Of a stretch of DNA of 64,000 bases, positions 1-64,000 are shown one piece after another. The stretch covers positions 29,320,001-29,384,000 of the forward strand of contig OX940864.1 of the NCBI GenBank assembly GCA_954871525.1, given 5' to 3'. The notes under the pieces are model-generated. The model saw only the letters and a program-made list of their open reading frames with translations. It was not told the DNA's origin and did no database searches. The first letter of the stretch is position 1. Every line of letters starts with the position of its first letter. Made by a program: the position numbers and the translations under genes. The stretch is from Parietaria judaica. Its lineage: Eukaryota > Streptophyta > Magnoliopsida > Rosales > Urticaceae.

Positions 1-836
1 ATTATTATAGATGAATAATTAAAAAGTATGAAATATAAGGTCCATAAGATTCAAAATCTAAATTAGGACCGAAATTTTTGGTTTGGAATATGATTTTTGT
101 TACAATTAAAACCAGGTTAAGAAAAGTCTTTCTCTCTCAATAAAAAAATAGTTTAAACTTTTTTTTGAGTAAAATTGATAATTTTGGTACCAAAAAGACA
201 ACCAAAGTAGTGAAATTGTTGGTTCTTTAATCGTTTGCAAGTTTTACAAATCTAATTCACTTCTCTTTTTTGTAAACTCCATTAAAAAATCAGATGGCAT
301 TTATAGCCACGAACGAACTGTGGCAAGCAACACATTTATGGATCACAACGTGAATAAAATGCATGAATTTGTTCAATATTGTCACTTCTATACACGATCC
401 TTTCATCGTTTTCTTTCGCGCCTTGGCCGGGATTGTACAGAACCTGTAACCAACCCTCTAAAGGAATCAATGATACCACAACCGGTATCGGTTTAGTCAA
501 TTTTCGGTAAAAAAATTCACTATCGATTTGTGTAGGGGTTCTGAGAATCAGTAAATGTGGTAAAACAAAAAAACGATATTACCACCACTGAATACTGATT
601 ATACCGAAAATGTGGTTTTCAACTTTAAAAATAAGGTATTCGTCTTTTTAACCATTCAATCTCCGAACATTAAAAATCAATTTGATCCTACAGCTACTGA
701 ACCGAAAAACGACACTATTTTAGCAAACCCGATACCAAACCTACACATCTGAAAATCTAATGATCTAATTAACCAATCCGAAACCGCAAAACAAAACTCT
801 GAATATCAATTCCGAGACTGGAAAGAGTGCGTGTCT
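1..836. other. 3' flank of the BASS1-like gene, no gene seen
   Basis: No convincing coding sequence. The first part is AT-rich. Positions about 470-760 are rich in short CGGT/ACCG words (for example accggtatcggt near 480) and resemble the CCGGTACCGG-rich interior of the element at 59958-60984, so a decayed transposon is possible. The stretch next to 837 should include the 3' UTR of the minus-strand gene. Confidence 0.4.
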
Positions 837-3366
837 TCATTCCTTGAAATCATCCTTGTCGTTGGCCGGAATCGGCATGTTCCTCCAGAAGACAGCGAGG
901 GCACTCCCGCCAAGCTGTTTAGGCCAAGAACGTTTCCATTAGAAGGCAATACAAATGTTTTAAGAGATAAAAATAATAATTTCAAGTGAAGGGTGAAAAG
1001 GCGTAATTTACCGCCATGCAGACAACGCTGACGGCAGAAGGAACAGCCACAAGCGGGTTAGTGAAGTGCCTCTGGGCGAGTAAAAACCCTAGCGCCGAGC
1101 TCTGTTTCATAAACGAAGCGAAGTCGATAAAATTACTAATTTTCCTCCGGTAAAAACATATGTACTGTTACCTGCATTCCACACTCGATCGAAATGGTAC
1201 GGGAAGTAGACTCGCCAAAATTTAATTTGGAAACGAAGTAACCGAGGGCAAATGCAGCGGCATGCAGAATAGCCACCGGTATTATCAGTTGCGCTCCTTG
1301 AGTTTTCAGAACATCCGCCACTTGTCCAATCTGAATTACCATTCAAACTATCAACGTTTAGCTCATTTCTCTCAAACACTGATTTTTCAAAGTTAATTTC
1401 TCCAAATAAACAGAGATTACTCCAACAGTGATTTCTCGAAAGGCTTGAAATGCTAATGAATTTCATCAGTATGATGAGCAATAGACAGTGAGACTTACCG
1501 GGCTAGCGCAGAGTAGAGTCGTGAGAATGACTCCTATAAGCGGTGTCACCGATATTATTTTCGAGGTGAATTTGGGGAAGAATTCATTTGCCAACACTGT
1601 CAAATAGAGCAAGAATTAGACTCTTTAAGGGCGTTAGTTAGAAATCTTCTTACAATGCATGATTCGGCTTTTCCTCTTTCTTTTTTGCTTTTCAATTACC
1701 TCCGAGAATTGTCGGAACTAAAACGACTTGGAAAGTGCTGAGCGCTAGGCCCTGCATAGAATTGGAATATTATCATTTCACATTCGGATAAACAGTTTTC
1801 CACGTGAGAAATTAGCTGCTAATTCAACCAGGAACAATAACTTGTTCCAGAACTCACAGCAGCATCGACGGGAACAAGTTGATCGGCGAGCAGCTTTGTA
1901 AGAAGTGGAGTCATTATAATTGCTCCTATGGTTGAACACCTGCAGAAAAATCCAGCAGAACCGAAAGGAGGTTCATTTTCCATTTAACGGTTTTAATTTT
2001 TTTTTTTTTTGTTCTTTATTTTTCATTGAATGATAGTTATACGTTTCTCGTAGAGTTTAACTTAGATCAGACGAAAAAGGGAATAGGACCTTATCCGAAT
2101 ACCGTCTCTTTCCATCCTCGGACCATTCGAGAAATATAAATAATTTTATATGACTAATAATTTTTAATGAAAGCATTCAAATTCACGTAGCTTACGTTGT
2201 CATGAGAACAGATAGGGCGACATTTCCTTTAGATATATAAGTCGCAACATTTGATGCCTGACCACCGGGGCAGCACGAGACCAATACAAGACCCGTCGCA
2301 AGAGGAGCAGAAAGATTCATAAACTGAAGAAAAAAATGACAAATCATTAAGTACAATTACCAAAAAAGATATAATTAAATTTATATTACCATACATATAT
2401 TTCCAATCTAAAGCTAAATTCAAAGATTAAAAGACCTGTTACTTACAGTGAATGCATTTAAATGATCATATTTCGGGAAATGCAACATCGCACCAAAAAA
2501 TTACTCACAATATTGAGCGAGAAATCCGACACCCAAAAGAAATGACCAAAAGAAATTACCTTGGCAATGGTGTAGCCGAGCATCGGTTTGATCAAGTATT
2601 GAGCGAGAAATCCGACACCCACCTGAAAAAAAATAAAGTCTAGAACGCGTTGACAATATCCCCGCGTTCTTCACAATCATAAATTAAAGACAGAGGTCCC
2701 GCTACTTACGGTCCATGGATTCCGTAAACACCGTCTAAAGTCCTCAAAGGTCAAAGTCAGCCCCATGGACAGCATTAGAAAACCCAGGCCGACGGTGAAA
2801 AGGTCCGTCTCCAACCAAGTTACCTATACGATTACGAAACCGAAACGAAAAGTTCATATCAAATTCAGCAAACTATTAGACTAACGTATAGAGATGTGTT
2901 ACCATGGATGGCTTGTAGATCCCAATGATAGTACCCAATATGACCTGTCAAGGCGGAAAAAAAAAAAACAAAACAAAACGAAGAGTTCTGTGAAGTGTCT
3001 TAAGAAAACCGGAAAAATATACGCGAAAACATAAGGAGAGACGCGCGATAACTTGCCAAATCAACATCGATTTGAGTTAGAACAAACCGATACCGTCACT
3101 AACGAAAACGAGACCTACCCAAAGAGGAAAGAGAGTGGTGAGAGTTTCGATAATTCTTTCGTACTGCGTCATCTCCGCAGGGGCATTCGGGAGGTCCCCA
3201 GAGACATTTGCACTGGCCTTGCAAATAATTTGGGGAAATCTACAACAATACAATACAATCAAATCGATGTTTTAGAGACCGGTTACTTTAAACCGCCCGC
3301 AAGTCCAATTTACGGGTATAAGATGGCTTTGTTGGGGGGTTTGAGGGATTATGTAGGGTTATTGTG

Positions 3367-3406
<40 letters not shown>

Positions 3407-3943
3407 TTATAAGATTTTCTTGCTGAAAGATCGAATTTGAAGGCCGAAAAACAATTTTGGCAAACAGTTCCTACTTGCTCGATTTTTGCACGCATACCGC
3501 GGGTATACCGGGGTATTCAAACCTTTATTACAAAGAACGATAATTTTAATAAACTACAGTATAAGCAAGAAAATCAAAGATTAAACAGAAACATTAAAGC
3601 TTCACTGCAAGCAATAATCTCAATGTTCTCAGTGATCATGGTAATCTATAGTCTATACCTCGAAGCTTTAGTAATGGAAGAAGAAGCACTGAGAGCAGGA
3701 ATGGGACTTGGAAGCTTGCTTCTGATGGAGAAACTCCGCACATTTTCAGTCGCAGCTCTGAAACCTGAAGGATCATATAGAGTTGCAGATAAGGAGATTT
3801 CACAGTCCAACAAGACGATCAAATCGATGAAAACAAAGATTACCGAGATGGGTCTGAAGCTGGGAAGAAGCGGAGCGATGGTGGAGGGCGCGAGACGGGG
3901 TTAGCTTGCAATCTCCTGTGGCGACTCTGGAAAGGGAAGCCAT
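837..3943 (-). CDS. BASS1: Plastid sodium/metabolite cotransporter, BASS1 type, 13 exons
   Basis: Membrane transporter of the bile acid:sodium symporter family, expected in the chloroplast envelope. Exons on the minus strand are 3943-3844, 3764-3659, 3239-3119, 2944-2903, 2823-2710, 2622-2560, 2323-2196, 1939-1858, 1751-1700, 1596-1499, 1330-1172, 1101-1012 and 914-837. All introns are GT-AG and the phases join to 410 codons plus stop, close to the usual length of about 400. Exons 1-2 give a Ser/Arg-rich transit peptide beginning [14 protein letters not shown]. Family signatures follow: [17 protein letters not shown], then [19 protein letters not shown], then [19 protein letters not shown], ending in NDKDDFKE. 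An ATG at 4063 is in frame and would add 40 residues. I chose 3943 because the transit peptide starts there. The substrate cannot be read from sequence. BASS2 carries pyruvate, and I am unsure which substrate BASS1 carries. No premature stop is seen, so the gene looks functional. Confidence 0.93.
2511..2621. repeat. 25-bp exact direct repeat copying the start of exon 6 into intron 6
   Basis: The 25 bases at 2597-2621, which encode GVGFLAQY at the 5' end of BASS1 exon 6, recur exactly at 2511-2535 in the following intron. The two copies are offset by 86 bp. The intervening intron also has a short AAAAGAAAT duplication. The copy lacks a good donor site, so it is probably a small local duplication without coding use. 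Confidence 0.8.
3369..3404. repeat. (TA)n microsatellite in BASS1 intron 2
   Basis: An uninterrupted TA dinucleotide run inside intron 2 of the BASS1-like gene. It is a likely length polymorphism. Confidence 0.9.
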
Positions 3944-4230
3944 GGGAGAAGGAAGGAAGCGAACAAAGAAGTAGGTGATAAGCGAGAGAGAGATGAAGGC
4001 ATGAAAGAGAGGCTTGGAGGTTTGGAATGGAGCGAGAGGATCGTGGAGAAGTGAGAGCCACACACGCCCAAACCCAAGAGTGTCTGTGCGTGCCTCACCT
4101 CATCCAAAACATAATTTTCTTTGCCGCTCAGATACAAAGAAAGACCATACCCCATTCCTTGCTTTTCTTTCTATTAATAGCGGCATAAGTACCTAGCTTT
4201 TTATTTTGTATTCTAGAATTAGCAGTAGAA
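3944..4230 (-). promoter_or_regulatory. 5' UTR and core promoter region of the BASS1-like gene
   Basis: On the minus strand, upstream of the chosen ATG, there is a CT-rich leader (the complement of the gagagagagatga run at 3984-3997), typical of plant 5' UTRs. Further up lies an AT-rich CTATTAATAG segment near 4165-4175 that could act as a weak TATA element. Upstream ATGs occur at 4155, 4063 and 4061. The one at 4063 is in frame with the main start. The transcription start is not determined. Confidence 0.4.
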
Positions 4231-4490
4231 ATGTTCCAATGTACGAAAAATATTAACTTATATTTCCATTTTTTTTGGCACAAATTCCAAATGTAGACTT
4301 TTTTTTTTTATTCCGTCTCAAATTTATTAACTTATATGTAGACTTTTTTTTTTATTCCGTCTCAAATTTATTAATATAACTCTCACTTGTGGAAGAGGAA
4401 AACTATAGTGACAAGCGATCAATGGGGTTTACAATGATTAAACCAAAATACCTCAAAAATCAAAACAAACCTTTAAGAACAACTCAAAAC
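4231..4490. other. AT-rich intergenic stretch, no gene
   Basis: Contains a local tandem duplication of about 50 bp (acttttttttt-attccgtctcaaatttattaa, near 4292-4330 and 4342-4372) and a TTTTTTTTGGCACAAATT word at 4268-4285, which recurs at the edge of the LINE near 11460. It ends in the 8-bp target duplication CTCAAAAC (4483-4490). Confidence 0.5.
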
Positions 4491-5926
4491 CAATGGTGTG
4501 CAAAAAAAAAAAAATTATAACCCAACCCCAATTAACCCAATAATTATCAGGTTGGGTTGGGTTCAACCCGAATAAATAGTCGGGTTAGGATTGGGCTAAA
4601 TGTATTGGGTTGAGCCGGCCCAATTGACCCAATCAAGTTTATTTTTATTTTTTATAAATGGATAATTTTTAATATATTTATGTAGTTTAAGTATGTATAA
4701 GCACACAACATATAAAAAACCCTTTTGCAAAATGATTTTGTGTTTTTTATTTTTAAAAGACCCAAAAGGTGATATGAAAAGTTGTTCTTTGCGGTCATTT
4801 TTATAAAATATTTTAATAATAGGAATTTTCATTTTTCGGCTTTTGCACATAAAACAAAAAACATGTTTAAGAGTGTTTTCATTTTTTTGCTGTTGCTTTC
4901 TCTTATTCAATGAAGAGAAAAATTGGCAAAAACTTTCTTCCATATCTCATCTGCCTCATTAATGTGCCTCATCTTCTTTTTTTTTTCCTCCTCAACAACC
5001 CTCTTATTTATATAAGGAACATGTTTAAGGGTGTTTTCATGGCATGTTTTGTAGTTCATAATTTAATTAAAATGTATTCCGTGTATGCTACGGAGGATAG
5101 TTTATTTGAGTAGTGGGGTCGAGATATACCAATTGAAGATATTGATCCAGAAGCAGAAGTTCCCGATCACGAAGAAGAAGGAGAGGACGAAGTTGTATAT
5201 TTCCCGAATAACGCCGACCGAGCTGCATGGGCTACGTACAGGGACAATATAACATTTACAATGTGGGGTTTTCTGGATGATTGACTATGACAATGTAGTG
5301 TGATGCATGATGTTATTAATTATGTCAATTTATTTACTTTTAATTTTTTAATTAGCTGAAACTTTAAACGAACATGATTTCATTTTTTCTTTTTGTAAAA
5401 CAGTTAAACAGAAAAAGCAACCGAACGCCTTTTCAAAATATTTTTACAAAATCATTTCTGAAAATAAAAAATGCAAATACAAAATGAAAATATGAAACGT
5501 AAACGAATGCTACAAAAGTACCTCTAGAGTCTCATATTTATGTTTAGTCATTATTTAATGTCTATGACTATGTTTCTAGTTTATGATTACGACTACATTT
5601 CTAGTTTAGTTTACGACTATGTTCCGTACTTCTGTTGTTGAATGTTTAAGATTATAATATTGTTTAATTTATGAATTCGATGTTTAAAAAATATTAAATT
5701 TATGTTTATTGATTGACAATTTATATTCAAGTGTTATTCGGTAAAATAAAATATTTATTTTAGTTTAGTCCAATGACCCAACCCAACCTAGAGTTTTTCG
5801 GGTTGGGTTGGATTGAACCTTCAAAAAATTTGGGTCGGATTGGGTTGCTTTTCCAAAACCCAATAAGATCGGGTCGGGTTCATCTTTTACCTGAGGTCGA
5901 CCCAATCCAACTCAAGCACACCCCTA
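4491..5926. mobile_element. hAT-like DNA transposon remnant, 1.4 kb, 8-bp TSD
   Basis: Flanked by the perfect direct repeat CTCAAAAC at 4483-4490 and 5927-5934. The left end reads CAATGGTGTGC and the right end, in reverse complement, TAGGGGTGTGC. These short inverted termini and the 8-bp duplication fit the hAT superfamily. Both subterminal regions carry repeated GGGTTGGGTT / CCCAACCC words in both orientations. No hAT transposase is readable. Instead a PIF/Harbinger-like C-terminus lies inside (5041-5283), so the element is either non-autonomous with captured or nested material, or has been misassigned to hAT. Confidence 0.7.
5041..5283 (+). pseudogene. PIF/Harbinger transposase, C-terminal fragment
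   Basis: Reading in one frame from 5041 gives ACFVVHNLIKMYS, then a TAG stop at 5111-5113, then an acidic stretch (EAEVPDHEEEGEDE) and a final AWATYRDNITFTMWGF before a TGA near 5283. The pattern of a 'hydrophobic-HN-(L/F)I' motif, an acidic linker and a terminal RD-I...MW is what I know from the ends of plant PIF/Harbinger (HARBI1-like) nucleases. The catalytic DDE part is absent. It is a dead fragment of about 80 codons. The assignment rests on motif recall, not on a database search. Confidence 0.6.
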
Positions 5927-6021
5927 CTCAAAACTACTAAACTCATCAAAACAACATTTTAAACATGTCTAAGATAAGCAACACTCATTTTGTCCAATCT
6001 AAACATTATAGGAAAAGGAAG

Positions 6022-9000
6022 TGTTGGAAATAATGTCTACAAATGAGAGATTGAGAGATCTTTTGTAGAACGTATTTGTCAATGTAATTGCTGATTAAAT
6101 AAATAGAATAAAAGTATGCATTCTTTGAAAGTATGTTTTTAGACTGAAATAAATCTATGCCCATAAACTTCTAGTTTACGAAAAAGGAAGTTAAGTTGTG
6201 ACTTAACAAGACGCTCCTTTTAGAAGGTTTAAAAGAGAAAGTTTGCAATCTTGGAATCAACTGGGCAGTTGCATTCAAGTACGATTGTTAAGGAAGTTTG
6301 TAATGTCGAGTCTTGTGACATCGGGAGTTGGACTCCACAAGCTTGCCTTAGATATCTTAACAAAGATATTAAACTAGACCAGTGATGGTTGGGATAAATG
6401 TGAAATGCCTTTTGTCACCTTTTATCCAACATCACATATCAAGGAATTTTTTCGCGATAATCTCAATCCTGAGTTAACACATAATGTGTTGAGATGTCTT
6501 ACGAGATTTGATTAGTCAATGAGTGAGATTCACTGTAGTGAGTCAATATCTCGACGGTCGGTACCGCTAAGATATCTCAATTACATTAGGGTCTTCACAA
6601 ATATGAAATTTATGCACTATGGGTGATTCAACACCCAGTATCACGTCATGCTTTGTTCGGGAATTGTAAATGAACAAACCAGGCCTGGTGTTCGATGACT
6701 TAGTAACTCATCGATCTAAAAAAAGGAGTTGATGACAAAAATAACTAGAAAGGTCAAACGGTGTTTTAGAACACTCCTTTCTACTTAATGATATGCATAA
6801 AGGATTATACAGAAAAATACATTGTGAACCGTATGATAATACGATAGGTCATATCAAACAGAAAATGATAATGCACGTGATCTGAGAGATTCTCGGTATA
6901 TGGCTCTATTGTGGTATCGGCCGAATATCAAGATTAAAGATGGCCAAATGAATGAATTTGTGATTCCACATCTTTTATCTAAAGCTTCGATCATATGGGT
7001 CCATGAGGTCTCAGCGTTAAATCATATAACGAAATTATGATTGAACAAAGATAAATTAGAAATATGAAATGATGTCTTTGAAACATATTTCATGTTAAGT
7101 AACAACTTAAATGATTTCTAATATTAGTTCCAAGTGAATTAATCTATTGATTCTAAAAATTGATTTAGAAAATTAATCCTAATTAATTTGGTTAGTTAAT
7201 TTAACTGATAATGATCAATTGAATTAAATATAACATTTGATGTGACCAAATTGATAAAATGTACATGTGACCAATTGATAAATGTTATAATGAGTCACAA
7301 AATAAGTAACGACTTATTGGGCACATTAAATGTGCATGTGTACATATAGTTGGCGAATTTATTGGATAAATATACCTAGGATTAATTAATTTTAATACAT
7401 GATTCTTATTGGAAGAATAAATTATTAATTTGATTAATTATTTGTATTAGAATTCGAATTCTATGGTGGAGAGAAAATAGGAAGCATGTCTTGTCCTAGA
7501 TTCACTCACATTTGAATTAATAAAGAGATAATTAATTAATTAATTTGCTTAATTGTCATTGGATGAGAATAAAGGGGACGGATTGATGACGTGTCATCAT
7601 CTCCTTGAGTCAATAAAGTAACATGATGATGTGTCATCATCTTAGCTTCTTTGACCATAGTAATTCGAATTACCTATTCATAAGCAAATGAAGAATTCAA
7701 AATAGTTTCTTGAATGCACATGAAATTGACACGTGTTAAATTTTGAACTCTTCATCCTTCGACTAGGTAAAAGTGGCGAATTCTAGGAGGTTGAATAGAT
7801 TGAATTTCGAATTCAAATGGCTTAGTGAGATGCCTATAGATAGAGCATCACTTCACAAAAGCTTAGAAGCTTTTTGTTGTGAATTTTCTACGCAAGTATA
7901 CGTATCGAAAACAAGTAATATAATGATAAGAAAAGTCGATCCCACGAAGAATTGTTACTATTAATTTTGCTAATTACTAGTTTTATGTCACCTTAATTTT
8001 ATCTAAACAAATAAATTTTAAATATAATCAATTAAATAACTAAAGAACAATAAAAACTAAAAATTGAAAGCTTTGGACAAATAGAGAAATATAGGATCGC
8101 AATCAATCCTCAACACTTCACCCGATTATTCATACCATTCCTTTGATCATTAAATTTCTACAAGTTGTTAACCAAGACCCCTAATGCATCAAAAAGAACT
8201 CTTCCGATATTCAATTCGAGTTATCTTTCTTAACTAACTCACCATATTCCTATGTGAATTAAATTACGAACGATTCATTAAGCATATGTTCTTAACGGGG
8301 TTACACATGTTACATAGGTATATTCCTATCCTATATAAACTCAAGATTTCCATCATAGATCATGTGTTATCCTATCTACGGCTAAACACGAATTTCCTTT
8401 TTCCAAAGTTCCTAGGGTTTACCAAATCAATTTAATTGGTGATCAAGCAACTAAAAGCATGAAGAAAAGGATAGAATAAACAAACTTAAGCAGTTGTCAT
8501 TAATCAAAGAAACGATAATCCAAATCAAGCTACATGTGAGTTTCGATTGCAATTCTACGAACGGTTTAGCTCATGATGAATCTAGAGCATAAACAAATCA
8601 CAAAGAGATACATAATAGAGAAAGAAATTCAGCAAAGAAGATGATACTATTGGAGAGAATCTCTGAGGTGATCTTCGTCTCCACCGTTCTTCTTTGCAAA
8701 ACCCGATCTCCAATGGCGTTCTTCGAGTTTCCTAGCCTCTTGTGATGTTTTTCTCTACCAAAATTCGTCACTTAATCTCTCTTCATGATTCTCTTATATA
8801 GCCTCCTCATTAGGTTAAGATTATGCTAAAAATAACCTAATTCGCGAAACAGTGGTGCTGGAGCACGGGAAATTCTGTGCTGGGGCACAGAGTTAATTCT
8901 GGTCTTCTTGCTGGGGCACCGAAAATCTATGCCGCGGCACCAAGCTGCTGCCTGGTATTCTCAATTTCGGATTTTGGGCAAGTTTGACTTCGTCCAAATG

Positions 9001-9557
9001 ACTCTATTCATCTTGATCTTCAATCAAATCACAATCCACTCATGTAACTCCTAAAACAAACAAAAACACTAAAAGAAACACATTAAATGGCTCTTGGATA
9101 AACGAAACTCAAAGTGAAAGTACTTAATTTATCGGTATAAAACCGACTCATCACTTTTTCTCCCCCTTTTCTCTCTAGAAAATTCGACCATTGTTGTTCA
9201 TAGACAAGGAAATTCGATTTCTTGATCTATAGTTCAATACGCGGCCACTCTCGATATTCCATAAAGTTCATTGATCTTAACGGTGACTCTTCTCGCGGTT
9301 GTTTGATCCGGTTCTTCGAGGAAGGCACGCTCGATCTCTGATTATGCTACAAGAGGTATAACCCCGTTTCATGTATACATATAAGTATATATAATGATAA
9401 TATGATTATGTGTATATATACATATGTGTGTGTGTTTATGATTGTGATCATGAATGTCGTAGAATGATTTTTAAATGAAAAATAGCATGCATGAACATTT
9501 TAATAAACATGCGGTTAAGCTTTTACGTAGAAAATAGTTTTTACGTAGCTTTGATAA
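6022..9557 (+). mobile_element. Copia-type LTR remnant, interrupted by a solo LTR and cut by a LINE
   Basis: Starts TGTTGGAAATAATGTC at 6022, a common beginning of long plant copia LTRs. It runs through AT-rich, gene-free sequence typical of such LTRs, including inserts like 'gtcaatgagtgagattcactgtagtgagtcaat' around 6515-6548. It is split at 7875-9153 by a solo LTR and resumes at 9159 with CT-rich leader-like sequence and a Ser-poor, TA-rich tail to about 9557, where the LINE tail begins. No second LTR, primer site or coding domain was found. The right boundary is uncertain. Confidence 0.45.
7875..9153 (-). mobile_element. Solo LTR, 1279 bp, TSD CTTTT
   Basis: Begins TGTTGTGAATTTTCTACGC and ends CCGACTCATCA, flanked by the exact 5-bp repeat CTTTT at 7870-7874 and 9154-9158. 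On the minus strand it starts TGATGAGTCGGTTTTATACC. I read that as the sense orientation because the minus strand has a CTATATAAGAGAATC TATA-like stretch (about 8793-8806). It holds no coding sequence. The single LTR with an intact target duplication indicates loss of the interior by recombination between LTRs. Confidence 0.8.
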
Positions 9558-11452
9558 TTTTTTTTTATATTCCGCCGTAATGTTACGTTCAAATTTTTAT
9601 AAACCGGTGTAAAACGATCCTACAAGAAGATCACTAGAATTTGTAAATAAATTTTCTTTACCGTGATCACCATAACGAGCTAAAGCATCAACGACCTTGT
9701 TCCCTTCTCTATAAAATTATGGTTTTCGTAATTTATATCGTTCAATAATTAAATAAGTCGTTCCAAAAAGTTCCAAAGATACCAGATATTGCACTTACCA
9801 GCATGGATCCAACCCACAACAATTTTAGAATCATATTCGATATCAATACCATCATAGTCCATTTGCTTACATATAATTATACCTTCTACGATTGCCCTTA
9901 ATTCCATTTCAGTATTTGAAAAATACCAAAATATTTTGAAAAACCGAAAATCAAATTACCTTTGTAGTCACGCAAAATACCACCTCCGCCAGCATGCCCC
10001 AGATTACCAAGACTACTTCCGTCAATGTTAAGTTTAAAACGTGCTAGACTCGGTTTACTCCATCTCAAAACTTGTACTTTTTTCCTTTCTTATGTTGGGA
10101 TATGCAACTCCATATATTTTCAAATTTGATTATCGCTCGCATTCCATCTCCGAACCTCAATAATTTTAGAACTCAAGGTTTGAACCCAATATTTAATGGA
10201 GCTCCAATTTTGACTAACACTCTCCATCCTCCCCTCCATTCTCGCAGAACACCTACGAATCCATAATCTCTAAATGACTAGACAAGGAATTATTCTTAAT
10301 AAAATGTCAAATTGAGAAGATCTTTCAGCTCTGTTAAACCAAAGTTAAACACGTTCTTTCCAACTTGGTTGGTCAAGGAATGACACTCCTACTTCCGCCG
10401 AAGCTTTTTTCCATAGATCTTTGGCAAAATCGCCTCTATTCAAAATATGTTCAAAATATTCAATTTTCCTTTTAGTACAACAATTGCAAGCCGATATAAT
10501 AGGAGCCCTCACGCTTCTAAGTTTTTCATCGACGCTTAGGCAATCAAACATCGCCTTCCATATGCATATAAAGATTTTCTTTGGCAAAAATTTATACCAC
10601 GCCAATTTGGCTCATTCAACTTTAGGATTGTGCTCTCTGATGACATCAAAAGCTGATTTGGTGTAAAACCGACCATTTTCTTCGGGAAGCCAGATTACAA
10701 CATTCCCCATGATCTCCTCTGCTTTGTTCAAATCCAATAGATTTTGTAATTTCTCCACATCCCACGTATTGTGCATAAATAAATCTCTCAACTTAATTAA
10801 CGAGTGTTCGTTCTTAGGAAATTCAACAAACAAATGCCTAGAGGACAATAATTTATCATACCATAATGTGAATTCCCATTTTCTAACTCTCCACTTGGAA
10901 TTATGCATAATATTCGAAAAACACTCTATAATTTTTTCCAAAATAAAGAGTCGGAGATGTTAGGCTTGCACATGGCAATGTTACCTTGTTTTACATATTT
11001 TGCTTTAAAAAATCTAACCCATAAAGAGTGCTCACTCAATAATTTCCACGCAAATTTCATAAATAGAGATCTTTGGACATCTGATAAGTTTCTCACCCTT
11101 AAACCACCCTCATAAACTGGCAAACATGCTTTCTTCCAAGCCTTCCATTTCTTTTTTCCTTTACCATCGCATTGACCCCAAAAGAATGATGACATCATAC
11201 CTTGAAGTTTTTTATAACCACCTTTGGTGTGCTCAATACTAATATAAGATGCGATGACATAGAAGGAAGAACATGTCTGATCAACACAAGCCTACCACCT
11301 TGAGACAACAAACGACTCTTCCAACCTTGAATTTTATTACCGACTTTTTGGATTAACGGATCAAAAATTTTAAATTTTAATTTACTATCAACAATCGGAA
11401 TACCTAGATAAGAGAAAGAGAAATCTTCTTTAGCAAACTAGTATTATCCCAA
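9558..11452 (-). mobile_element. 5'-truncated LINE (L1-type) with poly(A) tail
   Basis: A minus-strand non-LTR retrotransposon. The 3' tail is the T-run at 9558-9566 (poly-A on the minus strand). Going upstream there are an RNase H domain, a zinc-binding RVT region and the C-terminal end of the reverse transcriptase. The 5' part is missing from about 11452, next to a second homopolymer (T-run, 11456-11469). A possible imperfect target duplication is TTGATAAT near 9551 against ATGATAAT near 11484. This 5' truncation is normal for plant LINEs. Confidence 0.75.
9655..11440 (-). pseudogene. LINE ORF2 remnant: RT C-terminus, zf-RVT and RNase H
   Basis: Fragments follow family order on the minus strand. 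Near 11440-11200 is SYLGIPIVDSKLKFKIFDPL then GWKSRLLSQGGRLVLIRHVL, the usual region after the LINE reverse transcriptase. 11198-10926 has FFWGQCDGKGKKKWKAW and GGLRVRNLSDVQRSLFMKFAW. 10941-10612 and 10605-10345 give the zinc-binding part (WYKFLPKKIFICIWKA, then CNCCTKRKIEYFEHI). 10070-9655 gives a plant-type RNase H (KLNIDGSSLGNLGHAGGGG, NTEMELRAI, YDSKIVVGWIHAG). Frames shift at about 11215, 10610 and 9925, so it is inactive. Catalytic RT residues lie in the missing 5' part. Confidence 0.8.
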
Positions 11453-13104
11453 TCTTTTTTTTTTTTGGCACAAATTTTTATGATAATAAATAATGACGTT
11501 GCCTCACCAAATGGCAATCGAGTGACGGCATTGCCACGTGGAAGTCAACATCATGCCATGTGGCATTGACTACCGGATTTTAAGTCATTTGGATGGATAA
11601 TATCGGTCAACACTTTTTAAGCAAGTTTGGGTATTATTGCCGCTATTTTCAACTTTGACCCTATGAAGACAGTGTTGACTAAACGCTAGGTATTTATGCC
11701 GTAAATAATTCATATATATATTTATTGAAGTTTGAAGTTTGAAGAATGAATGCAATTTGTTTAGCATCTTGTCGGTTTTGTGTGGAAAGACAGAGACAAT
11801 GTATTGTGCAAGTTGAGTCCCACTTTTTGTGAGATGCAACTGTCCAGGTCCAGCGCTGATGCAATAATAAATATGATCAAATACACCCAAAACCTTGCCT
11901 TGAAACCCTATTATTATATTTGATGTGAAGTTTTTGGATTCTCGAGACATTTGGGATTTTGTTCAATTCTCAAATGCTCACCTGAATATCTTCATTGTTT
12001 CTTTCGTATTTTTCTGTCGTTTAGGAATTATAGTGATTGTCGTTTTTCTTATGGCCTTGTATTGCATGGGTTAATCCTGTGCACTCTTGTTCAAAAAAAT
12101 CTACTCAACGATAATATGTAATGATGCATGTATTAAGAGATGGAAGATAAGATGTGAGACCACGGTGGAACCGGAACGGCTAGCCCAACCGATCTGTACC
12201 GTTGCGATTGAGCGGAGGAAGCGTGACAATGCCATGCAAAGCGGAGTTAAAAGCTAAATCGTCAATACAAGCCCTTTTGGGTTATGAGTTCTGAGGAAAC
12301 TACAAACCAATGACTGAGTAACATCATAATACTTGGTTCAACGCTTTTAATACAAAATATTGGTTTTAAATATTTAATCATAATCATGACATTATATTAA
12401 TCAAATCAAACTGTCTGAGTGACTGAGCTGCTTAATGGATAAGATCATAACACCTATTTATTGATGATTGAATATTGAATTACAATATAGTACTCAGTGG
12501 CGCTAATATCGTAAGTTCGAGTTATAAAACAAATTAGATTTCGAAATATCTATTTACATACTTAAGGGATATTAACGGTAATAATACCTAATACTTTTAA
12601 ATTTAGACGGTCATATTCCGAACAAAATGGAAGGATTAAATACCCAATTTTTAGAATTTAAAGGCGACTGATTCTTGAACTTTTTTATTCTGAAGGATTT
12701 ACTCAATCTTTTCAATTTAAGGAGCATATTCAAAAAAGAAAAGAAAAAAGGCACACACTATGACAAAGAGTAGACCGAAAAATATGAATAGAAACTATGA
12801 TAAGAGTCCACTGTAATGGTCCATTGGGCCCTCTGAAATTGAAGAGCTTTTGATATCTATATGTTATTGGGCTTTGAATTTTAGAACATGAAAAAAAAAA
12901 AAATCAGTTTATGTTATCTTTCTTAGAACTAATCATATTTTTCTTAGATTTAGATTTCAAATAGGTATTACCATATTTCTATTTTATAAAGCTTTATGTC
13001 TCTATGTTAAATGCATAATGTATTACATCTCGATTCCATATAATTAATGGAATCAAGATACGAACTTAAGGGCAGTCGAGTAATTATAAATTGAGGTAAG
13101 AAAT

Positions 13105-13144
<40 letters not shown>

Positions 13145-13675
13145 GAATAAAAAAATTGATAAATAAATTTTTGGGGTAAAAATATTGAGAGATAAGAAAA
13201 TTTGAAGAGAGCACAAGCTCCTTTAGGCTACTATGCGGTACGTCATTGGATATAATATGTCCTTTTTAAGTTTAAACTTGCCAACAAAGATGTTCATTCT
13301 CTTCTCCATCTTACTAGTCTAAATTTATGAGATCACATTTATTTGTAAATTATTATATTTGTCACCACTCACGGCAATTAAGTTTATTAAATACATAATT
13401 TCTGCTACTATTAGTCAAAATTACAAGATATACTTGCATTACAATGTATGAGTAGATGACACTATATTGGTCAAGATTACATGATATATAGTATAACCTC
13501 GTTAAATTAATACTCGATAAATAAATAACCTCAATTAAATAATACTTTTTGTATGATCCCTATTCTAACTAAAATCCATTAATTACACCTAGATAAATTA
13601 ATAACCTCAATAATATAATAAAATTATCTGATCCCGATAATATTAATTAATAGAAGTCTTACATTATTTATAATA
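11453..13675. other. Intergenic AT-rich stretch without a recognisable gene
   Basis: Holds a homopolymer T-run (11456-11469) and a segment at about 11610-11710 (gggtattattgccgc, gtatttatgccgta) resembling the ends of the Mutator-like family at 14975 and 37669. There is a (TA)n microsatellite at 13108-13137, and at 13495-13660 an AT-rich segment with repeated 'taacctc-aat-taat' words that looks like an old MITE. A 121-codon open frame on the minus strand at 11950-11585 has no feature I recognise. Confidence 0.4.
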
Positions 13676-14221
13676 GGGTTAATCCCGGTAAAAGCTCCAA
13701 TACTTTTAGAAATGGACCAGTAAGTTCCATTTTTTTTTTTGCTCGGACAAGGTTCCAATTCTTTAGTTTTGTATCCCTTTTGGTACCTACATCAAAATTT
13801 GCGTCCTCCACCGTTACTCATGCCATGTCAAAAATTTGGTTTTTTATTCCAGTTCTTTTTTTTTTACCCGGAAAAAGTTCCGATTCTTTGGTTTTGTCTC
13901 CTCATTTCACTTTCGTGAATATTTACGAACCATGAATTATGCCATTTTCGGGACTTGAAAAAGAAATTGTGCTCCCGTTTAAGTATATATTTCACTATTA
14001 TCTTTGATCTCCAACTTTCGGATGGCTAATTTTCCCCGGAAACGAGGATAAAAATTTGTAACGGTCGCATGAGTGACGGTGGAGGACGAATTTTTTTATG
14101 GAGGTACCAATAGAGATACAAAACTAAAGAATTGAAACTTTGTCCGGGCAAAAAAAAAAAAAGAATTAGAATTTACTAGTCCATTTTTGAAAAGTATTAA
14201 TTTTTTTGCCGAGATTAACCC
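13676..14221. mobile_element. Mutator-like MITE, 546 bp, 9-bp TSD
   Basis: Perfect 9-bp direct repeat TTTATAATA at 13667-13675 and 14222-14230. The ends are inverted (GGGTTAATC...GATTAACCC). The arms pair over more than 100 bp with indels, for example 'ccaatacttttagaaatggaccagtaa' against the complement of 'ttactagtccatttttgaaaagtatta'. There is no coding sequence. A 9-bp duplication with long inverted arms is the Mutator-like (MULE) signature. Confidence 0.8.
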
Positions 14222-14230
14222 TTTATAATA

Positions 14231-14974
14231 TAAGAGTATTATTCTCTCCACATATATATAAGGTAACATGCATTTGCATCTTATCTGTGTACATAATTTG
14301 TGCTTATTTTGGCATATATCCAATTTCTTTGCAATTCTAGCCTCAAGTATCTCAATTAGGTCCTATAAATTCATGTTGTTGTTTTTTTTTCTTTCATTCC
14401 TTCTAATTTTGTCATATATCTCTCAACTTTATTTGCATCTTTGGCATAAAAGGGCTCGATGAGGTCAATAGTGGTCCAAGATGACAAACCCCCTGTTTGT
14501 GGTTGTTCATTGAGAAAGAGCTTTCTACTTTTCAAATGAAAATATTAAGAAAAAAATAGAGGAATTGAATATTTGGTAAATTATTGAAGATAGATTTAGA
14601 AAAAAAATTCTTGAATAATTGTGATGTTCAATGAACAAATTCAAGAAGTGAGTTTATGGTGTTTTCAAATAATTCATCTCACTTTTTTCTTTTTTGTTGT
14701 ATTAACTTGCACTATAATGTGTTATCATGTACACTTATTAATGTATGTGACTTGCACTATAACATTTTATATATGTAATTATGTATTTATATTATTGATG
14801 TTTAAAAAATTAATTTTTTGTAAAGAATTAAAAAGAGAGAAAAATGTACCAAACAAGTTTTCTATTTTTTTGATTTTCAAATAAAAAAAAATAAAAATCT
14901 ATACCAAATAATAATTTAAAAACAACTACTATAATTTATTACACTACAATTATAAAGAACTGTAAAATAAAAAA
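14231..14974. other. AT-rich spacer between two MULE-type elements
   Basis: Nothing with coding character. Open frames here are low-complexity Phe/Leu/Cys-rich translations of T-rich DNA. The sequence is probably non-functional or decayed transposon. Confidence 0.4.
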
Positions 14975-15442
14975 GGGTTAATGATGGCTAAAATACTCAA
15001 AGTTTGGTCAAAGAACCCCTCGTGTACCCAAAGTTTAAAAGTGATGGCAAAAATACCCAAAGTCGCATTTAGGGAGTTGACCACTCCATTCTCGTAACGC
15101 CGTTAACTTACCTATTAACTCTGGCCACGTGGATAAATTTGTTTTGTTAAGTGTAATCATTAGGGGTTCAATTAGTTGTATTAAATAGTGTTTATTAGAG
15201 GTTTAGTTCGTAGTTTTGTCGTAAACGAGGCTGATTTGGACTCATCCATGTGGCGAAAATTGTTATATTAGCAACCCACGTTTGTCCGCGTGGCCATAGT
15301 TAATGGGTAAGTTAATAGCGTTACGGGAATGAAGTGGTCAACTCCCCAAATGAGACTTTGGGTATTTTTACCACAACTTTTAAACTTTAGGTACACGAGG
15401 GGTTCTTTGACCAAACTTTGAGTATTTTTGCCGTCATTAACC
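14975..15442. mobile_element. Mutator-like foldback MITE, 468 bp
   Basis: The left arm 14975-15145 (GGGTTAATGATGGC...) is the inverted complement of 15272-15442 (...GCCGTCATTAACC) along about 170 bp with scattered mismatches. Flanks share AATAAAAA (left about 14966-14973, right 15444-15451), in keeping with an 8-9 bp duplication but in low-complexity DNA. The element at 59303-59598 is a truncated near copy, and the ends resemble those of 37669-39187 (word ggcaaaaatacccaa). Confidence 0.8.
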
Positions 15443-15881
15443 GAATAAAAATAAAGCTTTTGAGTTGATTACCAAATAGGCCCAAGTGTTTGGCTGCAAG
15501 GAAAATGGAGATTCACTGTTGTTTAGGACCAATATGACTCACTATTGCTCATTCACTCGTCTCTTGATCTTCACACACAAATGACTATGATATATAATTA
15601 TGTATATACACCAGTCGGTTTAATCTTTTTTTTTTTAAGAAACTAATTGGTTTAATCTTTAATGGACCCATTAAAAAAAAAATCTTTAGTGGACCACGTT
15701 TCTTCATTCTACGTTAATATATATATATATATCTTTTGGGTTATACATTAATATATTTTATTTTTAGAAGATGATGCGAAAGCTGTTGTCAAAGATTTTC
15801 TGGTTCATACCGAAGCCATCGGATTGACATGTGACGAGAAAGATTCAATGGGCTGATTCATTCTGTTTAATATATATATAT
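15443..15881. other. Spacer with an exon-like fragment
   Basis: Mostly AT-rich. At 15768-15855, after a TTTTTAG acceptor-like site, an open stretch of 29 codons (DDAKAVVKDFLVHTEAIGLT...) runs to TGA. I do not recognise the family. It may be a stray gene exon carried here or chance. (TA)n runs occur at 15717-15731 and 15871-15881, the latter being the integration site of the next element. Confidence 0.3.
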
Positions 15882-16462
15882 TGTTATGTGTATTTTTAAT
15901 AACATATAAAAATTGGGTTTTTTTTTTTTACACAAGTCAAAGCCTATCACCAAAGTCAAAGACCGGAGGCCGACGAGCGAGGCCCGGAGTCAAAAAGGCA
16001 AAGACGAGGCGATGAGGCGACGAGGCCGACGAGGCTGACGAGGCGACGAGCCGACAAGGCGACAAGATGACAAGCCTGACAAGTACCCGCGTCATGGCCT
16101 GACGAGGGCATAACTCATAATTATTCCACACGACGAGGAGATCCGAGATCATGAAGACCCCCGGGAAATCCTCCAGATTCCCCCAGACTCAACATACGGA
16201 CTCGCGGACAACCAGAAGACATCAAAGACAAATCAAGAAGCACCGACGACCCCCTCGACAGGGCTAGGGGCCGTGGCAACCCCCCTGTAGCAGGAGAGAA
16301 ATTCGTAGGCCCCTAAAGGTGCAATTTCAGGGAATTGGTTTTCCTATAAATAGGAGCATTCCCCCCTCATTTCCACACTCATTCACAACTTTCTCCTGAG
16401 TTTCTCTCTCTGGCTTTCTCTCTCTAAAAATTCATCCACTCCTATAAGAGGAAGGACTTGAA
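15882..16462 (+). repeat. Truncated 5' LTR of the 15882 gypsy element
   Basis: Aligns collinearly to the first part of the 3' LTR (22715 onwards), including the GACGAGGC-rich short-repeat block, a CCTATAAATAGG TATA box at 16344-16355 and the TCTCTCTCT leader. Homology stops after GGAAGGACTTGAAT at 16462. About 1 kb of LTR, together with the primer-binding site, is missing. Confidence 0.8.
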
Positions 16463-16733
16463 TTCAAGCCGAGTCACGAGCCTGCTACGAGAAAGGAGTA
16501 TGCCGGAGCACAGCCACAGTCGCCGCCATCAACGAAGGAGTCAGCAACCGTAGCATCGCCAGACGAGGAGAACCAGGAGAGGATGCAAAAAATCCAGCGA
16601 CCGTTATCGGACTGAGAGAGATATTCGCCCTCCTGCGACAATACGAGAAGACCCTGGACCATTCCAGGAAGACGAATGGAGTCGCACCAGAAGATTCTCC
16701 AGACTACACGACGTACAGCACCTCATCAACAAG

Positions 16734-17497
16734 ATGTTCAACCGCCTACGCTTTATCAAGCGGAAAATAAACCTCGCCAAGCAAAGGAGTGAAGAAGAAC
16801 GCCGGCCAGGGGTCGCCAAGAAAAGAGAATCAAAGACTGACATAGTCGCCGAGCAAACTCACGGCGCCAACACCCCCACAGTTGAAGGAAAAAAGAAGAC
16901 GAAGGACGCGCCGTCGAGCAAAAGAACCGCGCCCAATGGGCCGGTATGGAGTATGCACATCAGTGGAATCAACGGCGACACCAGCGCAGGAGCAGGAATC
17001 GTCATCACCAGCCCTCAAGGAGAGAAGTCAAAATACGCCATCAAGTTCGAGTTCACGGCCTCAAGCGACGAAGCCGAATGCAGAGTGCTACTCGCCGGCC
17101 TGAACCTCGCCGAAAGGCTCGACGTGAAGAATTTACAAGTACAATGCAGCTCACAGAAGATCGCGAGTGGATGAACGGCGAACTATCGACACAGGAGGAC
17201 AAGACGCTGACACAGTTGGAAGAAGCCATGGACCGCCTCCAGCCATTGACGTGGTACGAGATCGCTTGGATCCCTGTAACCGCCAATGATGAAGCAGCCA
17301 CACTAGCTCGAGCAATGAGCAGAAAAGGAGAAGACAAACGGCACAAGATCCCCGACGAAGAAACGGAGGAAGAGTCAACCGCCTACGAAGAAATTCTCGC
17401 CACCAATACCAAAGACGAGCCTAAGTGGATGACTGCAATAGTCGACTGTCTACGCCAAGGCGAGCTATCAGTCCCACCAGTCAACCCGCACTACTGA
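16734..17497 (+). pseudogene. Gypsy extra RNase H (aRNH) and linker, degraded
   Basis: The frame 16734-17174 encodes a basic linker followed by GPVWSMHISGINGDTSAGAG, SPQGEKSKYAIKFEFTASSD and AECRVLLAGLNLAERLDVKN. It parallels the second RNase H of the other gypsy element (49128-49568: WNLHVDGASNAHGSRAGIVF). A stop or frameshift near 17160-17174 moves the continuation to another frame (17161-17497: LTWYEIAWIPVTANDEAAT), the usual region downstream of this RNase H. The first catalytic Asp of the family (HVDG) is replaced by Ser (HISG). It is broken. Confidence 0.7.
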
Positions 17498-17708
17498 AGA
17501 CACGGCGAAAGCCCCATATCCGTTTTAATAAAGCTCAATGCAAAAGGCCAAGTCTACTATGTAGACTAACCTAATCTACGAATAAATTTATCTTTACGAA
17601 ATACTCTGAATGTTTTCCCGAAACTGCAAGGCAGATTACGCTAAAACTCAGGGGGTACTACGGTATATACCGTCCCTAAAAAAAAAAAAAAGGCTACGCG
17701 CCGAAGAC

Positions 17709-18022
17709 CTTCGCCAAGTAACAATAGGCACCGGCACACTCACCGGACTCATTCGCCAGGATAAACAGGCACTGGCACACACACCGGAACTCATTCGCCA
17801 GGATAAACAGGCACCGGTACACACACCGGAACTCCTTCGCCAGGATAAACAGGCACCGACACACACACCAAAACTCTTTCGCCAGGATAAACAAGCACCG
17901 GCATACACACCGGAACTCCTTCGCCAGGACAAACAAGCACCGACACACACACCGGAACTCCTTCGCCAGGATAAATACGCACCGGTACACACACCGGAAC
18001 TCCTTCGCCAGGTCACAATATG
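17709..18022 (+). repeat. 42-bp tandem repeat array, about 7.5 copies
   Basis: Units start at 17710, 17752, 17794, 17836, 17878, 17920, 17962 and 18004 (core TTCGCCAGGATAAACAGGCA), each 42 bp with few substitutions. Because 42 is divisible by 3, three frames stay open. The plus frame reads LRQDKQAPTHTPE per unit. The array lies between the pol remnant and the antisense gene, where Tat elements often carry tandem repeats. I regard the open frames as by-products. Confidence 0.9.
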
Positions 18023-18355
18023 CAGCCCAAACTTGTCAGATTAGCTACCCGGCGAGCAAAGGCATACAATCGTCTACGGACAACCTATACTACTTGTAGG
18101 TTAAAAAAGGGTGACGACCTTACAATCGCAGAAGAATGCACTCACAAGACTGCTACAACGCGCCACGACGCGCACATTCGACAAGCAAATGTATGAACAA
18201 GACCCAAAGTTCAAATTATACTAAATGCATAAATGTCATTAAACATGTACAAAACGAGAAGGTGAAACACGCTGAACAAACATGTTAGGGCAACGAGTAA
18301 GGCTAAAACAAAGCCTGAAAATGTCTATAAATCATAGAGGAAAAGAAAAGGAAAA
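18023..18355. other. Spacer between tandem repeat and antisense gene
   Basis: No coding sequence. It should hold the 3' UTR of the minus-strand gene (stop at 18356). Confidence 0.4.
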
Positions 18356-21300
18356 CTAATCTCTGGGAAGCGCCAAGCTGAGAGGCTCCGTATCACGAAC
18401 GGAGTCCGGAGCACCAAGGACGTCAAGGAACTTGAAGGAAAGAGCAAGATGACCATTCTCCTGAAGATGAGCCGCCTGGCAATCCGCAAATCCCGACCAA
18501 TACACCTCGTCAGAAGCTGCGTGCCACATCGCTTCTGTCTCAGCCAGACTCGCGTCAACATCCGCCTTCAGCATAGCATGGGAGGAAGTAGCCTCGGAGA
18601 CATCATGCTGAAGACGCTCAATCAGGGAATCACGCCTCGCCAAAGAAGCCTTCAAAGCCGCGATCTGGTCCTTCGCCATACGAAGCTCATCTTCAACGGC
18701 TCGACGACCCTCGCGCATGCCATCAGCCCGAGAGATCTTGACCTCGAGCCTCGCTTTGGCCACCTCGCCCTGCAGCGCATCACACTCGGCAACGACTTTC
18801 TTCAAGTCTCCCTTCAAAGACGTACACAGGGCATTGAAAGCTTCAAGACGATGAGCCACCTCCACCGACAACAATAAGGCCTAGACGACAAACGACGAGT
18901 ATAAGGAAGAGAAATACGATGAAGTAAGCAAGAATGCCAAGTACGTACGTTTGCCTGACAAAGGGAATCATCAACAACCAAAGCCGAGTCCGGAGCACCC
19001 ACCACCAACGCAATCACCCAAGGACGAAGATCAAAGACGCTCCTGACACAAAGGCGCTTGAGACTCACCGCACGCTCAACGCTCAACGAACCGCCGGACT
19101 CAGGATTCTCGCCTGACGGAGGAACAGCAATAGAAGCAGGCACGTCAGCACGAGAGTCGCCCCCTGAAGCCACAATTGGAGATGGTATCCCACCAAGACC
19201 AGCACTACACTGACGAACCCGACGAGAAGAATCCCCAACCTTGCCAGGAGACGGCGAGCGCGAACGACGAGACGAAGATACCTTCCCTGACGATAATCGC
19301 CGCTTCAGAAGACGGAAGGTACGATCATCAAGACCATCGCCAGACGACTTTGAGGCCAGAGCAACGTGAACACCTGGGGCAACATGAGCACCGGAAGCAA
19401 TGGCAGAAGCCTGAGGACGCATCTGAGGAACAAACTTCCTGAAGCCAAACGAACCTGCGCAACAACGAACAAAGCAATGGAGAATTGTATAGCTAATAAA
19501 GACCAAGCAAAGGGAATTATACCTACAGGAGTCGACGAAGCTATAGCAGCCAGCGGACGGACGACCACCGAAGGAATACGCCGCTCAGAAGCTGGAGTCG
19601 TCGCCTTCGACGAAGCCTTCGTCGGAGAAGAACGACGAGCACTTTCCCTTGAAGAATGGTGAACACCTTCCCTTGAAAAACAACGAACATCCGCCCTCGA
19701 AGAATGACGAACGCCTTCCCACGAAGAGGCACGAGGCACATCATCCTCAGCCGGAGGAAGCACGTGAAGAGAAACTGGAGCATACACGTCTGCCTCATCA
19801 ACGTCGACAAAGCCTCTTAGCGAATCAGCTACGAAGCCTGCCGAGATCCACCACCGAGACTCCGTAAAGGAGAGCAGACTACCCTTCATCACCAACCCCG
19901 AGATCAGGCTACCAAAAGTCCCCTAGCCAGACGTATGCTAATACAGCAGACACAACACCTGAGAGCTGAAGTCAGGCAGAGACGAGCCAAGCAGGGACGT
20001 CGGAGCCCAAACCCATTGACGACGCCAATGGAGATCCAACCTGCATCGAGGCAACTCCAGACGAACATACGACGAAGACACCACATATTCTCCAGCCTTC
20101 GAAGTACGACAGTAGAAGCAAAAAGCGGTGCGAAACTCTTCGACCGTCAGAGATCGACGAGAATGAACCCGCCAAACTGAGAAGCACGTCGCAAAGGCAC
20201 GAAAAGACCCCGGCACAACCTGGAAGGCCGGTACGCTCAACGACACTAAGAGATCATGGACGAACAACCGAAGAGGAAGGCCCATCCCATGACGAAGACT
20301 CTCCAAGTGCACCGGCAGAAAATCGGGGACACAATCACAAGGAAGCTCGCCTGCAGTAGGAACTCGAAGACCGGCGAATTACGACAACCTATGAAGAGCA
20401 AGAAAGGACGTCAACGAAGACTCAGTGACGTGGCTATGCACAATCAACTTAGGACAGATGGCCGAAACACGGTAGCGACGCTGTCTGAGCGTCTCGTCAG
20501 CAAGAGGACCCTCGCCAGCGGCAATGCCCATAATGGCAAGACCCTTACCTGCAGGTCCCTCCTCAGCAACGGGCGCCTCATCGACAAAGTCCCCGCCAGC
20601 GCCCTGCTCTTCGACGGCATCGGACGTATCGACATCAGCAAACTTTACGTTAGAGGCACCATCAAGGACCGAAGGCTCGGAGCCATGCTCGCCAGGAGAT
20701 CCGCCAGAAGCCGCTAAGCCACCTGCAAAGTTCACAGCACGTCCAGGAAATTCGGAAGACAAAACGCTCTCCGCCGGAGCCAACGACAAAAGACGAATCA
20801 ACAACGAGAGGTCCTTACTTAGCCTGGATACCAGAACACTTGGCCTAGGAATTATTATATCCTCGGCAGGAGATAGCCCCGGTCCCGACCAGTCCAACGC
20901 AAATATCAGATTGTCAATCGGTGTCTCGAAGCCCTCGAAATCGACGTTTCTGTCGAAATCAGACTCTACCACCGCTTTTGGCGGCCCTTTCGCCGGAGCA
21001 AGCTTGCCGGAGTTGAAGACAACCTCACTACCTCCAACGGACATCACCATCACCACCAGAGCACTCGCTAAGCCACTGCCAGCCTCAAAGGATGCGCCGA
21101 TTGCACCGAAGACCACACCGGAGGACACGCCATCCACCGTGCCGGAGACCGTGCCGCCACCTGAGACCACCACAAAAACCACCGACGAGCCAACTCCGGC
21201 CAACCCCATCTCGCCGGGGCCCCCACAACCAGCTCTACTGCAGTCCGCACCAAGGCCTGCCGAGCCGACGACATCGCGCACGCCAAACGCACCACCCGCC

Positions 21301-21839
21301 GCCGCTGCTCCAACCACCGTGCCACCACCGACGACCAATACAGACGCCACCGACGAGACGACTCCGGCCGACCCTGCCTCGCCGTGGACCCCGCGGTCCG
21401 CTCCTTCGCTGCCCGCACCGAAGACCTCGCGCACACCGGAGCCAAACACCTCGCCGGTCACCACGGCGACCGCCGTTCTCAGCCCAGACGCCGCCGAATG
21501 GCCCCCGCCGGTCACCTCCGCCGTCGCCGACGTACCGAATGCCACCATGCAGCCGTCATCCTCGTAAAAAACCGAGAGGACGCCGAGCTCTCCCACGCCG
21601 AGTTCGGCCTCCTCCGCGAAGCCCGCCGGAATTTCAATTCTCGCGCCATCACCTACACGTAATATGTCTTCAAGGCTCAATGTCCAATCATCCAAGCTCG
21701 CCGGAGCACCATCAACGGTGACCGGAGTTTCATCGTCAAAGAGAAAATTCGACAAAGAGAGCTTACCGGACAAAACGACATCGTCAACGGGGAATTCCCC
21801 GCCAAACTCGCCGGAGAAAGTCATCACCACCGCAAGCAA
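18356..21839 (-). pseudogene. Antisense spliced ORF of a Tat element, 'putative gypsy type transposon' domain protein
   Basis: Runs opposite to the retrotransposon. Exon 1 (21839 to about 19964) encodes a Gly/Ala/Val/acidic-rich N-terminus and then a globular domain (GMGLPLRLFVHDLLVSLSVP, SFRAFATCFSVWR, LTVEEFRTAFCFYCRT) that I recognise as the plant putative gypsy-type transposon domain (PF04195-like). One TAA at 20381-20379 interrupts it in frame. Later exons are about 19939-19523, 19454-18949 and 18880-18356, separated by two 68-bp GT-AG introns (19522-19455 and 18948-18881) whose phases join correctly. They encode a Ser/Arg-rich stretch and a C-terminal coiled coil (RLEAFNALCTSLKGDLKKVV). 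The first intron is less certain. Antisense ORFs of this type are known in Tat-lineage elements. Their role is unknown. Confidence 0.6.
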
Positions 21840-22714
21840 GGAAAACGCAGCCGTTGAAGCTTCCCGGAGAAGTGCAACACGCGAATTGGAGAAGAGGAAG
21901 GAAAGAGAAAGTTGCCTTCAACCCTAAAAGGTATTTATGAGGTAATATTTCCCCTAATCTCATTTCCCTTTAATTAAAATTCAAATTCTATGATTCATAC
22001 AAGCCCAAAAATCGCACAAACTAGGCCCGTAAAGCGGATGTTTAATTTTTAAATGGTAAAAAATGATCAAAATGGGCTTTTATACGTTTTTACGAGAAAA
22101 ATGTTATTTTCAAAGGCTATGTATAAAACCTTGGAAATTAAACTTTGGAACTTTATAAAGTTTCATTTTTAATTTTCAAACGTGAAAACCAAATTAAAAT
22201 TACTTTCCCGGGTTTTCATGAATTATTTACTTTTTTTACGGTTTTTATTACAAGTAAAAACTTGCGCAATAATTAAGGAACTTTTTAAAGTTTTAAACTT
22301 AATGCGCAATTATTATTTTCAAATTATTTATTTGCTTTCACATTTGCTATGTCACTTGATTTTATTTATTTATTTTTGGATTTATTTTAGGAGTTCAAAA
22401 TTAATTTAAAAGGCATTTATTTTACAAATTACGCCTATGAACCTCCAAAAATCCAAAAATCGAGTAAAATTGTAAAAAAAATTACTTGTGACTTATTTAA
22501 TCAATTTGCTTATGTCTTTGACTATGCTCAAATTATATTTTTGAAAATATTTTACAAACACCCAGTTAAAGGAATTTTGCAGTTCCTTGGGAGGACGGAG
22601 AGGAGACTAAAATCTCTGACAACCCGGATCCTTGCCAAATAACACAAGTTGCCTTAGGTTTTAAAAAGAAAAGTTTCTCACGCAATACAATTACCCAAGA
22701 AACTAGGGGGTTAA
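21840..22714. other. Antisense promoter side and 3' UTR of the gypsy element
   Basis: Upstream of the antisense gene on the minus strand and between it and the 3' LTR on the plus strand. From 21950 the base composition turns AT-rich. No coding sequence. It ends with purine tract ACTAGGGGG at 22703-22711, the expected plus-strand primer next to the 3' LTR. Confidence 0.5.
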
Positions 22715-24294
22715 TGTTATGTGCATTTTTAGTAACATATAAAAATTGGGTCCCTTTTGGCAAAAGTCAAAGCCCATCACCAAAGCCAAAGACCGGAGGC
22801 CGACGTACCAAGACATTGGCGAGGTCTGGAGTAAAAAAGGCGAAGAGGACAAGGTCGACGAGGTGACGAGCCAACAAGGCCGAGGAGGCGACGAGGCCGA
22901 CGAAGCGAGGAGGCGACAAGCCGACGAGACCGATGAGACGACAAGATGACAAGCCTGACAAGCACCCTCGTCATGGCCTGACGAGGGCATAACTCATAAT
23001 TATTTTACATGACGAGGAGATCCGAGATCACGAAGACCCCCAAGAAATCCTCCTTATTCCCCCGGACTTAACATACGGACTCGCGGACAACCACAAGACA
23101 TCAAAGACGAATCAAGAAGCACCGACGACTCCCTCGAAAGGGCTAGGGGCCACGACAACCCCCCTGTAGCAGGAGAGAAATTCGCAGGCCCCTGGAGGTG
23201 CAATTTCAGGGAATTGGTTTTCTTATAAATAGGAGTCTTCCCCCCCTCATTTCCACACTCACTCACAACTTTCTCCAGAGCTTATCTCTCTAGCTTTCTC
23301 TCTCTAAAAATTCATCCACTCCTATAGGAGGAAGGACTTGAATAAGAGCTGAGATCGTTCTAGAAGAAGAGTCTCAGCCTCGACAAGAGAAGTTGTTCGA
23401 CGAGTCAACGAAGGAGCCCCTCGCCAGGTGGTCAAACTTGCCAACACCCGCGAGGTCGACAACAAAGGAACATCCCTTGTCAGGTGAGGCGCCCTCGCCA
23501 TCCTCGACAAGGTTGACAAAGGAGCATCCCTTGTCAGGTGAGGCACCCTCGCCAACCTCGACACCCTCGTTGGGATAAGGCCCCTCGTCACAACGAGCTC
23601 GCCTACACCGACGGGGTCGACAAAGAACACTTCACGCGGTAATACCCAGCCTCCTGGCCAAGGGTCACCCATGCGCCGCCAACATTGCCACTTCCGACGT
23701 GTCAAACCACATCGTCATTCGCCCGCCGTTTATCACTAACCCCGAACTATGTGGGACCTGATTCTCTTAAACTGAGATACGTAGGCAGCCTCGCCCAACC
23801 ATAAGCGACGGGGCACGGGCCCAATCTACCAATTTTTGCAGGTCCTCCCTCGCCGTAGGAGCTCGCAAAGGAAGGAGAATCAGGAAGAATCATCAAGACC
23901 AGCTCGGAGCCTCATCAAGACCGGAGTTCGCCTAGACGAGGATATCGTCGAGACAAGAACTCTGCTGAGACGAGGAGCTTCACCGAGACAAAGACTCTGG
24001 TCAGACGAGGAGCTTCGCCAAGACAAGGACCCCGCCCGGACTTCGCCACCGCGAGGGAAGCCCGACGAGGAATTTCGCCGTGGTACGGACTTCGGCCCCA
24101 CGAGGGAAGTTCGCCGGGGATCGCCAATGACAGCCCGGAGACTCATCCAAGACGACTGATTCGCCTCCAGCTTTTACGATCATTAGTCAACCCGCGTTGA
24201 CTAAACATTCAATTATCCACGTATTCAGCGGGTCAATCTCGGGACCCGAACCTTGGATCCGATTTTAAGTTAAAGCCATTTTTACGCATTAACA
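22715..24294 (+). repeat. 3' LTR of the 15882 gypsy element, 1580 bp
   Basis: TGTTATGTGC...CGCATTAACA. It contains a GACGAGGC-type short-repeat block, TATA box TTATAAATAGG at 23223-23233, a near-duplicate block (AAGGAGCATCCCTTGTCAGGTGAGG, near 23466 and 23519) and further imperfect repeats of GACGAGGAGCTTC around 23940-24060. It also has the element-typical GAGATACGTAGGCAGCCTCGCC near 23775. Open frames in it are by-products of CpG-rich repeats. Confidence 0.85.
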
Positions 24295-24298
24295 TATA

Positions 24299-24299
<1 letters not shown>

Positions 24300-24346
<47 letters not shown>

Positions 24347-24956
24347 CACTTAATAAATTATAAGAAAAATTTCAAAGTTAAAATGTTTGGGATCGACGTC
24401 AAATTTTAAAACGTCCACGGCAACCGCTGGTTAGCCGAGAGCTGACCTATTTTTTGTGCTGACCGACGGAACATCGTCAATAAAACCCATGTCGTTTGAA
24501 AAATTTACTGATGGATTGCCCACGGGTAACCGGTAACCCTTAGAAACTCATAAAATAGTTGAGAAATTCATTATCTTTTTATAATTTTTTTTTTTTACCA
24601 AAAATCAATGGTATGCCAAAAAAAAAAAAAATACATAAGGGCATACCCACGATGTGATCACCAAAAAGTTTTAGATTTCTGGTCAAATTCATCGTTTTCG
24701 TCTTGAAAACAACACTTAGATTTTACGGCTTATTAACATTATTGGAAAAGTTTTTTTTTTTTATGTACTTACATATTTATGCAGATATAATTATATTATA
24801 ATATAGTTTTGAAGCCGTCACTTACTGATTATTTGAAAACTTTTTGAAAATACTTGGCCATTTTTTTTAACTTAAAGTAAAATAAGTAAATAAAGTAGTA
24901 AAAATATTTATCAGGAATTCTTTTTTCAAATCCAAAGACATGTACGAAATAAAATA
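24300..24956. other. (TA)n target site and AT-rich spacer
   Basis: A TA repeat (24295-24343) is the continuation of the target into which the gypsy element inserted. The rest has homopolymer runs and no coding potential. Confidence 0.5.
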
Positions 24957-26847
24957 TGCGGAAAACGTCTTCACAATGATTACTCATTCACCCAATCCCT
25001 CACACATCCTCCACCGTCACCGTCCAATCCACCACGAAATCAAATCATAGGTTTCTTACCTACAATACGAACGAAAACATTTTGTGTGAGCTAAAAGCTC
25101 ACTGAAATACAACTATTTTCTCACAAAAATATATAACATAACATGCAAATTACCAATTATGCTTCGCTATATGTTTTAGGAATCTATTACTAATCTTGTC
25201 CTAGGTGATCACCAACTTGTGTACGTACCAACTTGCGTGCGAGACTCAATAGATCGACGGGGGTGCACATGTCCCGAAGCCTAAGGTCAATACATCTGGC
25301 GGTTCATGATACCGCATGATTAATCTCATCATCAATGACTCGCTCATCTCGGGTTAGAAATCAACATAACATTCGCAGTTTAGCTAAACGCAAGATAAAA
25401 TTTGTCCTAAATGACTCACTCATCTCAAGATAAATCAAAACTCTTAGAACCACCTCGTGAGGTATGGTACGACACCTTATTAATTCCTATGTTTCTCTTG
25501 TTCTTATTATCATAAGCTTATGAACTGATAACATTCCGTTTCTTATTCCTTTAGCTAAAGGAACACAACATCTCTCGATAATCATTCTCGATCGTCACAT
25601 AATCAACATCAATCTTGCACATTCATATATCATTAAATACTTATATAAATTACTCATGCATCAATTATGAAACAAAACGATAAGCACACATTCAATAATA
25701 TTATAACAAGCATTTCAACAAACCACACATCAAACATGTCAAACAATACTTTTATTTTCAAAACTAATTCATACTGTAGTAAGGTTGAACTCACCACCTG
25801 AATCGGTATGACCGTCTTTCTCGCGACTCCGACGAAGAAGCCTCTACGAACGATGCTCCAAGAAAACAAATGTCTAACTATGGACTAGAAACTGATCACT
25901 AGCTAAATGATGCCTAAAATTTGACTTATAAGCTAAACATGGATTTCAGTTTTCAAAAAGACTTTTGAGGTATTTCCTCGACGTAGTAAAATTGGAATAG
26001 AACTGGAAAAAGTATTCTTCACAAAATGTCATTATTTTTCAAAAACGAACAACTTTTGTGTTTTGATAATTTTCAGAAAAAGAATGCAACTATGCGATAT
26101 CCTAACTTTTTAATTCGGCAGAAATACTAAAACACGATTTCGAGTTAGATCCCGGCATCTTTTTGAATTTTGTAAAACGTGAAACATGCTTAAAACTGAC
26201 TTCTCCACAAAATTTATCTCAAGATGAAAACCCTAATTTGGACTCTATGGATTTCTAAAAATTGAAATCAAAATCTGTTCTGCAGACTTTTTCGGTTTCT
26301 CCCTAAAAAGTAAAAATAAAATATCAAATTCGAGCGATTTATAGCTCCAAAAAATCTGATATTAAATATGTAACCTTTATGAACAAATTCGAAGCAGTGG
26401 TTTAAAGTTCGACCAAAACCGATTTGTAATTTAGGAGATAAAAATTCGAGAAAATTAATCAACATTGAATTACGAAAATAAAAAGAGTTTAAAATAATAA
26501 ACGAGACCATACCTCTATGATGATGAAAAAAAAAACGTTTTTCTGGCTAATGAGATGAAGGAATCAAAGAGTTTTTTTTTTTTTTCTAGAGAGATTTTTA
26601 GGTTTTGGGAGAGAATGAGGCTAAGAAGAGAATATGTGAAAACCCTAACCTAAGTGGGTATAAATATAACCCTAATTAATAATAATTTTCGCAGCTAATT
26701 AAATAGCATAAAAATATTTTTTTTTATTAAAATATCAAAGATATTTCCTATTATCTTATATAAAAATCCTAAATTAATTACGAATAAAAATAATATAAAT
26801 ACTTATCTGTATTCTATTTGAGGGCTCTAAAAATACGAGATCTCACA
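24957..26847 (-). mobile_element. Probable solo LTR (gypsy type), minus orientation
   Basis: On the minus strand it starts TGTGAGATCTCGTATTTTTA at 26847, a start common in chromovirus-like gypsy LTRs. A TATATTTATACCC TATA-like box follows (about 26660) with a CT-rich leader (CTCTCCC, CTCTCTAG). It runs to ...CGTTTTCCGCA at 24957. There is no coding sequence and no flanking 5-bp duplication I could identify, so the ends are provisional. Confidence 0.4.
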
Positions 26848-27488
26848 CGATTACTGATAATTAGCACATAAAATATGATCGGCAGGAATAGTTTTCGGTA
26901 CTTCAAGACTTACAATTTGCATTAATAAACATGTAACTCGTTACCGGTCGCTTGACCTTTACAATTGGACAATCGACGTACATGCAGAGGTCGGCATTTT
27001 ACACCTTGTTTCTTACGAAAATAATTGATATAAAATTTAAAGGCATAATAGACATTACAACAATTAAAAATACATTGGCTAATTGTTATATAATAATTTC
27101 CTCTTGAAGTACAACGCTCATTTACCATGTAATAGCATAGAATTAAATTATCAATTATCATAATTAGGACATTACAGATTGTGTACCTGTAATTTATGAA
27201 TTCGACTCGTATTAATAAGTTAAAAAGCAAAATAAATGATGTATTCAAAACTATATGGTAAATAAATAATTTAACATGATACAATCCGGATAATAATAAA
27301 TTGATAAAGTACTTTAGTTAGATTTAGCTAGATACAATATTTTTAGGTTCTAATTATCTCCATTGAATTTCGGGCTCCACTTTCTGCTTTATCTTTAATT
27401 TTGGCCATAAAATTTGTTCAATGTTCAAATCTACAAAACTATTGATGATAATTCAAGTAGGATCGTTATACATATGGAATAAATTTAT
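26848..27488. other. AT-rich non-coding stretch
   Basis: Nothing recognisable. The 120-codon frame on the minus strand (27284-26922) is Tyr/Ile/Asn-rich, in AT-rich DNA, and lacks any motif. Confidence 0.4.
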
Positions 27489-27803
27489 TAAAAGTACCTA
27501 AAATTATTCAAAATAGCGTGATATATTCTCAAATTTTCAACTGCGCTTATTAACTACCCAAAGCGTGGCATACTCTCTTAGCGGTAAGCCATTTCTACGT
27601 GTATGCGTTAGATTGAAGTAATTATCATGTGATATCTTAAAACGTGAATTAAAATAAATAATTAATTGTTACTCTGAGTTGTAATGGATACACATTGGAC
27701 ATGATCAATCAAAGTAAAATTTATGACTTTTTCTATTTAATAAGCGTAATTGAAAATATGGTAATATGTTAAACTATTTTATGAATAACTTTGAGTACTT
27801 TTA
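27489..27803. mobile_element. Small inverted-repeat MITE remnant
   Basis: The left arm TAAAAGTACCTAAAATTATTC...TTTTCAACTGCGCTTATTAA (27489-27555) is inverted at 27740-27803 (TTAATAAGCGTAATTGAAAA...GTACTTTTA) with about 75-80% identity over some 65 bp. There is no coding sequence. The superfamily is not assignable. No clear target duplication was found. Confidence 0.6.
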
Positions 27804-29017
27804 CTATAATTATTTATATAAAATAATAGAAATATATCCCTATAACTATCCCAATTATTTAGCACTAGCATGGTAATTCTATTATCATGCTTACATGTTT
27901 TTGTACAACCTAATTAATTTGCCTTAATTATATGAAGAATTGAATGTAGTAGAGAAGCCTTGATTAAAAATGTCTTCTTAAACATGTAGACAAGAATTAA
28001 CTACACATAGTGTCGTTTAGGTGCAACAAATAACCACATTTAATTAATATTTGTTTAATTTGCGTAAATACCTCCCTGAGTTCAGATTTTTTGGTGGAAA
28101 CGTCCCGTAAATTTTTATATGTAACAAATTGCTTCCTTCTTGCTAATAAATGACGGACAATGTTAATATGTGCACAATGCATAATCTATTTTAGCATTTT
28201 CATTTTATTTTATTATTTTATAGACTTTCATTCTTTCTTTCTTTTTTTGAGAACTAGCTAGATTTTGTATTGTTTCGCAATAATCTCATTACGTAGTATA
28301 TCGATCTCGTTTAACAACTCATCGGTAATAATATTTTCGAGCAAGACAAGTATTGCACGTAAATTTACATTTATTTGTCATTTTCTAACATATTGCGGTA
28401 ATGTGTAACTGTTTTGAAACGGTAGGAGGCATTGCTGCAAAAATTTAAACTTCGGACAACAAAGTATACCAATATCCGAAGTTAAGAGGGCATTCTTGTA
28501 ATTATCCTATTGTGTACATCCATATGTCCATATATATGCACACACACGCGTACACAAAGATGATCTCTTTTCTTTCTCATCTACTATTTTTAGCAGCTGT
28601 AATGGCTGATGTTTAGGAGTTAGGTTTAAGGGTTGTTTACTATGTTATTTTTTCAATATTTTCAGTACATAGTTTGGCTATGTCCTGGAATTAATGGTGT
28701 TTGTTTTGCAATGAAGATCTCGTTTGTCAAGTTCTTTGGACTTCACATTTTTCATCAACCCACAATACTTGCCAAATATCTTACTTACTTTATTTATTTA
28801 TTTATTTATTCTACACCGTTAATTACTAGGAAACGAATAATTAATATCATGTGTAATCTAGCATCAAACTCAGTCACGTTAGAGTGGTGTCAATATGGTA
28901 TCTTGGAAAACAGTATTGTTTAGTTCTGTTTTCTTCTTTTCTTTTTTTAATGATTCAATTTGACGATATTGATTAATTATCATGGTATTTTGGAATGCAA
29001 AATTGATTATAGGTTTC
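27804..29017. other. Non-coding AT-rich stretch before the large gypsy element
   Basis: Holds short low-complexity tracts (ATTT repeats near 28790-28810) and no gene. It ends with GTTTC (29013-29017), the left flank of the next element. Confidence 0.4.
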
Positions 29018-30135
29018 TGTTATGGGTGTTTTGTAGAGTTAATAAAAATTTATTTTCGCCCAAAAACGTTACTCAAAAGCCCGTATCTCAAAAGCGAGAA
29101 GCCCAAATAGTGCGAAAATAATTTTTGTTATTAGAATAAAGGTCGATTAACGAAACGCCTCGTTAGCACGCCGTAACGGGATCCCGGATTGCCCTACCAT
29201 CCCTTAAAGAGCTTCGACGCGCCTTGTCAGGGCGTGGAGGGACTTTATTATTATTTATCCAGAGGTCCCTAGACCCTCCTATAAATAGAAGCTTCAGTTA
29301 TACGAAACAATACTCTGATTCAAACTCTCTATATAGCGATAAAAATCGTTTTCTCTCTCCTATATTTATATTCCGGCAAGGATACCCGACTAAGGTCGGA
29401 ACGGAGGTGTTAGCAAGAGCGGAAGTGCCCGATCGCCGATCTTCCCTACGGAGGCTCCGGTTCTCAGCGGTCGCCGACCTATATCCCGAGTCCCAAGCCT
29501 CTGTGGTAATGGGTCGGAGAACCCGGTCCCGGTCTGACGGTTAGCAGAGGGTCCGAACAGGGTACAATCACCGACCTACCCTACGGAAGTTCTGGTTCTC
29601 ATCGGTCATCGACCTATATCCCGAGTCCTAGGACTTTATGGTAACAGGTCGGAGGACCCTGTCCCAGTCCGACGGTAAGCGGAGGGTCCGATCTACCAGA
29701 GGAGCTAGCTAAAGGGGAAACGCCGGAGGAATCCCCGATCATCGGAGGAGCCGCCGACTCTCTAAAAGAAGATCCGAGCACTGTCCGACTCTCGTCTCCG
29801 CCATCGGCCCCCCAGCTAACCAGAGGAATTGCCGACTCCCCAGAGAAAAGGCACCGGAGGAATCCACGTATACACCACCATCAACTCCAGGCTCGTCCAG
29901 GCCAGCTAGGAACGACTCCATCAACGTCTGCTTTGAACTACGAGATGACCTGATCCCACTTTTCTGCAAGCGGGTACGTAGGCAACCTCACTACAGTCAG
30001 TGACGCGCGGCATTACATCACCATCACCTCCAGAATCAAAGAAGTCCAAGGCCTAAACCCTGAATAAAGTCAACAAACGACGAGGGGCCTGACCCAGTCC
30101 GCACAAGTGGGCCCCTACAGTGTTTGATCCATTTT
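29018..30135 (+). repeat. 5' LTR of the 29018 gypsy element
   Basis: Collinear with 51084-52209. TATA box CCTATAAATAGAAGC at 29278-29292. An internal imperfect duplication of about 150 bp (two copies of GACCTATATCCCGAGTCC, near 29479 and 29610) is shared by both LTRs. The last 11 bases (CGGCATCAACA) are missing because copia DNA begins abruptly at 30136. Confidence 0.85.
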
Positions 30136-31281
30136 TTAGCCCCTACGAAACGCGGCCCGGCCCTGCTGCTAGGGCAGTGGTACACGCTGGTCCAGACTGA
30201 ACCAACTTCCCGCGGGGAGAGCGCTCAGCCCGTGGGCTGGGCAGGTTGCTAAGTTCTGGTCCAAACCGGACCAGCCTGGTTTGCGGCATCCACGCCCATC
30301 CTGTGGACTTGGCGCGGTGTTTGGCTGAAACCGGTCAGAAACCGGACCGGTTTCTGGTGATCCAGAGCTGGGACGAATGGCCTAATAGCTTTACCAGCCC
30401 ATAGCGTGGGCTGGTCCGACCACCGTGGGCTGGCAAAAATCTAAGCCCGCACCGATGTTCCTCCGGGAAGCCCTAATGGCTTGCCGGAACCCTAACCACC
30501 AGCCCGTACCGTGGGGTGGTGCAAATTCAATTAGCTGGGAAAATCCCAGCCCTAATTCGCGAACCTGGGAAGCTTGCGACTTCCCGGAAAACCCTAATGC
30601 GTTAGGATTTTGACTTCAGTCAAAACCCTAATACGATTAAAAAAAATTGACAAAAAAAAATATTATTTACCAAAAATAATAATAAATATTTTCCCTAAAA
30701 TCCCTTTTTCCAAAAATGAATTATCAATTAGTTATCCTGGGATTTATTAAAAAATCAAATATCAAGAACCGAAGCTGTTATACCAATTGTTGGGCGTCTG
30801 ATTCGCGCGAATCACCCTTGCTTAATTAACGATCACCTTAGGGGTGCGTAAGGTAACCTCGAAAAATATTTCACAGGAATTAGAGTCCCATACCAATAAT
30901 TCCTGTTATCCTATCCGACTCATAAGATTCGAAAATAATCATCCCTATCGTTGATATTTAATTTTGGAAAACCATTGTCATTAACACATGAATTGATTGA
31001 GCCTTTGAGTATTAATAAATAATTATCTAATCAATAAAATTAATTGCGTACCCTTTACTCACTATTCTGTTGCGCAATTATGATCTTGATCTCGATCTTC
31101 GTTCTTCGCGTTCTTAAGCTCCTGCGAATTTTCTTGATTGAATCTCGAAGATAGCTCCCACGAGTCTTCCGATGTATACTCCAGATCTTGACCGCCGGGA
31201 TGTGGGGGCTCCCACTGAACAGAACCCTCAACCCTAAACTCGAATTTCTCTGGAAAATAGCCCAGAGAAAAATGCAGAAAC

Positions 31282-31282
<1 letters not shown>

Positions 31283-31329
<47 letters not shown>
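31283..31329. repeat. (GA)n microsatellite inside the copia LTR
   Basis: An uninterrupted GA run in the transcribed part of the minus-strand LTR (CT-rich leader in sense orientation). Confidence 0.9.
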
Positions 31330-31332
<3 letters not shown>

Positions 31333-32343
31333 TCGAATTCTTCTTTGAAGTGTGAGTTATGATTTTCGGTTTCAGGGCTATCCTTTTTATAGGAATCTGG
31401 CCCAACCACTTTGAGAAAATATCTTAACTAATAGGAGATATTCACTCTAAGATTAGATTTAATAATTAAATCAAATAAAGAATAAATCCAAATAAAATCT
31501 TTTTTAGAAAAATACCCTAAAAATTTAATAAATCAAATCTTTATATTTTCAAGATTTAACATACGAAAAATTCGCATAATATATATTTATATCGAATTTT
31601 ATTTCCAACTCTCTCTATTAAATATTTCAGGTTTAAATACCAATATTTAATTTCTCTAATTTTCGATTTAAATAACAGTGACAATTCAACCTAAACTGAA
31701 AACTTGTTATTCTCATAAATCTCAAACCGTCTGTCAGAATGACACAATTCAAAAAGATATTTATACTAAAATTTAATTTCCTACAACCCTGAAGTTTTCC
31801 AAGGAATAAATTAATTATCTTTTTCCAGTTTCTGTATGGATCAAAAGTTTGGTACTTTTGCCACTTTTGGATGATCATAAATTCCATGTAACCAAGTTAC
31901 AAATCATATTTGACCAGTTTTATTCTATGTTCTTAAAACATAATCATTTTGCGGTTCCAAACTTATGGAGCTACAAAGGGGACAAATTGACACGCGTACT
32001 CAAGCTTCGGTGAAAGTGAAGTGCTTTCACAAACTTCGGTTACATTCCACTATAGCCCGAAGCTGAACTCTTAAGTACGCATTAAATATATCTTCCTGAC
32101 TCAGGAGTCCATTGATACAATCATATTATCAGAATCCAAGTTTTTGTATTATTACGATTCTCGTCTTAATATGGTTGATCTCCGTATACCCGTTTAGACA
32201 AAACTATCGTTGTTCCATGATTATTGCAAAATTACTCACCTAACGGTTTATGAAGTCGTTAGGCTCCGGATGAGTACTCGTTTGCTTCCCACAAATCACA
32301 ACAAGGAAATCATAAAGTTATTATCCATATTTGTAGTCATGCA

Positions 32344-35300
32344 TGTTAGGCATTTGCCCTTAAACAATGTTTTATTTACCCATTGTAAAAGATTCTGACG
32401 TCACTCTTAATAAAGAAGGCACTTATTATGATAATATTTTCTATACTTGTTTATGTATAATTGAATGTTTATCCATAGTTCATAATGGAATGCAATAGCA
32501 ATCTATCATCACACCAGAGTCAATGTGAGGAAGAAATGATAGATACAATAAATGAACTAAAATGTATCCGTGACTTAATTAAGTAGTTGAGAGCCTCTTA
32601 ATTGATAAAGTCATTAATGCGACTAAATGGAGAAAATCCTATTCTGGATAGATATGTGTGTCATACCCATTAAGTGCATTACGTACGAAGTGTCTTTGTA
32701 CAGGATATGACTTGACTAAATTATAAAAGTTGCTTAACTAAGACCGTCCCTGACAACTTTGAATTAAGTCATAAAAGATGATCAAATGGTAATTAATCTA
32801 AATCCTGAAGTGCTTTTGAACCCTGACTGTTAGCTTGATTATTCTTTGATTGTAAGTTAAAGAACACAAAAAGACTGTGGTTCCCAACGCTGCTATATTG
32901 GGAACATGATAGTCGACAGGGAAGAGTAGCTTGATAACAGATATGGATATCACATAGCTTTTTACTAAGTCAAGATGATTCCCCGAACTATCGGCTGTGA
33001 GAAGTAGTACGGGACTCATGCGCAACTTATGACTCGTAATCGTAAGTGAGTTGTCTACAATACCACCGATGGAATTCAGGAAGAAAAGCACTAAGGAGCT
33101 AAACGGTAAAACACCCGCTCAAGTGTGAATCATCAAGTGAAAGATTAATCACTGGAATTTGATTATATCACTAGATACCTTTAAGATAAATAAAAAGGAA
33201 TAGATTATTTGCATCACTAAAGAGTACAGCTTTGGGTTTTTAGTGGAATAACACCGGAGTTAACGGACTGATCCGTTGGAGCTTAAGTGTTGTGGGTCCA
33301 TGGTCTCCAGGATAGCTCTGTAAAGGACAAATCGTACAATTAGGATATTTGTTATTCTAATTTATGATTGAACATTTGAAACTAAAGCTTGTGTCAAGTT
33401 TTGGAAAGTTTCAAAAAGTTGCGGCAAAAGTACCGAAAGTTTGCCCGGAAAATAGCTGATCGGAAAAAGTCAAAACTAGAATAAATTGTCAACATAAATG
33501 TTGTAGGAAATTTAATTCTAAGAGTTTTTTATTCTATGATTTTATGTCTAAGAGCAATAGAGAAAAAATTATGAATTATAGATCATAACATAATGCTATG
33601 TTAATTCATGAAAAACTACTTGGAGATTAAATTAATGGGCTAGGTCCATTGAGATTTAATCTTAGGTAATAATGAGAGAGGAAATTCGACCAAGCTTTGG
33701 TGGATAAGCCCATTAGGTATTTTCCTTATCATATTTTGTTAAATAATTAATTAAGTTAATTATCATGAAAAACATATTAGGTAATATTTGAATCATGGAA
33801 ATTGCCAAGCTTGATTACCAAGCAAGAGGTGGCGATTTTGAGCATGAGGAATTCGATATTTATATGTTAAGATAATTATAGATACTAATTGATTATATAT
33901 ATACAAATATGGTATTAACTTAAATCAAATAAATCATGTCATGAATATAAATTATGCATGAATCATGAAACTTGATTTAAATTTTTTAAATAAAGATTCA
34001 TATTGCATGAGAATTTAATATTGATTGAATCATGATATTATTTGATTGATAAGTTAATTACAAATAAGGAAAAGATTAGTAAATCACATGTCATCTTAAT
34101 TGATTTAATTGAAATTAATTTTTGGTTAAAAATAATGAAGAAATTCGACATCTCCTATTCATGGAAGGGAATGGAATTTCTTGGTATTTATTTTAATTGA
34201 AGAAAATATATTTAATTGATTAAATAATGAATAAATCAAATTCTACTTATCATGGTAAGTATTTGATTTTCTTGGTATTTATTTTAATCACATAAAATTA
34301 AATCTTTGGTATTTTAATCATCACATTTTTTATTTCTACCTATCATGGAAGGTTGGAAAAAGTCTTTGATTGATTTGTCAATAATACTAATTAAGAATGA
34401 GTGATTCACTTATCTATGGAAATTTGTGAGCATGGTTTTTCTATAAATACCAAGCTAGTTTCACATTTCCAAATATCACTCTTGTTGACGTGGTTTCCCA
34501 CCTCAAACAGTCAAGTGTGACTTGTGAGTGTATGATATTTGTTGAATGAACAATTTGGTGGAATTCTATCTCTCACGTTGCAAGCTCTCGATTCACTCTA
34601 GATATATATGTATATATATAAGCAATATAATAAAACGAGGGATTTTTTAGAGAGGTTCGTCCCAAGGCGGTAGTTGACTACGTCCTCTGTATGTTTATTG
34701 CGACAAATAGCATGAATGGATAGCTACAAACAACAAATCACGTTTAAAGCAAGAGAAAGGAAAAGAGAGAATGAAAAGAATACAACAGAATCTTCAAGTA
34801 GACATAAATGACGGGTAGAAATCTCTTGATGTATTCTCTCAGGGATGCGTGTGTGTTGATCCGAGATTGAGCTTGGTATTTATAGGCTTCAATTCTTCCC
34901 GTTGAACTTTCAGGAATCGTGGAATCCTCCCTCCGGGCTGACCGGGTTGATTGGCTTGTCTTGTGACACGTATCCCACGACTCCGTCTTCTTCATTGAGT
35001 TTGAATTGTGCCCGTTGAAGGCTTGACTTCGTACTTTTGGTCTTCAGCTGGTGTTTGAATTGAGATGACGGGTAGGATATGTGACGATCCTATCCTTATT
35101 CTCTTGGGGTAACGACGGACTGCATTTGGGCTATTGGGCCGAGTAGCTTCCTGCTATTTGGGCTTTATTCTTCTGAGAGATTGGGCTCCTCGAATGGGTT
35201 TTTATGAGTTAGAGATTTAATTCTTTTAAAGCCTTTTTATTTATTATTTGTAAATTTAATTAATTCACAACTTGGTACTTTATGTCATATTAAATAATGA

Positions 35301-35870
35301 CGAATTTGCACATCAACAACTCTCACATTACAAAATTCGAGCTCTCTCTCTCAAAGAAGCTCTCGAAATTCTCTCTCTCTCTAGAAAGTTTTAGCTTAGG
35401 GAAATTCGATTCCCAATAGCTCAGAAATCGCATAGGCTAGAAAGCAACGAAGTTCTGTCGACGAAGCCCACTCTTTGGGTACTACGAGTTCAAGAGAATA
35501 TCCCGGAAGGCTTTGGGAGTTTCCTTTGGTGTGAAGAAAGTCTTGCGGAAGCTCTGCCCAAATTTAGAAAGCGCAATGGAAGTCATCGTAAGAAACGAAG
35601 TACGGCCTTATGCATTGGGTAAATAAATGCAAACCATTTTATTGTTTTATTTATTTCCGGGACTAGAATTAATAATTGTGTGTTTATTGAATAACTAATT
35701 ATTTATCCGGTCGGATATCCGTTATCCCGGTGCTCGGTTGTACTAAAGGAAGTAACATCGGAAAGTGTAAAATGGGCCTTTCCGTGAAAATAATTTTAAA
35801 AAGGTTACCCTGATGGATCGAGGGCCCATCCCGAGATATGAAGGAGGGGACGATAATATAATTCCCTTCA
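32344..35870 (+). repeat. 5' LTR of the 32344 copia, 3527 bp
   Basis: Matches the 3' LTR from 32344 to 33807 and again from 35789 to 35870. The 1981 bp between are absent from the 3' LTR. That stretch includes the TATA box CTATAAATACC at 34441-34451 and the CT-rich leader, so it is genuine LTR sequence. Part of it (about 34600-35310, ending CACATCAACA) has its own LTR-like end and an opposite-orientation TATA (GGTATTTATAGGC at 34875) and may be a nested solo LTR. Confidence 0.75.
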
Positions 35871-37668
35871 ATTAGTATCAGAGCAAGGTTCGCGGATAAA
35901 TAATTACGTAATTTAAATGGTTTTCTTGTTTATAATTATTTTGGTGAAATTAATTTAATTTTTAAAATTGAAATATACAATTTCGGGTTTTTAAAATTAA
36001 TATTAAAAGTGGAAAATACCCAACCCGCAATCTTTGCAGATCGGATATTGGGCGGGCTAAAGTACAGCCCAACCCGTGGCTAAATAAGGCGAGCCCTAGG
36101 GCTAGCCCTTCCCGCGGAATACCGGGCTAGCGAGCCCACGGGCTGGGCGCTGGGCTAGTGTACCGTGGGAATTGGGCAGCGGCCTAGGGGCCTGCGTGTG
36201 CGCAGGTGCAGCCCACAACGCGTGGGCTGCGCGCGGTCCCTCGGTCATGGGCTCAAGCTTTGGCTCGATTGGCCCACGATTTTCTAAACTGGGTCGGATA
36301 TTTTTTTTATACGACCCAAACCCGTTAGATAAATAAATAATTATATTTATTTTTGAAATGGAATTTTATTTGCTTTTATGAATTGAATTGATTAATTTAT
36401 ATTAATTAATTAGAATTAAAATATGGATGATTTTTATTTTCGAATAAATTTCATTGTCTTATTTTATTTTTCATGAATCAATAAAATTAAAAATATGAAT
36501 GATAATTCTTCTTGAATAAGTATCATTGACATGTTTTTTGTTCTTTCATAAATAATAAATTTAAAATATGAATGATATGTATTTTATCATTGACATGTTT
36601 TTTATTTTTATAATATAATTAGTTTGCATTATGTGTGATAATTCTACGAGAATAAGTATCATGATAATTCTTTTCGAATAAGTATCATTAACTTGGTTTA
36701 TTTTTCATCATGGAAATAATTATATTGGAATCTATTTTCATAACACGCTTTTTTGGCGTATAGTGGCTATACGTAAAAAGGGTTATTATTAATATGTCTT
36801 AAACGGATAGATATAAATGAGGAACAATAATTTGGATTTTTTTATAAATGTCGGAAAAATCTCAGTTGTACGTTTCTTGTCTTAGGAAGAGGGAACCAAA
36901 AGTGGGGTCGGTTCACCATCCACTTCTGGGTGACCGGTTAGGACCCCTCCCATCGACCTAGAGAGCGTACTTCTCAACCTATCACTACCGATGTTTATTG
37001 AGCAAATAAACAAGGCTTTATTAGATATTACACTAGTAATTATATCGCCTAAAGATAAGAAAATTTAATAGGTTATTAAATGGGTGCTTATAATAAGTTT
37101 TTATAACTTAGTAATAAAACATTTTTCGAAAAACAATGACAAGAATAGTATATTAAATGGTCTCCATTATTGTTGTCACAACGTTTGCTTCACACACCGC
37201 ATTTGGCTGTCTTCGTATGGCGGACACAAGGACAGGTGTGCATCCGTGTGAGGTTTGACACCGTGAAAGCTCCAAAAGTATAAGGGGATCGGATGGTTCG
37301 TGAAAGTGATACTGTTAGATGTCTTCGTATGTATGTTCCATAAGGACGGCACTACCACGACGAATCCGAAAACAAAAAATAATGGGTTAATCTTGCAAGG
37401 ATGTTAGTCTTTCTGACCGTTCTATTGTGGTAGTTAATATTCATAGAGATTTCTTGGATTTCTTTTTCTGATTTTTAATTGAGTTTTAGACTGAAACTTA
37501 GTGTAACCAAACTACACGGTTGATCCCACTGCGTCATCTTCTTATGAAAATTCCATAAGGATGGCAACGACGTGTACAGTCGGTTAAATTATCACGAAAT
37601 AGTATTATGGGTTTTGTATATGTTTTTCCTTGATATGTTTGCATCATATTACTATTTTATAATATTTA
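35871..37668 (+). other. Primer-binding site and leader of the 32344 copia
   Basis: Begins with TTAGTATCAGAGC, matching plant initiator-Met primer sites (consensus TGGTATCAGAGC) with one change. A GC-rich block (36040-36260) rich in GGGCT/AGCCC words and AT-rich sequence follow. No gag is readable. It may have been lost by decay or lie in the part disrupted by the MULE insertion. Confidence 0.6.
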
Positions 37669-39187
37669 GGGATAATAACGGCAAAAGTATCCAACCTTTG
37701 GTCAACCTTCCTCCCGTGTACCCAACCTTTAAAATTGGCGGCATATATACCCAACGTGCGTTGACCGTGACTTTAGCATGAAACCGTTAACTTTTCCGTT
37801 AACACTCGCAATGTGGCCGTTAGCGGCAAAAATACCCAAACTTTTTTAAAAAAAAAATAAATTTTTTTAATTTATATATTTTTCTTTACTTGATTAGTGA
37901 TAATTACTTGAATTCCGAATACATGGAATAACACAAAAGTTAGTCAAAACATAAATTGATTTTTTAATGTGCTTGTATAACCTACATTTGTTGATAAAAA
38001 TCTTATTATTATGAGAAATTTTACACATAACATTACACAAAAATCGATCATGAAATCAATTATATCAATTTTATATTAATTTTTTTGGAGAAACTAATTT
38101 TTCGACTAAACCTAATCATGAATACAACAATTATGTAGTTAATTAGAGTCAAACTTTACACAAAAACCTAATCACATAGAGACGTTAATTAGCCGAGTTA
38201 ATGTCTTCACATTGCTTTAAATTATAAGTATGAACCGAATTAACATTTTAAAAAAAGGGTAATGGTGAAAATGATTATTCGGTTCATACTTAGAATTTTA
38301 AGCAATGTGAAGACATTAACTCGACTAATTAACGTCTATAAAATTATCCCCAATAACAAAATAAGACTTCGAAGTATGTTCCGACCAAAAAAAGACATAA
38401 AAATATAAGTAATGGTCATAACTTGAGAATATATGCGTTAAGAGTTTCATATATATATATATATATATAATATATTATATTATATAATATTTCTATGGAT
38501 GTCATACTATATATTTAGCTTAGTCCCCAAAATGTCTTACGATCAAAAGTGTCGTTTTAGGATTGTTTAGTCCCTAAAATCGTTTTTATCTGGGCCGTTG
38601 ATCTTGATCATCCAACGACCCAGAATGTAATGGTTTTAATTTTTTTTAAATAAATATCCGGATCCGGACATGTTCGGATATTTATTTATCTGTATCCGTG
38701 TTTTTCCGGACCCGGATATATCCGAGTTTTTTTTTTTAAATCCATATTAAATATCTAATAGATATTTTGGGGACTAATTTAGATAGTCAAATGGAACAAA
38801 AACAATATGATTAAGTTTTTGTTTGAAGTTTGACTACTGTCAATCTTAAATTAAATCTTAAATTAACTGTGTAATTGTTTTATTCATGATTAGGTTTAGT
38901 TAATTAACGTTTTGACTAAATTTTGTATTATTCCATGTATTTGGAATTCATGTAATTATCACTAATCAAGTAAAGAAAAAATATAAATTAAAAAAATATA
39001 TATTTTTTTTAAAAGTTTGGGTATTTTTGCCGCTAACGGCCACATTGCGATTGTTAACGGAAAAGTTAACGGTTTCATGCTAAAGTCACGGTCAACGCAC
39101 GTTGGGTATTTTTGCCGCCAATTTTAAAGGTTGGGTACACGGGAGGAAGGTTGACCAAAGATTGGGTATTTTTGCCGTAATTATCCC
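37669..39187. mobile_element. Mutator-like long inverted-repeat element, 1.5 kb
   Basis: GGGATAATAACGGCAAAAG...TTTTTGCCGTAATTATCCC with flanks TAATATTTA (37660-37668) and TAATATTTC (39188-39196), 8 of 9 matching. The arms pair over some 290 bp. A second, inner inverted repeat (38178-38240 against 38275-38335) gives a hairpin of about 60-bp stem. There is no coding sequence. The words gtgtacccaa and ggtatttttgccg are shared with the elements at 14975 and 59303. It is inserted in the copia interior, so it is younger than that element. Confidence 0.85.
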
Positions 39188-39252
39188 TAATATTTCTGAT
39201 ACATTCGCCTATATTAATGTTTAATAAGCTTCTTTATTAATGCCAGATAATA

Positions 39253-42200
39253 ATGTCAATCAATGTTTTCATGACCTCAATTGATGAACAAGATAATGTT
39301 GATTCTAAAATGACACATCTGTCTCAAAACTCCAAAAGGTACAATATTCTGGTAGAAAAGTCAAAGACCTATGAAAAACTGGCCTTGAGTGGTTCTTCAG
39401 ATAAACTCAATAAGGCATATCAGTTGCATCTAAAACCGTCAAATAAGAGAAAGAGATGCAAGAGAAACGAAGGAACTAAGTTCCAGATTGGAAGCATTCC
39501 TGACACCGAAGTGTTGGAAACAAATATTGCAGAGCACTCATCGTACAAATGGATCTTGGATTCAGGTGCAAACGACCATGCTTGTAATTCTCTTAAATCT
39601 CTCAATTCACTATCTATGGTCACTACCAAACCAACTTTAAAAGTGGGGAACGGAGAGTTCCTAGAAGCCGAAGCTGTGGGAAATCTGCGACTAACCTTTA
39701 GTTATAAATTTTTGTTTGTTAACAATGTATTTTATTATCAAAACATTTGTAGAAACATTCTCTCCGCATTTATGTTGTACAAACAAGGTTACACCCTAAA
39801 CTTTAGTGGCTCTGAATGGGTTATCACGAAAGATGGGGCATAAAACGGATTGTATGTACAACGGCCAGATGATCAACACTACATGAATGTAGAAATGTTT
39901 AAAGTAGCAGTTCCTAGGTCAATAAAGAAATCGAAGGTTGATAATGATTTTCAAACATATCTATGGCATCTTAGTTTGAGTCATATAAATCTATACAGGA
40001 TAAACAGGCTGGAAAAGGATGGACCCCTTAAAGAACTCACAATCGGTTCTATGCCTGTTTGTGAATCCTGTATAGAAGGTAAAATGACCAAGAGACCTTT
40101 TTCGGCAAAAGGACAAAGAGCCACTCATCCATTAGAACTTGTCCATACAGATGTATGTGGTCCTTTAAACATACAAGCTCGAGGATGGTTCGAATTCTTC
40201 GTCACTTTTATTGACGATTATTCAAGATATGGATATGTTTACCTCATGGCCAAGAAATCTGATACTCTCGGTAAGTTCAGAGAATTTCTAGTCGAGGTCG
40301 AAAACCAACTCGGACTATCATTGAAATGTCTTTGATCGGATAGAGGAGGAGACTACCTGGACTATGAGTTCAGTGACCTTTTAGTCGAAAAAGGAATTCT
40401 CTCACAATTGACTGCTCCTGGTACACCGGAACAAAATGGTGTTGCAGAAAGGAGGAACATGACCTTACTAGAAATGGTAAGATCAATCCTAAGCTACTCC
40501 TCATTACCCAACACCTTTTGGGGACATGCTTTAATGACGGCCGCCAACATTTTAAATGTGGTGCCATCAAAATCTATTTCCAAGACACCTTTGGAATTAT
40601 GGAATGGTAGAATACCAAATCTATGACATTACATAATATGGGGATGTCCCGCACATGTGCGAACAGGAAACAAAAATAAGCTAGAATCACGAACAGAAGT
40701 TTGTCTGTTCGTAGGTTATTCCAAAGAGACAAAGGGAGGTATGTTTTATAGTCCAGAAAGTAAAAAAGTGATTATCTCGACAAACGCTACCTTTGTGGAA
40801 GAAGACTATATAACAAAATTCAAACCTCAAAGTAAAGTAGTACTAGAGGAACTGTCATGTGACAAAATCACCACTTCACCAACAGTGATTGTTGATGAAG
40901 AGAGTGCAGAAACCACGGTCCCAAATCAGAACACTGGGGTACTCAGACGTAGTGGGAGGTTCAAGAAACAAATTGAACGCTACAAGCACCGACTGGAAAA
41001 CAACTTAGCTGTCAAGGACACTAGTGTTGATGACCCATCATCCTATAAGGAAGCAATGATGGATTCTGATAAAAGGGAATGGCAGGAAGCCATGAACCTA
41101 TAGACAGAATCAATGGATTCTAATCAAGTCTGGGAACTTGTAGACCTGCCGGATGGGTTTAGACCTATTGGCAACAAATGGGTCTATAATAGAAAAAGAG
41201 CAGGGGAGGGAAAGGTTCAAACCTTCAAAGCTAGATTAGTGGCAAAGGGTTTCACCCAGAGAGAAGACATTGATTACGAGGAAACTTTCTCTCCTGTCGC
41301 TATGCTTAAGACCGTTCGGATACTCCTAGCCATAGCATGTTGTCTCAATTATGAGATTTGGCAGATGGACGTCAAAACCGCATTCCTGAATGGGTATCTT
41401 AACGAAAATATCTATATGGAACAACCAAAAGGGTTCCTGCAGCAAGGTCAGGAAAAGAAAGTTTGCAGAGTTCTGAAATCCATTTACGGATTGAAGCAAC
41501 CTTCCAGATCTTGGAATCTAAGGTTTGACAAGACTGTCAAGACCTTCGGATTCACTCAAAATATCAACGAAGCCTGCGTTTACCAACTCGTTGATGGAAA
41601 ATCAGTGGTTTTTATTTTTCTATACGTCGACAACATACTTTTGATCGGAAACGATGTGAATAAACTGTCGGGCGTAAAGGTTTGGTTATCGAATCAATTC
41701 CAAGTAAAAGATTTGGGAGACGCCACTTATGTTCTTGGGATCCAGATTTTCAGGGATCGCGATGAGGCGCATTCCCTATGCTTCAGCCGTAGGAAGTCTG
41801 ATGTACGTTATGCAACGTACAAGACCAGACATCTTCTACGCAGTGGGAGTTGTGAGTAGATACCAAACTAACCTCGGTATGAATCATTGGACTGCAGTGA
41901 AGAACATTCTCAAGTATCGGAGAACGAGAGAGTATATGCTAGTGTATTCAGGTAACGAAATGAATCCACTAGGCTACATTGAGTCAGACTTTATGTCTGA
42001 CCGGGATGCGAGGAAATCGACATCTTGTGCAGTGTACACCCTAATCGGTGGAACGGTATTTAGGAGAAGCGTAAATCAGACCTGTATCGCAGATTCCACA
42101 ATGGAAGCTGAGTACGTAGCAGCCTATGAGGCCGCTAAGGAATCAGTCTGGCTTAAGAACCTCTACTTGGAACTAGGAGTAGTTCCAGATTTAGACGGAC

Positions 42201-42451
42201 CTATGACACTGTACTGTGATAACAGTGGTGCAGTGACTAATTCTAAAGAGCCTAGAAACCATTCCAAAGGGAAACATATAGAAAGAAAGTACCATCTCAT
42301 CAGAGCGATAATACATCCCAGTGATGTTCGGGTTATGAAAATAGCATCAGCGGACAATCTGGCAGATCCATTTACGAAGACACTGCCGGAGAAAATATTC
42401 ATGAGGCATTTGGATAGTATGGGTCTTAGAGATATGAGTCATCTTCTTTAA
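39253..42451 (+). pseudogene. Copia pol: protease, integrase, reverse transcriptase, RNase H
   Basis: One frame from 39253 to about 41760, with stops at 39841 (TAA), 40333 (TGA), 40624 (TGA) and 41101 (TAG). The protease motif is WILDSGANDHACNS. The integrase has WHLSLSHINLYRI...CESCIEGKMTKRPF and the core VHTDVCGPL, IDDYSRYGYVYLM and GTPEQNGVAERRN. The reverse transcriptase has WVYNRKRAGEGKVQTFKARL and QMDVKTAFLNGYL, and the catalytic box is YVDN instead of YVDD. Near 41750-41770 the end of RT is missing (probably 40-60 codons) with a frameshift. RNase H continues to 42451 (IPYASAVGSLMYVM, STMEAEYVAAYEAAKE). It is inactive. Confidence 0.9.
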
Positions 42452-42466
42452 GTGCAAGTGGGAGAT

Positions 42467-43994
42467 TGATAGGCATTTGCCTTTAAACAATGTTTTATTT
42501 ACCCATTGTAAAAGATTCTGACGCCACTCTTAATAAAGAAGACATTTATTATGATAATCTTTTCTATAGTTCTTTATGTATAATCGAATGTTTATCCATA
42601 GTTCATAATGGAATGCAATTGCAATCTATCATCACACCAGAGTCAATGTGAGGAATAATTGATAGATGCAATAAATGAACTAAAATGTATCCGTGACTTA
42701 ATTAAGTAGTTGGGAGCCTCTTAATTGATAAAGTCATTAATGCGACTAAATGGATAAAATCATATTCTAGATATATATGTGTGTCATACCCATTAAGTGC
42801 ATTAAGTATGAAGTGTCTTTGTACTGGATAGGACTTGACTAAATTCTGAAAGTTGCTCAACTAAGAGCGTCACTGACAACTTTGAATTAAGTCGTAAAAG
42901 ATGATCAAATGGTAATTAATCTAAATCCTGAAGTGATCTTGAACCCTGACTGTTGGCTTGATTGTCCTTTGATTTGTAAGTTAGAGAACACAAAAAGACT
43001 GTTGTTACCAACGTTGCTATATTGGCAACATGATAGTCGACAGGGAAGAGTAGCTTGATAACAGATATGGATATCACGTAACTTTTTACTAAGTCAAGAT
43101 AATTCGCCGAATTATTGGTCGGGAGAAATAGTACGGGACTCATGCGCAACTTACGACCCGTAATCGTAAGTGAGTCGTTTACAATACCACCGATGGAACG
43201 GTAAAACGGTAAAACGCTATGAGGCTAAACGGTAAAACGCTTGCTCAAGTGTGAATCATCAAGTGAAAGATTAATCACTGGACACCTTTAACATAAAAAA
43301 AAGGAATATATCATTCGCATCACTAAAGAGTACAACTTCGGGTTTTTAGTGAAATAACACCGGAGTTAACGGACTGATCCGTTGGAGCTTAAGTAATGTG
43401 GGTCCATGGTCCCCAGGATAGCTCTATAAAGGACAAATCGCACAATTAGGATATTTGTTATCCTAATTTATGATAGAAAATTTGAAACTAAAGCTTGTGT
43501 CCAATTATGGAAAGTTTCAAAAAGTTGCGGCAAAAGTACCGAAAGTTTGCCCGGAAAATAGCTGATCGGAAAAAGTCAAAACTAGAATAAATTGCCAACA
43601 TCAATGTTGTAGGAAATTTATTTCGAAGAGTTTTTTCTTCTATGATTTTATGTGTAAGAGCTATAGAGAAAAAGTTATGAATTATATATCATAACATAAT
43701 GCAATGTTAATTCAGGAAAAACTACTTGGAGATTAAATTAATGGGCTAGGTCCATGGAGATTTAATCTTAGGTAATAATGAGAGAGGAAATTCGACCAAG
43801 CCTTTGTGGATAAGCCCATTATTTATTTTCCTTATCATATTTTGTTAAATAATTAATTAAGTTAATTATCATGAGTAATATATTAGGTAATATTTAAATC
43901 ATGGAATTTGCCAATAATTTTAAAAAGGTTACCCCGATAAATCGAGGGCCCATCCCGAGATATGACGGAGGGGACGATAATATAATTCCCTTTA
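42467..43994 (+). repeat. 3' LTR of the 32344 copia, 1528 bp, internally deleted
   Basis: Aligned with the 5' LTR except for a 1981-bp gap whose junction lies near 43913 (GCCA|ATAATTTTAAAAAGG). It lacks the TATA box and leader. Substitutions against the 5' LTR are frequent (for example TGTTAGG/TGATAGG and GACGTCACTC/GACGCCACTC), so the insertion is not recent. Confidence 0.85.
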
Positions 43995-44601
43995 ATGCAG
44001 TCTGCTACGGTCAACCTTTTGATCCCAAAATAAAAGTATTGGGGATACTTGATTGTAAACTGAAACGACTAAATCAAAGATCGTTTAAGTTAAACCGTAC
44101 AGACTCACACTACTTCAAGACTTCAACTGATTCTATCTGACCATAGTTTCGACTTTATTATGTACTATGATTGACGGATTGATGCGTTCATAGTAAGTCT
44201 CGTCCTTCCAATATGAAGACACTTCATACTTGACTTCATCTCAATGGTGTGGACCAGCACCATCATCCGGTAATAGAACATTACCAAATTGTGATTGAGT
44301 TTATCAATAGTTTTTCGCGAATATTATTTCTTATTAACAATCTAAACTATGGAAACACTTTTAGTTATTATATTGTGTATGTTAAACCTCCTCACTTAGA
44401 CCCAGTGTGATAACGTAATACACAATTGCAAAAGTATAATCACTATATGGAATCAAAACATTCATTATATTGATAAGAATAACTGAACCAAGATTTTCAT
44501 TGATAAGCTGTAAACTAATCTTCAATGAAGTCAACGTCATGATCTATACAAGTGACATTTGCATCTGAATTATAGGGCATACTAATCAGGTATATCCTAC
44601 A

Positions 44602-45250
44602 GTGTCAACTATTCTAGGAGGACCCGAGACCGGCGATTCCAGCAACAACCGGAAGAGATACACCCGAGCCTTAAAAAGAGACAAGGAAGTACACCAGGTC
44701 AACCTGACATGCCTCAAAAACACACCGGTAATACTCCCCAGCAAGGCTATAACCTTCACGAAGGAGGAAGCCCAAGCAATCTCACTTCGCACAACAACGC
44801 AATCATGGTCGAAACATTAATCGCCAACAATAGGATACGACGAGTGTTGATTGACGATGGAAGTTTGGCAGACATCATCTTCAAGACAGATCTTGACTGC
44901 ATGAGTTTGGAGAAGTCTCCTCGACGCCGATCAAGACCCCGCTCTACGGCTTCAACGGAAAGCCAGTCCTCGCCGAAGGCATCGTCGAGCTACTAAGAAC
45001 GTTTGGTTCAGAAGCCGGTGCCCAAACCACCAAAATGGTCAGTTACCTCATTGTAGACCAACCGTCGGCCTACAACATCATCCTGGGAAGGCTGACTCTC
45101 AATAGGCTCCAGGCTATCACGTCCACATTTCACCGGCTAGTCAAGTTCCCAACCAAGGATGGGATAGGAGTAATGAGGGAAAGCCAACATGAGTCTAAAG
45201 CTTACTACGCCCAAGGCACAAGACCGGGCCCGGCCCAATCAGTCAAGAGC
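44602..45250 (+). pseudogene. Gypsy gag end and protease, broken
   Basis: Resumes the 29018 gypsy after the copia insertions. Fragments in shifting frames give CLKNTPVILPSKAITFTKEE, then HNNAIMVETLIANNRIRRVL, then IDDGSLADIIFKTDL (the protease D-(D/N)-G box region of Tat elements), then LKTPLYGFNGKPVLAEG and KMVSYLIVDQPSAYNIILGR. At least two frameshifts are present (about 44800 and 44920). It would process the Gag-Pol polyprotein if intact. Confidence 0.75.
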
Positions 45251-47540
45251 TTAAACAAGCTGTTTTAATCCATTTGTAAAAGATTATGACAAGTCGTTGA
45301 ATAAAAGATGGTGCTTATTATGTGAATCTTATTATAGTTTCTGGTAGAGTAAAATAGAATGTTTGTTCCTTAGTTCATAAAGGATGCAATTATGTTATTA
45401 TTATCATAACAGAGTCAATGTGAGGAAGAATTAATAATCATAATAAATGAACTTAAAATGTCCATGACCTGATTAACTGGGTGGGAGCCCATTAATCGTA
45501 TAAGGTCATTAATGTGAATAAGTGACAATCCTATTCTGGACTATGTGTGTGTCACACTTACTAAAAGTGCATTAAGTATGAAGTGTCTTCATACTGGACT
45601 GGACATAACTTAAACTCCGGAAGTTATTATATAAGACTGTCACTGATAACTTGGAGTTGAGTCACTAGTAGATGATCAAATGGATATTCGATCTAAGTCC
45701 TGAGTGATCTTGAGTCTGAGCTGCTGGCTTGATTGTTCTTTGATTTAACCGTTAAAGAGCACAATATATTACCGTTGTTCCCAACACTATTATTTGGGGA
45801 ACATGATAGTCAGCAGTAAGGGTAGCTTAGTCATAGACATGGGCATCACACAGCTCTCTTCAGAGTCAAGATGATTCCTTTGGTTGTCGGTGGTGAGAAG
45901 TGAGAGGTACCCGTGCGCAACTTATGAATCGAAACCATAAGTGGGTTACTCATGATATTACTGACCGAGTCGTTTTGACGTACGGTTTGTGATTTAGAGA
46001 ATTTCTAAGTTTATGATCGTTTCGGTAAACTATGAAATTAAATCACATGTCACGAATTTAAATGATGGTGTGGCACCATGACATTTGAATGTGTGATATT
46101 GAGATCAGTATATATTAATATAATTTAAATATTTTGATTTAATTATTAATATCTTAGTAATAATTAATTGATTTATATTAATAAATAAAAATATATATAT
46201 TTATATATATTTGTACATGTGTAAATCGATGCAGCCCATGGAATGTGCAACTGTATTGCATTCGAATGATTAGACTTGGTCTTTTCATAAATGCGGCATA
46301 AGTACCAAATGTTTTGGTATTTGAGAAAAACCCTAAAATCAATTTAACCCATTAGATCGATTAGGATTTAATATCAACCGTTGGATTAAGATAATTGATT
46401 TTGACCATATCCCTAATTCGAAATTAATAGCTTGGTGACCAAGCTTAGGGTTTTTTAATTTGACCTAATTAATTATATCCGTTGGATCAGTTTAAGATTT
46501 AATCTTTACCATCGGATTGGAAATTAATTAATTATATATATAATATATAATTTTCGAGTTTATAATATGGATAGAATCGAATTAGGGCTTTTACTAAGTC
46601 CTTGGGCATTTGATTTTATCCTCCGTTAGATCAGTTTAAGATTTATCTCAGCCGTTGGATCTGGATAATTGATTTTCTAATATTATTATTTATATATATA
46701 ATTCGAATTTTAAAATAAGAGGATAAGATTGGGTTTTTATTTTTACCAAGTCTTTCTTATTTAATTAAATCCCTAATTAATTATATCTCTTGGATTTAGA
46801 TAAGATTAAAACTAGACCATTGGATTGAAATAATTAATTATATTTAATTAATAAATTCGAATTTTAGGGGAGGGAATTTCTCCAATTCGGTTACAGTCTG
46901 AGCCTAGAAATAGGGAGTTCATTCTACACATTTTTCACACTTTCCCCAAAGAAAAAAATTCGATCTTTTTCTCTCCCTTAGAGTCTGCGAATTTTCGACT
47001 ACTAATCTCCTTTTCTGGTTCGGCTTAAGAGACTTAGTTCTCCGGAAGCTTAAAAAGAACCATCAGTTAAAATTTCCGACCGAGTCTTACCGGCGAAGCC
47101 CACGCTTCAGTACGAGGAATTCAAGAGAATATCCCGAAAGATCACGGGTGTTTCCCTCAGCACTGGCGGAGCTCTTCCAAGTTCAGAACGCGTAGCCGGA
47201 AGTCAACAACTAAGGTACGGCCTTATGCATTGGGTTAATAAATGCGACCATTTACTGCTTTCTATTTATTTCCTATAGAATAGATTATTAATGATTATTT
47301 ATGAATATTAAATTACCTTATATTTATCAGATCTTGTAATATGGTTATTATCCGATGTTCGGACCGTTGGTTGGTTAATATATTTTTTCGCTTAAAATAT
47401 TTTTTTAAATGTTACACGGACGGTTCAACGGCATATATCGCGATAATATTCAGGGGATCCGTGATGTGATCCCCAACAATTGGTATCAGAGCAGAACCAA
47501 TTTCCAACAATTGGTATCAGAGCAGATCCAATTTCCAACA
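45251..47540 (+). mobile_element. Copia LTR fragment with duplicated primer-binding site
   Basis: Similar along its first kilobase to the LTR at 32344/42467 (TTGTAAAAGATT, GAGTCAATGTGAGGAAGAA, CATTAAGTATGAAGTGTCTT) but clearly diverged. The first bases (TG(T/A)TAGGCATTTGCC) are missing. The LTR ends CCCCAACA at 47478. Two primer-site copies TGGTATCAGAGC follow at 47481 and 47512, part of a 31-bp tandem duplication. No interior follows; gypsy sequence resumes near 47541. It is inserted between the gypsy protease and reverse transcriptase. Confidence 0.7.
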
Positions 47541-47552
47541 CACCATCCACTA

Positions 47553-49085
47553 GATGGACGGTGAACGCCCCGTTAACCCCGGAGAGGCGCGGATGTTCGG
47601 CGAGCTGGATCCTAGAGACGAGAGACGAAAGTCATCAATGACACTCTTCTCCGATGTGACCCAGGTCACGATAGACGAGGAGATGCCCGAGAGAACCGTC
47701 ACGATCGGTGCGTAACTGCCGATCATGATCAAGACTCAACTAATCGCCTTTCTACAAGAGTTCAAAGACGTCTTCGCCTGGTCGCACGCTGATAGCCCGG
47801 CATCGACCCCGAGATCGTTGTACACCGACTTAATATCGAATAAGGAAAAACCCTGAAGATTCAACGAAGACGGGCATTTAACCCTGAGCGATATCAAGCA
47901 ATCATCGAGGAAGTAAAAAAACTCCTTGCTGCCGATTTTATCAAGGAAGTCACGTACCCCGATTGGGTGTCCAACGTCGTGATGGTCAAGAAGCCCAATG
48001 GAAAATGGTGAATTTGCATAGACTATTCCAACCTCAACGCAGCATGTCCGAAGGACTGCTTTCCGCTCCCGAGGATCGGTCAGCTAGTTGATGCGACCGC
48101 CGGCCATCAACTCATAAGCATGATGGACGTCTATTCAGGATATAACCAGATCCGGATGCACGAGCCCGATCAGATCCACAGGGGTTTCGTCACGGATCGC
48201 GGCTTCTACTGCTACAAAGTCATGCCATTCAGACTGAAGACTGCTGGAGCTACACACCACCGCTTAGTCAACCAAATGTTTGCCGCGCTAATCAGAAAGA
48301 CGATGGAGGTGTACGACGATGACATGATCGTCAAAAGTCTCTAGGCGACCGACCACGTCAAGGATCTGCGAATAACATTTTTTCTCCTCCGAATATATCA
48401 AATGAAGCTGAACCCCGCTAAATGCGTATTCGGGGTTGAATCCAAAAAGTTTTTAGGATTCGTTGTTTACCAGCGTGGGATCGAAGCAAATCCCGAGAAG
48501 ATACGAGCCCTACTCGAGATGAAGAGCCCTTAGAGAATCAAGGAGGTCTAGAGCCTCAACAGACGCATCAACGTGCTAAGCCGCTTCACTTGGGACGAGA
48601 AGTACGAAGCCGCTTTCCAAGAACTAAACACCTACCTTGGATCACCACCGCTTCTATCAAGACCATTGGACGAGGAAATATTGTTCCTCTACCTCTCTGT
48701 CTCAACAAGGTATGTTAGCGCAGTTGTGGTTCGAGAAGAAGACAAGAAGCAACTTCCGATCTATTACATTAGCAAGGCCTTCCTCGACGTCGAGACGCAG
48801 TACACACAGATCGAGAAGTTACCGCTCGCAGTCACCAGTGCGAAAAGGCTCTGCCCATACTTTCAAGCTCTCCAGATCGTGGTTCGAACGGAGCACCCCG
48901 TACGAAAAGCTCTTCTCAAAGGAACCTCGTCACGAATGGCCATATGGTCACAAAAGCTGGGAGAATATGGCGTGGAATACCAGCCCCGGGTCACCATCAA
49001 AGGTCAATCCGTGGTAGACTTTATCGCTGAGTTCACCTACGACACTGAAGTCGAGACAGAAGACGAACGCGAGAGGATCCCTTAA
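47553..49085 (+). pseudogene. Gypsy reverse transcriptase and RNase H, with stops
   Basis: Starts LDPRDERRKSSMTLFSDVTQ with a linker (QLIAFLQEFKDVFAWSHAD), then RT: EEVKKLLAADFIKEVTYPDW, VSNVVMVKKPNGKW, a TGA at 48009 where the family has Arg, IDYSNLNAACPKDCFPLPRI, DVYSGYNQIRMHEPD, and the catalytic box altered to VYDDD (usual YVDD). A stop follows at 48342. RNase H is open at 48573-49085 (PIYYISKAFLDVETQYTQIE, VVRTEHPVRKALLKG). Several stops and frame changes make it inactive. Confidence 0.85.
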
Positions 49086-49568
49086 GTCACCAAGAGAAAA
49101 GTTGCCCCCGACGGGCCGATATGGAACTTGCACGTCGATGGCGCCTCAAACGCCCACGGATCAAGAGCCGGCATCGTGTTCACCAACCCTGAGGGCAGAA
49201 AGTTGCGCTATGCCACCAGGTTCGGATTCAAAGCTTCCAACAATGAAGCCGAATACCAAGTGCTTCTCGTAGGACTCCATATCGCCCAGAAGCTAAAAGT
49301 GGAGAATTTACGGATACAGTGCGACTCCCAACTGATCGTGAAGCAAGTCGACAGAGAATATCAAACGGAGGAAAACAACATGGTGGCCTACCTCGCCGAG
49401 GCACAACGTCGCTTAGAGTTCCTAGCTTGGTACGAGATAGCCCCAATCCCGTGGGGCGAAAAAACTGAAGCAGACGCGCTAGACCGGATGGCATCAGGCA
49501 CTGATGACGAAGAACTAGGAAAACTCCATGTCGAAGCTCTCGAGCGCCCATCTATCGAGAAAACTTAG
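49086..49568 (+). pseudogene. Gypsy second RNase H (aRNH, Tat hallmark)
   Basis: An open stretch of about 146 codons: WNLHVDGASNAHGSRAGIVF, SNNEAEYQVLLVGLHIAQKL and QCDSQLIVKQVDREY. The D-E-D catalytic residues of an archaeal/host-type RNase H (HVDG, EAEY, CDSQ) are all present. It sits directly after the first RNase H and before integrase, the arrangement that defines Tat-lineage gypsy elements. A TAA at 49083 separates it from the upstream domain and a stop ends it at 49568, so it cannot be part of an active polyprotein. Confidence 0.85.
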
Positions 49569-50445
49569 GTCCTCACCATCATAGACAAGGCCGAAGACAG
49601 CTGGATGACATCAATAATCAAGTACTTGGAGCACGGAACCCTACCTATGGATCGGAAGGAGGCCTAGCGACTCAAATTTCGGGACACCAAATATGTGATG
49701 TACGAAGAAAACCTTTACAAACGTAGATTAATGCAGCCTCTCCTCAAATGCCTCGCCGAAGACAACGCCAACCCGTTCTGCAGGAGATAACCGAAGAAGT
49801 CTGTGGAAACCACTACGCTGGGCGATCCCTCACTCTGAAGATCCTTAAACAAGGCTACTTTTGGCCCAGTCTCAAGAAAGACGCGCACAAGATGGCGCGT
49901 AATACGACAAATGCCAACGCTTTACTAAGATCCCTCGCCAGCCCGCAGTTCTGCTTTGCTTGGTCATGGTCCCCCGTCCCTTCGCTAAATGGGGAATTGA
50001 CTTGATCGGGAAGCTGCCTAAAGCCCCTGGAGCAGTCGAACACGATAGCGTCGCCATCGATTACTTCAATAAATGGGTCGAGGCGTAACCCATCGAAAAG
50101 ATTACACAAACAAACACAACAAACTTCATCTGGCGCAACATAATATGCCGGCACGGGATACCCGAATCGCTCATTACAGACAACGCCAGGCAGTTCGACA
50201 ACGTGGACCTCCGCGCCTTTTGCAGCGAGCTTATGATCAACAACACGTACTCGTCACCAATCTACCCGCAAGCGAACAGACAAGTTGAGTCAGCCAACAA
50301 AGACCTCAAGAAGATTCTGAAGAAAAAACTTCGACGAAAAGAAGGGAAAATGGGCGGAAGAACTCCCGTCGGTCCTCTGGGCATACCGAACCACTACCCG
50401 AAATGCCAATTGCCAAAGTATGTAAATGTTAGCTCATCATGAATG
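49569..50445 (+). pseudogene. Gypsy integrase, degraded
   Basis: The zinc-binding region (GNHYAGRSLTLKILKQGYFW, PSLKKDAHKM) and then the catalytic core (FAKWGIDLIGKLPKAPGAVE, a stop at 50086, ICRHGIPESLITDNARQFDN, YPQANRQVESANKDLKKILK) are spread over at least three frames. The core Asp (GIDLIG), second Asp (TDNA) and Glu (VESANK) are recognisable. It is inactive. Confidence 0.8.
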
Positions 50446-51083
50446 AAGAACGCCCAACAAGGCGCATTTTGTTCACCTATCTAAAATCTCTATTGAAATT
50501 CTCCAAAAGGCTTCCGAAATAAAGTCGCTACTTTTGCCCACAAGTTTTCTCACAACCTTCCCAGATTACACGAAGACTGGGGGGTTAATAAACTAGCTTA
50601 GCATACAAATTCAACGAAAGGCCTATATCAAAACCCGAGCAAAGAAAAACACTTGAAAAGTGACCTCGCGGTAGATAAATTCCGAACCTGTAAGATGCTC
50701 AGGCATGAACATTGGCGAAAGACCAGGATAAAAGATTCTGGCATAAGTCTGGGATCGTAAGACGTTCAGGCGCAAACATTGGCACATGATGATAGAGATA
50801 AGACGTTCATAGCGCGAACTCTAACCCAAGACTGAGATACGCATAATTTTGGCACAAGTCCAGAAACATAAGACGCTCGAGTGCAAAATCTGGCAAAAAC
50901 CGGGTAAGTAAGCACGCTAGGCCCAAACCCAGCTAAAATCTGATAACATAAGACGTTCAGGCGCAAAGTTCGGTTGTGGATTGAAAAAATAAGTCGCCCA
51001 AGCGCAAAATCCGACAAGAAAAACGGGTAAGCCTAAGAAAAATTTCTCAAAAATTCTAAATTCTCGTGAAACTGGGGGGTTAA
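50446..51083 (+). repeat. Gypsy 3' region with imperfect tandem motif and purine tract
   Basis: No coding sequence. A motif like ATAAGACGTTCAGGCGCAAA recurs five to six times with substitutions and variable spacing (about 50693, 50758, 50800, 50870, 50948 and 50990). The tract ACTGGGGGG at 51071-51079 is the expected plus-strand primer before the 3' LTR. Confidence 0.7.
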
Positions 51084-52220
51084 TGTTATGGGTGTTTTGT
51101 AGAATTAATAAAAATTTATTTTCGTCCAAAAACGCCCCCTAAAAGCCCGTATCTCAAAAACGAAAAGCCCAAATAGTGCGAAAACAATTTTTGTTATTAG
51201 AATAAAGGCCGAGCAACGAAACGCGCCGTTCGTGCACAGTAACGGGATCCCGGATCACCGTACCGCGCCCTATACAGCTTCGACGCGCCCTGTCAGGGCA
51301 CGGATGGACTAAAATGGTTATTATTATTTATCCTGAGGTCCTTGTACCATCCTATAAATAGAGGCTTCCGTTCAACGAAACAGTACTCCGATTCAAACGC
51401 TCTATATAGCGATAAACATTGTTTTCTCTCTCCTATAATTATATTCCGGCAAGGATACCCAACTAAGGTCGGAACGAAGGTGTTAGCAAGAGCGAAAGTG
51501 CCTGATCGCCGATCCGCCATACGGAGGCTCCGGTTCTCAGCGGTCGCCGACCTATATCCCGACTCCCAGGACGTTGTGGTAACGGGTCGGAAGACCCGGT
51601 CCTGGTCCGACGGTTAGCGGAGGGTCCAATCAGGGTACAATCACCGACCTGCTCTATGGAGGTTCTGGTTCTCAGCGGTCATCGACCTATATCCCGAGTC
51701 TTAGGACTTTGTGGTAACATGTCGGAGGACCCTGTCCCAGTCCTACGGTAAGAGGAGGGTCCGATCTACCAGAGGAGCTAGCCAGAGGGGAAGCGCCGAA
51801 GGAATCCCCGATCACCGGAGGAACCGCCGACTCTCTAAAAGAAGGTCCGAGGGCCGTCCGACTCTCGTGTCCGCCATCGGCCCCCCAGTTCACTGGAGAA
51901 ATCGCCGACTCTCCAGAGAGAAGGCACCAGAGGAATCAACGTCTCCACCACTATCAACTTCAGGCTCGTCCAGGCCAGCTAGGAACGGCTCCATCAATGC
52001 CTGCTTTGAAATACGAGATAACCTTATCCCACTTTGCTGCAAGCGGGTACGTAGGCAACCTCACTACTGTCAATGAGGCACGGCATCACATCACCATCAC
52101 CTCCAGAATCCAAGAAGTCCAAGCCCCAAGCCTAGAAGAAAGTCAACAAACGACGAGGTGCCCGGCCCAATCCGCACAAGTGGGCCGCTATAGTGTTTGA
52201 TCCATTTTTCGGCATCAACA
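51084..52220 (+). repeat. 3' LTR of the 29018 gypsy element, 1137 bp
   Basis: TGTTATGGGTGTTTTG...CGGCATCAACA, aligned to 29018-30135 with many substitutions and small indels. TATA box CCTATAAATAGAGGC at 51351-51365. It contains the same internal near-duplication as the 5' copy (GACCTATATCCCGA at 51549 and 51685). Confidence 0.88.
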
Positions 52221-52427
52221 GTGTCTAAAATATATCCTTTCAAATTTTAATAACGAATCAATTTGACGATTCATATTAATTAGTCATTTAAAAATTTAGA
52301 TTATGAAATTCTAGTCTGGAAAAAAAATATGAATCAAAATTTTGAATTACGTTTGTTTAGGAATTTATGAACACAGTAAAATTATTCTATATTTATCGTG
52401 TTAACAGCATTAGCATAAAGTTATTAC

Positions 52428-52668
52428 TGTTATAAATTCACTAACTTTGCACCTTGATTTTAAGTGGTAAGAAATTTGGTGAGTGGTGTGTTTTATGGAA
52501 AAGATGATGGAGAGAAGTAAGATGTGAGTGAGATAAATGTAAGTGTAGAAAATGTGAGAGGTGAATTTTATTCATCCACTTAGGGGGTATTTATAGGAAA
52601 TTTGGAGCATACAATTGTTGACTAATATTGTGTGAAAATAAATGAGCATTTCACATTTATTCATAACA
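52428..52668 (-). repeat. 3' LTR of the young copia
   Basis: TGTTATAAATTCACTAAC...TTTATTCATAACA in plus orientation, identical to the copy at 58344. On the minus strand it carries TATAAATA (52595-52588). The purine tract (complement of CTCCCCCTTGG, 52669-52679) abuts it. Confidence 0.93.
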
Positions 52669-52797
52669 CTCCCCCTTGGAATGTTCATTACAAGAATTAC
52701 GTGTTCATGCTGCCTCATTAAAAACCTTACTAGGAAAAACCCAGTGGGATAAAAACCATAGTAAGGAAAAAAGAGTGCAGTCACGTAAAGCTCCCCC

Positions 52798-55700
52798 TCA
52801 TGCTGACATGGGTGATAAATTCTGTAGTCTTCGCATCCCGATGTCATGAACATGTTTTCTGAAAGTTGAAGTAGGGAGCGCCTTTGTGAAGAGATCCGCC
52901 GAGTTTTCGCTGGAACGAACATACTGGATACTGATGACATTGTTCTTTTCTAGTTCTTGAGTAAACGAGAAAAACTTCGGAGGAATATGCTTTGTTCTGT
53001 CGCTTTTGATAAATCCTTCCTTCATCTGAGCAACACACGCAGCATTATCTTCGTAAAGTATGATGGGATCATCATTTGTTAGAAGACCACTTGTGGTTCT
53101 GATATGCTGTGTCGCGGATCTAAGCCACACGCACTCACGGCTAGCTTCATGTAGTGCGATGATCTCAGCATGGTTTGATGATGTCGCTACGAGTGTCTGT
53201 TTCTGGGAGCGCCAAGAAATTGCAGTCCCTCCGCAGGTAAACACATATCCCGTTTGGGATCTCCCTTGATGTGGATCTGACAAGTAACCTGTATCTGCAT
53301 AGCCAATCAAAACTGGTTTCGTATTGTTAGGGTAAAATAATCCTAAATCAATTGTTCCTTGAAGATAACGAAACACATGTTTAATTCCATTCCAGTGTCT
53401 TTTAGTAGGAGTCGAACTGAATCTTGCTAATAAATTAACAGCAAAAGATATATCTGGCCGAGTACAATTAGCAAGGTACATAAGAGCTCCAATTGCACTG
53501 AAATATGGTACTTCTGGACCAAGAATCTCTTCGGATTCCTCACATGGACGATACGGATCCTTTCGTACATCAAGGGACCTCACGACCATTGGGGTACTTA
53601 ATGGATTTGATTTATCCATATTGAATCTCTTTAAGATTCTTCTTGTGTAATTTGATTGATGCACAAGTATCCCGCTTTGGAAGTGTTCAATTTGCAAACC
53701 GAGACAATACTTTGTTTTCCCAAGGTCTTTCATTTCGAATTCTTTCTTTAAGTAAGATATTACTTCCTGGATCTCTTCATTGGTCCCAATGATATTTAAA
53801 TCATCAACATAGACAGCGATAATCACACAACCAGATGTTGTTTTCTTGATAAAAACACAAGGGCAAAGAGGGTCGTTGGCATATCCCCTTTGTAATAAAT
53901 ATTCGCTTAGGCGGTTGTACCACATGCGTCCGGATTGCTTTAACCCATAAAGAGACCTTTGCAATTTGATTGAATATCTTTCTCTGGGTTTTGAACTTGA
54001 TGCTTCAGGCATTTTGAATCCTTCGGGAATTCTCATGTAAATATCAGTATCAAGTGATCCGTATAAATAAGCGGTAACAACATCCATGAGGTGCATATTT
54101 AGTTTCTCATGAACAGCTAGACTGATCAAGTATCTGAATGTAATTCCATCCATGACAGGAGAATATGTTTCCTCAAAGTCAATTCCGGGTCTTTGAGAAA
54201 AACCTTGTGCAACAAGTCGAGCCTTGTATCTCACAATCTCATTTTTCTCATTTCTCTTTCGTACAAATACCCATTTGTATCCAACAAGTCTCACATCTTC
54301 AGGTGTGAGCACTATAGGCCCAAAAACATTGCGTTTGTTAAGTGATTCTAATTCAACATCAATAGCCCTTTTCCATTCAGCCCAATCGCGTCTATTTTTA
54401 CATTCGGTAACAGACCGTGGTTCAGGATCCCCATTATTTTCGTCCATGACATCGCATGCCAAATTGTAACAGAGTGCATCATCGATGTCCATATTTCGGT
54501 TCCATATTATACCTGTAGTGGCATAATTAATCGAAATTTCTAGATTTTCCTCATTGCGTATTTCTTCAGGAATACGTTCCTCCATATTGGGGTCATCTTG
54601 TTTATCTGCTCCTTTTCTTTTTCGAGGATTTTTATCTTTGGAACCGAGTGGTCTTCCACGCTTCAGGCGTGTTGTGATTTCATGAGTGACATTGTTTTAA
54701 ATTTGCCCTTTTGGAATTTCAATTTGAGCAGGAGCATTTTCAGCTGGTATATGAGATTTAGTCACTCTCTTTGTGTCCGTAAATGCATCAGGAAGTTGAT
54801 TTGCTACATCTTGTAAATGCAAAATTCTTTGAACTTTTCCTTCACAATCTTTTGTGTAAGGATCAAGATGCAATAATGTTGGTACAGACCATGTAATTTC
54901 TCTTTCCAGCTGTTTTCTTTCTCCCCCTAATGCTGGGAAATTTTCTTCATCAAAGTGGCAATCAGCAAAACGAGCTGTGCAAATATTCCCAGTTTGAGGT
55001 TCAAGGTATTTAACAATAGATGGGCTTTCAAAGCCTACATAAATACCAAGACTTCTTTGTGGCCCCATCTTTGTTCTTTGGGGTGGTGCAATAGGCACAT
55101 AAACAGCACAACCAAAAATCCTTAGATGGGATATATTTGGTTCTTGGCCGAATACAAGTTGCACTGGGGAGTATTTATGATATGCACTTGGTCTGATGCG
55201 AATTAATGCCGCAGCATGTAATATTGCATGACCCCATACCGAAGTAGGAAGCATTGTTCTCATTATCAATGGTCTAGCAATAAGCTGGAGGCGCTTGATC
55301 AATGATTCAGCCAGACCATTTTGTGTGTGAACATGAGCAACAGGATGCTCGACATCAATCCCAACTGACATACAATAATCATCGAATGCCTGGGATGTGA
55401 ATTCACCGGCATTATCAAGTCTGATTTTCTTGATCGGATGATCGGGAAATTGAGCTCGCAATTTGATTATCTGAGCGAGTAATTTAGCAAATGCCATATT
55501 GCGGGTTGATAATAAACACACATGTGACCATTTGCTAGAGGCATCTATCAATACCATGAAGTATCGAAATGGTCCACACGGTGGGTGAATTGGCCCACAT
55601 ATATCACCTTGAATACGCTCAAGGAACATAGGTGATTCTGTTTCAACTTTTCCCGGTGAAGGTCTTATGATTAATTTTCCAAGAGAACAAGCTTTACAAT

Positions 55701-56280
55701 GGAATATTTTTCCTTGAGGGATCTTCTGGTCCTTCAATGGATGTCCATGTGTATTTTCAATAATTTTCCGCATCATGGTTGAACCAGGATGACCTAGGCG
55801 GTCATGCCATATGGTAAATATTGGAGGTTTGGCAACTACCATATTTGATTCAATTGCACTTATATACGTAAAATGCAATCCTGTGTGGAGCATTGGTAAT
55901 TTTTCAAGTACGTATTTCTTCCCCGATTTATGCATTATAATAAACATATATTTCATGGCATTCTCAGTTGCAGACTGAGTATCAAATTCATGAGAATATA
56001 TATCCTTGAAACTCAACAGGTTTCTTTTAGATCTTGGGGAGAATAAGGCATTGTTTACGGTAAACATGGTGCCATTTGGTAATGTAAAATTCGCTTTACC
56101 AACTCGTTCAATCAGATCTACAGGACCTGATATTGTATCCACACTGGCTTGTGTTGATTTTATGTTTGAGAAAAACTTTTTGTCCTTCAATATTGTGTGT
56201 GTCGTTCCACAGTCGAGTATACAAAATTCTCCAGCTTCACGATTAGCTTTGTCCATTTGAAAAACTTTAACTAAAAACAA
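52798..56280 (-). pseudogene. Copia pol: protease, integrase, reverse transcriptase, RNase H; one stop codon
   Basis: A single frame of about 1160 codons interrupted only by TAA at 54699-54697, between integrase and reverse transcriptase. Protease is CILDCGTTHTIL (Cys where Ser is usual, Asp kept). Integrase has the WHDRLGHPG...HCKACSLGK zinc site and core motifs GDICGPI, IDASSKWSH, LDNAGEFTSQ and QNGLAESLIK. RT has WVFVRKRNEKNEIVRYKARL, LMDVVTAYLYGSL and intact YVDD. RNase H has IGYADTGYLSD and SNHAEIIALHEASRE. The first ATG is at 56256, and the frame is open upstream to a TTG at 56280. It lies 148 bp after gag in another frame. If the stop were read through, the enzyme set would be complete. 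Confidence 0.92.
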
Positions 56281-56428
56281 AACACAAATTTTGATAAGAA
56301 AGGTAATTAATTAAACATGAGCATTAGTCTATTACACACCTTAAAAATCATGACATATTCTAAAAAGAAAAGACAAACAAACATCGGACCATTGGGCTTC
56401 ATTCCCAAAAGGAATTACATAGTTCATA

Positions 56429-57475
56429 TTAGTTTCCACTAGTCGCTTGTTCAGCAAAATCGCCAACTGTGTCAATGAAATCACCATTGAAGTCGGATGC
56501 TTCGAGATGAGTGGATTCGTTATTGTCAATAAAGTTGACTTCTTTCTCTTTCCCTTTCCCCTTCATGGACTCTTGGTAGAGTTTGCATAAGTGTGGTGGG
56601 GCTCGGCAAACTCTTGACCAATGCCCTTTAGTGCCACATCTGAAACAAGTGGTTTCAAAGCCTTTTGGGGAGATCATCTCTTTTCCCTTTTGAGAAGGGT
56701 CATCGTGGCTCCTCCCGTGTTGCTGTTTTTTATGATAGTAGTTAGCAGACTTATAAGAGGGATTATAACCACCCCGTCCACGTCCGTAACTACGACCTCG
56801 ACCTCGCCCACGACCTCGGCCTCGCTCTCGACCCTGAAAATAGTTCTTGGGCTCAGGCTCGTCAGAGTTGATAGCGTTTGCTTCAGGAAGCGCTTTTGAG
56901 CCGGTCGGGCGAGATTGATGATTTTTCATCAGCAACTCATTATTCTTTTCTGCGATAAGGAGACAAGCAATTAGTTCAGAATACTTTTGAAAACCCCGTA
57001 CACGATATTGTTGCTGTAAGGTTACATTTGATGCGTGGAAAGTAGAAAAAGTCTTTTCCAGCATTTCAGCGTCAGTTACCGTTACCCCACAAAATTTTAA
57101 GTGGGTCACGATTCTGAACATTGCAGAATTATAGTCTCCGACTTTCTTGTAGTCTTGGAACCTTAAAGCGGTCCATTCATCGCGAAAAATGGGGAGCATT
57201 ACATCCCTTTGGTGATCGTATCTTTCTTTGAGATTTTTCCACAGCTCACTTGGATCTTTCACAGTGAGATATTCATTTTTGAGGCTTTCGTCAAGGTGTC
57301 GACGAAGGAAGATTAAAGATCTCGCCTTGTCCGTCCTTGACGATTCGTTTACCTCCTTGAGTGTCTCAAGAAGATTCATTGATTCCAAGTGCATCTCAAT
57401 ATCCACTGTCCAAGGCATGTAATTATTGCCAGTGATATCAAGAGGGCTGAATTCAAGCTTCACAAGATTTGACAT
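56429..57475 (-). CDS. gag: Copia Gag, intact
   Basis: Nucleocapsid-capsid protein of about 348 residues starting MSNLVKLEFSPLDITGN (an in-frame upstream ATG at 57508 would add 11 residues). An N-terminal UBN2/gag-like domain has YMPWTVDIEMHLESMNLLE and DPSELWKNLKERYDHQ. An Arg/Gly-rich RNA-binding stretch follows (GRERGRGRGRGRGRSYGRGR), then the zinc knuckle CFRCGTKGHWSRVC, a perfect CX2CX4HX4C. The stop is at 56429. No break was seen, so the protein could be made from this copy. Confidence 0.9.
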   Translation of the reverse strand: MSNLVKLEFSPLDITGNNYMPWTVDIEMHLESMNLLETLKEVNESSRTDKARSLIFLRRHLDESLKNEYLTVKDPSELWKNLKERYDHQRDVMLPIFRDEWTALRFQDYKKVGDYNSAMFRIVTHLKFCGVTVTDAEMLEKTFSTFHASNVTLQQQYRVRGFQKYSELIACLLIAEKNNELLMKNHQSRPTGSKALPEANAINSDEPEPKNYFQGRERGRGRGRGRGRSYGRGRGGYNPSYKSANYYHKKQQHGRSHDDPSQKGKEMISPKGFETTCFRCGTKGHWSRVCRAPPHLCKLYQESMKGKGKEKEVNFIDNNESTHLEASDFNGDFIDTVGDFAEQATSGN

Positions 57476-58343
57476 AGTGGTAACTAACATGAAAATAAAA
57501 TAATTCATTAGATTTAATTCAAAATATAAAAGTCTACAAATATTGTAAATAATAAAGCAAGATACATGAATACAACCATCTTAAAGGAAAAATAAAATTC
57601 CTCCGGTGTAATATGAAAAATGAAAATACTAACATTAAATACAAGGATCATTATGGCTATAAAAACTAACATTAGTCTAGTCATTTTTCGGCTAAAACTT
57701 GGAGAGAAAATATGAGGTAGAATAAGAGATGTGAATTTTGTATGGTTTGATAAACTTGTATTTATAGTGTAAAAACTAGCCGTTTATAGCCGTTATATAG
57801 CCGTTGGAAATACACAAACATAATGTAATTAAATGCTATAATTAGGTTATTGATGATATGTCATAAAATGAGATGTAAAAATAGTCAAACATTATACATA
57901 TATAATATTAATCATAAGCATATTGAAAATGAAGTAGTTAAAACTAATCTCAATAATATCATTTTACTATAAGGTGGCAGAGCCTCCTGTATATAATAAT
58001 TTGATATTACTTGAAGATAATTTTTTTTAGATGTAAATCACATCATTTTATTATAAGGTGGCATAGCCTTCCATTGTATAATAATATGATGTTATACATA
58101 AGAAAGTTAAATATTATAAATCATATTACCATAAGGTGGCAAAGCCTCCTGTGTATGGTAAGATGATGTTATTCATAAGAATAATTAATTATCATAGATC
58201 CCATCACATTACTATAAGGTGGCAGAGCCTCCTGTATATAGTAATATGATGTTGTACAACGATAATAATAATTATAAAATTTTCAGTCCACAGTTTAATA
58301 TACCGTGTTCTGAGCTTACCGTAGAGTGATCGTGCTGATAACG
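57476..58343 (-). promoter_or_regulatory. Leader of the young copia: primer site and structured 5' UTR
   Basis: From the 5' LTR end, the minus strand has primer site TTATCAGCACGA (58340-58329) and then about 860 bp of AT-rich untranslated leader before gag. Four direct repeats fill 57955-58251 (separate entry). The promoter is in the LTR (TATAAATA, 58511-58504). Confidence 0.8.
57955..58251 (-). repeat. Four tandem hairpin units with covarying stems
   Basis: Units at 57955-58008, 58041-58091, 58120-58167 and 58202-58251, spaced 79-86 bp. Each has a central AGGTGGC-(triloop)-GCCTCCT-like stem capped by AGA, ATA or AAA, extended by an outer stem whose two arms differ between units yet still pair: TTATTATA/TATAATAA, TTACCATA/TATGGTAA and TTACTATA/TATAGTAA. 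Outer ends ATCA/TGAT also pair. The pairing holds on both strands, so the genomic RNA (minus strand) can fold the same way. Confidence 0.85.
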
Positions 58344-58584
58344 TGTTATAAATTCACTAACTTTGCACCTTGATTTTAAGTGGTAAGAAATTTGGTGAGT
58401 GGTGTGTTTTATGGAAAAGATGATGGAGAGAAGTAAGATGTGAGTGAGATAAATGTAAGTGTAGAAAATGTGAGAGGTGAATTTTATTCATCCACTTAGG
58501 GGGTATTTATAGGAAATTTGGAGCATACAATTGTTGACTAATATTGTGTGAAAATAAATGAGCATTTCACATTTATTCATAACA
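58344..58584 (-). repeat. 5' LTR of the young copia
   Basis: Identical to 52428-52668. It contains the TATAAATA box in minus orientation (58511-58504). The primer site follows immediately on the minus strand. Confidence 0.93.
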
Positions 58585-58589
58585 ATTAC

Positions 58590-59302
58590 ATAACTAAAAG
58601 ATAAAATGCAAAAATACAACCAAACCAAGACATAATCCTATAATAAGAGAGAAACGTCTATAATTAAATAAATAAAGAAATAGAAAAAAAAAAATAAACG
58701 TTGAATTCAACATCATGGCTGGTATATATTATTATTTTCTTGCTCTTCGAATAGAAATAAATGAAGTTAGAGATGTTCAAAAGAAATTCAAGGAAATGTT
58801 AGCCAAAAGAATGTAGGAAATGCCCGAATCGGGATTTAGGCTCATTGGGCTTTTCGAGTCCGACTCGACTACGATAAAGAGTAACGGGCCCACATGGGAA
58901 CGTGAAATAATAATGAGTGAATAATTGATTATCAGAATTAATTATCTAAATGACCTAATGGGCTTGGTCCATTCTTAATGGGCCCGAGCCCATTAGGTCA
59001 TGTAACATGTGGGCTATAAATACCACACTTAAACTCATAATTGAGATTGACTTCAGAGAATACCCTAAAAGCTAACTCGAGCTCCTCTCTAGTCGAAAAA
59101 GGCTGAATTCAACTAGCCCCCGCGTGTTCCGTTCGGTTTGTTGTATTGAAACCTCGCCTACTTAGTTTAAATAGATTCTTAAAATCTTAATTGATTTAAG
59201 AAATACTAGTGGACAGACACTGCGTTTTGCGCGAAAATATCTTATATAATTTTGATGCAATTTTTTTAAAATATTTATTTCAGTTGTGATATTTAAAAGA
59301 AA
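58590..59302. other. LTR-like remnant, no gene
   Basis: 58812 onwards (TGTAGGAAATGCCCGAATCGGG) has a GC-richer block, GGGCTATAAATACCAC (59013-59028) as a TATA box and a following leader-like stretch to about 59200. This looks like a plus-strand LTR. AAGAA stands before 58812 and again at 59198-59202, a possible duplication, but the end is not CA. Confidence 0.35.
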
Positions 59303-59598
59303 GGGTTAACGACGGCAAAAATACCTAAAGGTTGGTAAAAAAAACTCGTGTACCCAAAGCTTAAAAGTGGTGGCAAAAATACCCAAAGTCGCATTTGGGG
59401 AGTTGACCACTCCATTCTCGTAACGCCGTTAACTTACTTGTTAACTCTGGCCACATGGACAAATTTGTTTTGTTAAGTGTAATCATTAGGGGTTCAGTTA
59501 GTTGTATTAAATAATATTGATTATGGGTTTAATTCATTATTTTGTCATAAATAAGGCTGATGTGGGCTCGACCACGTGGCAACAATTGTTATGACAGA
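59303..59598. mobile_element. Truncated Mutator-like MITE, same family as 14975-15442
   Basis: Begins GGGTTAACGACGGCAAAAATACC and follows 14975-15270 closely (GGGAGTTGACCACTCCATTCTCGTAACGCCGTTAACTT in both). The right arm is missing. Homology ends near ACAATTGTTATGACAG. Confidence 0.8.
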
Positions 59599-59957
59599 AA
59601 ACGTACAAGATTTATTCTTCAACTATTGGAGTTATAGTTTCAATAAAGAATTTAAAATTATTGTGGAATTTTAATATGAATATTTATGCATGATAAATAC
59701 ATCGAATATATATATATATATATATTATAAAATGACTAAATCATGATAATGATAATAATATTTCCTTAGCATTATTTTGTTCTTTTGAGTGACGATGAAG
59801 TATCCGATTAGTTAGTTAGTAGGACCACATCATTATGCTCATCATTGTTAAAAATTTGTATATGCTTTATGAAAACATCAAACTGTACCATATTATGGTT
59901 AGGTGAAAAATCTGACGTGATTACTATAAATAAATGGGGAATATAGGCAGAAATACT
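59599..59957. other. AT-rich spacer
   Basis: Contains a (TA)n run at 59707-59727. No coding sequence. Confidence 0.5.
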
Positions 59958-60984
59958 CAGGTGCCGTTTGGTAGACAACTCGAACTGTTTTTGTTTTCTC
60001 TATTCATAATTTTATAGTTGTAGTGTAAAAAACTCTTGCAGATGTTTTTAAATAACTGTTTGGTACACATTTCTGTTTTTATTTTTTAGAAATAAAACAA
60101 TAGAATAACCGTTTGGAATACGATTCGATTTTTTCTTAAAAAATCAAATATTTAATACATTAATAAAATTTAAAAATATTATTACATTAATAATACAATA
60201 ACATAAATATTATATTACGGTGTAAATTAGATACAATCATGTTTAACATATCAAAGCTATATTATATAATCTAAATAATCAGTTTTAACATGCATCGAGA
60301 CTTTGAAGGTTCAATGGTGAAGTTTAAAGGTGCAAATTTGGTATCCGTTTTCCGGTTTTTTCTCTGTTCCGGTACCGGTATCGGATCGATTATAAAAAAA
60401 TCCAAGAAATTTAATTTAAACCCAAGAACTGGTACTTCTCGGTACCCATTTTTAGAATTGAGAACCGAAAACGATGCCCTAAACAAATATTCCCCGGTTT
60501 TTGTTACCGGTTCTGATTTTAAACTACATGTCATGTTTTTAGTTTTTAGTATGTCATTTTTAGTGTACTTTAAACTTTTATTGTCGTTTTTATACTATTT
60601 GTAGTTTTTAATTTTTGGTTTTCAAAAATACATGTGGTTTTTAAGTCAAGCACTTTTAAAACCGAAATCGGTAAAAAAAAAATCCCAATTTTTTGGAACA
60701 TAGACGAAAAAAGAAGAAGTTATTTCCCGGTTCCCGGTTCGGATTTTACTCTTAATGAAGTCGATAGAAATAAGGAGTGATGAAAGAAAAAATTGAGTGA
60801 AAAAAACAGAAAACAACAAAAATCTGTATTTGAAAATCCTTAAGAAAAACAGAATAAAACTTGAAATGTTTTGGAGTTCAATTTGATGAGTTACACACCA
60901 AACAGTCATTTATTTTTTCCAGTATAACTGTACAAGTTAAAAAACTAAAAAACTGTTTTCAAGTTATGTACCAAACACAGCCTC
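59958..60984. mobile_element. TIR element of the GCCGTTTGGT...ACCAAAC type
   Basis: The left end CAGGTGCCGTTTGGTAGACAACT and the reverse complement of the right end GAGGCTGTGTTTGGTACATAACT are similar inverted termini. A second inner pair (CTGTTTGGTACACA near 60056 and TGTGTACC-like TTACACACCAAACAG at 60891) also faces inward. The interior has CCGGTACCGGTATCGG-type words. No protein is recognised, and no convincing target duplication was found. hAT is the most likely superfamily, but this is uncertain. Confidence 0.5.
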
Positions 60985-61731
60985 AATCTTTTAAGTTTTA
61001 ACCCTACCCACTAATTAATTTAAACTTGGATACTAATTATGTCGCTAAGGGTTAGCCATGATAAAGGTTAACCAATTAGCCGAAGTAAGAACAATAAATT
61101 TATATCACATCACATGCATGGTTTTCGTAAGTAGCGTATAACAATATTACCACGAATATTTAATTTCGGAAGAAAATTTATAGAAATCTAATATGATTGT
61201 CAATAATATCTCTAAAGGTTTCTTATCTGCCTTGCGAGCAACTTTAGAATTGAACAATTCCGAAGATAACCACCAATATTAAGGCTGGCACGGCTCGGGC
61301 TGGATAGTTATGTCTATTAGTAAAGTCGACTTCACGAGCAGGGAGATCCGCTCGAAAGCCTCATCAACGATTACAACAACATTGTCCCGCTCATTATGTA
61401 TTCTAAGGGATTAACCGTAACCTAGTTGGAGGGTCCAATTTTAAAAGATAGCATTTTTTCATTGTAAAAGGATAATAAATAATTAAACTTTCAAACTTTT
61501 TAACTTTTTAACTCTTACAAGGTAAAAACAACAATACTACAACAAAATTTTATTTCGAAAAGTTTCTAATCTCGCTGTTTTTAAGAGCTTCTAAAATATC
61601 TAATAAAATTATATCGCAACTCCAAAATACCGAATTGACGAAGAAAAAGAAAGACTATGAAAGAGTTCCATTTCATCATTTATTTAATGGGCTATGATTA
61701 ATGTAGTTACGGGACGATAGGACCATTTAAA

Positions 61732-61767
<36 letters not shown>

Positions 61768-62233
61768 CACTTATATATTATCTGTCACGAGTGTATTATT
61801 CTTAATATTGTCATTTACAAATTAAATTACGATGTCTAAGTCGAAGATATGAGTAAATCGTATGTGACGACGTCAAAGAAAAGTTAATTCAATTTTTGCC
61901 ATATGTAGTGGAATGGAATGCAACTAGATATAAATAACTTCAATATACAAAATATACCATTTGTAATTAGTATTTGTTATGCGTGGTCTTCATATTATGC
62001 CGGCAATATATATATATATATTCTTAATTTTATTTTTGTGGTGATATAAATTAAAAAAGAATCAGAGTAAAAATGCTTAATATTAACTATTTTCATGGTT
62101 GAAATTTTCGATATTCACTATTTCATTAATTATTAATATGGAGTCTTTTGAGAGAAAAATTGAAAACTAACTAGTACAGTTTGAGACCAAAACAGATAAT
62201 ATCATATCGAGCACGAGCACGGTTGGTGAGCCC
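60985..62233. other. Non-coding AT-rich stretch
   Basis: A (TA)n microsatellite at 61734-61765. A GC-richer patch at 61283-61400 without an open frame may be an old LTR fragment. Nothing else is seen. Confidence 0.4.
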
Positions 62234-62669
62234 CAGGGGCGGATCTATGAAAGTCTGAGCAGGTGCGGCCGCCCCCGGCTTGATTCAAACCGTTATTTTT
62301 AACAAAAAAAAAATATAGTTTTATCAATATATATATAATGTATCATAATTGGATAAAATTGATATTCTAGTGTAAGTGGATATCTAATTTCAATATTAAC
62401 TCTCTTCTTTAGGAGATCAAAGTTCAATTCCCATTAACTTCATTTTTTATATTATATATTTATATAGTCTTTCTATATTAGTAGTAATCTCTTTGTATAA
62501 ATTCTTTTATTATATGTTATATAATAATCTTTGTACAATTGTATCACTAAATATTTTATCGATTCTTAAAAATTAACTATAAAAAATACTTTTAATATCA
62601 TATCATATTCTAAAAATTCTGGCTTAATTTGTTTCGCCCCTTCTTGTAAAAGTCATGGCTCCGCCCCCG
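62234..62669. mobile_element. hAT-type MITE, 436 bp
   Basis: The left end CAGGGGCGGATC and right end (reverse complement) CGGGGGCGGAGCC match the CAGGGGCGGA termini common in plant hAT elements. The flanks GTGAGCCC / ATGAGCAA share TGAGC, an eroded 8-bp duplication. The interior is AT-rich and non-coding. Confidence 0.6.
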
Positions 62670-64000
62670 ATGAGCAAAACCATCCTGTTATTATGACCAT
62701 ATTATATGAAATTTCAATAATGCCAAATGGTTTATAAACGACAGTTTATGAGAAACATGCCGGCATTTGAAGCATGAATGATGAGTCGACCCACATTTAT
62801 TTGCATTTTATTATCCAAAATTCCCTGAAAGGAGATCCACTTTTGTTATTTTTAATTTTTTTAGCATACTTTTGTGTATTGTAAAGTCTTATTTTCACAT
62901 GTTATTCAATCACTCGGTATTATGCACTCATGAGCTGTCTAATAGGGAATCTTATAATTCTCTTCCATTAAAAACATTATTTTGCACAATAGATAATTGT
63001 TATACAACCCCTATTTAGAAAACAAATTAATTTCAAGCACCGTATAAATCTTTAAAATCAATTACGTAATATTTAAAAAAACATTGTCTAAATAAAAAAA
63101 TAATTAATCAGAAAAAGACACTATTTTTCACAAACGATTAGTTTTTATACTGAAACGTGCAAATAAAAAAGATTATATGACAAAAGCAAATATAGTTTGT
63201 GAAATAGCTAGGTAGAATGCTTATGTCCAATTTAGATTATACTTTTGGGATGTAAATTATCATCACTTTTCATTTAGCATACAAACTTTAATGCATCATA
63301 ATTGTTGTCTAATTGATGAAATTAAAGATCTCATAGCCCTAGTTAGGGTTAGACATAGTATTTGCTCAAATATGGTGCTCTATATATAGTTATGTTACCT
63401 TAAGATACAAGTTACAACAATATATATCCTAGTTTATAGTTTCAATTAAAATTTAGCCAATAATCAACTTTTTTTTTTCTTCGAGGGAAATCAATGCTTA
63501 TTTTGAAATTTGAATTCCATATTGAGAATTCAAACTCTGCATTTGACTTTTTTGGTTTTTTTACACCATAACCAATTCTCTCAACTCAAATACACTAGCT
63601 TGTGTAGTGCTTTTAAGTAGAAATCCAATTATGTAAGAAAATTTGTTTCTAGTGCCAAATTATTGAAAAGGATTTGATGTGCAGAGTTACTGACTTGAGT
63701 ATAAGAGTGGCTTATTATTGTAGCAGCATGGCAGTGCTCTTGTCTCCTTCATCAAACATTTATTTTTTTTAGCAAAAAAATTATTTAAGCTATTTAGCTA
63801 CTTTATTACTAATAGTAATAGTCTAATAGAGTTTATGAAGTAATAACCCAACTTCTTAAGGTATAGAAGGCATTACCTATTAATCTCATTACATTATATT
63901 ACCGTGATGTAATGAAATGAGAATCGTTTAAAAGTAAATCTAAGAGTAACACAAAAGATTTATATCAAATATGGACGAGATTGACTAGTTTTTTTAGTGT
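62670..64000. other. AT-rich sequence to the window end, no gene seen
   Basis: No open frame with coding character on either strand. A TATATATAG run at 63381-63389 could be a promoter element for something beyond the window, but no support for that exists here. Confidence 0.35.

Follow-up and report, generated by a model that had tools for sequence, protein, structure and literature searches.

The 64-kb window, the whole stretch of Parietaria judaica DNA that was analysed (OX940864.1, 29,320,001–29,384,000), contains a Ty1/copia retrotransposon on its minus strand; relatives of this element were sought in the 538.7-Mb genome. The long terminal repeats (LTRs) are identical over 241 bp, in keeping with the original prediction of a young copia element. 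The 5′ LTR is directly followed by a primer binding site, CGTTATCAGCACGA, which we take to be complementary to tRNA-Ile. Separate frames encode gag and pol, with about 150 nt between them. Four hairpin units lie between the primer site and gag, and the coordinates thus bear out the placement that had been claimed for them. The features, in the order in which the element is read, are listed here.

52428..58584, minus strand: Ty1/copia element that fits the Bianca type, with LTRs, a 5-bp direct repeat and domains
52423–52427 and 58585–58589: 5-bp direct repeat ATTAC, flanking both ends of the element
58344–58584, minus strand: 5′ LTR, 241 bp, identical to the 3′ LTR
58330..58343, minus strand: primer binding site, directly after the 5′ LTR, of half-tRNA-Ile type as described in passages of PMC6317226
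58320..58343, minus strand: first leader exon piece, 24 nt, ending in CTCTACG, retained in spliced copies
57484..58319, minus strand: putative leader intron, 836 nt, GTAAGC...GTTAG, precisely absent from spliced integrated copies
58202..58251, minus strand: hairpin unit 1, inside the leader intron
58119..58168, minus strand: hairpin unit 2, inside the leader intron
58041..58091, minus strand: hairpin unit 3, with an irregular inner stem (GGAAGGC), inside the leader intron
57957..58006, minus strand: hairpin unit 4, inside the leader intron
57476..57483, minus strand: second leader exon piece, 8 nt, TTACCACT, before the gag ATG
56429..57475, minus strand: gag, with a copia-type gag domain and a zinc-knuckle-like motif; stop at 56429
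52798..56280, minus strand: pol, with integrase and reverse transcriptase domains; the frame of this copy is broken by an in-frame stop
52428–52668, minus strand: 3′ LTR, 241 bp, identical to the 5′ LTR

The primer-site type and the layout of gag and pol as two gapped open reading frames fit membership of the Bianca lineage, for which the passages of Neumann et al. 2019 on which we draw (PMC6317226) give a half-tRNA-Ile primer site and two open reading frames with a mean gap of 172 bp; those passages mention neither a leader intron nor a hairpin array, and the word ‘leader’ is absent from the text. The best named relatives of the gag are plant sequences. The LTR starts with TGTT and ends with AACA, like the Rosaceae TGTT and AACA subfamilies, which are assigned to the Ale lineage in a passage of PMC5659011. 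The gap between gag and pol (56281–56428, minus strand) ends in a U-rich tract and an acceptor-like TTTTTAG, and is possibly a second, facultative intron that joins gag to pol. Elsewhere in the window, another copia-like element (32344–43594) has long direct repeats, 94–95% alike, around broken pol frames (39253–42451), and a 42-bp tandem repeat (17705–18040) lies inside a 144-codon open frame.

The presence of the four hairpins is confirmed. The units, of about 50 bp, had been described as spaced 79–86 bp apart, and their starts are separated by 84, 78 and 83 bp. On the RNA strand, they share an inner stem of GGAGGC/GCCACC, an A·A mismatch and a 3-nt loop, as claimed, apart from the irregular unit 3. 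The outer arms originally quoted were correct for units 3, 2 and 1; those of unit 4 are TTATTATA/TATAGTAA, with one U–G wobble. An 18-base core pattern, with at most 3 mismatches allowed, is matched 4 times in the 64 kb, compared with 0.09 expected. The folding check that had been proposed for the minus-strand RNA gave −95.2 kcal/mol for the 341-nt hairpin block against a shuffled mean of −56.9 (z = −7.5), and none of 100 shuffles folded as well. When the 868-nt leader was scanned in 100-nt windows, the strongest z values (−3.0 to −4.5) all fell within 57944–58293; outside this region the lowest was −2.1, at 57643–57544. Folded singly on the sense strand, units 1 (z = −3.7) and 2 (−4.6) are strong, unit 4 is moderate (−2.2) and unit 3 is not significant, because its z is only −1.3. 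No match to a known RNA family in the 64-kb window reached an Rfam gathering score (the best match below it, MIR1120, had 28.9 bits against a cut-off of 86).

In the leader of the window’s element, a GTAAG is found 24 nt in, and in that of L001 it is 44 nt in; a U-rich tract with TTAG at its end precedes gag by 8 nt and 10 nt, respectively. GTAAG occurs 74 times in 128 kb with both strands counted. L001 is a contig (NZ_QPKJ02000023.1) of a Solirubrobacter assembly that encodes a plant-type copia element, and is probably contamination. Its gag was the query for a set of gag copies comprising the best 150 of 1,159 candidates by score, and thus not a random sample, in 18 of which the primer site is joined to gag with the GT-to-AG stretch exactly gone (11/107 in the window’s clade and 7/43 in other Bianca families). 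Classification was based on fetched loci for 70 copies, on 51-base pieces for 44 and on a neighbouring leader match for 36, all of the latter, including the window’s own copy, being classed as intron-bearing. L135, the primer site of which exceeds the changes allowed by our script, was classed by eye as spliced, and L139 and L181 as intron-bearing. For other families, ‘intron-bearing’ denotes that no primer site lies within 110 nt of gag, and not every such copy has a clean acceptor. Clade membership was set by the bases before gag (≤3 changes), independently of the hairpins.

The joined leader of the window’s family is 32 nt in length (24 + 8), which matches the splice-site prediction. Nine clade copies (L109, L110, L114, in which the primer site is mutated, L118, L119, L128, L140, L164 and L169) have the junction CTCTACG-TTACCACT-ATG and two (L123 and L130) have CTCTACG-TTATCACC-ATG; their intron-bearing counterparts read CTCTACG/GTAAG (some GTATG)...GTTAG/TTA, in which slashes mark the boundaries. 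In other families, spliced L085, L092, L093 and L135 read ATCGAGTTATGG, compared with ATCGAG/GTATT...CTTAG/TTATGG in intron-bearing copies, and in spliced L077, L084 and L106 the bases TGTGCA or TTTC directly follow GAG or CAG. Exact loss of a GT-to-AG stretch occurs in about five groups, as expected because reverse transcription of spliced RNA gives such loss. On the basis of these sequence comparisons, copies lacking exactly this part of the leader argue that it is almost certainly a spliceosomal intron of around 836 nt with the hairpins inside. Bianca families other than the window’s clade also carry the leader intron.

Of eight spliced clade loci, five carry a complete 5′ LTR, 241–247 nt in length, and their flanks differ; the script did not delimit the other three. 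The LTRs of L109, L110, L118, L119 and L128 are 97.5–99.6% like that of the window and 95.1–98.4% like one another, and there is just one pair, L110 and L118, in which L110 is closer to its partner than to the window (L114 was left out of this comparison); these distances would fit several integration events. Between L123 and L130 the LTRs agree to 98.8%, yet neither is more than 61% like any sampled intron-bearing LTR, so these two copies may derive from a single event, and they perhaps represent an intronless line that replicates. The leader introns of L112, L120, L121, L122 and L124 are around 93% like that of the window and several of the LTRs are far more diverged in an LTR tree; LTR exchange by recombination is possible in these subfamilies. 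Inside the intron, at 57690–57820 (minus strand), three AACGGCTA-like repeats (57805, 57794 and 57784) are followed by a TATAAATA box (57767). This promoter-like stretch could yield a shorter transcript without hairpins; as TATAAATA occurs 27 times in the window, the box may be there by chance.

The distribution of the hairpins is narrower than that of the intron. Using a covariance model built from the four window units, we found units in 20 of the 21 clade loci that were fetched and bear the intron (12 loci have four units, 4 have five, 1 has three, 2 have two and 1 has one); no unit was detected in L117, a clade member. The original prediction had named repeated insertion of an unrelated palindromic MITE as the observation that would overturn it. 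We reject this reading, as the unit recurs in the leaders of these 20 loci and, within the window, the model finds it only in the array (its antisense hits fall on those hairpins again). A second unit type, the arm of which differs yet still pairs (CATCATTTTATTA/TAATAAAATGATG), occurs in some subfamilies. All four cores are present in 30/30 near-identical copies, which vary too little to serve as covariation evidence.

The model found nothing in 41 fetched loci of other Bianca families (34 intron-bearing; E up to 1), which gives no support to the array as a feature of the whole lineage. No comparable array appeared in a structure and tandem-repeat scan of 14 leaders from other families, a weak control because the array carrier L124 itself reaches only −2.6 per 100-nt tile; repeats of 21–57 bp were present in 4/14 leaders (L071, L072, L081 and L082), one AT-rich L081 window had a z of −5.5 and a few windows had −2.1 to −2.8. 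L001 has a different array of small hairpins after its primer site (z = −2.46), which we had considered as a sign of a conserved position and now regard as a separate gain. Among genome contigs, L001 was the only relative found. No relatives were found in viral contigs (35 matches there were without a gag or pol match), among plasmids (searched with gag) or among phages (searched with the first part of pol).

Paired change in the outer stems had been read as selection on RNA structure. Five columns vary in each arm of the 15 outer pairs, and these columns are each other’s partners (hypergeometric 1/3003). In the four window units, 55 of 60 cells pair and 3 pairs have changed on both sides; in simulated neutral drift from a perfect hairpin, at least 3 double-changed pairs arose in 0.25% of runs and at least 55 paired cells in 4.9%. 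The drift simulation, the core-pattern count and the comparison of the fold with shuffles rule out a chance origin of the array. The shuffle control gives weaker, suggestive support for the four units alone, the observed number of double-changed pairs being reached in 17/500 shuffles, the covariation score in 14/500 and the percentage paired in 73/500.

The claim of paired change held up when relatives were included. Thirteen units, chosen by hand to span unit types and subfamilies, have 4 double-changed pairs and 13 double-changed cells, and shuffles give 5.0 such cells (0/500). Their covariation score is 0.139 versus 0.081 (0/500), and 92.3% of their cells pair versus 89.4% (0/500); the counts of double-changed pairs (129/500) and pair types (487/500) were no higher than in shuffles. 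Slid controls gave at most 2 double-changed cells. The inner stem of the same units is 97.4% paired without double changes, and it is the outer stem that changes pairwise. As related sequences may exceed such shuffles without selection, we consider the support good, not final, and the pairing is probably under selection. Strand tests were mixed: G–U outnumbers A–C among the exceptions (24 versus 12 in 45 distinct units, one of 46 being too short to tally; 2 versus 0 in the window), and the antisense strand folds better in 4 of 6 unit types tried.

These patterns bear on whether the array has a function at all. An inverted-repeat unit could have been tandemly duplicated, and template switching between its arms (quasi-palindrome correction) or a recent common origin could account for their likeness. 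Unit number varies, some arrays contain nearly identical neighbouring units, one L137 unit resembles a fusion of units 1 and 2, and an unrelated tandem array lies in the same region of L001, all of which would suit such an origin. So would the comparison between subfamilies, in which the hairpins are barely better conserved than the remaining intron (89–98% versus 93–97% like the window), and less well conserved in L121, L122 and L124 (89–90% versus 93%). However, within the array the spacers are only 46% alike compared with 66–88% for the hairpin parts; the paired changes are found at isolated positions, one pair at a time and with a U–G intermediate, and not in copied tracts; and the core mismatch has been retained, although correction of one arm by the other should erase it. 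We regard an array without function as conceivable but doubtful.

We tentatively favour the reading that the hairpins act on unspliced RNA, as a protein-binding tag that sets its fate. Transcripts would begin in the LTR; if the first transcribed base is assumed to lie 32 nt past the beginning of the LTR TATA box, the spliced leader has a length of 168 nt and contains no AUG, compared with 26 in the intron. Splicing would use a donor just past the primer site and an acceptor that precedes gag by 8 nt, and would remove the hairpins together with these upstream AUGs; the short leader of the spliced RNA would serve gag translation; because that leader is free of AUGs and the intron holds so many, gag would best be made from spliced RNA. 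As proof of splicing, the AUG-free exon was set aside as too weak, as 34% of shuffled exons are also AUG-free. Unspliced RNA would be the genome and would retain four, in some relatives five, hairpins with a near-constant core (GGAGGC-loop-GCCACC). A repeated hairpin of constant core that occurs only in unspliced RNA would be best explained as a multivalent tag for a putative protein governing that RNA, through splicing restraint, nuclear export, or assembly and dimerisation. Spliced copies make up 10.3% (11/107) of the hairpin clade and 16.3% (7/43) of other families in the score-ranked sample (P = 0.40), an indirect measure; the direction fits a tag or splicing restraint, and the numbers are not significant. 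Counting against a tag, other Bianca families keep the intron without the array, and the conservation of the hairpins between subfamilies is only slightly better than that of the rest of the intron.

The original prediction offered packaging, dimerisation or translation control as the role of the array. As the array is inside the leader intron it would be absent from spliced gag mRNA, the translation of which the hairpins are thus unlikely to control; packaging or dimerisation could still apply. In the strict form of the latter, Gag would bind the hairpins and so select unspliced RNA for particles, like the retroviral signal between donor and gag. The same order of parts (primer site, donor, hairpins and gag), a constant core in several copies and a zinc-knuckle-like motif in Gag that scores slightly below the Pfam cut-off speak for this. 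However, hairpin-less spliced RNA was reverse transcribed and integrated in 11/107 scored clade copies, a share not significantly below that in other families, which leaves a strict packaging signal unsupported, and other Bianca families manage without the array; we consider such a signal unlikely. A DNA-level element, consisting of repeated palindromic transcription-factor sites or an intronic expression enhancer, is improbable: the intron adjoins the LTR promoter and the palindromic repeated motifs of Sireviruses have been compared with transcriptional activators (passages of PMC2829016), but 15 outer pairs, paired changes and a kept core mismatch exceed the needs of dimeric sites, and the motifs of Sireviruses are located close to env and within the 3′ LTR instead of in a leader intron.

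Little is known about how a single transcript is shared between translation and replication in plant LTR retrotransposons. In this genome, spliced and unspliced forms of the same families are integrated next to one another, with and without the array; they offer a natural record on which genome selection and splicing control can be tested, and the precise leader intron can now be searched for in Bianca elements of other plants. Among the matches listed in the openly licensed PMC literature, no title concerned a Bianca leader intron or such an array. According to passages of a review (PMC12786077), plant LTR elements are generally without introns, with Ogre and EVADE as exceptions. Passages of PMC3735527 describe distinct RNA pools for BARE1 of barley, the spliced RNA favouring Gag; the BARE1 intron, of 104 nt, lies within gag and adds a stop, and attempts by the authors to amplify DNA copies derived from spliced BARE RNA were unsuccessful. 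Both are copia elements for which spliced RNA is proposed to supply Gag, but the intron of the window’s family is in the leader and its spliced copies are found integrated. Sireviruses, too, are plant copia elements in which a palindromic motif recurs in non-coding regions, although its copies lie elsewhere in the element and have a CGG–CCG core, and the passages describe no RNA pairing test (passages of PMC2829016). In mouse, the IAP and musD export elements are structured RNAs that help unspliced transcripts to leave the nucleus (passages of PMC12786077). Export of unspliced RNA is one possible role of the hairpins, and the comparison here is one of role.

In the retroviral leader, the splice donor is upstream of the packaging region. 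The element described here resembles that leader in the order of its parts and in having a structured region only in unspliced RNA; it differs in that its spliced copies integrate, in that other Bianca families are without the array and in that the function of its hairpins is a proposal. It is a possibility, although one we hold with considerable doubt, that Bianca-type copia elements reached a retrovirus-like leader plan independently, with a primer site, a donor, a multi-hairpin mark present only in unspliced RNA, an acceptor and gag. The mark of this clade would then be a tandem array of one protein-binding hairpin with an evolving copy number, and the processed copies would record how often RNA lacking it is replicated.
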